Below are positions 1 through 64,000 of a stretch of DNA of 64,000 bases, piece after piece (position 1 is the first letter of the stretch; each line of letters opens with the position of its first letter). Made by a program: the position numbers and the translations under genes. Origin of the DNA: Enterobacter chengduensis (GTDB lineage: Bacteria > Pseudomonadota > Gammaproteobacteria > Enterobacterales > Enterobacteriaceae); contig NZ_CP043318.1 of assembly GCF_001984825.2 (NCBI RefSeq), forward strand, positions 2,232,001 through 2,296,000. The letters are read 5' to 3'. Under the pieces are notes generated by a model that was not told the origin of the DNA, made no database searches, and worked only from the letters and a program-made list of their open reading frames with translations.

Positions 1-104
1 CATCACAATTCAGTGTAAGTCATACTTTAAGTTCGATGAATGCAGTATTGCATTTGTTTTGGCAATACAAATGCTGCACACTATTCTAAAATCAGTATAA
101 TAAC

Positions 105-116
105 TTAGCAAGCTAA
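105..116. promoter_or_regulatory. SlyA operator upstream of slyA
   Basis: The 12-bp perfect palindrome TTAGCAAGCTAA is the published consensus SlyA binding site. It lies just after a good -10 hexamer (TATAAT, 96-101) and 16 bp before the slyA ribosome binding site, so SlyA probably represses its own gene here. The palindrome is seen; autoregulation is known for the family; occupancy is inferred. Confidence 0.8.
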
Positions 117-132
117 TTATAAGGAGATGAAA

Positions 133-567
133 TTGGAATCGCCATTAGGTTCTGATCTGGCAAGGTTGGTACGCGTCTGGCGTGCTCTGATTGACCATCG
201 CCTGAAACCTCTTGAACTCACCCAGACGCACTGGGTGACGCTGCACAACATTCACCAGCTGCCGCCCGACCAGTCGCAAATTCAACTGGCAAAAGCGATA
301 GGCATTGAGCAACCGTCGCTGGTGCGCACGCTTGACCAGCTGGAAGATAAGGGGTTGATCTCGCGCCAAACCTGCGCCAGCGATCGTCGCGCCAAGCGGA
401 TTAAACTCACCGAGAAAGCGGCGCCTATTATCACGGAGATGGAAGCCGTGATTACCAAGACGCGCGGTGAGATTTTGTCAGGCGTGTCGCCGGCCGAGCT
501 GGAGATGCTTATCAGCCTGATTGCTCGCCTTGAGCAAAACATTCACGAGCTGCAGTCGCGCGACTGA
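133..567 (+). CDS. slyA: MarR-family transcriptional regulator SlyA
   Basis: SlyA is a dimeric winged-helix DNA-binding protein that counteracts H-NS silencing and regulates envelope and virulence genes. The product is near-identical to E. coli SlyA throughout, including the recognition-helix region [21 protein letters not shown] and the wing with [12 protein letters not shown] chose the TTG at 133 (144 aa, the E. coli length) because AAGGAG at 121-126 is 6 nt upstream of it. The in-frame ATG at 127 abuts that Shine-Dalgarno with no spacing and would add only two residues. A SlyA palindrome precedes the gene and a terminator follows. Confidence 0.95.
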
Positions 568-578
568 ACAGACAACAG

Positions 579-605
579 GGCCTTGCATCCGCAAGGCCTT
601 TTTTC
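579..605 (+). terminator. slyA rho-independent terminator
   Basis: A perfect 8-bp stem (GGCCTTGC/GCAAGGCC) with a 4-nt loop is followed by a run of T. It lies 11 bp after the slyA stop and touches the end of the convergent diguanylate cyclase gene. Confidence 0.9.
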
Positions 606-1966
606 TATTTAAAGATAACGACGCGGTTACGGCCTGTCTCTTTTGCTTCATATATCGCTTTATCCGCGCTTTCCACGCACTCTTCTGCGGTCGTTGACGA
701 CGACGTAGCCGTAAACACCCCCATGCTGATGGTGATCGGCTCCGGCAGATGGCCCCCGCTGCTGGTTTTATCAAAGCTGCTCAGGTTCAACCGGATACGT
801 TCCGCCACCTGGCCTGCGGCATCTGAAGAGGTATTGGCCAGCATCAGGACAAACTCTTCGCCGCCGATACGCGCCGCGATATCATGCGGGCGAACGGAAT
901 CCATCAGCAGATTAGCGACAAACTGCAGGACTTTATCGCCCTGGAGATGGCCATAGTTGTCATTGATGCGCTTGAAGCGATCGAGATCGCTCACGATAAC
1001 CGACACGGGGCGGGTGGGCTTAGCATCGTCCAGCGCCTGGCTCAGGGATTCATAAAAATAGCTGCGGTTATAGAGGCGCGTGAGCGGATCGCGAATCGAA
1101 TTTTGATACGACTGCTGATACTTTACATGCGAGTCGCGATACAGCCTGAAAACATCGTAAAGCAGAACGAAAATAATGATCAGCGTCGCGACGGTTTCAA
1201 ATAGCCGGGCGCGATACCACGAGATATCTTCGGCATGTCCACCCAATAGCAGCATTGTGAGCGTGACGATATAGCAGAGACACAGAAAATTCCCGCCCGC
1301 CCAGAATAGGTTACGCACGCGCGTAATAATCATCAGCGTTGCTAATGTCACCACCCAGAGCACAATTAAAGAAATATTAATACAGTGGCTCCAGAGAACC
1401 ATAAACTGCCGTGTTTCATTATCAATCAGATCGATGGATAAGAACCCTGAATGGCTGGAGTACATCCAGGTCAGAATTAGCACGCAGGCGGTAAAAAGAC
1501 AGGCGCTACTTACGATGGCGATATGCGCCAGGCGTGAAAGAGGCTGATTGCGAATGGGGAAGAGTAATGCGGAAGCGATTATCAACAGCGCCATTAAGAT
1601 ATGGCGGAACATATAGTAGATCATCGCATCGTTGTAGTTCACGACGTTGAACTGGTAGAGGTCCAGCCAGGCGGGAAAACTGGACAGCGTGCCGACCATC
1701 AGCAATGCCGACCCGGCAAAGGCAAAGGCTATTGGAACCAGATACAGCCGCTTCTTATCACACCAGTATTTCATTGCCATAAAACAGGCAATAAACAGGT
1801 GAAAGACAAGTAGAAAAATGGTGAGCGTTGGGAACAAGAGCGGCGAGAAGGAGGGAACCCATTCAGCCAGTTTTGAAAATAGAGCTTGTAATATTCCGAT
1901 GACAATAATGCAACCGAAAAAAAACGAGAGATAACGACCTTTTACAGAACGACTATTCGCAAGCAT
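605..1966 (-). CDS. Membrane-bound diguanylate cyclase (GGDEF)
   Basis: It is predicted to make cyclic di-GMP from two GTP at the inner membrane. The N-terminal ~280 residues hold about eight hydrophobic segments, resembling a MASE-type sensor domain. The C-terminal ~165 residues are a GGDEF domain with DPLTRLYNR, SDLDRFKRINDNYGH and an intact GGEEF active site. An RxxD (RPHD) lies five residues before GGEEF, the position of the product-inhibition I-site, so feedback inhibition is likely. It is convergent with slyA and sits between slyA and slyB, which are neighbours in E. coli K-12. No EAL domain is present. The sensed signal is not evident. Confidence 0.88.
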   Translation of the reverse strand: MLANSRSVKGRYLSFFFGCIIVIGILQALFSKLAEWVPSFSPLLFPTLTIFLLVFHLFIACFMAMKYWCDKKRLYLVPIAFAFAGSALLMVGTLSSFPAWLDLYQFNVVNYNDAMIYYMFRHILMALLIIASALLFPIRNQPLSRLAHIAIVSSACLFTACVLILTWMYSSHSGFLSIDLIDNETRQFMVLWSHCINISLIVLWVVTLATLMIITRVRNLFWAGGNFLCLCYIVTLTMLLLGGHAEDISWYRARLFETVATLIIIFVLLYDVFRLYRDSHVKYQQSYQNSIRDPLTRLYNRSYFYESLSQALDDAKPTRPVSVIVSDLDRFKRINDNYGHLQGDKVLQFVANLLMDSVRPHDIAARIGGEEFVLMLANTSSDAAGQVAERIRLNLSSFDKTSSGGHLPEPITISMGVFTATSSSTTAEECVESADKAIYEAKETGRNRVVIFK

Positions 1967-2133
1967 ATAAATTTTTTTAAATTATTAAAAAGGAATGAAG
2001 GTAAGAGACTTGCGAAGAGTCTAAACAATTAATTCGATAAATACTTTGCGCAGAAACAATATACAGCTTAATTGATAATTGATGTTCTAAATATATTTTG
2101 TAAATATATTTATGTAAGTGATATATATTGTAA

Positions 2134-2170
2134 ATGGATGTGGTCCGGTGACCACATCCATTTTTTTTTT
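2134..2170 (+). terminator. Strong hairpin with T10 tract between the cyclase gene and slyB
   Basis: A perfect 12-bp stem (ATGGATGTGGTC paired with GACCACATCCAT) with a 4-nt loop is followed on the plus strand by about ten T. On the minus strand the same hairpin lies just past the slyB stop with an A-run before it. It may terminate slyB on the minus strand, but the long T-run serves a plus-strand transcript, for which no gene is visible. Confidence 0.75.
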
Positions 2171-2171
2171 A

Positions 2172-2639
2172 TTAACGTGGGGACACGGTCACCTGACGTC
2201 CGTTGCTCGCCAGCACTACGCGCTGGCCTGCAGAAAAGCGGGTATTGCCTTGTTTCTGAACAACCATGATCGTGCTGCCGTCGTCTTTACGAATTTCCAG
2301 CTCTACGCCCTGGGTTTTGTTCATCGCACCCTGAACGCCCTGGCCTGCTACACCACCCGCAACGGCACCTGCGGCTGTTGCAAGAGAACGGCCTGTACCA
2401 CCGCCGACGGTATTGCCCAGGAAACCACCCAGCACGGCACCGCCGATTGCGCCCATCACGTTGTTTTCATCACCACCCTGAATCTGTACAGGACGTGCGT
2501 TAACAACGGTACCGTAAGTCACGTTCTGAACCTGTTTCGCTTCAGAAGCGCTGTAAACGTCGCCAGAGAGTGAACTGTCATTCACACAGCCAGCCAGAGT
2601 TAAACCAATCAGCGAAACGCCCAGTACACGTAAAATCAT
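2172..2639 (-). CDS. slyB: Outer membrane lipoprotein SlyB
   Basis: SlyB is a PhoPQ-induced outer-membrane lipoprotein linked to envelope integrity under stress. The 155-aa product has a lipoprotein signal with the lipobox LAGC (Cys18) and the glycine-zipper region VMGAIGGAVLGGFLGNTVGGGTG, with a further Gly/Ala-rich stretch, typical of the family. Length equals that of E. coli SlyB. It is monocistronic here, divergent from anmK, with a PhoP-type promoter upstream. Confidence 0.95.
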   Translation of the reverse strand: MILRVLGVSLIGLTLAGCVNDSSLSGDVYSASEAKQVQNVTYGTVVNARPVQIQGGDENNVMGAIGGAVLGGFLGNTVGGGTGRSLATAAGAVAGGVAGQGVQGAMNKTQGVELEIRKDDGSTIMVVQKQGNTRFSAGQRVVLASNGRQVTVSPR

Positions 2640-2744
2640 TTGACTCTCCTGTTCACCAAAAACGCCCGATTCGGGGCATCCGTTATGGCTAAATTATATG
2701 GCATAAGGGGCCATAGTTCATATCTTTGCACTAACAATAGGAAA

Positions 2745-2779
2745 ATTGTACTTGAATTTGACTTAACGAGAGATAAACA
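2745..2779 (-). promoter_or_regulatory. PhoP box and -10 of slyB
   Basis: Reading the minus strand, TGTTTA and CGTTAA are separated by 5 nt (2779-2763), matching the direct-repeat PhoP box (T/G)GTTTA-N5-(T/G)GTTTA with one changed base. A TACAAT -10 hexamer (2750-2745) follows 12 nt later, the usual arrangement where the PhoP box replaces the -35. slyB is a known PhoP target; binding here is inferred. Confidence 0.75.
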
Positions 2780-2894
2780 GGGGCCGTCTGTGTTACCCGT
2801 CTGACATTGTTAAAAAATATTATCGCCGGATGGCAATGCTGCGCCGTTTATGGTTGAGTGGGTATCCTTAGCCCACGTAACGTAAGGAAAGCGC

Positions 2895-4019
2895 ATGAAA
2901 TCGGGTCGCTACATTGGTGTGATGTCGGGTACCAGCCTGGATGGGGTAGATGTCGTTCTGGCCGCCATTGACGAAAACATGGTGGCACAGCAGGCAAGCC
3001 TGACCTGGCCAATCCCCATTTCGCTGAAGGAAGATATTCTGAGCATCTGTCAGGGCCAGCAGTTGACCCTTTCCCAGCTTGGGCAACTTGACGTTCGCCT
3101 GGGGGCGCTGTTTGCGGATGCAGTGCAGGCATTGATGCAAAAAGAACATCTTCGCCCGCAGGATGTGGTGGCCATCGGGTGTCACGGACAAACGGTCTGG
3201 CATGAGCCCGGCGGAGAGGCCCCGCATACCCTGCAAATCGGCGATAACAACCAGATTGTGGCAAAGACGGGCGTAACGGTAGTTGGCGATTTTCGTCGTC
3301 GCGATATTGCCCTGGGCGGTCAGGGCGCGCCGCTGGTGCCCGCGTTCCATCAGGCGTTGCTGGCGCACCCGTCCGAACGGCGTATGGTGCTTAACATTGG
3401 CGGCATCGCCAATCTGTCAATGCTCATCCCAGGACAGCCGGTCCGCGGCTACGATACCGGCCCGGGCAACATGTTAATGGACGCCTGGATCTGGCGCCAG
3501 TGCGGCCAACCGTATGACAAAAACGCGGAGTGGGCGAGCGCGGGAAAAGTCATTTTGCCGCTGTTGCAGTCCATGCTGAGCGATCCCTATTTTGCCTTAC
3601 CCGCGCCGAAAAGCACGGGGCGTGAATACTTCAACTTAGGCTGGCTTGAACGTCAGCTGGCACCCTTCCCGGCGCTTGCGCCGCAGGATGTCCAGGCGAC
3701 GCTTGCCGAACTCACGGCCGTGTCGATCTCCGAACAGGTGCTTCTCAGCGGCGGATGTGAACGTCTGCTGGTGTGCGGAGGCGGAAGCCGCAATCCTCTG
3801 GTAATGGCGCGTCTTGCCGGGCTACTGCCGGGCACTGAAGTGTCGACGACGGATGAGGCAGGCATTAGCGGTGATGATATGGAAGCGCTGGCCTTCGCCT
3901 GGCTTGCATGGCGCACGATAGCCGGACTGCCGGGGAATTTACCGTCCGTAACCGGTGCGCGCGAGGCGAGCGTCCTTGGGGCGATTTTCCCGGCAAATCC
4001 TCGTCATAATCAGAGTTAA
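2895..4019 (+). CDS. anmK: Anhydro-N-acetylmuramic acid kinase
   Basis: AnmK phosphorylates and hydrolyses 1,6-anhydro-MurNAc to MurNAc-6-phosphate in the cytoplasm, a step of peptidoglycan recycling. The protein starts with the family signature [16 protein letters not shown] and contains [39 protein letters not shown] and [11 protein letters not shown], the ATP and sugar site segments of the sugar-kinase fold. At 374 aa it is close to the E. coli length (369). AAGGAAA precedes the ATG. It is divergent from slyB and followed by mliC. Confidence 0.96.
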
Positions 4020-4112
4020 CTGAAATTCAGCGCGGCGCGTCGTCGTTAGAATGGAACGAAACAGGAGGGCAGCCATGCCCTCCAGGACCAGGAAAGTCTT
4101 CGGAATACGCCC

Positions 4113-4436
4113 ATGAAAAAACTACTTCTTATTGCCGCCCCTTTGTTGCTCTCAGGATGCAGCGTCTACAACCAGCTTATTGAGCGCATGCAGACCGATA
4201 CGCTGGAGTATCGCTGCGACGAAAAGCCGCTGACGGTAAAGCTGAATAATCCACGCCAGGAAGCCAGTTTTGTTTACGACAATAAATTGCTGACGCTGAA
4301 GCAGGGCATGTCGGCCTCGGGCGCACGCTACACCGACGGTATCTATGTCTTCTGGTCGAAAGGCGACAGCGCTACGGTCTACAAACGCGACCGCATTGTG
4401 CTGAACAATTGCCAGCTCGAAAATCCGAAGCGTTGA
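4113..4436 (+). CDS. mliC: Membrane-bound lysozyme inhibitor lipoprotein MliC
   Basis: MliC (YdhA) is an outer-membrane lipoprotein that inhibits C-type lysozyme in the periplasm. The 107-aa product has a lipobox LLSGC with Cys16, followed by the compact beta-barrel domain; [40 protein letters not shown] and the C-terminal NNCQLE carry the conserved cysteines that form the disulfide. It lies between anmK and pdxH in the same order as in E. coli. Confidence 0.93.
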
Positions 4437-4493
4437 GATTTTTACAGGGGCGGCGCACAATAGCGCCACCCACTCTCAACGTCAGCTAACGCC

Positions 4494-5150
4494 ATGTCAG
4501 ATAACGACGAACTGCAGCAAATTGCGCATCTGCGCCGTGAATACACCAAAGGCGGCCTGCGTCGCCAGGATCTTCCCGCTGAACCCCTCGTGCTTTTTGA
4601 ACGCTGGCTGAAACAGGCCTGCGAAGCGAAACTCGCCGACCCAACGGCCATGGTTGTCGCCACGGTAGATGAAAACGGTCAACCGTATCAGCGCATCGTA
4701 TTGCTCAAGCATTATGACGAGAAAGGGCTGGTGTTCTACACCAACCTTGGCAGCCGCAAGGCGCACCACTTAGAAAACAATCCGCGCATCAGCCTGCTGT
4801 TCCCGTGGCACATGCTGGAACGACAGGTCATGGTCACCGGCAAGGCGGAACGTCTCTCGACCCTTGAAGTGGTGAAATATTTCCACAGCCGCCCGCGCGA
4901 CAGCCAGATTGGCGCCTGGGTATCAAAACAGTCCAGCCGAATTTCTGCCCGCGGCGTGTTGGAAAGTAAATTCCTGGAGCTTAAGCAGAAGTTCCAGCAG
5001 GGTGAAATCCCCCTGCCAAGCTTCTGGGGCGGCTTCCGTATCCCGATTGAGCAAATAGAGTTCTGGCAGGGGGGCGAACATCGCCTGCACGACCGCTTTT
5101 TATACCAGCGCGAGGATAGCGGCTGGAAAATCGACAGACTGGCGCCGTAA
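4494..5150 (+). CDS. pdxH: Pyridoxine/pyridoxamine 5'-phosphate oxidase
   Basis: PdxH uses FMN and oxygen to convert PNP or PMP to pyridoxal 5'-phosphate, the last step of vitamin B6 synthesis. The 218-aa product equals the E. coli length and contains the FMN-binding segments [28 protein letters not shown] and the C-terminal signature [25 protein letters not shown]. It lies just upstream of tyrS, with pdxY (PLP salvage) next, so two B6 genes flank tyrS. Confidence 0.97.
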
Positions 5151-5275
5151 TCCCCGAAATTTGTTGATTTAAGCGCTAGCGCACGCCGCGCTTGCGCTTT
5201 ATTCTATGGTCCTTTCGCATCAGGCGAAAAGTCGTGTACCGGCAAAGGTGCAGTCGTTTATACATGGAGAATTTG

Positions 5276-6550
5276 ATGGCAAGCAGTAACTTGATTAAAC
5301 AATTGCAAGAGCGGGGCCTCGTGGCCCAGGTGACGGACGAGGAAGCGTTAGCAGAGCGACTGGCGCAAGGCCCGATCGCGCTCTATTGCGGCTTCGATCC
5401 CACCGCTGACAGCTTGCATTTGGGGCATCTTGTTCCATTGTTATGCCTGAAACGCTTCCAGATGGCGGGCCATAAGCCTGTTGCTCTGGTGGGTGGCGCA
5501 ACCGGTCTGATTGGTGACCCGAGCTTTAAAGCCGCTGAGCGTAAACTGAATACCGAAGATACCGTGCAGGAGTGGGTGGATAAGATCCGCAAACAGGTTG
5601 CACCTTTCCTCGACTTCGACTGTGGTGATAACGCTGCAATTGCCGCGAACAACTACGACTGGTTTGGCAGCATGAACGTGCTGACCTTCCTGCGCGATAT
5701 CGGCAAGCACTTCTCTGTTAACCAGATGATTAACAAAGAGGCGGTTAAGCAGCGTCTGAACCGTGACGATCAGGGTATCTCTTTTACCGAGTTCTCCTAC
5801 AACCTGCTGCAGGGGTATGACTTTGCCTGCCTGAACAAGCTGCACGGCGTTTCCCTGCAGATTGGCGGTTCTGACCAGTGGGGTAACATCACCTCCGGTA
5901 TCGACCTGACCCGCCGTCTGCACCAGAACCAGGTCTTCGGTCTGACCGTTCCGCTGATCACCAAAGCAGACGGCACCAAATTCGGCAAGACGGAAGGCGG
6001 CGCGGTGTGGCTGGATCCGAAGAAAACCAGCCCGTACAAATTCTACCAGTTCTGGATCAACACGGCAGACGCCGATGTTTACCGCTTCCTGAAGTTCTTC
6101 ACCTTCATGGATATTGCAGACATCAATGCGCTGGAAGAAGAAGACAAGAACAGCGGTAAAGCACCGCGCGCCCAGTACGTGCTGGCGGACGAAGTGACCA
6201 AACTGGTTCACGGCGAAGAAGGTCTGGCCGCGGCAAAACGCATTACCGCAAGCCTGTTCAACGGTACCCTGAGCGATCTGAGCGAAGCGGACTTCGAACA
6301 GCTGGCGCAGGACGGCGTACCGATGGTTGAGATGGAAAAAGGGGCTGACCTGATGCAGGCGCTGGTGGACTCCGAGCTCCAGCCTTCCCGCGGTCAGGCG
6401 CGTAAAACCATCGCGTCTAATGCGATCACCATCAACGGTGAAAAGCAGGCCGATCCGGAATATACCTTCGTTGACGGCGACCGTCTGTATGGCCGCTACA
6501 CGCTGCTGCGTCGCGGTAAGAAAAACTACTGCCTTGTCTGCTGGAAGTAA
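5276..6550 (+). CDS. tyrS: Tyrosyl-tRNA synthetase
   Basis: TyrS charges tRNA-Tyr with tyrosine in the cytoplasm. It is a class Ic synthetase with the HIGH-type motif HLGH in [16 protein letters not shown], the KMSKS equivalent KFGKT, and a C-terminal S4-like RNA-binding domain ([20 protein letters not shown]). I start at ATG 5276 ([11 protein letters not shown], 424 aa, the E. coli length), preceded by TGGAGA. A longer open frame from 5192 lacks family similarity in its extra 28 residues. A strong terminator follows. Confidence 0.98.
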
Positions 6551-6563
6551 TTAACAGTCTCCA

Positions 6564-6595
6564 GGGGCGTGGGAAACCACGCCCCTTTTTGTTTT
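6564..6595 (+). terminator. tyrS terminator
   Basis: A perfect 9-bp GC-rich stem (GGGGCGTGG/CCACGCCCC) with a GAAA loop is followed by a T-rich tract. It lies between tyrS and pdxY, so pdxY probably needs read-through or its own promoter. Confidence 0.92.
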
Positions 6596-6617
6596 TTCAG
6601 GGTTTGGTAAGAAAATA

Positions 6618-7478
6618 ATGAAGAATATCCTCGCCATTCAGTCCCACGTTGTATTTGGACATGCTGGCAACAGCGCAGCGGAATTTCCCATGCGTCGCCT
6701 CGGCGTCAACGTCTGGCCCCTCAATACCGTGCAGTTCTCAAACCACACGCAGTACGGCAAATGGACCGGCTGCGTGATGCCGCCTTCGCACCTTACCGAG
6801 GTTGTGCAGGGCATTGCGGATATCGACCAGCTCAGGCGCTGTGACGCCGTGCTGAGCGGTTATCTCGGCTCAGCGGAGCAGGGGGAGCATATCCTCGGCA
6901 TCGTGCGCCAGGTGAAAGCGGCAAACCCGTCGGCAAAATACTTCTGCGACCCCGTCATGGGCCATCCGGAGAAAGGCTGTATCGTGGCGCCCGGCGTCGC
7001 AGAGTTTCACGTCCGCCACGCGCTGCCCGCCAGCGATATCATTGCGCCAAACCTGGTTGAGCTTGAAATTCTCTGCGAGCATTCGGTTAACAGCGTAGAT
7101 GAGGCGGTAAGCGCGTCTCGCGAGCTGATCGCTCAGGGGCCGGAAGTCGTGCTGGTAAAACACCTCGCGCGCGCGGGGCTGAGCCAGGACCGTTTTGAGA
7201 TGCTGCTGGTGACGAAAGTTGACGCCTGGCATATCAGCCGTCCGCTGGTCGATTTCGGCCTGCGACAGCCGGTTGGCGTGGGGGATGTGACCAGCGGGCT
7301 TCTGCTGGTGAAATTGCTGCAGGGCGCAACGGTGAGAGACGCGCTGGAGCATGTCACTGCGGCGGTGTACGAAATCATGATTGCGACGAAAGAGATGCAG
7401 GAATATGAGCTGCAGGTGGTCGCGGCGCAGGATCGTATCGCGAAGCCGGAGCACTATTTTAGCGCAACGCAGTTGTAA
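6618..7478 (+). CDS. pdxY: Pyridoxal kinase PdxY
   Basis: PdxY phosphorylates pyridoxal to PLP in the B6 salvage pathway. The 286-aa protein shows the ribokinase-like fold: [23 protein letters not shown] at the N-terminus, FCDPVMG and [10 protein letters not shown] in the middle, and the ATP/anion-hole motif [13 protein letters not shown] near the C-terminus with the catalytic aspartate. It follows tyrS as in E. coli and is convergent with the GST gene across a REP element. Confidence 0.96.
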
Positions 7479-7480
7479 AA

Positions 7481-7554
7481 CATGCCGGGTGGCGCTGCGC
7501 TTACCCGGCCTACAAAACCCCTAGGCCCGTGCAAGCGAAGCGCCGCCGGGCGAT
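7481..7554. repeat. REP/BIME element between pdxY and gstA
   Basis: Two opposed copies of the enterobacterial REP palindrome (GCCGGGTGGCGCTGCGC... and ...GCGCCGCCGGGCG) are separated by a short spacer containing CCTACAAAACCCCTAGGCC. It fills the gap between two convergent genes, where such elements act as mRNA 3'-end stabilisers or gyrase sites. Confidence 0.85.
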
Positions 7555-7555
7555 A

Positions 7556-8161
7556 TTAGCTAAGACCTTCCGCTTTCAGCGCCGCAGCCACCGCAGGACG
7601 CTCTGCGACGCGTTTCATATACGATGCGATGTGGTCTAACCCTTCCAGATTCAGCTTAACCGCGCGCGCCCAGCGCAGAACGGTAAACAGGTACGCGTCG
7701 GCAATCGTGAAGCGCGAACCGCTAATCCACTGGTCGTCTTTCAGCGACGCGTTAACGTACTGCAGCTTTTTCTCAAGAAGCGCACGTACGGTCGGTTTGA
7801 ACTCTTCTGGCGTATCCGGGCGGAACAGCGGCGTAAAGCCTTTGTGCAGTTCGGTTGCAATATAGTTCAGCCATTCCAGCGTCTTATAGCGAGAAACGGT
7901 ACTGACCGGCGCCAGCAGCTGGCGATCCGGCACGCTGTCGGCCAGGAACTGCATAATCGCCACGCCTTCGGTCAGCAGAGTACCATCATCCAGCAGGAGC
8001 GCCGGAACTTGTCCCTTGGGGTTAATAGCAAGAAAATCATCGCCATTTTCCAGACGCTTTTTCATCAGATCAACGCCATCCAGCGTGAAATCTTTGCCGC
8101 TCTCGCGCAGGGTGATATGTGAAGCAAGAGAGCACGCGCCCGGTTTGTAGAACAGTTTCAT
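7556..8161 (-). CDS. gstA: Glutathione S-transferase GstA
   Basis: A cytoplasmic beta-class glutathione transferase that conjugates glutathione to electrophiles. The 201-aa product matches E. coli GstA in length. It begins [18 protein letters not shown], with the catalytic Cys10 of bacterial GSTs. The glutathione-binding segment [24 protein letters not shown] is intact, and the C-terminal all-helical domain includes [14 protein letters not shown]. It is transcribed away from dtpA's terminator. Confidence 0.94.
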
Positions 8162-8210
8162 CGGTAACTCCTTTTTGCTGAGGTTTCAGCTATGTTAGTG
8201 CGCGGATAGA

Positions 8211-8240
8211 CAAAAAAAAAGCCGCTAATGCATTAGCGGC
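8211..8240 (-). terminator. dtpA terminator
   Basis: The palindrome GCCGCTAATG/CATTAGCGGC (8221-8240) is followed on the minus strand by a run of T (A-run 8212-8220 on the plus strand). It lies 26 bp beyond the dtpA stop and so ends dtpA transcription. Confidence 0.9.
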
Positions 8241-8266
8241 TTTTCTTCGGTCGTTTCTCAATACTC

Positions 8267-9775
8267 TTACGCGTTAGCGGTGTTGGTCGCTTTTGCGGTT
8301 TTATCGTCATTCTGAGTCATACGATTCAGCTTCGGCGCGGTCAGCAGCATCAGAACGGCAATTACCGCTGTCGCGATACCAATCTGCATGAACACGGTAC
8401 CGTAGACGTTCAGGGAGACCAGTGGGTCAGTAACGTTTTCCGGCACGGCCATCAGGTTCGCAATTTTACCTGCGATAATTGCTGCACCGGCAGTGGTCAG
8501 GAACCAGCTACCCATGATGAAGCCCATCAGACGCTGTGGAACCAGCTGAGCCACCATCGCCAGACCCAGACCGGAGATCATCAGTTCGCCGATAGACTGC
8601 AGCGCGTAGCTCAGAATCAGCCAGTTAACGGACACAATACCTGCGTCGGTCGCAAATTTAGTCCCCAGCGGCAGCACGAGGAACGCACCGGAGCACAGCA
8701 CCATACCAATCGCAAACTTATGCGGCATCGGCAGACGGTCGCCCATCTTGTTATAGATAGCGGCCAGAATCGGGCTACCAATCATGATCCAGAACGGGTT
8801 CAGGGCCTGATACTGCTCCGGCTCGAACGCGATACCCAGGATACTGTGCTCAACGTTACGAATGGCGAAGAAGTTCAGAGACGTTGGCATCTGGCTGTAC
8901 AGTACGAAGAAGATGATTGCTTCCAGCATCAGAATGAACGCCACAATCATCTTACGGCGTGCAGCACCCTGCATAGCGAACGCTTCTTTCGCGAAGATGA
9001 TCACGATACCCAGCGCAACCACGCCCAGAACGGCGCGAGCGATACCCTGGTTGTGCAGCAGCCAGGTGGCGATCGCAGCCAGAACCACAACGCCCACGAT
9101 GGTCGCCAGCAGTTTGCCCATATGCACAGGTTCGAAGTCAGGTTTTGAACCGTAGTCTTTAACCCAGCTGCGGCAGAACAGGAAGTTCACCACGGTGATC
9201 AGCATACCGACGAAGCTCAGCGCAAACGCCACGCTCCAGCCGAACTTAGCTGCGAGCCATGGGGTTGCCAGCATGGAGAAGAATGAACCGATGTTGATGG
9301 ACATATAGTACATGGTGAATGCACCGTCCAGACGCGGGTCATCTTTGCTGTAGCAGGTAGAGAGCAGGGAGGACGGGTTCGCTTTGAACAGCCCGTTACC
9401 GACGGCAATTGTCGCCATACCCATATACACGACAGCGGCATCATGCCCTGACCATGCTACCAGACCATAGCCAATCGCCAGGACAATGGCGCCCAGCATG
9501 ATGACACGTTTAGTCCCGAGAACTTTATCACCCAGCCAGCCGCCAATAGCAACCAGACCGTAGACGAGGGCGCTGAAGGAGGAGAACAGCGTGATGGAAT
9601 CGGCTTCGGACATACCCAGCTGTTTTACCAGGTAAACCGCCATGATCCCTTGCAGGCCGTAATAACCAAAACGCTCCCATAACTCAATAGAGAAGATGAG
9701 ATAGAACGCTTTTGGTTGTTTAAAAGCGTTAAGACTCACGCTTTCATCTGTTGGTTTATTGTTTGCAGTAGACAC
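8267..9775 (-). CDS. dtpA: Dipeptide/tripeptide permease A (POT family)
   Basis: A proton-coupled inner-membrane importer of di- and tripeptides (TppB/DtpA). The 502-aa product has the family motif [22 protein letters not shown] in helix 1 (the ExxER-type proton-coupling segment) and [26 protein letters not shown], with about 14 hydrophobic helices. Length matches E. coli DtpA (500). It is monocistronic, with a long non-coding region upstream. OmpR regulates the E. coli homologue; I did not recognise an OmpR site here. Confidence 0.95.
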
Positions 9776-10316
9776 ATATACCTCTTTTTTTACATCCCAT
9801 ATTAACGGGGGTGTTCATAGCGCGATGGCCGTAGCCCATACGCCTTATAGTTATATTGGGAGGAGAAACGGCGGGTAATGTTCACTATCCTGCCCCATCT
9901 GGCAAGACGTTTGTAATAATCTGTTACATATATCTGGAGTGGTATAATCGTCGGTTCATACAAATGTTATTCAGCGTTAAATTTTATACGATGAGTAAAG
10001 GGAGTTTTTTCGACTGGCGATAACCCTCCCTGACCGGCATTTGGCGATATGTTCTGCTATTTGCCTCTTCTGGCAGTGGTATAGCCCATATTCTGAAAAA
10101 TAGCTGGTCTTATCGTCGGTAAAGAAAGAGAAGCATCTTGTCAGACAAAGGGTTTAAGCCGATTTTGACAACAAAAAATCAACATGAAGTTATCAGGGTG
10201 ATCGCGATCACAGATGTATAGAAATTTTTGGATATGAAAGAAGTATTAACCTGTTTGGGCGTTAAACAGCCGAACAAGTGACAGGTTAGGGCAAACGAAA
10301 GGCGGACAAATAACGG
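9776..10316. other. Long non-coding region upstream of dtpA
   Basis: About 540 bp between the dtpA start and the nth terminator. The small open frames here look like chance and I see no gene. The part nearest dtpA presumably holds its promoter, and a CRP-like palindrome lies at 10197-10212. Confidence 0.6.
10197..10212. promoter_or_regulatory. CRP-like palindrome
   Basis: GGTGA-N6-TCACA with the symmetric core GTGATCGCGATCAC resembles the CRP consensus TGTGA-N6-TCACA, with one mismatch. It lies about 420 bp upstream of dtpA and downstream of nth, so its target is unclear. It could also be chance. Confidence 0.35.
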
Positions 10317-10350
10317 CCAAAAGAAGGGCGCTTGGTAGCCCTTCTTTTGG
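10317..10350 (-). terminator. Hairpin downstream of the rsx-nth operon
   Basis: A perfect 13-bp inverted repeat (CCAAAAGAAGGGC/GCCCTTCTTTTGG) with an 8-nt loop starts 17 bp beyond the nth stop. The stem contains the T-run itself. It probably terminates rsxABCDGE-nth transcription. Confidence 0.8.
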
Positions 10351-10366
10351 TAGGGGATTGTGGCGA

Positions 10367-11002
10367 TCAGGAATAGACTTTTTCTTTGTATTCGCAAAGA
10401 TCTTCAATAATGCAGGAGCCGCAGCGAGGCTTACGGGCAATACAGGTATAACGGCCATGCAGAATCAGCCAGTGATGACAATCAACCTTAAATCCAGCCG
10501 GAACCACTTTGAGCAGCTTCTCTTCGACCTGCTCGACATTTTTCCCCGGCGCGAAGTTGGTCCGGTTAGACACGCGAAATATATGCGTATCCACGGCAAT
10601 GGTGGGCCAGCCAAACGCGGTATTGAGCACCACGTTCGCGGTCTTACGCCCTACGCCCGGTAAGGCCTCCAGCGCAGCGCGATCTTCCGGTACTTCACCG
10701 CCGTGCTGTTCCAGCAGGATCCGGCAGGTCTTAATGACGTTCTCGGCTTTGCTGTTAAACAGGCCAATGGTTTTGATATACGACTTCACGCCTTCCACGC
10801 CCAGCTCCAGCATGGCCTTCGGCGTATTGGCGACCGGATAGAGCAGGGCGGTGGCTTTATTGACGCTCACGTCGGTAGCCTGTGCAGAAAGCAGCACGGC
10901 GATCAGCAGCTCAAACGGGGAGGTAAAATTCAGCTCCGTCGTCGGGTGCGGGTTCTCGTCCCGCAGACGGGTCAGGATCGCAATGCGCTTTTCTTTATTC
11001 AT
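10367..11002 (-). CDS. nth: Endonuclease III (DNA glycosylase/AP lyase)
   Basis: Nth removes oxidised pyrimidines and cleaves the AP site in base excision repair. The 211-aa product contains the helix-hairpin-helix [14 protein letters not shown] with the catalytic lysine, the catalytic aspartate in VDTHIFRV, and a C-terminal [4Fe-4S] cluster motif C-x6-C-x2-C-x5-C ([17 protein letters not shown]). Its start overlaps the rsxE stop by 4 nt, so it is the last gene of the rsx operon, as in E. coli. Confidence 0.98.
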
Positions 11003-11685
11003 GAGGCCTTCTCGGGTGTCCCTTCCAGAACGCTACGCTCGGCCGCGCGGCGCTTACGTTTTTCATCAATCAGGTATTTTACTGCCAGCATCATGCCAAG
11101 GCCAATAAACGCTCCGGGCGGCAGCATCGCCAGCAGGAACGGCGTATCGGTATGGAACACTTCGATGCGCAACGCTTTGGCCCAGCCGCCCAGCAGCGCG
11201 TCTGCGCCGTCAAATAGCGTACCGTTTCCAAGAATTTCACGCAGCGAGCCCAGCACGAACATGGCACCCGTCGCTCCCATACCAATGGAAAAACCGTCCA
11301 GCGCCGACATGGCGGGGCTGTTTTTCACCGCAAAGGCTTCCGCACGTCCAACCACGATACAGTTGGTGACGATAAGGGGAATGAAGATCCCAAGCGACTG
11401 GTACAGGCCGAACGCGTAGGCGTTAATCAGCATCTGGACGATACTGACCACCGACGCAATGATCATGACGTAAATCGGAATACGTATTTCCGACGGCGTC
11501 CAGCGGCGCAGGGCAGAGATGGAGAGGTTGGTCAGGGTCAATACCAGCGTGGTGGCCAGACCCAGACCGAGCGCGTTGGTGGCGGTGGACGTGACCGCCA
11601 GCAGGGGGCACATCCCCAGAAGCTGGACCAGCGCGGAGTTGTTCTTCCACAACCCCTGGACAATAACCTCTTTAACCTGGCTCAT
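10999..11685 (-). CDS. rsxE: SoxR-reducing complex subunit RsxE
   Basis: Inner-membrane subunit (NqrD/RnfE family) of the Rsx electron-transfer complex that keeps the redox sensor SoxR reduced. The 228-aa product is almost wholly hydrophobic, with about six helices and the conserved [21 protein letters not shown] and [12 protein letters not shown] segments; the cysteines in GMCP and TNCIV are those proposed to hold an intramembrane iron site with RsxA. It sits between rsxG and nth. Confidence 0.96.
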
Positions 11686-11687
11686 GA

Positions 11688-12308
11688 TTACTCCTCACAG
11701 GCCGGAAGATTGTTGATTTGCGCGGGCAGCGTTTCAGCATACAGCCCGGCCCGTTTTACGGCGTTCACCACGGCGCGCGGCGTGATGGTCGCCCCGGTGA
11801 ACTGGTCGAACTCGCCGCCATCTTTCTTCACCGCAAACGCGGTGTCACCTTCGCCATGGATGACTTTACCGGCGAAGTGCAAAATCCAGTCGCTCAGACG
11901 GGTTTCAATTTTATCGCCAAGACCCGGCGTTTCATGATGTTCCGTCACGCGGGTGCCCAGTATGGTGCCGGAGAAATCGCTGCCGACGAGCAGCTGAATG
12001 GCGCCAGAATAGCCGTCGGGCGCCGTCGCTTCCATCACCGTGCCGACCGGTTTATCCCCTTTGCGGGCGATAAACAGGCGGTGCGGGCCTTTGCCAAGCT
12101 GCGGCGCGTCTACCACGAAGCAGCTCTTTTGCAGGTCATTATCGTAGAAATCTGACGGGATCACCTGATCGAACAGCGCCTTTTGCTGCTTAGTGGCCTG
12201 TTCTTCGATGGTCGTTTTGGTCAACGCATTCACCAGTGCCGTCAGCCCCGTCAGGACCGCGGCGAAGACAGCCAGCGTGACGCCGTGTTTTTGCATCGTT
12301 TTTAACAT
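11688..12308 (-). CDS. rsxG: SoxR-reducing complex subunit RsxG
   Basis: Periplasm-facing flavoprotein subunit of the Rsx/Rnf complex, homologous to NqrC. One N-terminal membrane helix ([18 protein letters not shown]) precedes a soluble domain with the covalent-FMN motif in [15 protein letters not shown], where the second threonine carries the flavin. I start at ATG 12308 ([12 protein letters not shown], 206 aa, the E. coli length). The open frame continues upstream into rsxD in another phase without family similarity. Confidence 0.95.
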
Positions 12309-12318
12309 GGCGAAACCC

Positions 12319-13371
12319 TTAGCGGTGGCCGTACACGCGTGGACGCGTGTAATAGTCGATGAGCGGAACGGTAATGTTGGCGAGCAGGACGGCAAAGGCG
12401 ACGCCGTCCGGGTAGCCGCCAAAGCTGCGGATAAGCCAGACCAGCAGGCCTGCCAGCGCGCCGAAGATGAGGCGTCCACGGTTAGTCGTTGATGCCGTCA
12501 CCGGATCCGTCAGGATAAAGAAGGCGCCCAGCATGGTCGCGCCGGAGAGCAGGTGAATCTGCGGGCTGGCCAGTGATTCAGGTGAGAATACCCAGCCAAG
12601 CGTAGCGCAGACCGCCAGCGTCACGAGGAAGCTGACCGGAATATGCCAGCGGATGGCTTTCTGCTGCAGCAGGAACAGGCCGCCCAGCAGGTACGCCAGG
12701 TTGACCCACTGCCAGCCGGCTCCCGCCAGCATGCCGCTGTAGATCGCGGATTTCATGATCTGCTCAACGCTGTGCCCGGCGTGCAGGGACGTTTTGAACG
12801 TGTCGAGAGGCGTCGCCTGGCTGATGCCGTCCACGCCCATTCGCAGCGCGTTCATATCCGCGCCGAGGGCCGTATGGCCGGTAAAGATAACGTGCAGGGC
12901 ATCCATAAAGCCCGGAACCGTGGCGGCAATGTCGTGCGGCGGCAGCCAGCTGGTCATCTGTACCGGGAAGGAGATCAGCAGCACCACGTAGCCGATCATC
13001 GCCGGGTTAAACGGGTTATGGCCCAGCCCGCCATATAGCTGTTTAGCAATAATCACCGCAAACACGGTGCCGAGTACCACCATCCACCATGGGGCAAACG
13101 GCGGGATACTGATGGCCAGCAGCAGGCCGGTCAGCAGCGCGGAGTTGTCGGCAAGAATGCGGGAGACCGCTGCCTTGCGCAGCTTAAGCACAAGGGCTTC
13201 CGCCGCCAGGGCGCTGGCGCAGCCCAGGATTATCTGGAACAGGGTTCCCCAGCCGAAAAACCAGCACTGAACGGCAATGCCCGGCAGCGCCGCCAGGCAG
13301 ACCAGCTTCATGATGCGCGATGTCTGGCGCTGATTGTGGGTGTAAGGGGAGCTTGCGATTCTGAAAACCAT
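12319..13371 (-). CDS. rsxD: SoxR-reducing complex subunit RsxD
   Basis: Integral membrane subunit (NqrB/RnfD family) of the Rsx electron-transfer complex. The 350-aa product has about ten hydrophobic helices, the covalent-FMN region, and the conserved [22 protein letters not shown] and [26 protein letters not shown]. Its start codon directly abuts the rsxC stop, indicating translational coupling. The length is two residues short of E. coli RsxD. Confidence 0.95.
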
Positions 13372-15393
13372 TTAATCCTCGTTAACTGCTTGCTGTGCGG
13401 CTTTCTTCGCCTGAACGCGCGCAATGGCGGCGGCAACGGCAGCCTTGCGCGGGTCATCGTTGGCGGCCTGCGGCTGCTCTTCCTGCTGCGCAGCCTTGCG
13501 GGCTTTAGCGCGGGCAATCGCCGCTTCGACGGCGGCTTTACGCGGGTCGACAGGGGCCTCGGGTTCTGCGGTCTGCGTCTGCTGCGCCGCCTTTCGGGCT
13601 TTGGCACGGGCTATCGCCGCATCGACGGCGGCTTTGCGCGGGTCGACGGCGTCCTGCTCGACCACCACATTCTGCTCACCGGCCTTGCGGGCCTTAGCGC
13701 GGGCTATTGCCGCTTCCACGGCGGCTTTGCGTGGGTCAACCTCAGCATCCGTCTGGGCCGTTTGCGCTTTTTCTGCCTGACGGGCGCGAGCCTGAGCTTT
13801 ACGCGCTTCACGCGCAGCAATGGCTTCGCTGTTGTCCGGCTTCTCTCCCGCCGGGATCACCACCGTCTGGGCGGCATTCGCCTTTTTCTCGCGAACGCGC
13901 GCTAGCGCGGCGTTAATTGCATCCTGATCTTTTTCACCAGGCTGAACGGCGGCCTGCTTATGGCGCTCCTGACGGGCGGCTTTTTCCCGTTCCAGCCGCG
14001 CCTGGCGCGCTTCAAAGCGCGCTTTGGCTTCTGCCGCACGTTTTTCCTCCATGGAGATGGCATAAATCTCGGCCTTCTCCTGACGGAAATACTGCACCAG
14101 AGGAATATTGCTCGGGCAGACCCAGGCGCAGGCGCCGCATTCGATGCAGTCGGCCAGGTTATGGGCTTTTGCCTTGTCGTGCAGCTGGCCTTTGCTGTAC
14201 CAGTACAGCTGCTGCGGGAGCAGATCCGCCGGGCAGGCATCGGCGCAGGCGCTGCAGCGGATGCAGCCTTTCTCTTCCTGCTCTTCGCCCATCTCGGTCG
14301 GCGAAGGGGCGAGCAGGCAGTTGGTAATTTTCACTACCGGAACGTCCAGCCACGGCAGGGTAAAGCCCATCAGCGGGCCGCCCATGATCACCATCTGGTC
14401 GCTGCCCGGGCAAAACTCCGCCTGTTCAAGCAGATGACGCACCGGCGTACCGAGACGCGCCCAGACGTTGCCCGGACGGGAGACCGATTCGCCGGTCAGG
14501 GTGACCACGCGCTCGGTTAGCGGCTCGCCGTCAATCACCGCGCGCTTCACGGCGTAGGCGGTGCCCACGTTCTGCATCAGCACGCCGATATCCGAAGAGC
14601 GTCCGCCGTGCGGAACCTGCTTGCCGGTGAGAATTTGCGTTAGCTGTTTCGCGCCGCCAGAAGGGTACTTGGTCGGGATAACGCGCAGGCTGATATCGTG
14701 ACTGCCCGCCAGCACGGCGCGCAGCATGGAGATAGCCTGCGGTTTATTGTCTTCAATACCGATCAGCACTTCCCGCGGCTGCAGAATGTGCGCGAGGATG
14801 CGGATGCCTTCCACCACCTGGGCGGCACAGTCCTGCATCAGACGATCGTCGGCGGTGATATACGGTTCGCATTCGGCGGCGTTGATAATCAGCGTCTGAA
14901 TGTTATCGCCACCGCCGCGCAGCTTGACGCCGGTCGGAAAGCCCGCGCCGCCCAGCCCGGCGACGCCGAACTGGTGAATGCGCTCGATAAGCGCTTCGCG
15001 GCTGTGGGCGCGGTAGTCGCTCCAGCCGTCACGATCGATCCAGCGGTCTTCGCCGTCGGCTTCAATAATCACGCTCAGCTCTGAGAGCGCGGACGGATGC
15101 GCCACCGTGTGAGGGGCGATGGCGACCACTTTGCCGGAGGTTGGCGCGTGCACCGGCAGCATACGTCCGCGACCAAAGGTCAGCGGCTGGCCGCGAAGAA
15201 CCGTATCGCCTTCTTTCACGCACAGCTCGCCCTCGGCCCCGATGTGCTGCTTGAGCGGCATGACGAAACGGGTCGCCAGCGGAATTTGACGCAGCGGCGT
15301 GCCGCTGGACTGGGTTTTCATTTCCGGTGGATGAATACCGCCGTCAAAGTCCCAAATCTTCTCTTTTCTGAAAGCAGAAAATAACTTAAGCAT
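13372..15393 (-). CDS. rsxC: SoxR-reducing complex subunit RsxC
   Basis: NADH-binding, FMN- and Fe-S-containing peripheral subunit of the Rsx complex. Residues ~1-370 form the NuoF-like domain ([13 protein letters not shown]). Two [4Fe-4S] motifs follow ([17 protein letters not shown] and [17 protein letters not shown]). The C-terminal third is a charged Ala/Lys/Arg-rich tail with tandem copies of a unit like [20 protein letters not shown] start at ATG 15393 ([16 protein letters not shown], 673 aa), overlapping rsxB by 8 nt. A longer frame upstream has no family similarity. Confidence 0.95.
13375..13740 (-). repeat. In-frame tandem repeats in the rsxC 3' end
   Basis: Four imperfect copies of a roughly 80-100-bp unit encode DPRKAAV(E/D/A)[11 protein letters not shown] separated by short Gln/Glu-rich linkers. 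Repeat number in RsxC tails is known to vary between enterobacteria, so this stretch is prone to slippage and to assembly collapse. Confidence 0.85.
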
Positions 15394-15964
15394 GTTGTTC
15401 CACAGGAATATTGCGAACCGGAATGGTTTGAAGATCCCACTTCCAGCTTTCGGTAGTCGTTTCAACCGGGCGTAACTCGATACATTGCGTCGGGCAGGGG
15501 GCCACGCAGAGGTTACAGCCGGTGCACAGGTCCGCCACGACGGTGTGCATGGCGCGGGTTGCGCCCACAATGGCGTCGACCGGGCAGGCCTGAATACATT
15601 TGGTGCAGCCGATGCAGTTGGCTTCGTCGATCACGGCCAGGGCACGCACCGGCTCCTGCACCTCCGCGTCGCCGTCAACGGGCTGCGGGTCAACGTTAAG
15701 CAGGGCCGCGATTTTCAGCATCACCGCTTCGCCGCCGGGCGCACAGCGGTTAATTTTCTCACCCTGAATGCCCACCGCTTCAGCGTAAGGGCGACAGCCA
15801 GGGTAGCCGCACTGCCCACACTGGCTTTGCGGCAGAAGCTCATCAATTTTTTCTACAACAGGATCGTCCTCTACCGCGAAACGGCGGGAGGCGTAACCCA
15901 GGATAAGGCCAAACACCAACCCCAGGACGCTGATAGAGGCGATGGCAATCCAGATAGCACTCAT
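15386..15964 (-). CDS. rsxB: SoxR-reducing complex ferredoxin subunit RsxB
   Basis: Membrane-anchored polyferredoxin of the Rsx/Rnf complex. An N-terminal helix is followed by a Cys-rich Fes domain ([16 protein letters not shown]) and two [4Fe-4S] motifs, [16 protein letters not shown] and [16 protein letters not shown]. The 192-aa length equals that of E. coli RsxB. It overlaps rsxA by one base and rsxC by 8 nt. Confidence 0.97.
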
Positions 15965-16545
15965 TACAACTTCACCAGACCACTGAAGCCCATAAAGGCA
16001 AGAGACATTAAACCGGCGGTCACCAGCGCAATCGCATTACCGCGGAAGGGAGCGGGAATATCCGCAGCGGCCAGGCGCTCGCGAATAGAGGCGAACAGCA
16101 CCATGACCAGCGAGAAGCCGACGGCCGCGGAAAAACCATACAGCGCCGACTGCATAAAGTTATGGCCAAGGTTGATGTTCAGCAACGCCACGCCGAGAAC
16201 GGCGCAGTTGGTGGTGATCAGCGGCAGGAAGATACCCAGCAGGCGATAGAGCGCCGGGCTGGTTTTGCGCACCACCATTTCGGTAAACTGCACCACCACC
16301 GCGATAACCAGAATAAAGGCCAGCGTGCGCAGATAGGTTAACCCCAGCGGGATAAGGATCCAGGTATCGATCCACCACGCGCAGATGGACGCCAGCGTCA
16401 TCACGAAGGTCGTCGCCAGCCCCATACCCATCGCCGTTTCCAGCTTTTTGGAAACGCCCATAAACGGGCACAGGCCAAGGAACTTCACCAGAACGAAGTT
16501 GTTAACCAGCACGGTGCCGACAAAGAGCAGTAAGTAATCGGTCAT
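15964..16545 (-). CDS. rsxA: SoxR-reducing complex subunit RsxA
   Basis: First gene of rsxABCDGE-nth; an inner-membrane subunit of the NqrE/RnfA family with six hydrophobic helices. Conserved segments are [24 protein letters not shown] and [17 protein letters not shown], whose cysteines pair with those of RsxE. The 193-aa length equals E. coli RsxA. The operon promoter must lie in 16546-16621 or further upstream through ydgK. Confidence 0.97.
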
Positions 16546-16621
16546 TATTTAGCCTGAAATAAAAAAGCCGCCTATTATCGGACAAACCAACGCAGGCGAC
16601 AACAGGTTATCTGTAGGGTTA

Positions 16622-17062
16622 TTACGGGTTCACGAAGGTGTTTTTCACCCGCGTCGAACGCTTGAAATAGGGCACCAGCAGCGCCGCGGCCAGCAGAGGG
16701 AAAAGCAGCTGACGAACGGCCAGCGCGTCTGATACGGGCGAAAAAGCAAACGCCTTCACCGCGAGCAGGACCGAAATCAGCAGCCAGATGATGTAGTGCT
16801 TAGGCACGCTCTTGCGGCGCTTAAAGAAGGCAATGGTCAGCCACAGCGTGTAGTACCACATGCCAATCGCGAAAACGAACGACACGAACCACAAAGCAAT
16901 ATTCAGCACGCTTTGCGACATCAGGGTCTGGATGGCGTGAGGAGTAATCAGTGCGGTGGTATACAGCAGCAGCGCAAGTGATGCGCTTAATAAGGCAACC
17001 AGCAGCCATGCCAGTGGGGCGATTAACCAGCCTCCGATGCGTTCTCCAGGCGTTGCGGTCAT
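16622..17062 (-). CDS. ydgK: YdgK, DUF2569-family inner-membrane protein
   Basis: Small inner-membrane protein of unknown function with about four hydrophobic helices, starting MTATPGERIGGWLIAPLAWLLVALL as in E. coli YdgK. I chose ATG 17062 because GGGAGAG lies just upstream of it. The ATG at 17074 has no Shine-Dalgarno and would overlap that motif. It lies between cnu and rsxA, as in E. coli. Confidence 0.85.
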   Translation of the reverse strand: MTATPGERIGGWLIAPLAWLLVALLSASLALLLYTTALITPHAIQTLMSQSVLNIALWFVSFVFAIGMWYYTLWLTIAFFKRRKSVPKHYIIWLLISVLLAVKAFAFSPVSDALAVRQLLFPLLAAALLVPYFKRSTRVKNTFVNP

Positions 17063-17148
17063 GAACTCTCCCATAATCTGCGCGAAATGTTGAACAGCCA
17101 GTTTGCAGGGCGGAGAGTATATAACATTTCGCGCGGATGGCTACTTTC

Positions 17149-17364
17149 TTATAAAACGTAACGCCATACGGACTTAGGCACTTCACCGACGTTGAACAAA
17201 CGACCGCCGGACACCAGCTCCGCGCGGCGATGGTCAGCGGCGCGATACATATTAATAATGTCCTGATTATCCGACAGGGTGTAGTTCAGATGGTCAAACA
17301 GTTTTTCCAGGCTCTCAAGCGAATTGATTTTGCGAAATTTTAATAAATAGTCCTGAACTGTCAT
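17149..17364 (-). CDS. cnu: Hha/YmoA-family H-NS and StpA co-regulator Cnu
   Basis: Cnu (YdgT) binds the N-terminal domain of H-NS or StpA to modulate silencing of horizontally acquired and osmoregulated genes, and also binds an oriC site in E. coli. The 71-aa product has the four-helix Hha fold pattern ([30 protein letters not shown]) and the conserved AADHRRAEL segment. Length equals that of E. coli Cnu (71). Confidence 0.95.
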
Positions 17365-17595
17365 ATTAATAAGTTTCCATATAAAAGTGAGTAATACCCT
17401 TTAAGGTAATTCGGTCGAATAATAAACGGATTAATAAAGACGTAAACAGCCCACTCAGATCACGCGACGAAATTAGGAGTTTTCTTTGCTGAAATTCAGG
17501 CATCAGACGATGCCTGGAGGAGAAGGTTAACCGTGTTCACCAGGGCTGGCAATACGTAACTGACATATTGTGTCACTCTTTATTGCAGTAACCGG

Positions 17596-17733
17596 TTACT
17601 TAGGTTGGGCGACGGTGACAGGCTCCGGCGGCTGGTAGTTATCGATATGGCTGGCGACGCCCAGCAAAATGACCGAAACCCCAAGGACAATCCATCCCGC
17701 TAATTCAATGATTCGATTAATGATTGACGTCAT
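17596..17733 (-). CDS. blr: Blr, small divisome-associated membrane protein
   Basis: The 45-aa frame ends with NRIIELAGWIVLGVSVILLGVASHIDNYQPPE, closely matching E. coli Blr (41 aa). It has one transmembrane helix and a short periplasmic tail. Blr interacts with divisome proteins and affects beta-lactam sensitivity in E. coli. The ATG at 17733 adds MTSII before the E. coli start position; no clear Shine-Dalgarno precedes it, so an alternative start closer to NRI is possible. It sits between cnu and ydgJ, as in E. coli. Confidence 0.85.
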   Translation of the reverse strand: MTSIINRIIELAGWIVLGVSVILLGVASHIDNYQPPEPVTVAQPK

Positions 17734-17964
17734 GATTCGCAATTGTACTTTATCCATAAAGACAGGGCGCAAATGTTACAGCGACGTTTCCCCGACGGCA
17801 AGCGCTTTGGGAACGGTTCCCTTAAACAAAATCATTAAGTTAATACTATGTAACAAAAACAACCCGTACAACCTGCTATTTTAAATCATATGGCACATTA
17901 TTAATTTGCCGCCATGCCGGGTTAGCCAGTGTGAAATAAGAACGTCATAAAAGAGGATGACACT

Positions 17965-19005
17965 ATGAGTGATAATATCCGCGTCGGGCTTATCGGCTAC
18001 GGGTACGCGAGCAAAACGTTTCATGCGCCTCTAATCGCCGGGACGCCTGGGATGGCGCTGGCGGCGGTATCCAGCAGCGATGCCGCTAAAGTCCATGCCG
18101 ACTGGCCCTCCGCGCCGGTTGTCTCTGAACCAAAGCACCTTTTCAACGATCCGAATATTGATTTAATCGTCATCCCCACGCCGAACGATACCCACTTTCC
18201 GCTGGCAAAGGCCGCGCTGGAGGCCGGTAAGCACGTGGTTGTCGATAAACCCTTCACCGTGACACTGTCACAGGCGCGTGAGCTGGACGCGCTGGCAAAG
18301 AGCCTGGGCAGGGTGCTGTCGGTATTCCATAACCGCCGCTGGGACAGCGACTTTCTCACGGTAAAGCGGCTTCTCGGTGAAGGCACGCTAGGGGAGATCC
18401 TCTTTTTTGAATCGCATTTTGACCGTTTCCGCCCGCAGGTGAGAAACCGCTGGCGCGAGCAGGCCGGCCCGGGCAGCGGTATCTGGTACGATTTAGCCCC
18501 GCATCTGCTGGATCAGGCCGTCACGCTATTTGGTCTGCCGGTGAGCATGACGGTCGATCTGGCCCAGCTCAGGCCCGGGTCGCAGACCACCGACTACTTC
18601 CACGCGGTGCTCAGTTACCCGCAGCGGCGGATTGTGCTCCACGGCACGATGGTCGCGGCCGCCGAATCGGCCCGCTATATCATTCACGGCATGCGGGGAA
18701 GCTACGTGAAGTTTGGTCTCGATCCGCAGGAAGACAGGCTGAAAAACGGCGAGCGTCTGCCGCAAGAAGACTGGGGCTACGATATGCGCGACGGCGTCGT
18801 CACGCGGGTGGAAGGCGAGGAGCTGGTTGAGGAGACCCTGCTGACGATACCGGGTAACTATCCGGCCTATTATGCGGCTATCCGCGATGCGCTGAACGGA
18901 ACGGGAGAAAATCCGGTTCCGGCCAGCCAGGCGATTCAGATTATGGAGCTGATTGAGCTGGGTATCGAATCTGCCAAACATCGCGCCACGCTCTGTCTGG
19001 CATAA
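17965..19005 (+). CDS. ydgJ: YdgJ, Gfo/Idh/MocA-family oxidoreductase
   Basis: Predicted cytoplasmic NAD(P)-dependent oxidoreductase of unknown substrate. The 346-aa product has an N-terminal Rossmann fold (VGLIGYGYASKTFHAPLI), the EKP-type motif as VVDKPFTVT, and the C-terminal dehydrogenase domain with GSGIWYDLAPHLLDQA, which supplies the usual Asp/His catalytic residues. GAGGATG precedes the ATG. It is convergent with add across a REP. Confidence 0.93.
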   Translation: MSDNIRVGLIGYGYASKTFHAPLIAGTPGMALAAVSSSDAAKVHADWPSAPVVSEPKHLFNDPNIDLIVIPTPNDTHFPLAKAALEAGKHVVVDKPFTVTLSQARELDALAKSLGRVLSVFHNRRWDSDFLTVKRLLGEGTLGEILFFESHFDRFRPQVRNRWREQAGPGSGIWYDLAPHLLDQAVTLFGLPVSMTVDLAQLRPGSQTTDYFHAVLSYPQRRIVLHGTMVAAAESARYIIHGMRGSYVKFGLDPQEDRLKNGERLPQEDWGYDMRDGVVTRVEGEELVEETLLTIPGNYPAYYAAIRDALNGTGENPVPASQAIQIMELIELGIESAKHRATLCLA

Positions 19006-19019
19006 GGTGAAGATAATTT

Positions 19020-19050
19020 GTAGGCCAGGTAAGGCGCAGCCGCCACCCGG
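19020..19050. repeat. REP element between ydgJ and add
   Basis: A single REP palindrome, GTAGGCCAGGTAAGGCGCAGCC then GCCACCCGG, lies between the convergent ydgJ and add stops. Confidence 0.75.
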
Positions 19051-19059
19051 AAAAAAAGT

Positions 19060-20061
19060 TTACGCGGCTGCCACCTTATCCCACAGCGCCTGCTTCTCCG
19101 CAGGCGCCAGGAAGGCCATCTCCAGACCGTTAATCTGCGCCTGACGGATCTGCTCGCGGCTCAGGCCCGCCTGCGGTGCGGCGATGTTGTACTCGTGGAT
19201 AATATCCACGCCCTGTACCGCCGGATCGTCCGTGTTCAGCGAAGCCAGCACGCCGTGCTCGAGGAACGTTTTCAGCGGGTGATGCGCCAGCGTCGCCACG
19301 GTGCTGGTCTGAATGTTAGACGTCAGGCATGATTCAATCCCGATACGCTGCTCCGCGAGGAAGTCCATCAGGCCACGATCTTCTACCGCCTTCACGCCGT
19401 GGCCGATACGCTCGGCGCCCAGCTCGCGGATGGCCTGCCAGATGCTCTCCGGTCCCGCCGCTTCACCGGCATGCACGGTGATGTGCCAGCCGGCATCGCG
19501 CGCGCGGTTGAAGTGGGAGAGGAACAGGCTGCCGGGGAAGCCCAGTTCGTCACCGGCGAGGTCGACAGCGGTGATGGCATCGCGATGGGCCAGCAGCGCT
19601 TCCAGCTCCTGCAGGCAGGCGGCTTCGCCGAACGTGCGGCTCATAATGCCAATCAGACGGGCCTGAACGTCGAAGGTTTTACACCCTTCGCGGACGCCTT
19701 CAATCACGGCTTCCACCACGCCTGCAACGGGCAGGCCGTGGGTCATTGCCATATAGCCCGGCGAGAAGCGCAGCTCCACGTAGTGCAGGCCATTGCGGGC
19801 CGCATCTTCAATATTCTCAAACGCCACGCGGCGGCAGGCGTCCAGCGAGGCCAGCATCTTCACGCCCCAGTCGAGTTTGCTCAGGAAGCTGACGAGATCC
19901 GGTTCATTTGAGGTGACCTGTACGTGGGGGATCAGAGACTCAAGCGTCTGTGCAGGAAGCGTTAAATTGAACTGGCGGCCAAGATCGAGAATGGTTTGGG
20001 CACGAATGTTACCGTCAAGGTGACGATGAATATCAGTTAAAGGCAGGCGTATATCAATCAT
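19060..20061 (-). CDS. add: Adenosine deaminase
   Basis: Zinc enzyme that deaminates adenosine and deoxyadenosine to inosine forms in purine salvage. The 333-aa product matches E. coli Add in length and shows the metal and catalytic residues: HxH in [11 protein letters not shown], the HAGE motif ([13 protein letters not shown]), the catalytic histidine in RIGHGVKAV and SLNTDDPA. It is downstream of malY in the same orientation, with a 96-bp gap. Confidence 0.97.
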
Positions 20062-20157
20062 GGTCGCACTCTTTTCTGGTTAAAGTGCGCCATATTATAA
20101 AAACAAAACGGGGTAAAAAGCTATTTGCGCAAGGGAATATTCCGTTGCGCAAATAGA

Positions 20158-21330
20158 TCACAGAAGCGAATTAATCCCTGCTATAAGGCGTTGAACTCCT
20201 TGTTCCAGCTTGCTGCGCGGGCAGCCTGCGTTCAGGCGGACAAAACCATTTCCCTCTCTGCCGTAGGTATATCCCGGCATGATGGCGACTTTTTGCTGCT
20301 CGATCAGCACGTTTTGCAGCGCCCGATCGTCAATATTCAGCGGGCGCAGGTCGATCCAGGCCAGATAGGTCGCTTCCGGCGGCTGCCAGTTCAGTTTCGG
20401 AAAAGCGCTGTTTAATTCCTGGGCGATATAGTGCAAATTCGCGTCCAGATAGCTCCGCAGGGCATCCAGCCACGGGGCTCCCTGCTGGTAGGCGGCGATA
20501 TGCGCCGTCAGCGCCAGCACGGAAGGGGAAGAGAGTCCGTCCCGGCCTTTTAGCGCGCTAAGGTAGCTGTTACGGCTCGCGTCGTCACCGATCAGGCCGT
20601 AGGCGCCCGTCAGCGCCGGAATATTAAAGCTTTTCGAGCCGGAGGTCAGGAGCGCCCATTTGCCGCGCGCCACCTCGTTCCACGGCGTGTGGCGATGCTC
20701 TCCCCACACCATATCCATATGAATTTCATCGCTAATTACCGCCACGTCATAGCGTTCACACAGCTCAGCCATCTGCGTCAGCTCATTCCGCGTCCAGACC
20801 TTGCCGGTCGGATTCTGCGGGCTGCACAGCAAGAGAATTTTGTTTTCCGGTTTCGCCAGCGCAGCTTCAAGCGCGGCCATATTACCCAGCCAGCCTGCGG
20901 CATGCTTTTCCATCTCCAAGGGCACCACGTGACGGGCATTCCCTTCAATGGCGTTGTAAAAGGCATCGTACGCCGGGGTGTGAACCACCACGCCGTCGCC
21001 GGGGTTCGACCATAGTCGAATCAATTCAGAGACCATATAAATGACGGAAGGGCCATAAACCACAGCGTCAGTCTCAATCTGACTGTGAAAGCGCTGCCGG
21101 AACCAGTGCGCGACGGCGGCGAGAAATTCATCGTTTTTCCAGCGGCTGTAGCCAAATACGCCGTGATGAATGCGCTGGTGCAGCGCGTCGGTAATGCAGG
21201 GGGCGGTGGCGAAATCCATATCCGAGATGGTGAAGGGCAGCAGATCGGCCGCACCGAAGCGGTCGGCCACGTAGTCCCACTGCGTACACCAGGTGCCGTG
21301 TCGATCCACGACGGTTGAGAAATCAAACAT
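20158..21330 (-). CDS. malY: MalY, PLP-dependent beta-cystathionase and maltose-regulon modulator
   Basis: MalY is a pyridoxal-phosphate C-S lyase that also binds and inhibits MalT, the maltose activator. The 390-aa length equals E. coli MalY, and the PLP lysine is in LTSGSKSFNIPAL. Normally malXY is one operon under MalI. Here a 12.3-kb insertion in malX separates malY from the malX promoter, so its native expression is likely lost or altered. Confidence 0.95.
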   Translation of the reverse strand: MFDFSTVVDRHGTWCTQWDYVADRFGAADLLPFTISDMDFATAPCITDALHQRIHHGVFGYSRWKNDEFLAAVAHWFRQRFHSQIETDAVVYGPSVIYMVSELIRLWSNPGDGVVVHTPAYDAFYNAIEGNARHVVPLEMEKHAAGWLGNMAALEAALAKPENKILLLCSPQNPTGKVWTRNELTQMAELCERYDVAVISDEIHMDMVWGEHRHTPWNEVARGKWALLTSGSKSFNIPALTGAYGLIGDDASRNSYLSALKGRDGLSSPSVLALTAHIAAYQQGAPWLDALRSYLDANLHYIAQELNSAFPKLNWQPPEATYLAWIDLRPLNIDDRALQNVLIEQQKVAIMPGYTYGREGNGFVRLNAGCPRSKLEQGVQRLIAGINSLL

Positions 21331-21349
21331 GCTTTAATCCTTAACGTAA

Positions 21350-21372
21350 AACCCCCTCATGCTGAGGGGGTT
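21350..21372 (-). terminator. Hairpin between malX and malY
   Basis: A perfect 10-bp stem (AACCCCCTCA/TGAGGGGGTT) with a 3-nt loop lies between the malX stop and malY. A short T-run follows on the minus strand. It may partly terminate transcription within the operon. Confidence 0.6.
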
Positions 21373-21378
21373 GAGGCA

Positions 21379-21846
21379 TCAGGCTTCGACCGTTCGCATC
21401 AGGGTGGCCAGCTCGTCCTTCACCGACTGGACCTGCGGGCCGATAACCACCTGCAAATTATGCTGATTTAACTGTACCACGCCGATTGCCCGGTTGGCTT
21501 TCAGGGCGTTGGTGTCCACTTTTGACATATCCGCCACCGACAGACGCAGACGGGTAATGCAGTTATCGAGAGAGGTAATGTTATCCGCACCGCCCAGCGC
21601 CGCGAGAATCGCTGGCGTGTTATAGCCGGATTTGCCGACGGTGCCTGCGACAGCCTGCTCGACGCTGGAGGCTGTTTCAACATCACGACCCGGCGTTTTC
21701 AGGTTGAAGCGGGTAATCGCGAAGCGGAAGATGCCGTAGTACACCGCAAACCAGATGGCCGCCACGACCGGCACCAGATACCACTTGGTGGACAATCCGT
21801 GCAGGATCCCGAACACCACGAAGTCAATCACGTTGCCGTCGGTGTT
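21379..21846 (-). pseudogene. malX: malX 3' fragment (EIIC end and EIIB domain)
   Basis: About 155 residues of the C-terminal part of the maltose/glucose PTS permease MalX, starting at NTDGNVIDFVVFGILHGLSTKWYLVPVV and ending at the native stop. It keeps the EIIB phosphorylation site cysteine in SLDNCITRLRL. The 5' part of the same gene is at 34115-35243 on the far side of the inserted element. A GTG at 21849, within the element, could start this frame, but no Shine-Dalgarno precedes it. I call it a non-functional fragment. Confidence 0.95.
21842..21846. other. Left attachment-site core (attL) of the malX element
   Basis: The 5-bp core GTGTT marks the left chromosome-element junction. To its left is native malX sequence; to its right is foreign sequence. 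Joining the left flank and one core to the sequence after the matching core at 34115-34119 restores malX in frame. Confidence 0.9.
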
Positions 21847-21849
21847 CAC

Positions 21850-22264
21850 TGAAGTGTAATGGGTATAATTGATATTTGCCGATGTACACTGTGAACAATC
21901 AGGTTACTGCAATGTTGAAAATTACAGCTCCCACTCAACTGTGTATGCCGGAAGGAAGCCAAAGACAAGATTGTAAATCCCTTTGAATTTCTCCGTTGTT
22001 ACCAACACCCCACACAATCATCATCCCTCTTTTATCAAGGCATGATTTCCGTTGCCCCCTTTCACTCCTTCTGATATGATAATGAGTTATTATAAATATT
22101 TCCGTAAACTTTGTTCCGTAGTATTTCTCTCCTCGAAAACATCCCCAACGTCAGATGCAAGGCGGCTTTGCGCTATCGCAAATGCCATCGTTTTACCGTG
22201 GTTTTAGGTAGTAACTATGTAGGGGGTGTGATCTCTTTCTGAGTACAAAAAGGTTAATTTAACA
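21850..22264. other. Non-coding left end of the element
   Basis: About 415 bp between attL and the Rep-like gene with no credible coding frame. In an excised circle this segment would lie directly upstream of the large serine recombinase gene, so it may carry that gene's promoter as well as that of rep. I see no strong operator. Confidence 0.5.
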
Positions 22265-22987
22265 ATGATGCAACAATCACAAACCCTATTCGAATCGTCG
22301 GTTTTATCGGCAACAAGTTTTCGTACCGTCTACCATGAACACGGACGTTACAAAACAATTAATGGCAACTCCTTTGTTCATGATGGTCATGCATACCGGA
22401 TTAACACAAGAATCGGCTCTGGTGTTCGTCATGACATACTTATTTCAACAATCAACGAACTGAACGCAATCCTGAAGCTCTACAGTCGAGTGTTCCTTAC
22501 CCGTTTTGATCTCCACCTCCCTGAGTTCACTTCTGTTGAAGCAGGTAACAAATACATACGCAACTTGTTCAAACGATTACGTGACCGCCTAGGGTCTGGG
22601 AATAACGGTTTATCGGAACCTATTATCGATTTTGCTTACGGTTGGGTTTGCGAACAGGAAAAGGCTTCACAACCCCATTACCATTGCTGGATTGCACTTC
22701 CACATCGTTCGGTAAGATGGTTTGGAACGCCAGAAAGAGGGATCGCTGGTATTATTACGGAAATCTGGATGAAACTGACAGGTGGTAAAGCAACGCTGGT
22801 AAACTTGGCTAAAGCCACTAAAGACTATCCCGATCACTACGTCATTCATCGTGAACATCCTTCATCACTCGAAGGTCCGGTATTCTGGCTTTCTTACCTG
22901 GCAAAAGAACGCGGTAAAGCGCAAACAGGGAAGGGAACGCGCATGTACTCAACATCAAAATTGAGTAGCAAAGTACTGAATTCGTAA
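22265..22987 (+). CDS. HUH-type replication initiator-like protein (inovirus Gp2/YagK-YfjJ family)
   Basis: The 240-aa product resembles the inovirus Gp2/YagK-YfjJ C-terminal domain proteins found in filamentous phages and P4-like satellites. Residues ~135-147 read SQPHYHCWIALP, an HxH metal-binding motif followed by a proline, as in HUH endonucleases. Near the C-terminus, FWLSYLAKERGK gives a YxxK pattern that fits the catalytic tyrosine motif. Such proteins nick an origin for rolling-circle replication. The assignment is from motif reading. The short sequence after YLAK suggests a minimal single-domain Rep without a helicase. Confidence 0.7.
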   Translation: MMQQSQTLFESSVLSATSFRTVYHEHGRYKTINGNSFVHDGHAYRINTRIGSGVRHDILISTINELNAILKLYSRVFLTRFDLHLPEFTSVEAGNKYIRNLFKRLRDRLGSGNNGLSEPIIDFAYGWVCEQEKASQPHYHCWIALPHRSVRWFGTPERGIAGIITEIWMKLTGGKATLVNLAKATKDYPDHYVIHREHPSSLEGPVFWLSYLAKERGKAQTGKGTRMYSTSKLSSKVLNS

Positions 22988-23656
22988 ATATCGCACAGGA
23001 AGCCCGTAGCGCGTTTTTCTTTCCAAGGTATGCAATCGCATTACCCATATCATGAAAATCGCTTACAGCCTCGCTCAGAGCGTTTTAAGGCATGATTTGT
23101 TCCTGGTTAACTTTATGCTTCGGTCAGATGCATGATAGTTCAACTATAGTTGCTATGCTGATACATTCATACATTACTTCAAAATTCCGAGCGCAGCGAG
23201 GGACACGAACGTAGTGAGTGTCTGTGTACTATGTACTGTTTATAATATTTATATTTTATATATAGAAAAAACAGTACATTTCCGTATGTTTTTTAATCAA
23301 CGCTAACTATCCGTCTTCGCTTCGCTTGACGGAACTCGCTTCGCTCGCGGTCTTGTTTTTGGGTTGTTGGAACGTGCCCGTCATTCTTGATGCATGTTCC
23401 AGTTCCCTTTAATCGTAGGAAGACTTAATCCCACTTTTTGCTTGGCTGAGACCTCTTCATATTGGCTTCCAGAAGTCGCTTACGAATATCTGTTGCAACC
23501 GCCTAACTTTTACCTACCTTCCTTGCTCGGTCAAGACCTTCTTTAGTTCTCTATGCAATGTGTAGTCTATTGATATAATTAGTATTTTATTCGAGATTAT
23601 GTAATTGTGTGAAAAAGGATGAAAAACACACTTTTTGTATTAGCATTAGCCTCCGT
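22988..23656. other. Structured non-coding region downstream of the Rep-like gene
   Basis: About 670 bp with no credible gene. It contains hairpins (GACAC...GTGTC at 23202-23222; CCGTC...GACGG at 23311-23332), the repeated words GAGCGCAGCGAG, CGCTTCGCTT and CGCTTCGCTC, and the large inverted repeat described separately. The position next to a rep gene suggests an origin region. Confidence 0.5.
23231..23279. repeat. 11-bp inverted repeat around an AT-rich core
   Basis: Perfect arms ATGTACTGTTT (23231-23241) and AAACAGTACAT (23269-23279) flank a 27-bp spacer made almost only of A and T. The form resembles a cruciform or replication-origin structure, but a transcription operator is also possible. 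Confidence 0.7.
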
Positions 23657-23727
23657 TGACCTGCTCCCCGTTGATTAGTACACCCCGATGTTAGTAATGT
23701 CTTCATAAGCCACATGAGGACATCCCC

Positions 23728-23991
23728 ATGAAGAAGCGTTTTTCCGACGAACAGATCATCAGTATTCTCCGCGAAGCCGAAGCTGGGGTACCCGCCCGTG
23801 AACTCTGCCGCAAGCATGCCATTTCCGATGCCACGTTTTACACCTGGCGTAAGAAGTATGGCGGTATGGAGGTGCCTGAAGTTAAGCGCCTGAAGTCGCT
23901 TGAGGAAGAGAACACCAGACTCAAGAAGCTGCTTGCCGAAGCCATGCTGGATAAAGAGGCGCTTCAGGTGGCTCTTGGGCGAAAGTACTGA
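23728..23991 (+). CDS. IS3-family transposase OrfA, copy 1
   Basis: An 87-aa helix-turn-helix and leucine-zipper protein ([17 protein letters not shown] ... [24 protein letters not shown], then [22 protein letters not shown]), the DNA-binding half of IS3-family transposases. The orfB frame lies at -1 relative to it and is open from near the orfA end, so an OrfAB fusion by -1 frameshifting is expected. Confidence 0.93.
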
Positions 23992-24014
23992 CGACAGACC
24001 AGAAGCGGGAAGCC

Positions 24015-24848
24015 GTGATGTTGATGTGTGATGCGACCGGTCTGTCGCAACGTCGTGCCTGCAGGCTTACAGGTTTATCCCTGTCGACCTGCCGCTATGA
24101 GGCTCACCGTCCGGCTGCTGATGCGCATTTATCAGGGCGCATCACTGAGCTGGCACTGGAGCGCAGGCGTTTTGGCTACCGTCGTATTTGGCAGTTGCTG
24201 CGCCGTGAAGGGCTTCATGTTAATCATAAGCGCGTGTACCGGCTTTATCACCTCAGTGGCCTGGGCGTAAAACGCAGAAGACGTCGTAAAGGGCTGGCAA
24301 CAGAACGTCTGCCGCTGCTCCGTCCGGCGGCGCCCAATCTGACCTGGTCGATGGATTTCGTCATGGACGCACTTTCCACCGGTCGCAGGATCAAGTGTCT
24401 TACCTGCGTCGATGATTTCACAAAGGAATGCCTGACGGTCACTGTTGCCTTTGGGATTTCAGGCGTTCAGGTCACGCGTATTCTGGACAGCATTGCACTG
24501 TTTCGAGGCTATCCGGCGACGATAAGAACTGACCAGGGGCCGGAGTTCACTTGCCGTGCACTGGATCAATGGGCCTTTGAGCATGGTGTTGAGTTGCGCT
24601 TAATCCAGCCGGGCAAGCCAACGCAGAACGGATTTATTGAGAGCTTTAACGGACGATTTCGCGATGAATGTTTGAATGAGCACTGGTTCAGCGATATCGT
24701 TCATGCCAGGAAAATTATTAATGACTGGCGGCAGGATTATAACGAATGCCGCCCGCACTCCACGCTGAATTATCAGACACCGTCTGAATTTGCAGCGGGC
24801 TGGAGAAAGGGTCATTCTGAGAATGAAGATTCCGACGTTACTAACTGA
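24015..24848 (+). CDS. IS3-family transposase OrfB (DDE integrase), copy 1
   Basis: The 277-aa catalytic subunit has the integrase core with the DDE residues in [21 protein letters not shown] and [17 protein letters not shown], and an upstream HTH_21-type region ([16 protein letters not shown]). The frame opens with GTG but is also open upstream ([10 protein letters not shown]), which supports synthesis as an OrfAB fusion. It is intact and probably active. Confidence 0.94.
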
Positions 24849-24907
24849 GTGTTGTATCTAATCGTGGGGGCAGGTCAGGGCAGCAAATACTGTTATCAAG
24901 TCCGTTT

Positions 24908-25522
24908 TTAACACAAAAGCTCTTTCTTGATTCGGTAAAAGGTGGCGCGGCTGATACCTGCCGCTTTCATGATGTGGGCTGGTTTAACATTCTGCGCCAG
25001 CATTTCGCGAACAGTTTCACGGGCTTCCATATCTTTTTCTTTCCCCGTATACAAACCTGCCAGTTTTGCTCTCTCGATCCCCTGTGCCTGGCGTTTACGG
25101 CGGGTTTCATAATCTTGTCGTGCCATTGTCGCAAGGATATCGATCAGCATAGCATTGACTGCCCGAAGAATGCCGCTAGTAAGGTCGTTACCAGACATTT
25201 CAACCATCTGCCAGCTTGTTGGCAAATCCATCGAAACAATAACCAGTCCTTTACTGTTCAGCGTAGCTTTGAGTTCAGCCCATTCTTCATGTTGAAGACG
25301 ACTGAGACGGTCAATCGCTTCAATTAGAATCAAATCGCCAGGCCGTGCTTCGGCAAGTAGGTGCATCAGTTCCACACGTTCCAGCTTCGCACCGCTGGCA
25401 TTCTCAATGTATTCTCCGGCTACTTGCCAGTTTTTGCTTTGCGCAAATTCGCGCAGGCTAACTAATGCACGATCAGCATGTTGGCCTTCGGTAGATGCAC
25501 GGCAATAGATACGGACATTCAT
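24908..25522 (-). CDS. Small serine recombinase (resolvase/invertase family)
   Basis: A ~204-aa resolvase starting MNVRIYCRASTEGQHADRAL, with the catalytic serine in YCRAS and the conserved EAIDRLSRLQHEEWAEL segment. The C-terminal helix-turn-helix is HIMKAAGISRATFYRIKKELL. I chose the ATG at 25522, preceded by AAGAGA; an upstream ATG at 25558 adds 12 unconserved residues. Such enzymes resolve multimers or cointegrates at a res site, and a res-like palindrome lies just upstream. Confidence 0.9.
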   Translation of the reverse strand: MNVRIYCRASTEGQHADRALVSLREFAQSKNWQVAGEYIENASGAKLERVELMHLLAEARPGDLILIEAIDRLSRLQHEEWAELKATLNSKGLVIVSMDLPTSWQMVEMSGNDLTSGILRAVNAMLIDILATMARQDYETRRKRQAQGIERAKLAGLYTGKEKDMEARETVREMLAQNVKPAHIMKAAGISRATFYRIKKELLC

Positions 25523-25555
25523 TATGCATTCTCTTTTGAGTATTAAATTGATACC

Positions 25556-25625
25556 CATATGATACAGTGCGTGTTTTTATTGTCAATAGAGTCAAATTTA
25601 ACCCTATTGATACTGTGTGTCATGG
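25556..25625. promoter_or_regulatory. Res-like site upstream of the small resolvase
   Basis: A 28-bp imperfect palindrome with arms TCAATAGAGT (25583-25592) and ACCCTATTGA (25601-25610) is flanked by near-direct repeats TGATACAGTGCGTG and TGATACTGTGTGTC. Dyad sites of about 28 bp next to the gene are typical of resolvase res subsites, which also act as operators. Function is inferred. Confidence 0.5.
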
Positions 25626-26217
25626 TCTTTATCAGGTATACCTAAAAGAGATATTGTTCGGATGGTATTCAGATCTTGCTTGGGGTATACGATTTGGTCA
25701 GTTTCTGTAGCTGAAGCACTCCGGTTTCATTTCAGCAGGTCTTAATCAAATTCAGTGTGCCATACATGCGGCACGAAAAAGTCTGGCATCAATGTGACCA
25801 GTTCTATCACCCACCACAGTCACTACAGTGGCCACACAGTTGGGGACCCAAAGGATGTTGTTTACCATTTTGCAATGGTTGACAGCTACCCGAAAGCAAC
25901 TCCTCTTCGAGAGCGCTCAATTCCTCAGTTAATCGGGTTTGCAATTTTAGTTTGTTGAACCCATCCACACTGGGCGTAAGTGTATAGTTGTGATAACTGT
26001 CAACTTTTCTTCTCTCTTCTGTTCAGAATAAATTAATGTTCAGGCGTTATGATAAATAGATGTTATCGCCACCATGGCGCGGTCTTTACAGGAATAAATC
26101 TCACCATTTTTATATTTTCACCACAGTACCTCAAAATTTCATATACCAAAACTGAACTTGGCCGGGTAGTATTGGCTGCTTAGTATTAACTGTAGATGCT
26201 GTTATTAGGAGTTTCAG
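25626..26217. other. Non-coding region between resolvase and CDF transporter
   Basis: About 590 bp of AT-rich sequence. A 67-codon frame (25755-25958) starts with CHTCGTKK and may be a decayed gene, but I could not support it. The promoter for the cargo cluster presumably lies in the right part. Confidence 0.5.
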
Positions 26218-27156
26218 GTGCAGGTAAACAAACTTACGGATGATATTGATATTAGTTCTCATGAGCGTTTCCTCGCGGCCCGTAAAAGCACATGGGTTAG
26301 TGTGCTTGTTAATTGTTTTCTGACATCCGGGCAAGTGATTACTGGCGTATTTTCCGGATCTCAGGGGCTTATTGCGGATGGTATCCATTCTCTGTCTGAT
26401 TTAGTTTCAGACTTTGTGGTGCTTATTGCTAATCATAAAAGTAAAAAAAATCCCGATGATGACCATCACTACGGGCATCATCGTTATGAAAATGGTGCAT
26501 CATTAATTCTGGGGACAATTTTATTCATTGTTGGCATCGGGATGTTATGGTCAGCAGCAAATAAAATGCAACAACCAGATGATATTCCTCAGGTACATAT
26601 TGTTGCTCTGTGGGTGGCCTTAGCCGCACTGGTTATCAAAGAGCTTCTTTTTCGCTATATGCTGGCAGTAGCAACCCGAGTAAAATCCACTATGCTGGTT
26701 GCCAATGCCTGGCATGCCCGCTCTGATGCCGCCTCATCTTTGGTGGTGGCTATTGGTATTATTGGTAGTTTATCAGGGTTTAAATTGCTTGATCCGGTAG
26801 CTGCACTGGTTGTGGGACTGATTGTGACCAGAATGGGATATTCATTTATGTCAGATTCGCTTCATGACTTGATGGACAGGGCCGTGGATATTGAAACTGA
26901 AAATAGTATAAAAACAACATTATTGTCCACGCCTGGGGTCGAAGGCATCCATGACCTCAAGACCAGAAAAATGGGGGACCTTGTTGTGGTTGATGTTCAT
27001 CTGGAAATTGATGGTGATTTATCAGTGAAAGTAGGACATGACATTGCTGTTTTGGCCAGGAAATCAGTTTTAGATAATCATCATGTTTTAAATGTTATGA
27101 CACATGTTGACCCTTATTTTAAAGGTGATAATAGTCCTGGTTGCGGGGGCAAATAA
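26218..27156 (+). CDS. Cation diffusion facilitator (FieF-like) metal efflux protein
   Basis: A 312-aa inner-membrane antiporter predicted to export divalent metal (Zn2+, Fe2+ or similar). It aligns by eye with FieF: six hydrophobic helices, a metal site HSLSD (His57, Asp61) in TM2 where FieF has DxxxD, HARSD in TM5, the loop DDHHYGHHRYENGASL, and the cytoplasmic domain with MDRAVD, GVEGIHDLKTRKMGD and a terminal HVDPYF. The His-for-Asp change in TM2 makes zinc selectivity plausible, so the substrate is uncertain. It starts at GTG with TAGGAG upstream and begins the cargo cluster. Confidence 0.9.
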   Translation: MQVNKLTDDIDISSHERFLAARKSTWVSVLVNCFLTSGQVITGVFSGSQGLIADGIHSLSDLVSDFVVLIANHKSKKNPDDDHHYGHHRYENGASLILGTILFIVGIGMLWSAANKMQQPDDIPQVHIVALWVALAALVIKELLFRYMLAVATRVKSTMLVANAWHARSDAASSLVVAIGIIGSLSGFKLLDPVAALVVGLIVTRMGYSFMSDSLHDLMDRAVDIETENSIKTTLLSTPGVEGIHDLKTRKMGDLVVVDVHLEIDGDLSVKVGHDIAVLARKSVLDNHHVLNVMTHVDPYFKGDNSPGCGGK

Positions 27157-27273
27157 TCCTGAAAAATAATATGAATGCTGCTGTTTTTTGAGAAGATTGG
27201 GAAGGGATTATTTTTTTGCGCAATATTACCCCTTCTGACTGTGAAAACGAGAGTAAACAATATGGAGGCTATT

Positions 27274-27648
27274 ATGAGAAAAATTATGCGTACTGTTGTG
27301 ATAGGAGCCACCCTTCTTTTATCCCCCTGTGTAATGGCTGGTTCTGACGGTGTTGAACATGCCATGAAGATGATGAATAAAAGCTACCGCGCAGCACTTA
27401 AGGAGGAGGACGTTACATCCTTCAGGAAAGATATGCGGGAACTGAAAGCAACAGCAGAGTCCATCCTGAACAGCCCTGTAGAAGGGTATGACAGGGAAAC
27501 GTATGTTGCAGGCATGTCACTTCTAATTGATGAGGTAACTGCCGTTGAAAGTACCGCTGAGAAGGAAGGTCTTGACGCCGGGAAAATTGCAGCACAGAAA
27601 CTAGGCAGTCTGATGAGAAAATACCACAATAAACTAGGTGTTGACTGA
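27274..27648 (+). CDS. Periplasmic cytochrome b562-like protein
   Basis: A 124-aa secreted four-helix-bundle protein. The signal peptide MRKIMRTVVIGATLLLSPCVMA is followed by a mature chain with methionines in VEHAMKMMNKSY (helix 1) and a histidine in LMRKYHNKLGVD at the C-terminus, matching the Met/His heme ligands of cytochrome b562. The ATG at 27274 has GGAGG five bases upstream; a longer frame from 27175 is not supported. It lies between a metal exporter and, past an IS remnant, a cytochrome b561-type gene, which suggests a redox or metal role. Confidence 0.85.
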   Translation: MRKIMRTVVIGATLLLSPCVMAGSDGVEHAMKMMNKSYRAALKEEDVTSFRKDMRELKATAESILNSPVEGYDRETYVAGMSLLIDEVTAVESTAEKEGLDAGKIAAQKLGSLMRKYHNKLGVD

Positions 27649-27948
27649 GACCGGGAATTATTCGGTGAAGGTAGATATGCTGGAAAGATATCCCTGAACT
27701 GACATGATACACGTGCCTGTAATCAAGCAGATAGCTATGCACTGGTGAGGAAATTTCACAACGTTATCTTATCTGCAAAATACATATAAAAATGTTGGGG
27801 TAACAAACATGCATTATCAATGCTACATATTTTAGTTTGTTGCCTCAACATAAGTTAAGTACCTATTGGTGTTGCGCGGGGTGGATTCAGGGGGCCAAAT
27901 TATATTTGGTGGTCACGCGTCAGTCTGTGTTTTGTTTGTTGGTCATGA

Positions 27949-28335
27949 TGACCTGCTCCCCGTTGATTAACACACTGATGCCCGTAATGTCTTCATCATC
28001 GGTATGAGACCCTCATTAAGATGCTTTTTTCCGGCAAATAAATCATCAGTATCCTCTTCGAGGCTGGAACAGGGATTCTAAGCCATGTGCTTTGCCGTAA
28101 GAAGATCATTTCCGACGTCACCTAATGTGGCTTGGTGAATGGATTTTGTCATGGCTGCACTCTTCATCGGTCGTCGGATTAAGTGCCGTACGATCCACGT
28201 CGCTTTTGGAATTTCAAGCGTTCAGATATAAGCATTCTGTACAGCATTGCGTTGTTTCGTGGCTATCTGGCGACGATAAGAACCACTCAGGAACCTGAAT
28301 TTACCTGTTGAGTACTGGGCCTTTGAACATGGTTT
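27949..28335 (+). pseudogene. Decayed IS3-family (IS407-type) remnant
   Basis: It begins with the same end as the intact copies (TGACCTGCTCCCCGTTGATTA), continues through a diverged orfA start, then skips to orfB pieces matching [17 protein letters not shown] and VAFGISGVQ...[18 protein letters not shown], with frameshifts and stops. The rest of orfB and the right end are missing. It is inserted between the b562 and b561 genes and predates the intact copies. Confidence 0.85.
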
Positions 28336-28436
28336 GGATATTACTGAGTGCATCTTGGTTTTGAGAAGTTAAGGTTATCATTAATAAAAAGGCATAATAT
28401 TGAGTGGTCAACCAACCTTAAAAAAGTGGCTAAATT

Positions 28437-29018
28437 ATGAACGAAAATTTACGTAATGCTCTTCCTCACAAAAACACACCATTTCTACGTGTGCTGCATA
28501 TCATCGTAGCTGTATTGATTTTATTGCAGATTATTAATTCAAACCTTACCGAAAGCGATGCGCTTAGTGACTATACTCTCACTGGGTTCGTAACATGGTT
28601 CCATGTTATCACTGGGTTATCACTGATTGTCCTTGGGTTTGTCATGCTTGCATGGATGCTGACACAACGAGGATTTCGTTACTATTTTGCCTGGGTGGTC
28701 CTTGATTTTCGAGGTGTGGTTGAAGATATCAAAATGCTGATATCATTCCGTCTTCCTGAAGCTCATGCTGGTGGGATTGCTGCTCTGGTTCAGGGGCTTG
28801 GTGTACTTGCACTATTGGGCGTTGCATTATGTGGTGGATTCTGGTTTGCTCTCAATACTGCTCTTGGCACGTCACCTGTGCTGACAGAAACCGTCCTGCA
28901 TGTGCATAAGTTTCTGACTGTATTTATTGAAACCTATTTCTGGGCACATGGTGCGATGGGGTTGCTGCATATCTTCCTCACCGTTCGTAGCCAAAGGAAA
29001 AATCCCGTTACCGAATAG
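28437..29018 (+). CDS. Cytochrome b561-type (cytochrome b/b6 domain) membrane protein
   Basis: A 193-aa protein with about four transmembrane helices and histidines placed as heme ligands: His21 (RVLHIIVAV), His56 (TWFHVITG), HVHKF and WAHGAMGLLHIF near the C-terminus. The pattern fits the di-heme cytochrome b561/YdhU-type domain that passes electrons between quinol and periplasmic partners. The neighbouring cytochrome b562 could be its partner. No strong Shine-Dalgarno precedes the ATG. Confidence 0.82.
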   Translation: MNENLRNALPHKNTPFLRVLHIIVAVLILLQIINSNLTESDALSDYTLTGFVTWFHVITGLSLIVLGFVMLAWMLTQRGFRYYFAWVVLDFRGVVEDIKMLISFRLPEAHAGGIAALVQGLGVLALLGVALCGGFWFALNTALGTSPVLTETVLHVHKFLTVFIETYFWAHGAMGLLHIFLTVRSQRKNPVTE

Positions 29019-29152
29019 TGCTGTAGGTTTATGATGGATAAGATGCCCTGTAATGGTTGGCTAAAACAGACTATAACCGCGCATTTATCCGTCAATGCAT
29101 TTTCTATTTATCCGTAATTCCGATGAGTATGCGTATTTGAAGGAAAAAATAT

Positions 29153-29842
29153 ATGCATCTTGAACGACATAGTATCGAAAAAGTGGGATGGCTGAGGGCA
29201 GCTGTACTGGGGGCAAATGACGGAATTGTTTCGACAGCGAGCCTTGTTCTTGGGGTTGCATCTGCAAATAGCAGTCCTTCCGGTGTTTTACTTGCAGGTG
29301 TTGCAGGACTGGTTGCCGGAGCTATGTCAATGGCTACAGGGGAATATGTTTCCGTCTCATCTCAGGCGGATACCGAAAACGCAGCACTTGCCCAGGAAAA
29401 AAGGGAGCTGGAAACTGATTATCAGGGAGAGGTGCGGGAACTGACTTCACTTTATATGCAACGTGGACTGGAGCCAGAGCTTGCCCGGCAGGTTGCGGAG
29501 CAACTTATGGTCAAAGATGCCCTGGATGCTCATGCCCGTGAAGAACTGGGGTTGACGGATATAAATTCTGCACAGCCCCTACAGGCAGCTGTCTTTTCTG
29601 CCCTGAGTTTTTCCGCTGGTGCGGTGTTACCCTTAATCGTGGCATGGCTCTCCCCTCTGAAACTGGCTTTTTTGTTGATAATCCTTTCCACCCTTTTTTC
29701 ACTGGCGGTCCTTGGCTATATATCTTCGGTTTTGAGTAAAGCCTCTCCTGTCAGGGCGATCATAAGAATTACGTTCTGGAGTACCATGGCTATGCTTTTG
29801 TCTATGGGGATTGGTCATTTTGCAGGGCAGGCCCTGCTTTAA
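29153..29842 (+). CDS. VIT/CCC1-family iron or manganese transporter
   Basis: A 229-aa membrane protein starting MHLERHSIEKVGWLRAAVLGANDGIVSTASLVLGVA, the family signature, with the MSMATGEYVSVSSQADTE segment after TM2 and a cytoplasmic Glu-rich region (residues ~80-140) that binds metal in characterised VIT1 proteins. Three further helices follow. Plant and yeast members export Fe2+ or Mn2+ from the cytosol to vacuoles; bacterial members are inferred to export or store. GAAGGA precedes the ATG. It closes the cargo cluster. Confidence 0.92.
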   Translation: MHLERHSIEKVGWLRAAVLGANDGIVSTASLVLGVASANSSPSGVLLAGVAGLVAGAMSMATGEYVSVSSQADTENAALAQEKRELETDYQGEVRELTSLYMQRGLEPELARQVAEQLMVKDALDAHAREELGLTDINSAQPLQAAVFSALSFSAGAVLPLIVAWLSPLKLAFLLIILSTLFSLAVLGYISSVLSKASPVRAIIRITFWSTMAMLLSMGIGHFAGQALL

Positions 29843-29999
29843 TGTTATGAAGCACAATTCGAGTACCATCTTACTGGCGATGCTTCGCAAAACAATTTGC
29901 AATGCAGCTCCCTTCAAACTCGATTCCTGCTTGCGCCAATACCTGTTGAAGGGGTGATGGAGGGGATTCTCCCCCTCCATTTCAAGGGCAAGGACAACG

Positions 30000-30596
30000 C
30001 TACTTCTGGCAAATTTCCCGGTCGTAAACGCCACCATTGACAACCAAAATTTGTCGTTTCTTCTTTGAAATCATATCAGTCATTATCTTCGAGTCATCAA
30101 GAAAGATACCACCAAAGGTTCCAGGTCGTGCATTCTTCCCGGCGATTATAATCAGATCCCCAATATTCAATGCAGCAACTTTATCGTTATTGTAATTCGT
30201 ATCTTCAAATATGAACTTCAGGCCTTCATCTGAACCGGGAATACCCAATGTTACTACAGGATTTTTTCTGAAAGTAACAGTACCGATACCAGTTATTTTT
30301 CCTGTTACCATTAACTGACATTTTTTGAAGTCATTTGTTGCCCTGAATTCATGTTGTTCAAACCGCGCATAAACTTCCCCTGTTGTATACATTCGCGGAA
30401 GTATATCGATTATCGATGGTTTGGATGGTTGCTCAGGTTGTTGCTGAGTTACGGTATCAGCATTTACCTTGGCCTTCACTTCGGGGGTTTTAGGCTGATA
30501 TGGGGGGGGCGTCAGCCCGTAAAGGAGATTGATGCCGTAGGCTATTGCGACGGTTATGACTGCTATTTTAATATAACGTTCATAGGGTGATTTCAT
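30000..30596 (-). CDS. Membrane-anchored OB-fold (tRNA_anti-like) protein of unknown function
   Basis: A 198-aa protein with an N-terminal anchor (IKIAVITVAIAYGINLLYGL), a Pro/Gln-rich linker, then a domain with TTGEVYARFEQHEF...LMVTGKITGIG...VVTLGI...FEDTNYNNDKVAALNIGDLIIIAGK, resembling the tRNA_anti-like OB-fold family. It is the last gene of a three-gene overlapping operon, overlapping the upstream gene by 17 nt. Function is unknown. Confidence 0.75.
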   Translation of the reverse strand: MKSPYERYIKIAVITVAIAYGINLLYGLTPPPYQPKTPEVKAKVNADTVTQQQPEQPSKPSIIDILPRMYTTGEVYARFEQHEFRATNDFKKCQLMVTGKITGIGTVTFRKNPVVTLGIPGSDEGLKFIFEDTNYNNDKVAALNIGDLIIIAGKNARPGTFGGIFLDDSKIMTDMISKKKRQILVVNGGVYDREICQK

Positions 30597-30948
30597 TTCG
30601 TTCTTCCATAACTTCTATCTTAACAATACGCTCTCCATTACGATATATTTTCAGCTTGTCAGGCGGGGACTTCACTGCATTACGGATTTCGTTCATTGTA
30701 TCTTTCGATAACATATCACAGCCTTCCATATACATAACCCTACGGGTATCGGTATCTGGTATGTTAGTGAAACTGCTACTGACCCATAAATCGGGTATTT
30801 CAATTCCATGTATCAGCTTCATATACACAACGATGAACGCATCTGTCAGGTGAAACCGTCCAACTGTGTATTTTCCGGTATAGGTATTACCAGAAGACGA
30901 TGCTACCCAATCGTTTTTTAAAACCAAAGTCAGTGCATTATTTTCCAT
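30580..30948 (-). CDS. Hypothetical protein in the LprI/OB-fold operon
   Basis: A 122-aa protein I do not recognise. It has no signal peptide or membrane helix and looks like a small mixed alpha/beta domain (MENNALTLVLKNDWVASS...FHLTDAFIVVYMK...). I chose ATG 30948 because GGAG lies 7 nt upstream. The start overlaps the previous stop by 11 nt, so translation is coupled. A longer start at 30966 is possible. Confidence 0.7.
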   Translation of the reverse strand: MENNALTLVLKNDWVASSSGNTYTGKYTVGRFHLTDAFIVVYMKLIHGIEIPDLWVSSSFTNIPDTDTRRVMYMEGCDMLSKDTMNEIRNAVKSPPDKLKIYRNGERIVKIEVMEERNEITL

Positions 30949-31699
30949 ATTCAGACTCCAGTTCACGAATGCGATTGTTCGTCATGTCGGTAAGACATTT
31001 CTGTTCATTATTGCAGCCGGATTTGTGCTTTATCCATTCTCTTTGAGAAGGAAGCAATCGTTTTCGGGTTTCAGGGCTAAGGCTTTTCCAGACCGAATTA
31101 AGTTTCTCATCGCTTGCTTTATAACTGTGTGTATCGACGTTTGAGGTTACTGCATTGTTTTTGGGAGCTTCGCTACCGCTGCTATAGAAAACGGGTGCAC
31201 GTACTCCCTGAGCGTAGTCTTTAGCTGCTTTTTCCCCCACGGCTTGCCCATTCGCAGTCAATACCTTTCCGAACTCTGTAGTGTCGAAACTGTAATTGCG
31301 GATCTCGCCATTGAAGTCCAGCTTCACGTTAACGGTTGTTGACTTCGAAATGGCAGTCAAGAAATCACCAGCTTCGGACCCGAAGGAACAAGCGACTTCT
31401 TTAGAATCACTGACATTAGGGCGTAACCCGTGCATCGTGAATCTGCCGTTATCAGTTGTAGCAGTGATATCTACCAGCGGAACGATTGATGATGATTGCT
31501 TTGTAATCGCGAAGCATATTCCCTTCAGATTTACATCCCTGTCCATCCCGAGAAACATCAGTGCGTTTTTGTCGCTGCTGGCGACACCCATTGATTTTGC
31601 CTCTGGCAAGAAATACACGGTACTGGAGGCGGTGGTTAAACCTGAAACGAAAACAACACCTGACGCCATGATTTTTAACGTTTTAATAAGAATTGTCAT
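30938..31699 (-). CDS. Exported protein with C-terminal LprI-like (DUF1311) domain
   Basis: A ~253-aa product with a likely signal peptide (MTILIKTLKIMASGVVFVSGLTTASS). The N-terminal ~150 residues are unrecognised. The C-terminal ~55 residues read LNSVWKSLSPETRKRLLPSQREWIKHKSGCNNEQKCLTDMTNNRIREL, the pattern of lysozyme-inhibitor LprI/DUF1311 domains with two cysteines. I start at ATG 31699, with GAAGG about 8 nt upstream, rather than the 31819 ATG whose extra 40 residues look unrelated. It is the first gene of the three-gene operon. A periplasmic protective role is possible but inferred. Confidence 0.78.
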   Translation of the reverse strand: MTILIKTLKIMASGVVFVSGLTTASSTVYFLPEAKSMGVASSDKNALMFLGMDRDVNLKGICFAITKQSSSIVPLVDITATTDNGRFTMHGLRPNVSDSKEVACSFGSEAGDFLTAISKSTTVNVKLDFNGEIRNYSFDTTEFGKVLTANGQAVGEKAAKDYAQGVRAPVFYSSGSEAPKNNAVTSNVDTHSYKASDEKLNSVWKSLSPETRKRLLPSQREWIKHKSGCNNEQKCLTDMTNNRIRELESEYGK

Positions 31700-32257
31700 T
31701 CTGGATACCTTCTTTCTTTCGCACTCCATCGTGGACAGAGTATTCATTCCGTGAGTCTTGTTTACGAGAAACACTAACCGAAGAATCATGATCTTACATT
31801 GATCTATGAAATCTATCAATATCGTATAATTGATCTGTAAAAACGATCGATTAACATGGGGAGAAGAGGGGGAAGATGCGAAGGGTATTGTTTTTAAAGG
31901 GTTTTAAAATGGTTCATATGCTTGGTGTTAACGTCGGGCGGCGGGCAGCGGTTAGTCTTGAATACTGCGATTGAAAGACATAACAATCTACTTTGTGCGG
32001 GGTTTCCGGCAACCATAGAGGTGTTTCGATAAGGAGCGGTGCAATAAGTACAGTTCGTAGACAGAATGAATACGATGTAATTTTGAACCCTTGCTCTACA
32101 ACGCTCTGTATCAAGTTTTACGGGGGTTTTATATTGAACGATGCCTGAAGTCTGCTTTAATCGCTCTGACAAGATACAGAGCGATTCATGGCTATATAGC
32201 GATGGATTACGCTAACATTTCTGTGGGGCAATTTTACAATGGCACTAACACTTACCT
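31700..32257. other. Non-coding region between the operon and the large recombinase
   Basis: About 560 bp of mostly AT-rich sequence. Short open frames on both strands lack ribosome sites and family similarity. It should hold the promoter of the leftward LprI-like operon and the 3' end of the recombinase transcript. I see no certain motif. Confidence 0.5.
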
Positions 32258-34027
32258 TTATTCCGTCAGTTCATCGATCAGTGTTCGGGGATGATCTAGT
32301 CGTTTTTTCGCTTCCGTCATGAACTTGTCTCGGTTGATCAATATGTCAATATGGTCATGCAGTATCAAACCTTCAGATTCAAGAATTTGAATATCGTTGA
32401 TAGTCTGCGCTTCAACATAAATCTTACCCTTCTTCCAGCCTGAGTTGTTTTCGATAACGATACGCTGTTTATGCTGATCGCGGTATGTGATGGTAAACAA
32501 GTTGTGTTTCTTATCTATTCTGGAGCAATCTACGCGCATAATAACGGTCTTAATGTTTGCTCTTATTTTTGTGCGTAAAGGGTTAAGTGCGTCATCAATG
32601 TCAAACTTCCTGAACTTGTCCCAACCTTCAGTGTTCATTTGCACGATTGATTCATCGTATAGTCTTTTTTCCACTATCAGACTTTGTTTTTCTTGTTCTA
32701 GTTGATCAATTTGCGAAGTGAGGCTATTAATGATCTCAGGGCTTTTAGCTGAACCTATAGCCAATACATAGTTCTCAATTTGCGATTGTATGTCCGCTAT
32801 TTTCCCTTCTAAACCAGATGGTTGATATTTCGTCTGTAAGAATATTCTATCGGCTATTAGTTGTAAAATCGTCCTTTCAAGGGTGCTTGCCCTGAATCCC
32901 CACTTATTACAATCTTGATGTAAATCTCTGGATGCACATTGGTAACGGTAAGCATGTGGATGGTTTTTAAGGGTTGATTTAGCCTTAACCATGTAACATG
33001 AGCAGTGCGCACAGTGCAAAATACCAATACCGGAAAGTAATGGTATTTCTGGATTACTCTCGCGATTCGGGGCAAATCCTTTGTTTCCAACTTGGAGCTT
33101 TAACGCTTCATATTCATCTTTGCTGATGATCGCAGGGTAATAATCATCCAGAACGTATTCTGCATTGTTTACAGTGATTACTTTTCGTCCATAAATGGCA
33201 GGTTCAAGGATTCTGGAACAATGCTGCATATTCCATATACCTTTTGATTTTTTGTTGCCAATAACCGGTCCATCGTAGTTGTTTTTCAGATGTTGAAGGA
33301 TCATCCGATTTGACCAACCGTCTTGTTTTAACTGGATAATTTTTTTTGCTATGGGGAACAGGACTGGATGCGGATTGACATATCCAGTACTTGAATCTGT
33401 CCACCATTTATCCGAGCCTAACTCTTTAATTGCGACTACAGGATCACCTGGTTTCCGTTCCTGGTGACGTCTGATCTTGGACAGAGCACTTGCAATGGTG
33501 CGGTGTGATTTGGTTGAACTTTCTTCGTTTGCACGGCTGAACAACATCACGCTAAACATCAGTTGCTGCAATGTCTCGGTGTTTACTTCAGTCTGTCTGT
33601 AAACCTGTTTATCAATCCCGGTAATTACCGTGATGCCATTAAGTAATAAGCTGGTGAAAAGGTTAACCGCTTGCATGGCGTTCTGGCGTGAGAAGCGATC
33701 AAGGGATTCAATCAAGAGGAAAGACCCCTTTGGGATCAAACCGGATTCAACTTGGTCTATGAAATCCGATAAAGCTCCTTCCTGAACGTTTTTACCCTTG
33801 TACGCGGATACCCCTAAATCTTGGTATTCCTCGAAAATCTCCAGATCGTACTCAGTAGCAATCTGTTTTGCCATTTCAGCAATGTAGCTCTTCTGACGCT
33901 CAATCGAACTACCTTTACCTTGTCGTTCGCTGGAGTAACGGATATATGAATATAAGCGTGGACGATTCATGGTATTGAATTTCACTGGAAGTACTGTATT
34001 TCTTAAGATTGTAACATGTGCAGACAT
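32258..34027 (-). CDS. Large serine recombinase, probable integrase of the element
   Basis: A 589-aa large serine recombinase. The catalytic domain includes YSYIRYSSERQGKGSSIERQ (nucleophile serine in YSS) and LLIESLDRFSRQNAMQ. A recombinase domain follows (GWSNRMILQHLKNNYDGPVIGNKKSKGIWNMQHCSRILEP), then a zinc-ribbon (CAHC ... C ... C), a coiled coil (EQEKQSLIVEK region) and a C-terminal tail. I keep ATG 34027: AGGAGGTGAT lies just upstream, a near-perfect Shine-Dalgarno, whereas the internal ATG at 33970 has none. The gene lies 88 bp from the right junction, where such integrases are usually found. Confidence 0.94.
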   Translation of the reverse strand: MSAHVTILRNTVLPVKFNTMNRPRLYSYIRYSSERQGKGSSIERQKSYIAEMAKQIATEYDLEIFEEYQDLGVSAYKGKNVQEGALSDFIDQVESGLIPKGSFLLIESLDRFSRQNAMQAVNLFTSLLLNGITVITGIDKQVYRQTEVNTETLQQLMFSVMLFSRANEESSTKSHRTIASALSKIRRHQERKPGDPVVAIKELGSDKWWTDSSTGYVNPHPVLFPIAKKIIQLKQDGWSNRMILQHLKNNYDGPVIGNKKSKGIWNMQHCSRILEPAIYGRKVITVNNAEYVLDDYYPAIISKDEYEALKLQVGNKGFAPNRESNPEIPLLSGIGILHCAHCSCYMVKAKSTLKNHPHAYRYQCASRDLHQDCNKWGFRASTLERTILQLIADRIFLQTKYQPSGLEGKIADIQSQIENYVLAIGSAKSPEIINSLTSQIDQLEQEKQSLIVEKRLYDESIVQMNTEGWDKFRKFDIDDALNPLRTKIRANIKTVIMRVDCSRIDKKHNLFTITYRDQHKQRIVIENNSGWKKGKIYVEAQTINDIQILESEGLILHDHIDILINRDKFMTEAKKRLDHPRTLIDELTE

Positions 34028-34114
34028 TAGTCATCACCTCCTTGGTAATCCATTGGGGCGACAGGTATAGCTGTTTTTACGCCTCAATTCTTAATGAGGT
34101 GTATTTTACTTTAG

Positions 34115-34119
34115 TGTTA
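34115..34119. other. Right attachment-site core (attR) of the malX element
   Basis: The second GTGTT. To its right native malX resumes (GVTIGNT on the minus strand); to its left is foreign sequence that encodes an aberrant KVKYTSLRIEA tail before a stop at 34077. It is in direct orientation with the core at 21842-21846. Confidence 0.9.
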
Positions 34120-35243
34120 CCGATGGTGACGCCCAGCACCGCCATAACGGTAAAGCCCAGACCGGTCAGCACGGCGTGGATGAGGTACAGCACCGGCGCA
34201 ACAAACAGGAACAGGAATTCGATAGGCTCGGTGGTGCCGCCGACGACGCAGGCGATGACGCCGGAAATCAGCAGGCCTTTAATTTTGTGACGGTTTTCCG
34301 GGCGGGCGCAGTGGTACATCGCCAGCGCCGCACCCGGCAGGCCGCCGAGGAAGGCCGGCATTTTACCCTGCGAGAGGAAGCGGGTGGCGCTTTCGGAGAA
34401 GCCGTGAGTGGTTGGGCAGCTCAGCTGCGCCTGGAAGATGGTCAGCGCGCCGCTCACGTCGTGACCGCACACGTCCATCGTCCCGCCCGCTTCGGTGAAG
34501 CGGATCAGGGCGACCAGGATATGCTGCAGGCCAAACGGCAGCAGCAAACGCTCGCCGGTACCGAAGATCATCGGACCAAAATCGCCCGCGCCGTTAATGA
34601 TGCGGCCAATGCCGTTGATGCCCAGCGCAAAGACCGGCCAGATCAGCGGTATGATCAAACCAAACAGGCCCATGACCACCAGGGTTACAATCGGCACAAA
34701 GCGGGTACCGCCGAAGAAGGCCAGGGCATCCGGCAGGCGAATATTGTGGAAGCGTTCGTGCAGCATCCAGATAATCACCCCGGCGATCACCGCCCCGAGG
34801 ATCCCGGTATCAATAGACTGGATGCCAATCACGCTCTGAATGTTGTTGGCCTTCAGCACGGCGGCGTCGGTGGTCGGCAGAATGCCTTTCGCGGTCAGCC
34901 AGAAGTTAACCGCCAGGTTCATCACGGCGTAACCCACGAAACCGGCAAACGCCGCGACGCCTTTGTTCTCGCGCGCCAGGCCCAGCGGGATTGCGATGCA
35001 GAACATCACGGGCAGGAAGCTAAAGGCAAAGGAGCCGACTTTACTCATCCAGATGAAGATGGCCTGCAGCACGGGGGTACCGAGGAACGGGATGAGCGTG
35101 ATGACGTCTTTACTGCTGAGTGAACTGCCGATCCCGAGCATGATCCCGCAGAACGAGAGGAGTGCCACGGGCAGCATAAAGGTTTTACCCAGTTGCTGGA
35201 AAAACTCCCACAGCGATATTTTTTGTGCTGCTTTCGCCGTCAT
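34115..35243 (-). pseudogene. malX: malX 5' fragment (PTS EIIC domain)
   Basis: About 377 native residues of MalX, the maltose/glucose PTS EIICB permease, from MTAKAAQKISLWEFFQQLGKTF to GVTIGNT. The frame then runs 11 residues into the element and stops at 34077. The rest of EIIC and the EIIB domain are at 21379-21846. Without EIIB the protein cannot be phosphorylated, so MalX transport is presumably lost, although this fragment may still be made from the malX promoter. Confidence 0.95.
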
Positions 35244-35296
35244 AAAACGACTCCTTTATTGTTAAAATCAGTTTATCTGCTTCAATGCTGCGAGAA

Positions 35297-35312
35297 GATA
35301 AAACGTTTTATC
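35297..35312. promoter_or_regulatory. MalI operator near malX
   Basis: The perfect palindrome GATAAAACGTTTTATC, the known MalI operator sequence, lies 54 bp upstream of the malX start. MalI represses malXY from such a site in E. coli. Confidence 0.9.
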
Positions 35313-35375
35313 AAAGTTTAGTGCGCGCTAAATCACATTCTCGGGCATTAACTGGTAGTATAAAGATAACGTATT

Positions 35376-35391
35376 GATAAAACGTTTTACC
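35376..35391. promoter_or_regulatory. MalI operator near malI
   Basis: GATAAAACGTTTTACC, a one-base variant of the MalI operator, lies 29 bp upstream of the malI start and likely mediates autoregulation. The two operators are 79 bp apart. Confidence 0.85.
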
Positions 35392-35420
35392 GATCTCATT
35401 TCAGGGAGTCACGCCGACAC

Positions 35421-36449
35421 ATGGCTGTAGCGAAAAAAATCACCATCAACGATGTCGCGCTGGCGGCGGGCGTTTCCGTCAGCACCGTTTCTCTGGTGCT
35501 CAGCGGAAAAGGGCGGATCTCGCCTGCAACCGGTCAGCGGGTTAACGAGGCGGTTGAACAGCTGGGCTTCGTGCGTAACCGCCAGGCGTCGGCGCTGCGC
35601 GGCGGGCAAAGCGGGGTGATTGGCCTGATTGTGCGGGATCTGACGTCTCCGTTTTATGCAGAACTGACCGCCGGGCTAACCGAAGCGCTTGAAGCGCAGG
35701 GGCGCATGGTTTTTCTGCTTCACGGCGGTCGCGAGGCCGATCAGCTTCTTTCCCGGCTCGATATGCTGCTGAACCAGGGAGTGGACGGAGTGATCGTCGC
35801 CGGGGCGTCGGGCGTGGGTAGCGAACTGTGCGAGCGCGCCGCCGAAAAAGGCGTGCCGCTGGTCTTTGCCTCACGCGCCAGCTACCTGGACGAGGCCGAC
35901 ACGCTGCGCCCGGATAACATGCAGGCCGCGCAAATGTTGACCGAACATCTGATTCGTCGCGGGCATCAGCGCATTGCCTGGCTGGGGGGGAAAAGCTCGT
36001 CCCTGACGCGCGCGGAACGGGTAGGCGGCTACTGCGCGACGCTCATTAAATACGGCCTGCCGTTCCACAGCGAATGGGTGGTGGAGTGTGAACCCAGCCA
36101 GAAGAAAGCGGCGGAAGCGATAGGCGCGCTGCTGCGAAGCAGCCCGACGATCAGTGCCGTGATTTGCTACAACGACGCGATCGCGATGGGGGCCTGGTTT
36201 GGCCTGATCCGCGCCGGACGCCAGAGCGGCGAGGGCGGAGTGGAAACCTTCTTCGGCCACCAGGTGGCGCTCGGGGCGTTCGCCGACGTCGGTGAAAGCG
36301 CGCTCGACGATCTGCCGATCGTCTGGGCCACCACCCCTGCGCGCGAGATGGGCTACACCCTGGCGGACAGGATCATGCAGCGCATCGAAAATACGGACGT
36401 GCAGGCCGGGCACCAGATTGTGGCGGCACGGCTGGTGCCGGTGAAATAA
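35421..36449 (+). CDS. malI: MalI, LacI-family repressor of malXY
   Basis: The 342-aa repressor has an N-terminal LacI helix-turn-helix (ITINDVALAAGVSVSTVSLVLSGKGRIS) and hinge, and a periplasmic-binding-protein-like effector domain (GVIGLIVRDLTSPFYAELTAGL; AVICYNDAIAMG). Length equals that of E. coli MalI. It is divergent from malX with two operators between. Its target operon is split, so its main remaining effects may be on itself and on the malX-to-integrase transcript. Confidence 0.95.
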   Translation: MAVAKKITINDVALAAGVSVSTVSLVLSGKGRISPATGQRVNEAVEQLGFVRNRQASALRGGQSGVIGLIVRDLTSPFYAELTAGLTEALEAQGRMVFLLHGGREADQLLSRLDMLLNQGVDGVIVAGASGVGSELCERAAEKGVPLVFASRASYLDEADTLRPDNMQAAQMLTEHLIRRGHQRIAWLGGKSSSLTRAERVGGYCATLIKYGLPFHSEWVVECEPSQKKAAEAIGALLRSSPTISAVICYNDAIAMGAWFGLIRAGRQSGEGGVETFFGHQVALGAFADVGESALDDLPIVWATTPAREMGYTLADRIMQRIENTDVQAGHQIVAARLVPVK

Positions 36450-36460
36450 ACTCCGCTGCA

Positions 36461-36497
36461 CATCGCCCGGCGGCGCTGCGCTTGCACGGGCCTACAA
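36461..36497. repeat. REP element downstream of malI
   Basis: A REP palindrome (CATCGCCCGGCGGCGCTGCG ... CACGGGCCTAC) lies between the convergent malI and ydgA. Confidence 0.75.
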
Positions 36498-36523
36498 AAG
36501 ATTCGAACCACCTGGTGACAATA

Positions 36524-36548
36524 AAAAACCCCTCATGCGAGGGGTTTT
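36524..36548. terminator. Bidirectional terminator between malI and ydgA
   Basis: Stem CCCCTC/GAGGGG extended by A/T pairs (AAAACCCCTCATGCGAGGGGTTTT) lies between convergent genes and has U-runs on either strand. Confidence 0.88.
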
Positions 36549-36553
36549 GACGT

Positions 36554-38086
36554 TTACTGCTGCGGCGCGGCCGGTTCGGCTGGCGCAGCCGGTGCTGCCG
36601 GTTCAGGCATCCCCAGCGTCGGCATACCAAACATGCCGACGAAGTCTTCCAGCGGCATCTTGTCGCCGTTGAGCGTGACCTGGCCGTTGGCGTACTGCAG
36701 GCTGGTGGAAATCGTGTTGTTGTCCACCTTCGTGATGCGGAACATCTGGCCCATGGCCGCCAGACCTTTCACCTGCTGGTTCGCCAGCTTGCCGGCGTCT
36801 TCATCGCCGTAGCCTTCCAGCTTCGCAATCTGGGTCATAAACTCGGTCGCCATATCCATCGGGATGGTCAGCTTGCTGTCGAGCGACTTCACGCTGCGAT
36901 CCACTTCCTGCGCCAGCGTCTGCGGTTCACCCGTTGCGGTGGCCGGATCTTTCAGGAACAGCGACAGGTTGAAGCTGGTTTCGCCTTTGCTGTTTTTCCA
37001 GCTCAGCGGCGCAACGGTGATGACCGGCTCTCCCTTGAGCAGGATCGGCAGGTTGTTGAACAGTACCTCCATGGCCTGCTGCTGGTACACCTCAGGGTTC
37101 TGCTGCAGCGCGGCATCGGTCAGCAGCGCCTGACTCTCTTTGCTGTATTTCTGGCTAAATTCGTGCCACGCCTGGCCATCGATATTGCCGATCTTCAGCG
37201 ACAGTTTGCCGGTACCCAGATCCTGATTCTGCACTTTCAGGCTTTTAAGCGTGTAGTCCAGCTGCGTGTTGATGCTCTTGCCGTCTTTAGAAACGTCGGA
37301 TTTACCGTTGACGTCCATGCCTTCCAGCACGGCCATCTCTTTCCCTTCAACCGCAATGGCAACTTTATCGAGAGACAGTTTCTGATCGCCGATACGCTCC
37401 TGGAAATCGGTCATTCGGCTGTTGCCGTCGGCTTTCAGGTTGTTGAAGGTGAGCTGAACTTTTTGATTGTATTCGTTCACGGCATTGACCAGGCCGCTTT
37501 CCGCTTCACCCGTCAGGGAGAACACGTTCCCGTCGCGGTCCGCGTCAAGCTTGAAGTTGCCGCCGCTGAAGGCGACTTTCTCATTCTCTTTCTCGTAGTT
37601 CAGCGCTTTCAGCGCAATATCGGAACGCGTGTCACCGGCATAGCTGATGCGGGTGTTAATGTCGAAAGGCGATTCATTCTTTGCCAGGTCAAATAGCGGT
37701 TTGGTGACGTCGTTGTTCACCAGCACGGTATGAACGGATGCCATGGACGGGATCAGGTTAAAGGACTTCAGCTGCGCCAGCGGAAGGGGGCCGTGGCTCA
37801 CCACTTCGTCCAGAATCACGCTCTGGCCCGGCTTCAGCCAGCCGTTTTCACTACCAGCAACCGGCTTCACCACCAGCTGCATACGGCTGGTGAACACGCC
37901 GCGGTGATAGTTCTGGTAGCTCAGCTCCAGACCCGCCTCCGGCGCGCTGCGCTTAATCTCTCCGTTTGCCTGCGCCACCATCTCAGCCAGGCGGCCTTCC
38001 AGCTGTTTCCCGGTAAACCAGGAAGCCCCCGTCCAGACCACGCCCAACGCTACAATCACTCCAACCGCTACGACCGATTTTTTCAT
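36554..38086 (-). CDS. ydgA: YdgA, DUF945-family exported protein
   Basis: A 510-aa protein with an N-terminal membrane anchor or uncleaved signal (VVAVGVIVALGVVWTGASWFTG), a long periplasmic DUF945 domain, and an Ala/Pro-rich C-terminal tail (PAAPAAPAEPAAPQQ). The E. coli homologue is an inner-membrane-associated protein of unknown function. Length is slightly above the E. coli one because of the tail. It lies next to manA. Confidence 0.92.
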   Translation of the reverse strand: MKKSVVAVGVIVALGVVWTGASWFTGKQLEGRLAEMVAQANGEIKRSAPEAGLELSYQNYHRGVFTSRMQLVVKPVAGSENGWLKPGQSVILDEVVSHGPLPLAQLKSFNLIPSMASVHTVLVNNDVTKPLFDLAKNESPFDINTRISYAGDTRSDIALKALNYEKENEKVAFSGGNFKLDADRDGNVFSLTGEAESGLVNAVNEYNQKVQLTFNNLKADGNSRMTDFQERIGDQKLSLDKVAIAVEGKEMAVLEGMDVNGKSDVSKDGKSINTQLDYTLKSLKVQNQDLGTGKLSLKIGNIDGQAWHEFSQKYSKESQALLTDAALQQNPEVYQQQAMEVLFNNLPILLKGEPVITVAPLSWKNSKGETSFNLSLFLKDPATATGEPQTLAQEVDRSVKSLDSKLTIPMDMATEFMTQIAKLEGYGDEDAGKLANQQVKGLAAMGQMFRITKVDNNTISTSLQYANGQVTLNGDKMPLEDFVGMFGMPTLGMPEPAAPAAPAEPAAPQQ

Positions 38087-38185
38087 TGCGACTATCCCTA
38101 AAATGAAACCAGGCGGTAAAAACCGCCCGGAGATATTAAGCCTGCAACTAGCTTAGCAAGAGTTGTTAAAAAATTCAGTAAGTGC

Positions 38186-39361
38186 TTAAAGCTTATTGAA
38201 AACGCGCGCCAGGCGCCCGGTGCCGCTTACGCTAACCGGAGACTCATTGGCTGCAACGAATGCTGACTCACCGGGCTTAAGCACCAGACGCTGTTCGCCT
38301 TTGTGCAGCGTCGCTTCGTCTTCCACGCAGAACAGGATCGCCGCGCTCTCCTGAGCCACCGAGGTTTCAGCGCGGCTCAGATCGTGCAGGGAGAAGGCAA
38401 AATCCTCAACCGGGATCGGGAAGTCCAGCTCTGCGCCGTTTTTCACCGGCTGCGTCAGCAGCTCTGCGGCAGGTTTCGCCACGAACTTCACGTTGGCAAC
38501 CAGCTCGGGAATGTCGATGTATTTTGGCGTCAGCCCCGCGCGCAGCACGTTATCGGAGTTGGCCATCACCTCCAGCGCCACGCCCTGCAGATAGGCGTGC
38601 GGGGTTTCCGCGAACAGGAACATCGCTTCGCCCGGGTTCAGCTTCACCACGTTCAGCAGCAGAGGAGAGAACAGGCCGCTGTCGTCCGGGTAGAACTCGG
38701 AAATCAGGCGGATGGTCTCCCACGGTTCACCGTGCTGGCTGTTCAGGGCCGCTTTCAGCACCGCCAGCGCGTGGGATTTTTCTTCACCCTGCATATTCAG
38801 CAGGCTGGCAAACAGCTGGCTCAGCGCGTCGGCGTTCGGGTTTTCGAGGAAATGCGCGATAGCGTTATGGGCACCCGCGACCGGCTGCAGCAGGGAGATA
38901 ATCTCTGAAAACTCGCGGAACGCGTTCATCGCCAGGAACGGCGTCAACGCGAACACCAGCTCCGGCTTGTGGTTAGGATCTTTGTAGTTACGCTCGGCGG
39001 CGTCTAGCGGAATACCTGCCGCGTTCTCTTTCGCAAAGCCGATTTCAGACGCTTTCTTGTTCGGGTGAACCTGGATGGAGAGCGGCTGGTCGGCGCACAG
39101 TACCTTAAACAGGAACGGCAGTTCACCAAAGCGTTGAGCCACCTTGTCGCCCAGCAGCGCGGCCTTATCGGCGTCGATGACGTCACGCAGGCTGCGTACC
39201 TGGCCGCTGGCGTCTTCAATTTTTGAGCTGCTCTTCGGGTGCGCCCCCATCCACAGTTCTGCCATCGGCAGGTTGTTCGGGTTCGCGATACCGTAGAGAT
39301 CCGTTAACGCAGTTTTACTTCCCCAGGCGTAGTTTTGCACTGAGTTAATGAGTTTTTGCAT
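38186..39361 (-). CDS. manA: Mannose-6-phosphate isomerase
   Basis: Zinc-dependent type I phosphomannose isomerase interconverting mannose-6-P and fructose-6-P, needed for mannose use and GDP-mannose supply. The start MQKLINSVQNYAWGSKTAL, the zinc/active-site segments PLSIQVHPNK and HKPELVFAL and the signature RAGLTPKYIDIPELV are intact. I start at ATG 39361 (391 aa, the E. coli length), with AGGG upstream; the 39379 ATG adds six residues. Confidence 0.97.
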   Translation of the reverse strand: MQKLINSVQNYAWGSKTALTDLYGIANPNNLPMAELWMGAHPKSSSKIEDASGQVRSLRDVIDADKAALLGDKVAQRFGELPFLFKVLCADQPLSIQVHPNKKASEIGFAKENAAGIPLDAAERNYKDPNHKPELVFALTPFLAMNAFREFSEIISLLQPVAGAHNAIAHFLENPNADALSQLFASLLNMQGEEKSHALAVLKAALNSQHGEPWETIRLISEFYPDDSGLFSPLLLNVVKLNPGEAMFLFAETPHAYLQGVALEVMANSDNVLRAGLTPKYIDIPELVANVKFVAKPAAELLTQPVKNGAELDFPIPVEDFAFSLHDLSRAETSVAQESAAILFCVEDEATLHKGEQRLVLKPGESAFVAANESPVSVSGTGRLARVFNKL

Positions 39362-39560
39362 TATCAAGCCCTGATTCAAATGTGGAATTAACTCCGCGTA
39401 TTAAAGCAATAAACCACATGGAAGTAACCTGTGGATGTAAAAAGTCGTACTAGTCTCAGTTTTTGTTAAAAAATTGTGTAGGATAAGCTGACTCGCTTTT
39501 AAGCCGGGCAGCGGAACATCTGCCCTGAATAATCAGACCGAAGCAGTAAGTGAGAGAACA

Positions 39561-41207
<1,647 letters not shown>

Positions 41208-41218
41208 TTCTGTAAATT

Positions 41219-41247
41219 GCCGGGTAAGGCGAAGCCGCCACCCGGCA
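41219..41247. repeat. REP element between fumA and fumC
   Basis: The palindrome GCCGGGTAAGGCGAAGCC-GCCACCCGGC lies between the fumA stop and fumC, as a single REP unit. Confidence 0.8.
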
Positions 41248-41348
41248 TCAAAAAGAGCGCACAAAGCGCCATATCGTTTCTCAGAAGTCATTAATACTTA
41301 TCCTTTAAGCACGTGAGCAATCCCGCTTTTGTTATCAAGGAGAAAGTC

Positions 41349-42743
41349 ATGACAACGGTACGCCATGAGAAAGACTCGATGGGCGCCATCGACGTCCCGG
41401 CCGACAAGCTATGGGGCGCGCAAACCCAGCGTTCGCTGGAACATTTTCGTATCTCGACTGAAAAAATGCCGGTCTCGCTGATTCAGGCGCTGGCGCTCAC
41501 CAAACGCGCCGCCGCGAAAGTGAATCAGGATTTAGGCCTGCTGGCGGCGGACAAAGCGACCGCCATCATTAACGCCGCCGACGAAGTGCTGGCGGGCAAG
41601 CATCCCGATGAATTCCCCCTCGCCATCTGGCAGACCGGGTCCGGCACCCAAAGCAACATGAACATGAATGAAGTGCTGGCGAACCGGGCAAGCGAGCTGC
41701 TGGGCGGCGTGCGCGGCATGGAGCGTAAGATCCACCCGAACGATGACGTTAACAAAAGCCAGAGCTCCAACGACGTCTTCCCCACGGCGATGCACGTGGC
41801 GGCGGTGATTGCTGTCCGCGAGCAGCTTATCCCGCAGCTCAACGTGCTCAAATCCACGCTCAACGATAAGGCGCAGGCCTTCCGCGACATCGTCAAAATT
41901 GGCCGTACGCACCTGCAGGACGCCACGCCGCTCACCCTTGGCCAGGAGATTTCCGGCTGGGTGGCGATGCTGGAACATAACCTGAAGCATATTGAGTACA
42001 GCCTGCCGCACCTGGCGGAGCTGGCGCTCGGCGGCACGGCGGTCGGGACCGGGTTAAACACCCATCCGGAATACGCGGTGCGCGTGGCGCAGGAGCTGGC
42101 AAACATCACCGGGCAGCCGTTCGTCACCGCGCCCAACAAGTTCGAAGCGCTGGCGACCTGCGATGCGCTGGTCCACGCCCACGGCGCGCTGAAAGGGCTG
42201 GCGGCGTCGCTGATGAAAATTGCCAACGACGTCCGCTGGCTGGCCTCGGGCCCGCGCTGCGGCATCGGTGAAATCAGCATCCCGGAAAACGAGCCAGGCA
42301 GCTCCATCATGCCGGGTAAAGTGAACCCGACCCAGTGCGAAGCCATGACCATGCTCTGCTGTCAGGTACTGGGCAACGACGTGGCCGTCAACCTGGGCGG
42401 GGCGTCCGGCAACTTCGAGCTGAACGTCTATCGCCCGATGGTGATCCACAACGTGCTGCAATCGATTCGTCTGCTGGCGGACGGGATGGAGAGCTTTAAC
42501 GAGCACTGTGCGGTCGGGATTGAGCCAAATCGCGAACGTATCAGCCAGCTGCTTAATGAATCCCTGATGCTGGTGACGGCGCTGAATACCCACATTGGCT
42601 ACGACAAAGCCGCCGAGATCGCCAAAAAAGCGCATAAGGAGGGGCTGACGCTGAAAGCCTCCGCCCTGGCGCTGGGCTATCTGACGGAGGCGGAGTTCGA
42701 CGCCTGGGTGCGCCCCGAGGCAATGGTCGGCAGCCTGAAATAA
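41349..42743 (+). CDS. fumC: Class II fumarase
   Basis: Iron-independent, heat-stable fumarase used under oxidative stress or iron limitation. The superfamily signature [16 protein letters not shown], the [14 protein letters not shown] segment and [16 protein letters not shown] are intact. I start at ATG 41349 (464 aa), with AAGGAG 5 nt upstream; the longer frame from 41313 includes the ribosome site itself. E. coli fumC is SoxS-regulated; no soxbox was recognised here. Confidence 0.97.
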
Positions 42744-43673
42744 TCAACCCGCCACGTACAGGTGCAGCCGCGGGATAATCAGCTGCAGCGGCTGCGCCTG
42801 AGGTCGGTAACGGTGCTGGACATTGTCCGCATCATAATTCAGCAACTCACCAATATCCGGCACGATGGCCCCCCGATCGGCATCATAAAGCGCAATCAGC
42901 GGCGTCGGGCAGGCATACTGCACCTGCTTTTGCTGGCCGGAATACCAGACGCGGGCGATAGGCTGCACCTTCACCGGGCGCTTTATCTTGAGGCGCGCGT
43001 CCGCCGGCAGCGAGGCGATGCTGTGGTACTCCTGCTCGAGGCGCTCGATCCACTGTTCACGCGACCACGGTGCAACGGTGCGCGGCGTCTTCAGGCTCTT
43101 TTCCAGCTGGGCCAAAATCTCATCCCGGGTGAAATTTTTAATGATGTGCTTATTCGCCCAGCCGAAGCGCAGCGTGGCGGGGTGACGCAGCACCGTCAGC
43201 GTGCGATAGGCATTGAGGGTAATCAGCCCCGGAAGCTGACGGTGCACCCATTCAAACCGGGCGGCAGGGGGGAGGCCGGACTCTTCGGTAACGATCTTTT
43301 CAAATGCCGCTTTCAGGGTGTTGATGCGGGTGATGTGTGTTTCCAGCGCCTCGCGCGCGGCCGCATCGGTTTGCAGGCAGATCACGCCAGGCAACCGCAC
43401 GGCCGCCTTGCTGCTGCGGTTTTCTGACTGCTGCTGGATAAACAGGTGACGATAGTGTTTCAGCGCCAGCTCAAGGGCGGCGCTGCCGATGTGCTGTTTC
43501 ACCTCGATGGCGTCCAGCGGGTCGTGCTCGGCCCCTTTGGCCACGTCGGGCAGGGTAAAGACGCGTGCGGCCAGCAGTCTGCAGGTCTGCAAACGTTCGG
43601 TCAGGGTCAGCAGCTCGTGTTCTATTTCCCGAAACGTGCTGTTCAGCCGTTCGAGGAGATCGTAGGTCGCCAT
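42744..43673 (-). CDS. tus: Replication termination protein Tus
   Basis: Tus binds Ter sites and blocks replication forks arriving from one side. The 309-aa product (from [11 protein letters not shown], the E. coli length) contains the DNA-binding core [24 protein letters not shown]...[12 protein letters not shown] and the C-terminal [41 protein letters not shown]. It is convergent with and abuts fumC. A Ter site lies just upstream, as in E. coli, where Tus represses itself by binding TerB. Confidence 0.96.
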
Positions 43674-43682
43674 AGGCACTCT

Positions 43683-43704
43683 CATTAGTTACAACATACT
43701 TATC
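43683..43704 (-). other. Ter site (TerB-like) at the tus promoter
   Basis: Read on the minus strand, GATAAGTATGTTGTAACTAA matches the core of E. coli TerB (AAGTATGTTGTAACTAA). It lies 10 bp upstream of the tus start. It serves as a polar fork trap and a tus autorepression site. Confidence 0.92.
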
Positions 43705-43746
43705 ATATAGCACAGCACGCCGGGTCAGGCCAGCGTGCGGTTGAGG

Positions 43747-45045
43747 TCAGACAGGAACGGGAAGGGCGACGTTATGGTACACCGGCCAGCTAAAGCAGAA
43801 GCGCGCGCCGCCGAGCTCGCTCTCTTCGCAATGCACCGTGCCGCCCATGGCCTGCGCGATAGAGTAGACGATGGCCAGCCCCAGGCCGCATCCGCCGGTG
43901 GCGCGATCGCGGCTGGGGTCGAGGCGCACAAACGGTTCAAACACGGTTTCTCGCGCTTCCGGGGCGATACCCGGTCCGTCATCTTCCACCGTCAGGCTGG
44001 CCTGATTGCCCTGCAGATCCAGGCCAATCTGTAGCGTACTTTCGCTATAGCGCATGGCGTTGTTCATCAGGTTATCGAGCACGCGCTCCATCAGGCGCAT
44101 ATCGAGCGCGCCGTACTCCCCCGGCGTGACGCGCGTCAACAGCGTGCGCTGCGGGTTCACGCTTTGAACGTCATCGATGTGGGTTTGCAGCCAGGCGGGC
44201 AGGTCCGGCGTGCTGAGGTTAAGCTCGTTTTGCGGACGATCGAGGCGCGCATAGGTCAGCAGCTCTTCAATCAGCGCTTCAAGCTGGCCAATATCGCGGT
44301 TAAGCGCCTGAGACTCGGCTTCCGTCAGATTCTCGCTCATCTCCAGACGATAGCGCAGGCGAACCAGCGGCGTGCGCAGCTCGTGCGCAATCCCGTCGAT
44401 CAGCTGCTTCTTGCTGGCGATAAGGGCATTGATGTTATCGGCCATCTGGTTAAAGGCCACCCCAAGACGTTCAAAGCTGGAACCGCTGTCGAAGTGAATC
44501 CGTTCGGTAAAGTGCCCCTCGCCAAAACGCTGCGCGGCGGATTCCAGCTTGAGCATGTCCTGCCAGTGTGGGCGCATCCAGATAAAGACCGGAAACGCGA
44601 GCGAAATGGCGATAAACGCCATCAGCGCCATGTCCAGCAGACGCATCTGGTGCAGATAGTAGAGATAGGGCACCGGCCCGACGGCCAGCACGTAATGGCT
44701 GCGCGGAATACGCTGAATAAAGGTGTATTTCTCATCCAGCGCGACGATGTCCCCGTCGCGCAGGCGCTGCATGGCGGGCGCGTCCAGCTCGAAATCTTTC
44801 AACGGCTCAATGCGTAAATCGAATGACAGATTGAGATCCAGCTCTTTCAGGGTTTTCGCCCAGTCGTGTGGCGGGATCTCTCTCAGCTCGCTGCGCATCA
44901 GATAGAGCGAGCTTTTCATCAGATCGTCCAGAGACTGCCTGCCCGCACGTTCGGCGGTAAATTTATAGACCAGCCCGACCAGCATGGTCATAACCAGGAA
45001 GCAGACAAACAGTAAAAGATAAAACTGCACAAACAGCTTTTTCAT
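43747..45045 (-). CDS. rstB: Sensor histidine kinase RstB
   Basis: Inner-membrane sensor of the RstAB two-component system. Two transmembrane helices flank a periplasmic domain of about 110 residues; a HAMP domain follows, then DGIAHELRTPLVRLRYRLEM with the phosphorylated histidine, the N-box NLMNNAMRYS and the G-boxes EDDGPGIAPEA and GGCGLGLAIV. Length (432 aa) is one short of E. coli RstB. Unlike in E. coli, it does not directly follow rstA; a 575-bp gap with a small ORF and a hairpin intervenes. Confidence 0.95.
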   Translation of the reverse strand: MKKLFVQFYLLLFVCFLVMTMLVGLVYKFTAERAGRQSLDDLMKSSLYLMRSELREIPPHDWAKTLKELDLNLSFDLRIEPLKDFELDAPAMQRLRDGDIVALDEKYTFIQRIPRSHYVLAVGPVPYLYYLHQMRLLDMALMAFIAISLAFPVFIWMRPHWQDMLKLESAAQRFGEGHFTERIHFDSGSSFERLGVAFNQMADNINALIASKKQLIDGIAHELRTPLVRLRYRLEMSENLTEAESQALNRDIGQLEALIEELLTYARLDRPQNELNLSTPDLPAWLQTHIDDVQSVNPQRTLLTRVTPGEYGALDMRLMERVLDNLMNNAMRYSESTLQIGLDLQGNQASLTVEDDGPGIAPEARETVFEPFVRLDPSRDRATGGCGLGLAIVYSIAQAMGGTVHCEESELGGARFCFSWPVYHNVALPVPV

Positions 45046-45120
45046 TCCATCTCACCGGAAAAACGCGATAAGGAGAATATACATGAAAAAAGCACGGTGT
45101 TTTCATGTCTGTGGCGCCTG

Positions 45121-45381
45121 TTACACTGCGTGTGCGTTTCTTTTGACCTTGGCGATGAGTTCTTCCGTTAGGGCCAGGCCTTCCGCAATGTGCGTATCAA
45201 TCACATCCGTACCGAAGTCCCTGATTAAGTCCAGGAGCATTTCGTAAGACTGAATGAGTTCCAGCAGGTCAAAGAGCGCTTTTTGATCGGCGCGTGAGGG
45301 GGTGGAGTGGCTAAGTGCTATCTGATTAACAATCCATTCAAGATTGGTTTTGATGATTTCTACTTCATGGTAGCTATACAT
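45121..45381 (-). CDS. Small hypothetical protein between rstA and rstB
   Basis: An 86-aa, mostly helical, acidic protein (MYSYHEVEIIKTNLEWIVNQIALSHSTPSRADQKALFDLLELIQSYEMLLDLIRDFGTDVIDTHIAEGL...) that I do not recognise. It lacks a signal peptide or membrane helix. No good Shine-Dalgarno precedes the ATG. The codon use looks less GC-rich than its neighbours. It lies within what is the rstAB operon in E. coli, in the same orientation. Confidence 0.65.
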   Translation of the reverse strand: MYSYHEVEIIKTNLEWIVNQIALSHSTPSRADQKALFDLLELIQSYEMLLDLIRDFGTDVIDTHIAEGLALTEELIAKVKRNAHAV

Positions 45382-45556
45382 ATTTCATGGGCTTAAATCC
45401 TCACTTCAACATTTTATGGGAAGGAATGTGTGGGACAGGTTTGGGCGGGTAGCTGGGCCCGGAGTGGTCTAAAAGAAGAGAAATATGAATGTTAATTATG
45501 GATTAGTTTGCGCGCTTAGCAAGATAATTGTTGCGCAAACGTAAAAATAAACGCGT

Positions 45557-45591
45557 GAAATGAAGGCATCGCTGAGTAATGCCTTCATTTC
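45557..45591 (-). terminator. Perfect hairpin after rstA
   Basis: A 13-bp perfect inverted repeat (GAAATGAAGGCAT/ATGCCTTCATTTC) with a 9-nt loop starts 30 bp beyond the rstA stop. On the minus strand it is followed by a T-rich stretch (TTTATTTTTAC) after a few bases. It probably ends rstA transcription, implying rstB has its own promoter. Confidence 0.75.
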
Positions 45592-45620
45592 GTGCTTGTT
45601 CGGCTAGCCTGAGAGAGAAA

Positions 45621-46337
45621 TCAGGTTTCCCAGGCGTGCGGGGCAAACAGATACCCCTTGTTACGCACGGTTTTAATGCGGTAGGGCTCGGTGGCGTTAT
45701 CCTGCAGCTTTTTGCGCAGGCGCGAGATCGCCACGTCAACGCTGCGGTCCATACCGTCATAGCTCACGCCGCGCAGGTTTTTCAGCAGCGCGTCGCGGTC
45801 CATGATTTGCCCGGCATGGGTGGCAAGTTCCCACAGCAGATCAAAATCGGCGGTGGAGAGGGCGATAAGCTCGCCCGAGAGCAGCACCTGGCGGTTAATG
45901 GGGTCAATAGACAGCGTACCGAAGCGCATCGCCTTGTGCGGCGTCAGCGACGGCGCGGGCGCTTCGCGTTCGATGGTGGCGTGCTGGCGCAAATGCAGGC
46001 GCAGGCGCGCAAGCAGGACGGCAGGCGGCGTGGTTTTCAGAATGTAGTCATTGGCACCCATCTCCAGCGACAGGATGTGGTTCATATCGCTGTCCAGCGA
46101 GGTGAGCAGGACGATAGGGCCCTCCCACCGGGCGCGCAGGTCGCGGCAGAGCGTCATGCCGTCTTTGCCTGGCAGCATGATATCCAGCAGCACCAGATCC
46201 GGGTTTTCACGGACGACGACCTCTTCGGCACGATCGCCGCGAGGCTCAACGATGACGTCCATATCGTGTTTACCCAGATAGGCGGCGATCAGCTGTCCGA
46301 CTTCGGGTTCGTCTTCAACATAAACAATCTTATTCAT
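45621..46337 (-). CDS. rstA: Response regulator RstA
   Basis: OmpR-family response regulator of RstAB, linked to acid and iron responses. The receiver domain contains the phospho-acceptor aspartate in LVLLDIMLPGKDG and the lysine in YILKTTPPAVL; the winged helix ends with KTVRNKGYLFAPHAWE. I start at ATG 46337 (MNKIVYVEDEPEVG, 238 aa). The longer ATG at 46373 would lie upstream of the expected transcription start, next to a -10 hexamer, so it is unlikely. Confidence 0.95.
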   Translation of the reverse strand: MNKIVYVEDEPEVGQLIAAYLGKHDMDVIVEPRGDRAEEVVVRENPDLVLLDIMLPGKDGMTLCRDLRARWEGPIVLLTSLDSDMNHILSLEMGANDYILKTTPPAVLLARLRLHLRQHATIEREAPAPSLTPHKAMRFGTLSIDPINRQVLLSGELIALSTADFDLLWELATHAGQIMDRDALLKNLRGVSYDGMDRSVDVAISRLRKKLQDNATEPYRIKTVRNKGYLFAPHAWET

Positions 46338-46364
46338 ACAGCGTCTGTTTTCGTGAAAAAAGCC

Positions 46365-46399
46365 AACATACACCGCGAAACCTTAACCTTCCATTAATC
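46365..46399 (-). promoter_or_regulatory. PhoP-box promoter of rstA
   Basis: On the minus strand GATTAA-N5-GGTTAA (46399-46383) is followed after 12 nt by TATGTT (46370-46365). The spacing equals that of the slyB PhoP promoter in this window. rstA is a PhoP target in E. coli and Salmonella. Half-sites diverge from GTTTA, so the call is moderate. Confidence 0.6.
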
Positions 46400-46465
46400 T
46401 TTCTAAATTAACCCCGGTTCCGTTATTCTGGCCCATATTGTGAGTCGATTGTTATAGGGAAAAGT

Positions 46466-46801
46466 ATGGGGCTGATGATCAAAGCCGCGCTGGGCGCGCT
46501 GGTGGTATTGCTGATTGGCATTCTGGCAAAAACGAAAAATTACTACATTGCCGGGCTGATCCCACTTTTCCCGACCTTCGCGCTGATTGCTCACTATATT
46601 GTGGCTTCCGAGCGGGGCACGGAAGCGTTGCGCACGACCATCGTGTTCGGCATGTGGTCTATTATTCCGTATTTTCTCTACCTGCTTTCGCTGTGGTATT
46701 TCACCGGTTTTCTGCGTCTTCCCCTGGCGCTGGGCGGGGCGGTGGTCTGCTGGGGACTCAGCGCCTGGGTGTTAATTTTCTTCTGGAGCCGCTTCCACTA
46801 G
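46466..46801 (+). CDS. ydgC: YdgC, GlpM-family inner-membrane protein
   Basis: A 111-aa protein with about four hydrophobic helices (MGLMIKAALGALVVLLIGILAKTKNYYIAGLIPLFPTFALIAHYIV...), matching E. coli YdgC in length and sequence. The P. aeruginosa relative GlpM is linked to alginate production; the function here is unknown. Its last 4 nt overlap the end of convergent folM. Confidence 0.9.
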   Translation: MGLMIKAALGALVVLLIGILAKTKNYYIAGLIPLFPTFALIAHYIVASERGTEALRTTIVFGMWSIIPYFLYLLSLWYFTGFLRLPLALGGAVVCWGLSAWVLIFFWSRFH

Positions 46802-47520
46802 CGCAGCGGCCGGCCGCCGTCCACGGCAAAGGTTCTGCCGGTGACGTAGCAGCTGGTGAGCAGGTAATCCACAAGGTCGATGATCTCTTTCTCGCCCGGG
46901 GCGATTTTCATCAGCGACTTATTCAGCGCCTGCTGGCGATACTCCGCATCATCGTTTTCGTTAAACAAAATCATCGCCGGGGCGATGGCGTTCACCTTCA
47001 CCTCGGGGGCGAGCTTGCGGGCGAACGAGCGGGTCATATTATCCAGCGCGGCTTTGCTGGCCGCATAGGCAATGTGCTTGTCGCTGCCGCGCTCCACCAC
47101 ATAGTCGGTGAAATGAATGATATCGCCCGCAGCATGCCCGTGCCCGCGCAGGAGATCCTGCAGAGCGTGGTTGAGCAAATAAGGGGCATTAACGTGGATC
47201 TGCAACATGGCGGAGAGCGTTTCGCTAAGCGATGTACCGGGCTTTTCGGCCCGCCACGCGCTGGCGTTATGGATCACGGCGCGCAGGCCCGTCGTGGTGG
47301 ATTTCACCTGCTCCGCGAAAGCCTGAATGCCTTCGTCGGTTGAAAAATCAGCCTGAATGCAGACCGCTCCGGCCTTGCGTAACCCTTCAATCGACGGGTA
47401 TTCCGTACGGTAGCTGACGATGACCGGATGGTGAAGGTTGAGAAAGTGATGGGCGAGGGCGAGGCCGATACGGCGGCCTCCACCGGTGATCAGTATGGGG
47501 CGAAGCGGTGCATTTCCCAT
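46798..47520 (-). CDS. folM: Dihydromonapterin reductase FolM
   Basis: Short-chain dehydrogenase that reduces dihydromonapterin to tetrahydromonapterin with NADPH and has weak dihydrofolate reductase activity. The 240-aa product has the cofactor motif PILITGGGRRIGLALA, VIHNASAW, and the catalytic YAASKAALDN. Length equals that of E. coli FolM. It lies between ydgC and ydgI. Confidence 0.95.
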   Translation of the reverse strand: MGNAPLRPILITGGGRRIGLALAHHFLNLHHPVIVSYRTEYPSIEGLRKAGAVCIQADFSTDEGIQAFAEQVKSTTTGLRAVIHNASAWRAEKPGTSLSETLSAMLQIHVNAPYLLNHALQDLLRGHGHAAGDIIHFTDYVVERGSDKHIAYAASKAALDNMTRSFARKLAPEVKVNAIAPAMILFNENDDAEYRQQALNKSLMKIAPGEKEIIDLVDYLLTSCYVTGRTFAVDGGRPLR

Positions 47521-47559
47521 CGTATTCTCCTTTACAGTTCAACAATGGGAAAGCCGATG

Positions 47560-48942
47560 CTATCCCATTAACATCCAGGTTGCCGGTACGGCAGCAACCA
47601 GTAAGAGTCCAATTAGTGCCATTTCACGGCGTTTCAGCGCGTTCTCCAGCTGGTGCGTGCGGCGGGCGTAGATAAACACCAGCAGCCCCGGCGCGTACAG
47701 CACCACCGACAGCAGCAGGTGCATTGGCCCGGAAGCATACAACAACCACAGGCCGTAAATACAGGCTCCGACACCCACGACATAATGCGCCGGACGTGTG
47801 GCAATTTTTAACAGATACGCACCCACTAAGAAATAGGGTACCAGAATCATCTCCGAGGCGATGGTCAGCAGCGTGTTATAGTCTGAACCTGTGAGCCAGA
47901 TCAGCACCAGGCAGATCTGAACGCTGATATTGGTCAGCCAGAGTGAGGCAGACGGTGCGCTGTTTTTGTTTTGGCGCGCAAACAGCCGTGGAAACGCCTT
48001 GTGCGTCGCGGCCAGGAACGGCACTTCAGCCGCCATGATGGTCCAGCTCAGGTACGCTCCGCAGACGGAGATGATGAGACCCGCGGCAATCACCACGTCG
48101 CCCCAAGGGCCGAGCATTTTCACCATCAGGCCTGCCATCGACGGGTTACGCATTTCGGCCAGCTCAGGACGGGCCACCACGCCCAGCGACAGCAGCGTCA
48201 CCAGCAGATAGACGCCAAGCGCCGCCAGGACGGCCAGCAGCGTGGCGCGGCCCACGTCGCGTTTATTGCGGGCGCGGGCAGAAACCACCACCGCGCCTTC
48301 AACACCGATGAATACCCACAGGGTAATCAGCATCGTGTTTTTCACCTGCTCCCAGACGGGAACGCCCAGCGCAACGCCGCTGAAGTCGAGCTTAAATACG
48401 TCCATACGGAACGCAATAAAGGCCAGAACGATAAACAGGCCGAGCGGAACCAGCTTGGCAAGCGTTGCCACCAGGTTGATGCTGGCGGCCGTTTGTACGC
48501 CGCGCAGCACCAGCCAGTGAACGAACCACAGCAACACCGAGGCGCCCACGATAGACTGCCAGGTATTTCCGTCGCCAAACAGGCGCAGCTCCGGCGTGTC
48601 GGTAAAGAAACTGAGTGCTGAGAAGACGATCACCAGATAAGAGACGTTGGCGATAACGGCGCACAGCCAGTATCCCCACGCGGAACAGAAGCCAATCAGC
48701 TCGCCGAAACCTTCACGTGCATAGGTGAAAATGCCGCCGTCCAGATCCGGGCGAATGCGGGTGAGCAGCAGCATGGCGAAGGCCAGCAGCAATATCCCGA
48801 CACCGGTAATGCCCCAGCCAATGATGAGCGCGGAAGGGCTGGCGACGGCCGCCATATTTTGCGGCAAACTGAATACGCCTGCACCCAGCATGGAGCTTAA
48901 AACGAGTGCAGTCAGAGCACTCAGGCCAAGTTTCTTTTCCAT
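47560..48942 (-). CDS. ydgI: YdgI, APC-family basic amino-acid antiporter
   Basis: A 460-aa protein with about 12-13 hydrophobic helices. It begins KLGLSALTALVLSSMLGAGVFSLPQNMAAVASP, the glycine-rich substrate loop of APC antiporters, and includes VFIGVEGAVVVSARA in the sixth helix region. It is annotated as arginine/ornithine antiporter (ArcD-like) in E. coli; the substrate has not been read from sequence. Confidence 0.92.
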   Translation of the reverse strand: MEKKLGLSALTALVLSSMLGAGVFSLPQNMAAVASPSALIIGWGITGVGILLLAFAMLLLTRIRPDLDGGIFTYAREGFGELIGFCSAWGYWLCAVIANVSYLVIVFSALSFFTDTPELRLFGDGNTWQSIVGASVLLWFVHWLVLRGVQTAASINLVATLAKLVPLGLFIVLAFIAFRMDVFKLDFSGVALGVPVWEQVKNTMLITLWVFIGVEGAVVVSARARNKRDVGRATLLAVLAALGVYLLVTLLSLGVVARPELAEMRNPSMAGLMVKMLGPWGDVVIAAGLIISVCGAYLSWTIMAAEVPFLAATHKAFPRLFARQNKNSAPSASLWLTNISVQICLVLIWLTGSDYNTLLTIASEMILVPYFLVGAYLLKIATRPAHYVVGVGACIYGLWLLYASGPMHLLLSVVLYAPGLLVFIYARRTHQLENALKRREMALIGLLLVAAVPATWMLMG

Positions 48943-49086
48943 TGGCTTCCTGTTATGAAAGGTCAGAATCCAGAATAATTATTTCGCTCGGGCGCATAAA
49001 AATGGTGGATTACGCTAAGGCGCGGGATTTTACGGAGTGTAACGAAAGCATGCAATGACGTGTCGCAGAAATTCAAAAAAAGTAAC

Positions 49087-49112
49087 AAAAAAGGCGGCAT
49101 TGCGCCGCCTTT
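49087..49112 (-). terminator. ydgH terminator
   Basis: Stem AAGGCGGC/GCCGCCTT with a 5-nt loop and an A-run on its left (T-run on the minus strand) lies 15 bp beyond the ydgH stop. Confidence 0.88.
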
Positions 49113-49126
49113 CGTAAACGATTTTG

Positions 49127-50071
49127 TTACTTGTACAGATCGGCGCTGATGGTCACGTTGTTACCACGTTCCTGCCACTGGCGGGTGATGTGGTAGAACT
49201 TCGCCCCTTTCTTCGCCGCACGCTTCGCGACCTGGTAAGAGACTTCCGTCATGTTGCCGTAGTTGCCGGTAAACTTGATGCTGTCGAACGGCACCATCTG
49301 CGCGGCAGTGGCGTTGTTCAGCTCTTCAATTTTGGTACCGTCTGGCAGCGTAACGGAATAACGGCCACCTTTTGTGGACTGCGTTTCAAAGAAACGGCCC
49401 ACTTCAGCGCTTGGCGCCGCCGTCGTTGCGACGCCTGGAATTTCAACTTTCTTCGCTTCTTCGCCGCCTTTCGCTATTGCCGCGCGACCTGCTTCTGAAT
49501 TAGCAGGGATGGCATCCGGGCTTTGCAGAACGCGTTTTTTCGCATCTTTTTTATAGATGAACGCGGTAATACGCTGGTTGCCACCCTGGTTAGCATCAAC
49601 CTGACGCACGATGAAGAAAGAGTAGGCCCCTTTCTCTTTTGCGGCTTTGGTGATGGCGTCGTTCACTTCTGGCTGGCTGCGGTAGAAGCCCTGAACGGTG
49701 ACGGTGTCGTAAGGTTCCAGCTCAATCGCCTGATCTTTCGGCAGCTCAACAACACCGTTGATCACGCGGTTTTTCGGCGCGTCAGCTTTTGGCGCATTGT
49801 CCTTGAACAACGCAATGGTCACGCGCTGGTTGCCGCTGTTGCCGTAATCGGACTGGTCAACGACATAAAACGAGGCCGCCCCGTTTTTATCTGCGGCTTT
49901 TGATGCAGCGGCGACGGCGTCGCCAATAGAATTATAACGACCCACAATGACCGTATGGTCAAAAGGTTTTAACGCTGCCGCTTGCTCCGGCGTTAACTCT
50001 GTTGCGGCATTCGCAGACAGGGCGGTCGCGGAAAGAAGTGCGGACGCCAGGAGTGTGTTCTTAAGCTTCAT
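49127..50071 (-). CDS. ydgH: YdgH, periplasmic protein with YdgH/BhsA/McbA repeats
   Basis: A 314-aa secreted protein (signal MKLKNTLLASALLSATALSANA) made of three YdgH/BhsA/McbA-like domains, each with a pattern like DxVxxxGxYxSxxDA...KAAxKxGAxxFYIxxQ.....NxRxTxxxYK. I start at ATG 50071, the E. coli length. The 50101 start adds unrelated basic residues before the signal. The E. coli homologue affects envelope stress and biofilm; the exact role is unknown. Confidence 0.93.
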   Translation of the reverse strand: MKLKNTLLASALLSATALSANAATELTPEQAAALKPFDHTVIVGRYNSIGDAVAAASKAADKNGAASFYVVDQSDYGNSGNQRVTIALFKDNAPKADAPKNRVINGVVELPKDQAIELEPYDTVTVQGFYRSQPEVNDAITKAAKEKGAYSFFIVRQVDANQGGNQRITAFIYKKDAKKRVLQSPDAIPANSEAGRAAIAKGGEEAKKVEIPGVATTAAPSAEVGRFFETQSTKGGRYSVTLPDGTKIEELNNATAAQMVPFDSIKFTGNYGNMTEVSYQVAKRAAKKGAKFYHITRQWQERGNNVTISADLYK

Positions 50072-52136
<2,065 letters not shown>

Positions 52137-52143
52137 GGGGTAG

Positions 52144-53535
<1,392 letters not shown>

Positions 53536-53542
53536 CAGGGTA

Positions 53543-53612
53543 ATGCCCGGTGGCGCAAGCTTACCGGGCCTACCAAACCCGTAGGCCGGGTAAGGCGAAG
53601 CCGCCACCCGGC
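53543..53612. repeat. REP/BIME element between pntB and uspE
   Basis: Two opposed REP units (TGCCCGGTGGCGCAAGCTTACCGGGC and GCCGGGTAAGGCGAAGCCGCCACCCGGC) lie between convergent genes. Confidence 0.85.
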
Positions 53613-53646
53613 AAAAAAAAACCGTCGGTTTCCCGACGGTTTTTTT
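53613..53646. terminator. Bidirectional terminator between pntB and uspE
   Basis: Stem ACCGTCGG/CCGACGGT is flanked by an A-run and a T-run, serving both convergent genes. Confidence 0.92.
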
Positions 53647-53657
53647 CATCTTACGAG

Positions 53658-54608
53658 TCAATCGTCTTCCGGATCGTCCAGCTCAACCGGCGTCTGATAC
53701 TCATCCGGCTTGATGACCAGCAGGTCGCAGCGCAGATGGTCGATCACCTGTTCGGCGGTATTGCCGAGAAACGCGGCAGAAATACCGGTCCTGCCGATGG
53801 TGCCCAGCACCACAATCCCCGCCTGCAGGTGTTCCGCCAGGTCCGGGATCACCTCTTCAGGCAGCCCTTTTTCCACGTGGGTCATTTTCTCATCAATGCT
53901 GAATTTCTGGCGCAGCGCCTTCATGGCCAGAAGGTGCTGGCCGCGGATCGCGTCGTTGTACACGCTCGGGTCAAATTCAGGCAGCTCAATGGCGATGTTT
54001 ATCGGGGTGACCGGATAGGCGCCTACCAGATGCACTTCGGTATGATTCACCTGGTCAGCAAGCTGGATGGTCTCTTTCACCAGCTTTTCGTTCAGCGAAT
54101 TGTGGTAGTCCTCTTCGCTCGCGAGGTTTACCGCGACCACGGCTTTCCCGCCTTCAGGCCACGGCTGGTCTTTCACCATCCACACCGGGCAAGGGCATTT
54201 ACGCAGCAGGTGCCAGTCGGTCGGGGTGAAGATCACGGATTCCAGCTTGTCGTGCTGGTGGGCCATCTTCAGCAGCAGGTCGTGCCCGCCGGCGACAACT
54301 TCCTGGATGATGGCTTCAAAAGGTCGGTTGTGCCAGACCACTTTAATATCAATGGGCACACCCGCTTCCAGGTAATACTTCGCCTGTTCGCGGATCCACG
54401 CGGTACGCTGGCTGATGACGCCCTGGCGCATAGCGGTGCGTTCGTCAGGCGACAGAAGGGTGGTCATCTCATACGAGAAGTCATAGATCGGCAAAAACGC
54501 TTTGATTTTGCCACCAATCCGTTGATGTAAATACACAGCACGTCGTAATGCCGGCTGATCGTCCTGGTTCGGATCGATAGCTACCAGCATGTTTTGATAC
54601 TTGGCCAT
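53658..54608 (-). CDS. uspE: Tandem universal stress protein UspE
   Basis: Cytoplasmic 316-aa protein made of two Usp domains in tandem (starting [21 protein letters not shown]; second domain with [20 protein letters not shown] and the C-terminal [37 protein letters not shown], the G-x2-G-x9-G(S/T)-like loop). It is involved in DNA-damage resistance, motility and aggregation in E. coli. Length equals that of E. coli UspE. It lies near fnr, as in E. coli. Confidence 0.96.
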
Positions 54609-54717
54609 ACAGGTCTCCTTACTACTGTCACCACAGTCTGTAATTAAAAGAGTAACCTATATATCCTGAATGAAACAGAGGCGAGGTTTTACCAGATCAA
54701 TAATTCATGAAAAATTA

Positions 54718-54912
54718 TCAGAGGAAAAGTACCGTGGTCGTCACCGCGATAAAGGCAATAAACAGCAGCACCATCACCGCTATCGCAAAGGTCGTGGAGT
54801 CCTGAACGTAGGTTTTTTCCTCCCCCTTCATCGGGCCGACAAGCATGATCCAGATGAAGATAAAGGTCACTGAGGCAATCACGACTGAAACGAAAAACAA
54901 ACTTTCTCTCAA
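54718..54912 (-). CDS. Small two-helix membrane protein of unknown function
   Basis: A 64-aa protein with two hydrophobic helices (SLFFVSVVIASVTFIFIWIMLVG and TTFAIAVMVLLFIAFIAVTTTVLFL) joined by a short polar loop (PMKGEEKTYVQDS). The sequence is not the YnaJ (DUF2534) protein that lies near uspE in E. coli. Located between uspE and fnr. The hydrophobic pattern makes it more than a chance frame, but I cannot name it. Confidence 0.65.
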   Translation of the reverse strand: MRESLFFVSVVIASVTFIFIWIMLVGPMKGEEKTYVQDSTTFAIAVMVLLFIAFIAVTTTVLFL

Positions 54913-55048
54913 TTCATAACCTCAACGTGAACCTTTCAGGCGCTGGGTGGGGACGTGCTGCGGTGAAAATCTCGGATAACGGAAGCGTTGATATGCCAGA
55001 ACGATAAATCAAGATTATTTATCGCTCTGGCAGCACATATGCGGAGAG

Positions 55049-55801
55049 TTATGCCACGTTGCGGGCATGACCGGCAAGCACGGCCAGTGCTTCACCGTTT
55101 TCGATAGTGATGTATTTACCCTTAACGGCCAGCATTCCGCTTTTCTGGAAACGGCCCAGCAGACGGCTGATGGTTTCCACGGTCAGGCCCAGGTAGTTAC
55201 CGATATCGCCGCGCGTCATGGTCAGACGGAATTCACGCGGCGAGAAGCCACGCTCGGCGAAGCGGCGGGAGAGGTTGTAGATAAACGCGGCCAGGCGCTC
55301 TTCTGCATTCTTTTTGGAAAGCAGCAGAATCATGTCCTGATCGCCTTTGATCTCACCGCTCATCAGACGCATCATCTGCTGACGCAGGTTAGGCATCTTG
55401 CCGGACAAATCGTCCAGGGTTTCAAACGGGATTTCGCAAACCATCGAGGTTTCGAGTGCCTGAGCAAAGCTCGGGTGGTGGCCCGTACCGATGGCATCAA
55501 AGCCCACCAGGTCACCCGCCAGATGGAAGCCGGTGATCTGCTCGTCGCCCTGTTCGGTGATGGTATAGCTCTTGATGGTGCCAGAACGGATAGCATAGAG
55601 CGATTTCAGTTCGTCTCCGGCTTTAAACAGCGTCTGCCCTTTCTGAATAGGCTTTTTACGCTCGATAATATTATCAAGCTGATCGAGTTCATGCTCATTC
55701 AGGGTAAACGGGATACAGAGCTGGCTGATGCTGCAATCCTGGCAATGGATAGCACAACCGCCAGACTGAATGCGTCGTATAATTCGCTTTTCCGGGATCA
55801 T
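55049..55801 (-). CDS. fnr: FNR, oxygen-sensing global regulator
   Basis: FNR is a CRP-family regulator that, with an oxygen-labile [4Fe-4S] cluster, switches genes to anaerobic metabolism. The 250-aa product has cluster cysteines at 20, 23, 29 and in SMVCEIPFE, the cyclic-nucleotide-like barrel, and the recognition helix [13 protein letters not shown] start at [10 protein letters not shown] (55801), the E. coli start. An FNR box precedes it, consistent with known autoregulation. Confidence 0.98.
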
Positions 55802-55820
55802 AGGTTTGCTCAAGCCTTAA

Positions 55821-55834
55821 TTGATATTGGTCAA
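55821..55834. promoter_or_regulatory. FNR box at the fnr promoter
   Basis: TTGAC-CAAT-ATCAA on the minus strand matches the FNR consensus TTGAT-N4-ATCAA with one mismatch. It lies 20 bp upstream of the fnr start, so it can block transcription of fnr under anaerobic conditions, as in E. coli. Confidence 0.88.
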
Positions 55835-55984
55835 TTTTAACATCTTTTTGGTAAGTACGTAAGCCTGACAAACCTTCAATAAGGACAAGAGACGGCAACG
55901 TGTTGCCATCTTCTTGAAATTCCACAGCTTGATTATGGATTTTTAGCCTAACCGGTAGAAAATTAAGCACTAAAAGCCTGGCAA

Positions 55985-56500
55985 CTAGAGCAAAAGATAC
56001 CCTTCGTGACGCAGCAACCACTCTTTCCGCTGCACGCCGCCGGCATAGCCGGTCAGGGTGCCGTTGCGGCCAATGACGCGATGGCAGGGCACCACAATGC
56101 TGACCGGGTTAGCGCCGTTTGCGGCACCCACCGCGCGTGCGGCGCCTGCGCGGCCTAGCTGCTCCGCGAGCTGGCCGTAATGCATCACCTGCCCGCAGGG
56201 AATGTCCCGCAGCGCTTGCCACACTTCGCGCTGAAAAGGCGTGCCTGCCGTGGCGGTCGGCAGTGTATCGATGATGCTGAGATCGCCTTCGAAGTACGCC
56301 GCAAGCTTGTCGCTTAATCCACCCGGGTTGGCGGTGCGAATACGTTCATACCCCTGTGAGCGGTAGTGAATCGCAAGCAGTTCTTCCATGCGGTCGCTGT
56401 GCTCTTCCCACTCAACCGCGCGCAGGCAAAACTGCTCGTCCGCGATCACCCACAGCGGCCCAAGCGGCGTCGCAATCTTGTCTTCGAGTAATCTCAGCAT
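55985..56500 (-). CDS. ogt: O6-alkylguanine-DNA alkyltransferase Ogt
   Basis: Suicide DNA repair protein that moves alkyl groups from O6-guanine to its own cysteine. The 171-aa product equals the E. coli length and has the active site [12 protein letters not shown] and the helix-turn-helix with [11 protein letters not shown]. It lies between fnr and abgT. Confidence 0.96.
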
Positions 56501-56510
56501 CCTTATTCCT

Positions 56511-58037
56511 TTAGTTCAGCCTCGGGTAGATCCCCGGCCCAATCGGCAGGCCGACAAGATACCATGCCACCAGCATCACCAGCCATACCCCTAAAAAGAT
56601 AAGCGGATAGGGTAAAACCAGCGAATAGTAGGTACCCAGTTTGGCTTCCGGTTTATAGCGCTGCAGGAAGCCTAAAAACAGCGGAACAAACGGCGAAACC
56701 GGCGCCAGCGGGATCACCGAGGAGTCCGCAATGCGGAACAGGATCTGGGCAAACGCCGGGTGGAACCCGAGCATCATAAACATCGGCACGAAGATCGGGG
56801 CCAGAATCGACCAGATGGCGGAGCCGCTGGCGATAAACATGCACAGCAGGGATGACAGCAGCGCCAGGCCGACAAACGCCGGCACGCCGCTTAGCCCGGC
56901 CGCCTCCAGCGCGTCGGTCAGGCCCACGGCCATAAACTTGCCCATGTTGCTCCAGTTAAACATCGCCACAAACTGCGCCAGCGGGAACACCATCACGATA
57001 AAGCCCGCCATCTCTTTCATCGGCTCGATCATCAGCTGCGGCAGATCGCCCTGGCGGCGAATTTTGCCGGTGGCGATGCCGTAGGCGAGCGAAACGACAA
57101 AGAAGAAGAGGATAATCAGCGGCACGATGCCCTGAATAAACGGTGACGGCAGGACGGTATGCTTAACCGGATCGCGCAATATGCCGTGTTCCGGCACAAC
57201 CATCAGCGCCACCACGGCGATAAAGGCCAGCGAGACGAGCCCCGCCACGCGCAGGCCAAAGCGCTGCGCTTCGCTCAGGGTTTCCAGCTTTTCATCACTG
57301 CGGCCTTCCCACTTACCCAGGCGCGGCTCCACGATCCGGTCGGTAATCAGCCCGCCGACAATCGTCAGGACAATCACCGAGCTGGCCATAAAGTACCAGT
57401 TGTCGATCACGCTGACGTGCATGGCCGCATCGATGGTCTTCGCCGCCTCCGTGCTGATGCCCGAGAGCAGCACGTCGGTGGTGACAATCAGCAGGTTGGC
57501 GGTAAACCCGCAGCCCACGCCCGCAATCGCCGACAGCAGGCCCGCCACGGGATGACGCCCTACGGCGAGGAAAATCAGCGCCCCCATCGGGGGCATGATC
57601 ACCAGCGCGGCGTCGGAGGAAATATGGCTGAAGAAGGCAATAAACAGCACCATATAGCTCGCGTAGCGCGCGCTGACGTGGGAAGCCATCTTCACCATCA
57701 AGGCGGGCAGCAGGCCAACGCGTTCGGCCAGCCCGGCGCCCAGCACCAGCGCCAGAATGGCGCCCAGCGGCGCGAAGCCGCTGAAGTTCTTAATTACATT
57801 GGGTAAAAACCAGTGCAGCCCTTCAACGCTGAGCAGGTTTTTCACCGCCACCAGGCTGCCGTCGGCCGGGCTGCGCACGCTCACGTCAAAGGCGGAGAGC
57901 ACGGCGGTGGCGACCATCAAAATCACAATCAGATAGATAAACAGCAGAAAAGGATGCGGGACTTTATTGCCGATCCTTTCAACCCAGCCATAGAGCTTAC
58001 CGGATGGGGAATGCGAAGGTATGGATGACATACTCAT
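56511..58037 (-). CDS. abgT: p-Aminobenzoyl-glutamate transporter AbgT
   Basis: Inner-membrane importer of the folate breakdown product p-aminobenzoyl-glutamate. The 508-aa product equals the E. coli length and shows many hydrophobic helices, with [23 protein letters not shown] and [23 protein letters not shown] characteristic of the family. I start at ATG 58037 ([18 protein letters not shown]). The longer frame from 58121 is unlikely. It is the last gene of abgABT. Confidence 0.97.
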
Positions 58038-58047
58038 GGGCGTTCCT

Positions 58048-58078
58048 CGGGGGTGTTGTGTTGTTGTGTTGTGTTTTT

Positions 58079-58080
<2 letters not shown>
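58048..58080. repeat. GT-rich low-complexity tract between abgB and abgT
   Basis: GGTGTTGTGTTGTTGTGTTG followed by TGTTTTTTT on the plus strand. It is a low-complexity tract in the 41-bp gap upstream of abgT and prone to slippage. Confidence 0.6.
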
Positions 58081-60834
<2,754 letters not shown>

Positions 60835-61009
60835 ATCTGTTCCTGTCATCATTAAAATATGTGAACTGCTTCACGCTGTGATAGTTTTTACTTATCACTA
60901 ACCGATTTTTCACAGTTTTAACCGTTCAGGAATTACCCTCGCACATCCCTTTCCAGTAAAGTAGATGACAGTTTCTTTACTCTGATAAACAACGGTTATC
61001 GGTCGGTCT

Positions 61010-61921
61010 ATGTCATTCCAGGTTAAATTCCATCATCTCCGGGCGTTTGTTGAGGTTGCGCGTCAGGGCAGCATTCGCGGCGCCAGCAGGACGCTGAATC
61101 TTTCGCAACCGGCGCTGACCAAATCCATCAAAGAGCTGGAGGAGGGGATGGCGGCGCAGCTTTTCGTGCGCAGGAGTAAGGGCGTCGCGTTGACCGAATG
61201 CGGTGAGGGTTTTTACCAGCGCGCCAGGTTGATTCTGGAGGAGCTGCGCGCGGCGCAGGATGACATCCGTCAGCGGCAGGGGGAACTTGCAGGACAGATC
61301 AACATCGGGATGGGGGCCAGCGTGTCACGCACGCTTATGCCTGCCGTCATCACCCGCTTTCATGCGCAGCATCCGCAGGTCAAGGTGCGGATTATGGAAG
61401 GGCAGCTGGTGTCGATGATCAATGAATTACGCCAGGGCGAACTGGACTTTACCATCAACACCTATTATCAGGGGCCTTACGACCACGAATTTACGTTTGA
61501 AAAACTCTTCGAAAAGCCGTTTGCGGTATTTTGCCGGGAAGGGCATCCGGCGACGGGAGCAACGTCTATTAATGAACTTTTGCATTATAACTGGACAATG
61601 CCGACGCCGCGGGGAAGTTATTATAAGCAATTAGAAGAGGTATTTAACCATCGTTCGCAAATACCGCGAATTGGTGTGGTTTGTGAAACGTTTTCATCCT
61701 GCATTAGCCTGGTCGCGCAAAGTGATTTTTTAAGCATATTGCCGCAGGAGCTAGGCTGTGACCCGCTGCTGGCGCACCGCCTGGTCATGCTGCCGGTGGT
61801 CGAATCGCTCCCTAAAGCAACCTATTATTTAATTCAGCGTCGTGATTCACGTCAGACTCCGCTCGCTGAATCATTAATTACGCAATTCAGAAGGGAAGCG
61901 AGAAAAATAGTCGTTGCGTGA
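61010..61921 (+). CDS. abgR: AbgR, LysR-family regulator
   Basis: A 303-aa LysR-type regulator, the divergent neighbour of abgABT, so its likely target. The N-terminal winged helix (FHHLRAFVEVARQGSIRGASRTLNLSQPALTKSIKELEEGMAAQLFVRR) is followed by the effector domain. The 157-bp intergenic region should contain a LysR T-N11-A type site, which I did not pin down. Confidence 0.93.
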   Translation: MSFQVKFHHLRAFVEVARQGSIRGASRTLNLSQPALTKSIKELEEGMAAQLFVRRSKGVALTECGEGFYQRARLILEELRAAQDDIRQRQGELAGQINIGMGASVSRTLMPAVITRFHAQHPQVKVRIMEGQLVSMINELRQGELDFTINTYYQGPYDHEFTFEKLFEKPFAVFCREGHPATGATSINELLHYNWTMPTPRGSYYKQLEEVFNHRSQIPRIGVVCETFSSCISLVAQSDFLSILPQELGCDPLLAHRLVMLPVVESLPKATYYLIQRRDSRQTPLAESLITQFRREARKIVVA

Positions 61922-62262
61922 AATATATTATGCAATGCATATTAAAAAAACAGGATCTGCCCGACATCAGACAGACCCTATAGTACACACAGCAGTGCGT
62001 CCTTTCGCCAATCCTGAGTATTATATCCATGAGGCAGGTATATTTAGGTATAACACCTTCCCCGAAAAATGAAAGGGTATTGAGTGGTTGATTTTACGAA
62101 AATTTAACGCAAATCACCTATTTCATCTTTACTGAAGTTTTAGTTAAGTTTTATTTAAGTAAGTTTTATAAATACTATATATATTCATCAGGTTAATATT
62201 TATACCGCACGACGGCCTATAACGATGATTGAGGCCAGCCTCAGGCGCAGGTATAGTACCGT
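61922..62262. other. AT-rich non-coding region between abgR and the second IS
   Basis: About 340 bp with no credible gene; the composition is clearly more AT-rich than the abg locus. It may be the edge of a second acquired region cut by the IS. Confidence 0.5.
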
Positions 62263-62291
62263 TGACCTGCCCCCACGATTAGATACAACAC

Positions 62292-63125
62292 TCAGTTAGT
62301 AACGTCGGAATCTTCATTCTCAGAATGACCCTTTCTCCAGCCCGCTGCAAATTCAGACGGTGTCTGATAATTCAGCGTGGAGTGCGGGCGGCATTCGTTA
62401 TAATCCTGCCGCCAGTCATTAATAATTTTCCTGGCATGAACGATATCGCTGAACCAGTGCTCATTCAAACATTCATCGCGAAATCGTCCGTTAAAGCTCT
62501 CAATAAATCCGTTCTGCGTTGGCTTGCCCGGCTGGATTAAGCGCAACTCAACACCATGCTCAAAGGCCCATTGATCCAGTGCACGGCAAGTGAACTCCGG
62601 CCCCTGGTCAGTTCTTATCGTCGCCGGATAGCCTCGAAACAGTGCAATGCTGTCCAGAATACGCGTGACCTGAACGCCTGAAATCCCAAAGGCAACAGTG
62701 ACCGTCAGGCATTCCTTTGTGAAATCATCGACGCAGGTAAGACACTTGATCCTGCGACCGGTGGAAAGTGCGTCCATGACGAAATCCATCGACCAGGTCA
62801 GATTGGGCGCCGCCGGACGGAGCAGCGGCAGACGTTCTGTTGCCAGCCCTTTACGACGTCTTCTGCGTTTTACGCCCAGGCCACTGAGGTGATAAAGCCG
62901 GTACACGCGCTTATGATTAACATGAAGCCCTTCACGGCGCAGCAACTGCCAAATACGACGGTAGCCAAAACGCCTGCGCTCCAGTGCCAGCTCAGTGATG
63001 CGCCCTGATAAATGCGCATCAGCAGCCGGACGGTGAGCCTCATAGCGGCAGGTCGACAGGGATAAACCTGTAAGCCTGCAGGCACGACGTTGCGACAGAC
63101 CGGTCGCATCACACATCAACATCAC
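62292..63125 (-). CDS. IS3-family transposase OrfB (DDE integrase), copy 2
   Basis: The 277-aa product is identical to the copy-1 OrfB, with the DDE residues in [21 protein letters not shown] and [11 protein letters not shown]. It is intact and expected to be made as an OrfAB fusion by -1 frameshifting. Confidence 0.95.
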
Positions 63126-63148
63126 GGCTTCCCGCTTCTGGTCTGTCG

Positions 63149-63412
63149 TCAGTACTTTCGCCCAAGAGCCACCTGAAGCGCCTCTTTATCCAGCATGGCT
63201 TCGGCAAGCAGCTTCTTGAGTCTGGTGTTCTCTTCCTCAAGCGACTTCAGGCGCTTAACTTCAGGCACCTCCATACCGCCATACTTCTTACGCCAGGTGT
63301 AAAACGTGGCATCGGAAATGGCATGCTTGCGGCAGAGTTCACGGGCGGGTACCCCAGCTTCGGCTTCGCGGAGAATACTGATGATCTGTTCGTCGGAAAA
63401 ACGCTTCTTCAT
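63149..63412 (-). CDS. IS3-family transposase OrfA, copy 2
   Basis: The 87-aa helix-turn-helix protein is identical to the copy-1 OrfA. It lies upstream of OrfB in the minus orientation. Confidence 0.94.
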
Positions 63413-63482
63413 GGGGATGTCCTCATGTGGCTTATGAAGACATTACTAACATCGGGGTGTACTAATCAACGGGGAGCAGGTC

Positions 63483-64000
63483 ATGGCAAATATATCCCTA
63501 TGGCTTAAACAGGTGAGGCGTTTAACCGCTTATCAGTGGGGTATAATTGTATCGTTGGTTATCACTGCTTTAGCCTATTATACTATACAGTATATTCATT
63601 ATCATAGTCTTTTCCCTGCTCCTCAAGGCAACCCTGCTGATTGGTTTGTAATTAGTAATCCAAATAAGCCAAGAGAAGCATTGTTTGATTATTTTACGGC
63701 TTTTCTTAATTCTAATTTTGACTCATTCATTAAGCCATATGGTCATACTTTATTTATTGACAGTACGCTTCGGGTTTCGGTGATTACTATCACCCTATCT
63801 ACCATTTTCATGCTGTTACCCGTCGTGCTTATTTTTAATAATAACAGCGATGGAGTCGTGCGAGTTTTCTTGATTCAGATGTTTTTATCGTTAATTATCT
63901 TTCTCGTTTTCTATTTCTTGGTTTTATATAAAATGCATATGCGAACAGGATACATGGGGGCTATGCAAGCACGATATTTTTATGGTTACTTACCATTATT
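63483..64000 (+). pseudogene. Truncated AT-rich membrane-protein gene beside the IS (runs off the window)
   Basis: An open frame of at least 172 codons runs from 63483 to the window end. The ATG uses the last base of the IS, so the natural start is probably lost and this is the 3' part of a larger gene. It shows hydrophobic helices (WGIIVSLVITALAYYTIQYI, VITITLSTIFMLLPVVLIF, FLSLIIFLVFYFLVLYKM) and the segment YMGAMQARYFYGYLPL, which resembles the QxRYxxPxxP region near the end of DUF2142-type membrane proteins. AT-rich codon use suggests horizontal origin. Identity is tentative. Confidence 0.55.

What the first reader, a model, noticed from the sequence alone, without database searches (positions are those of the whole stretch)
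21842..34119. A 12.3-kb element inserted precisely in malX with a 5-bp core
The two malX parts meet at GTGTT (21842-21846; 34115-34119). Deleting one copy plus the intervening DNA gives GVTIGNTDGNVIDF, the uninterrupted MalX sequence. This defines attL, attR, attB and attP. A PTS permease gene is an unusual attB compared with tRNA genes, and MalX is split between EIIC and EIIB. I do not recognise a named element with this gene set.
Basis: partly seen in the sequence, partly recalled or inferred. Interest (0 to 1): 0.85.

Follow-up and report, generated by a model that had tools for sequence, protein, structure and literature searches.

The report
Chromosome-integrating plasmid sitting inside malX
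A 12.3-kb plasmid-like element has inserted itself at one exact spot in a bacterial sugar-transport gene, and comparison with relatives indicates that its integration enzyme and target-matching site are exchanged between such elements as one interchangeable cassette.

Summary
The finding is real. A 12,272-bp element (21842-34113) interrupts malX; removing it restores a 530-codon frame. A 99.9% identical element sits at the same malX base in E. coli CX12, whose flanks are only 74-81% identical. A circular 10.8-kb plasmid record, pTR_1_35, carries the same integrase (99.3%) and the predicted attP (84 of 85 bases). E. coli malX reads GTATT, and its attL/attR place strand exchange in the last two core bases, TT.
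The integrase is a large serine recombinase. In 10 of 10 loci with readable context, at 63-100% identity, it lies at this malX codon; two of these are prophages. The body looks like a plasmid: a HUH-type Gp2 protein and a small resolvase, a pair also on free plasmids down to 3.7 kb. Cargo varies (metal genes here, a Ppl defence gene in pTR_1_35).
The unexpected part: integrase plus attP behaves as a cassette. Against pTR_1_35 the integrase is 99% and Gp2 82% identical; against an element at setB-yeiP, Gp2 is 95% and the integrase 38%. Excision, replication and cassette exchange are inferred, not tested.

The parts
21842..34113 (.). integrated element (12,272 bp)
   Evidence: 99.886% identical, gap-free, at the same malX base in E. 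coli CX12; G+C 43.8% against 57.7% and 59.0% in the flanks
21842..21846 (.). attL core GTGTT; exchange dinucleotide 21845-21846
34119..35243 (-). malX 5' part (codons 1-375; codon 376 begins in the core), most of EIIC
   Evidence: Pfam PTS_EIIC; joined ORF
21379..21841 (-). malX 3' part (end of the membrane domain, EIIB)
   Evidence: Pfam PTS_EIIB
32258..34027 (-). large serine recombinase, 589 aa: integrase
   Evidence: Pfam Resolvase, Recombinase, Zn_ribbon_recom; relatives at malX
32289..34113 (.). integrase-attP cassette, first arm
   Evidence: 99-100% identical to pTR_1_35 in 200-bp steps, against 67-90% in the adjoining 1.6 kb
21842..22041 (.). integrase-attP cassette, second arm
   Evidence: 99.5% to pTR_1_35, then 93.5% and under 88%; nucleotide similarity to the G045 element begins only at about 22071
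22265..22987 (+). Gp2-like HUH protein, candidate replication initiator (240 aa)
   Evidence: Pfam YagK_YfjJ_C; invariant H138-Y-H140 and Y211 in 33 sequences; model pLDDT 86
23231..23279 (.). hairpin with 23-nt arms (83% complementary) downstream of Gp2, role unknown
23657..24877 (+). ISSen4 (IS3 family) inside the element
24908..25522 (-). small serine resolvase (204 aa), candidate multimer resolution
   Evidence: Pfam Resolvase; 94.6% to pTR_1_35, 44% to pCAV1042-5566
26218..27156 (+). CDF cation efflux transporter (cargo)
27175..27648 (+). cytochrome b562 (cargo)
28437..29018 (+). cytochrome b561-type protein (cargo)
29153..29842 (+). VIT1/CCC1 family metal transporter (cargo)
30000..30596 (-). 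OB-fold putative lipoprotein, shared with pTR_1_35 (75%)
30580..30966 (-). hypothetical 128-aa protein, shared with pTR_1_35 and the G003/G045 elements
30938..31699 (-). LprI-like protein, shared with pTR_1_35 (85%) and, in two overlapping pieces, the G045 element (80% and 86%)

Best explanation
The insert is a plasmid-like circular element that integrates by a large serine recombinase. The enzyme recombines attP (beside its own gene) with a site over codons Asn376-Thr377 of malX, exchanging strands at a TT (AA on the malX coding strand, the first two positions of the Asn codon), which splits malX reversibly. The excised circle probably replicates by rolling circle from the Gp2 HUH protein and resolves its multimers with the small resolvase. 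The integrase gene plus attP is a cassette of about 2.1-2.5 kb that can be replaced, changing the chromosomal address of the same backbone (malX or setB-yeiP). The other slots carry variable cargo. Shown by sequence: precise site, same base in several genera, circular relative with attP, exchange point, incongruent module relationships. Inferred: excision in this host, plasmid replication, the route of cassette exchange, metal tolerance.
Confidence: 0.77

Rival explanations
1. A decayed prophage or phage satellite that kept a phage integrase and lost its virion genes.
For: Among integrase relatives at 63-65% identity in malX, two loci scanned carry phage genes: terminase GpA in L088 and tail-tip protein in L040. 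IMG/VR holds 6 carriers as viral contigs.
Against: No capsid, terminase or tail family among the 12 element proteins scanned with Pfam or the 6 scanned with PHROGs. pTR_1_35 keeps Gp2 and resolvase, a pair also on small plasmids. In L041 the 10 kb beyond the recombinase look like host genes (my reading), so phage genes are not universal. A satellite packaged by a helper is not excluded.
Confidence: 0.07
2. An integrative genomic islet that excises but does not replicate; Gp2 has another role, such as nicking for mobilisation or regulation.
For: Replication of the circle was not shown; the fold match of Gp2 is modest; pMPC6-4K carries another annotated replication initiator; the G003 element shows no Gp2 match.
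Against: pRHB38-C24_9 has 3 annotated genes (Gp2, recombinase, DUF2158) and no other annotated initiator; pTR_1_35 is deposited as a complete circular plasmid; HUH and Tyr are invariant.
Confidence: 0.15
3. Assembly error or homologous/IS-mediated insertion without site specificity.
For: The element contains ISSen4 and an IS remnant.
Against: Same codon in 10 of 10 loci with context across genera; ends lie at att half-sites, not at IS ends; the complete CX12 chromosome agrees.
Confidence: 0.01

Closest known systems
SPbeta / phi3T prophages with a large serine recombinase (spsM, kamA)
   Same: Serine-recombinase element splits a coding gene and restores it on excision (passages of PMC8270828)
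   Different: Those are large Bacillus phages (phi3T 128 kb in those passages) with a known excision factor, SprB in SPbeta; this is a 12-kb plasmid-like element in Enterobacterales with none known
pTR_1_35 (MT833377.1), uncultured bacterium plasmid
   Same: Same integrase, attP, Gp2, resolvase, OB-fold, 128-aa and LprI-like genes
   Different: Circular; carries a Ppl defence gene (PADLOC, 1466 bits) and an endonuclease-family ORF (PHROG 1111) instead of the metal genes; Gp2 only 82% identical
EcloIMEX elements of the Enterobacter cloacae complex (setB-yeiP)
   Same: The G001, G003 and G045 elements that share parts with this one lie between setB and yeiP, the locus reported for EcloIMEX (passages of PMC11138976 and PMC6783431)
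   Different: EcloIMEX is described as XerC/XerD-dependent; G003 and G045 have their own large serine recombinase (G001 a fragment) and a core of about 9 bp. No EcloIMEX sequence was compared
rnpB-site tyrosine-integrase islet with Gp2, resolvase and flagellin (E. coli VREC0864, L144) and plasmid pCF10-F
   Same: Gp2/resolvase pair integrated beside rnpB and also free on a plasmid, three pieces of 83-89% identity, about 3.1 kb
   Different: Tyrosine integrase, other site, flagellin cargo

Membership tests
Element integrated by a large serine recombinase | Recombinase with Resolvase, Recombinase and zinc-ribbon domains | tested here: met
   (Zn ribbon 24.9 bits, just under its cut-off of 25.3; the other two above theirs)
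Element integrated by a large serine recombinase | Integrase gene next to attP; short core at both ends; intact attB in relatives | tested here: met
Element integrated by a large serine recombinase | Same attB used by related recombinases | tested here: met
   10 of 10 loci with readable context at 63-100% identity; two recombinases 37-38% identical are elsewhere, at setB-yeiP; L007 and L009 undecided
Element integrated by a large serine recombinase | attP x attB recombination by the enzyme | not testable with these tools
   needs an assay
Rolling-circle plasmid | HUH motif and catalytic Tyr in the initiator | tested here: met
   invariant H138-Y-H140 and Y211 in 33 sequences; their reading as catalytic residues is recalled
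Rolling-circle plasmid | HUH fold | tested here: inconclusive
Rolling-circle plasmid | Autonomous replication and nick site | not testable with these tools
   one circular relative only
Prophage / inovirus | Virion or morphogenesis genes | tested here: not met
   none among 12 element proteins (Pfam) and 6 element proteins (PHROGs)
ICE / IME | Annotated relaxase or type IV secretion genes | tested here: not met
   none among the 12 element proteins by Pfam; Gp2 acting as a relaxase is not excluded
EcloIMEX | Location between setB and yeiP | tested here: not met
   This element is in malX
EcloIMEX | XerC/XerD-dependent movement | not tested
   no dif-like site was sought

The most novel reading that the evidence does not exclude
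A lineage of HUH (Gp2) plasmids in Enterobacterales moves between a free and a chromosomal state and changes its chromosomal address by swapping an integrase-attP cassette as a unit, drawing cassettes also from prophages; cargo slots (metal genes, Ppl defence, and flagellin in more distant relatives) are exchanged independently. Integration at malX would then be a reversible switch on a PTS gene, and part of what is called EcloIMEX may belong to the same plasmid lineage.
Probability: 0.4. Interest if true: 0.72.

Novelty: new variant of a known kind. Interest (0 to 1): 0.6.

Why it matters
It links small plasmids whose Gp2 gene is labelled only 'inovirus-type Gp2' with chromosomal islands carrying metal, defence or flagellin genes, and gives a natural experiment in which one backbone has different integrases and addresses. 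It supplies a serine integrase with a mapped exchange point in an E. coli gene, of interest for genome engineering, and a testable case of integrase-attP cassette exchange.

Tried and rejected
Assembly error, IS-driven insertion: rejected. Inovirus or other prophage: no virion genes in the proteins scanned. A 5-bp crossover: narrowed to TT by the E. coli comparison. Search for excised attP: 0 IMG/VR contigs, 0 of 295 family genomes, both exact patterns; 1 of 72,556 plasmid records. Integrase at nucleotide level: 2 of 5,426 E. coli genomes, CX12 and CX08; in plasmids by tblastn, 19 records, all but MT833377 under 60%; phages, 35 records, all under 60%; 3 of 295 family genomes at E <= 1e-100. 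Of 47 genome-contig loci only L040 and L041 reach 60%; the insertion sites of the other 45 were not examined, nor those of the 89-90% proteins P0002 and P0003. Foldseek against PDB gave no match at E <= 0.001; a family not listed by fold is not excluded.

Literature (open-licence PMC papers only): 'malX' with 'serine recombinase', 0 papers; MT833377, 0; pTR_1_35, 0; malX + integrase + prophage + insertion site, 3 papers seen only in the listing, by title E. coli pathogen genomics, not opened; 'inovirus-type Gp2', 5 listed, one opened in passages; 'large serine recombinase' + 'integrative plasmid' + Enterobacter, 1 listing, by title on Faecalibacterium phages, not opened; YagK/YfjJ/rolling circle, 3 listings, none on these elements by title, not opened; EcloIMEX + setB + yeiP, 4 listed, two opened in passages. 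In these searches I found no paper describing this element. Feng 2008 and Liu 2012 on flk flagellin islets were seen only as references in PMC7018530. A survey of the small resolvase in relatives did not complete.
Full report
OBSERVATION. The element is 12,272 bp. Joining the flanks with one core gives an uninterrupted 530-aa MalX. G+C is 43.8% in the element against 57.7% and 59.0% in the flanks.

SAME ELEMENT, SAME BASE, ANOTHER GENUS. E. coli CX12 and CX08 carry the insert at malX; 2 of 5,426 E. coli genomes carry this recombinase. In CX12 the element is 99.886% identical over 12,272 bp without gaps, while the malX flanks are 74.2% and 80.8% identical. I read this as recent transfer and separate insertion at one base.

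EXCHANGE POINT. E. coli K-12 MG1655 malX has GTATT. In CX12 attL keeps the chromosomal A and attR has the element's G, so strands were exchanged to the right of that base and before the next difference: in TT (21845-21846 / 34117-34118). TT is AA on the malX coding strand, the first two positions of the codon of Asn376 in VTIGNT (V is residue 372). All 20 uninterrupted malX copies fetched have VTIGNT; 13 read GTGTT and 7 GTATT. Of 60 same-genus genomes, 51 have full-length malX, 2 are cut at this site, 5 start at codon 58/59 and 2 are partial (my count from its rows).

THE INTEGRASE. 589 aa with Resolvase, Recombinase and zinc-ribbon domains. Its 90% cluster has 632 members; relatives at about 90%, 64% and 44% follow. 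Loci with recombinase at 63-100% identity and a malX-side flank in view, all at this codon: L002, L087, L101/L121, L004, L005, L006, L008, L088, L040 (Atlantibacter) and L041 (Franconibacter), 10 of 10 (junction letters printed for 8, not for L005 and L006, where the match ends at the same residue). L102 has the same match lengths and contig length as L041 and is counted with it; CX08 is not counted apart from CX12. L007 and L009 (60-64%) start at contig ends and show no malX in the 0.6 and 2.5 kb before the gene, so they are undecided. L088 carries a GpA terminase and L040 a tail-tip protein, so I read them as prophages; L041 shows host-like genes beyond its recombinase (my reading). In L040 and L041 the gene lies beside the other attP arm. 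Two recombinases 37-38% identical (L089, L090) are not in malX.

A CIRCULAR RELATIVE. pTR_1_35 (MT833377.1; uncultured bacterium, 10,823 bp, circular) holds the recombinase (99.3%), Gp2 (82%), the resolvase (95%), the LprI-like (85%), 128-aa (76-79%) and OB-fold (75%) genes, and an attP matching the one predicted from the window in 84 of 85 bases. In place of the metal genes it has a Ppl defence gene. It is the only one of 72,556 plasmid records with this attP, and no exact attP was found in 295 family genomes or in IMG/VR.

THE INTEGRASE-attP CASSETTE. Against pTR_1_35 identity is 99-100% from 32,289 through attP to about 22,041, and 67-94% in the steps outside. Against the element between setB and yeiP in G045 the pattern is reversed: Gp2 95%, resolvase 94%, LprI 80% and 86% in two overlapping pieces (probably a broken gene), 128-aa 77%, but the recombinase only 38%; nucleotide similarity to the window covers backbone stretches between about 22,071 and 31,852 and stops at the cassette. 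G003 shows the same site with resolvase 90%, 128-aa 62%, LprI 37% and recombinase 37%; no Gp2 match was found in its merged stretch. Empty setB-yeiP sites in G009 and G004 and the junctions give a core near AGGCTTGCC. Families of the flanking genes were confirmed with NCBIfam for setB in L089 and yeiP in L120. So one backbone has different integrases and addresses, and one integrase cassette has different backbones. G126 (L115) carries a third large serine recombinase (32%) between nadA and pnuC with resolvase 85% and Gp2 53%. In other Gp2 loci a tyrosine integrase is present, next to rluB (L113) and, by the annotated E. coli example L144, rnpB (L117 aligns to L144 across that locus). Gp2 occurs in 9 of 295 family genomes at E <= 1e-20.

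CARGO. CDF efflux, cytochrome b562, cytochrome b561 and VIT1/CCC1 genes suggest iron or other metal handling (inference). The module is common on plasmids: part of the 13-kb query matched 2,998 records, 2,078 of them Klebsiella, but this count includes IS and resolvase matches. ISSen4 lies at 23657-24877.

EFFECT ON malX. malX is cut into a 388-aa product with a short foreign tail and a 3' part without its start. The C-terminal part still has a hydrophobic stretch near residues 402-410 of the joined protein, so the cut seems to lie within the end of the membrane domain rather than between EIIC and EIIB. Loss of MalX function and polarity on malY are inferred. Reversible splitting of a coding gene by a large serine recombinase is known from SPbeta and spsM (passages of PMC8270828).

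VERDICT. The site-specific insertion is confirmed and belongs to a known kind, an element integrated by a large serine recombinase. What is less expected is the combination with a Gp2 plasmid body, the circular relative with matching attP, and the two-way incongruence that marks the integrase-attP region as an exchangeable cassette. 

Noticed in passing
L004-L006 and genomes G002, G009, G027, G040, G054: malX has a second disruption at codon 58/59: 5 of 60 same-genus genomes match only from there; in L006 a tyrosine integrase ORF with an arm-binding domain lies next to it. malX may be a double integration hotspot.
   Followed up: partly
L001 7075-9771: pTR_1_35 carries a Ppl-type defence gene (PADLOC 1466 bits) in the slot used by the metal genes in the window.
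   Followed up: partly
L120 (G001) between setB and yeiP: G001 has a second, broken Gp2 locus (92%) with a recombinase fragment at the locus reported for EcloIMEX, besides its malX element.
   Followed up: partly
L144 and L100: An E. coli rnpB-site islet with Gp2, resolvase and a flagellin is 83-89% identical in part to Citrobacter plasmid pCF10-F, another pair of integrated and free forms.
   Followed up: partly
window 27949-28283 and 62263-63483: A remnant similar to ISSen4 lies inside the element, and a second full ISSen4 copy lies near the right end of the window.
   Followed up: no
window 23231-23279: AT-rich hairpin downstream of Gp2; a possible origin or terminator.
   Followed up: no
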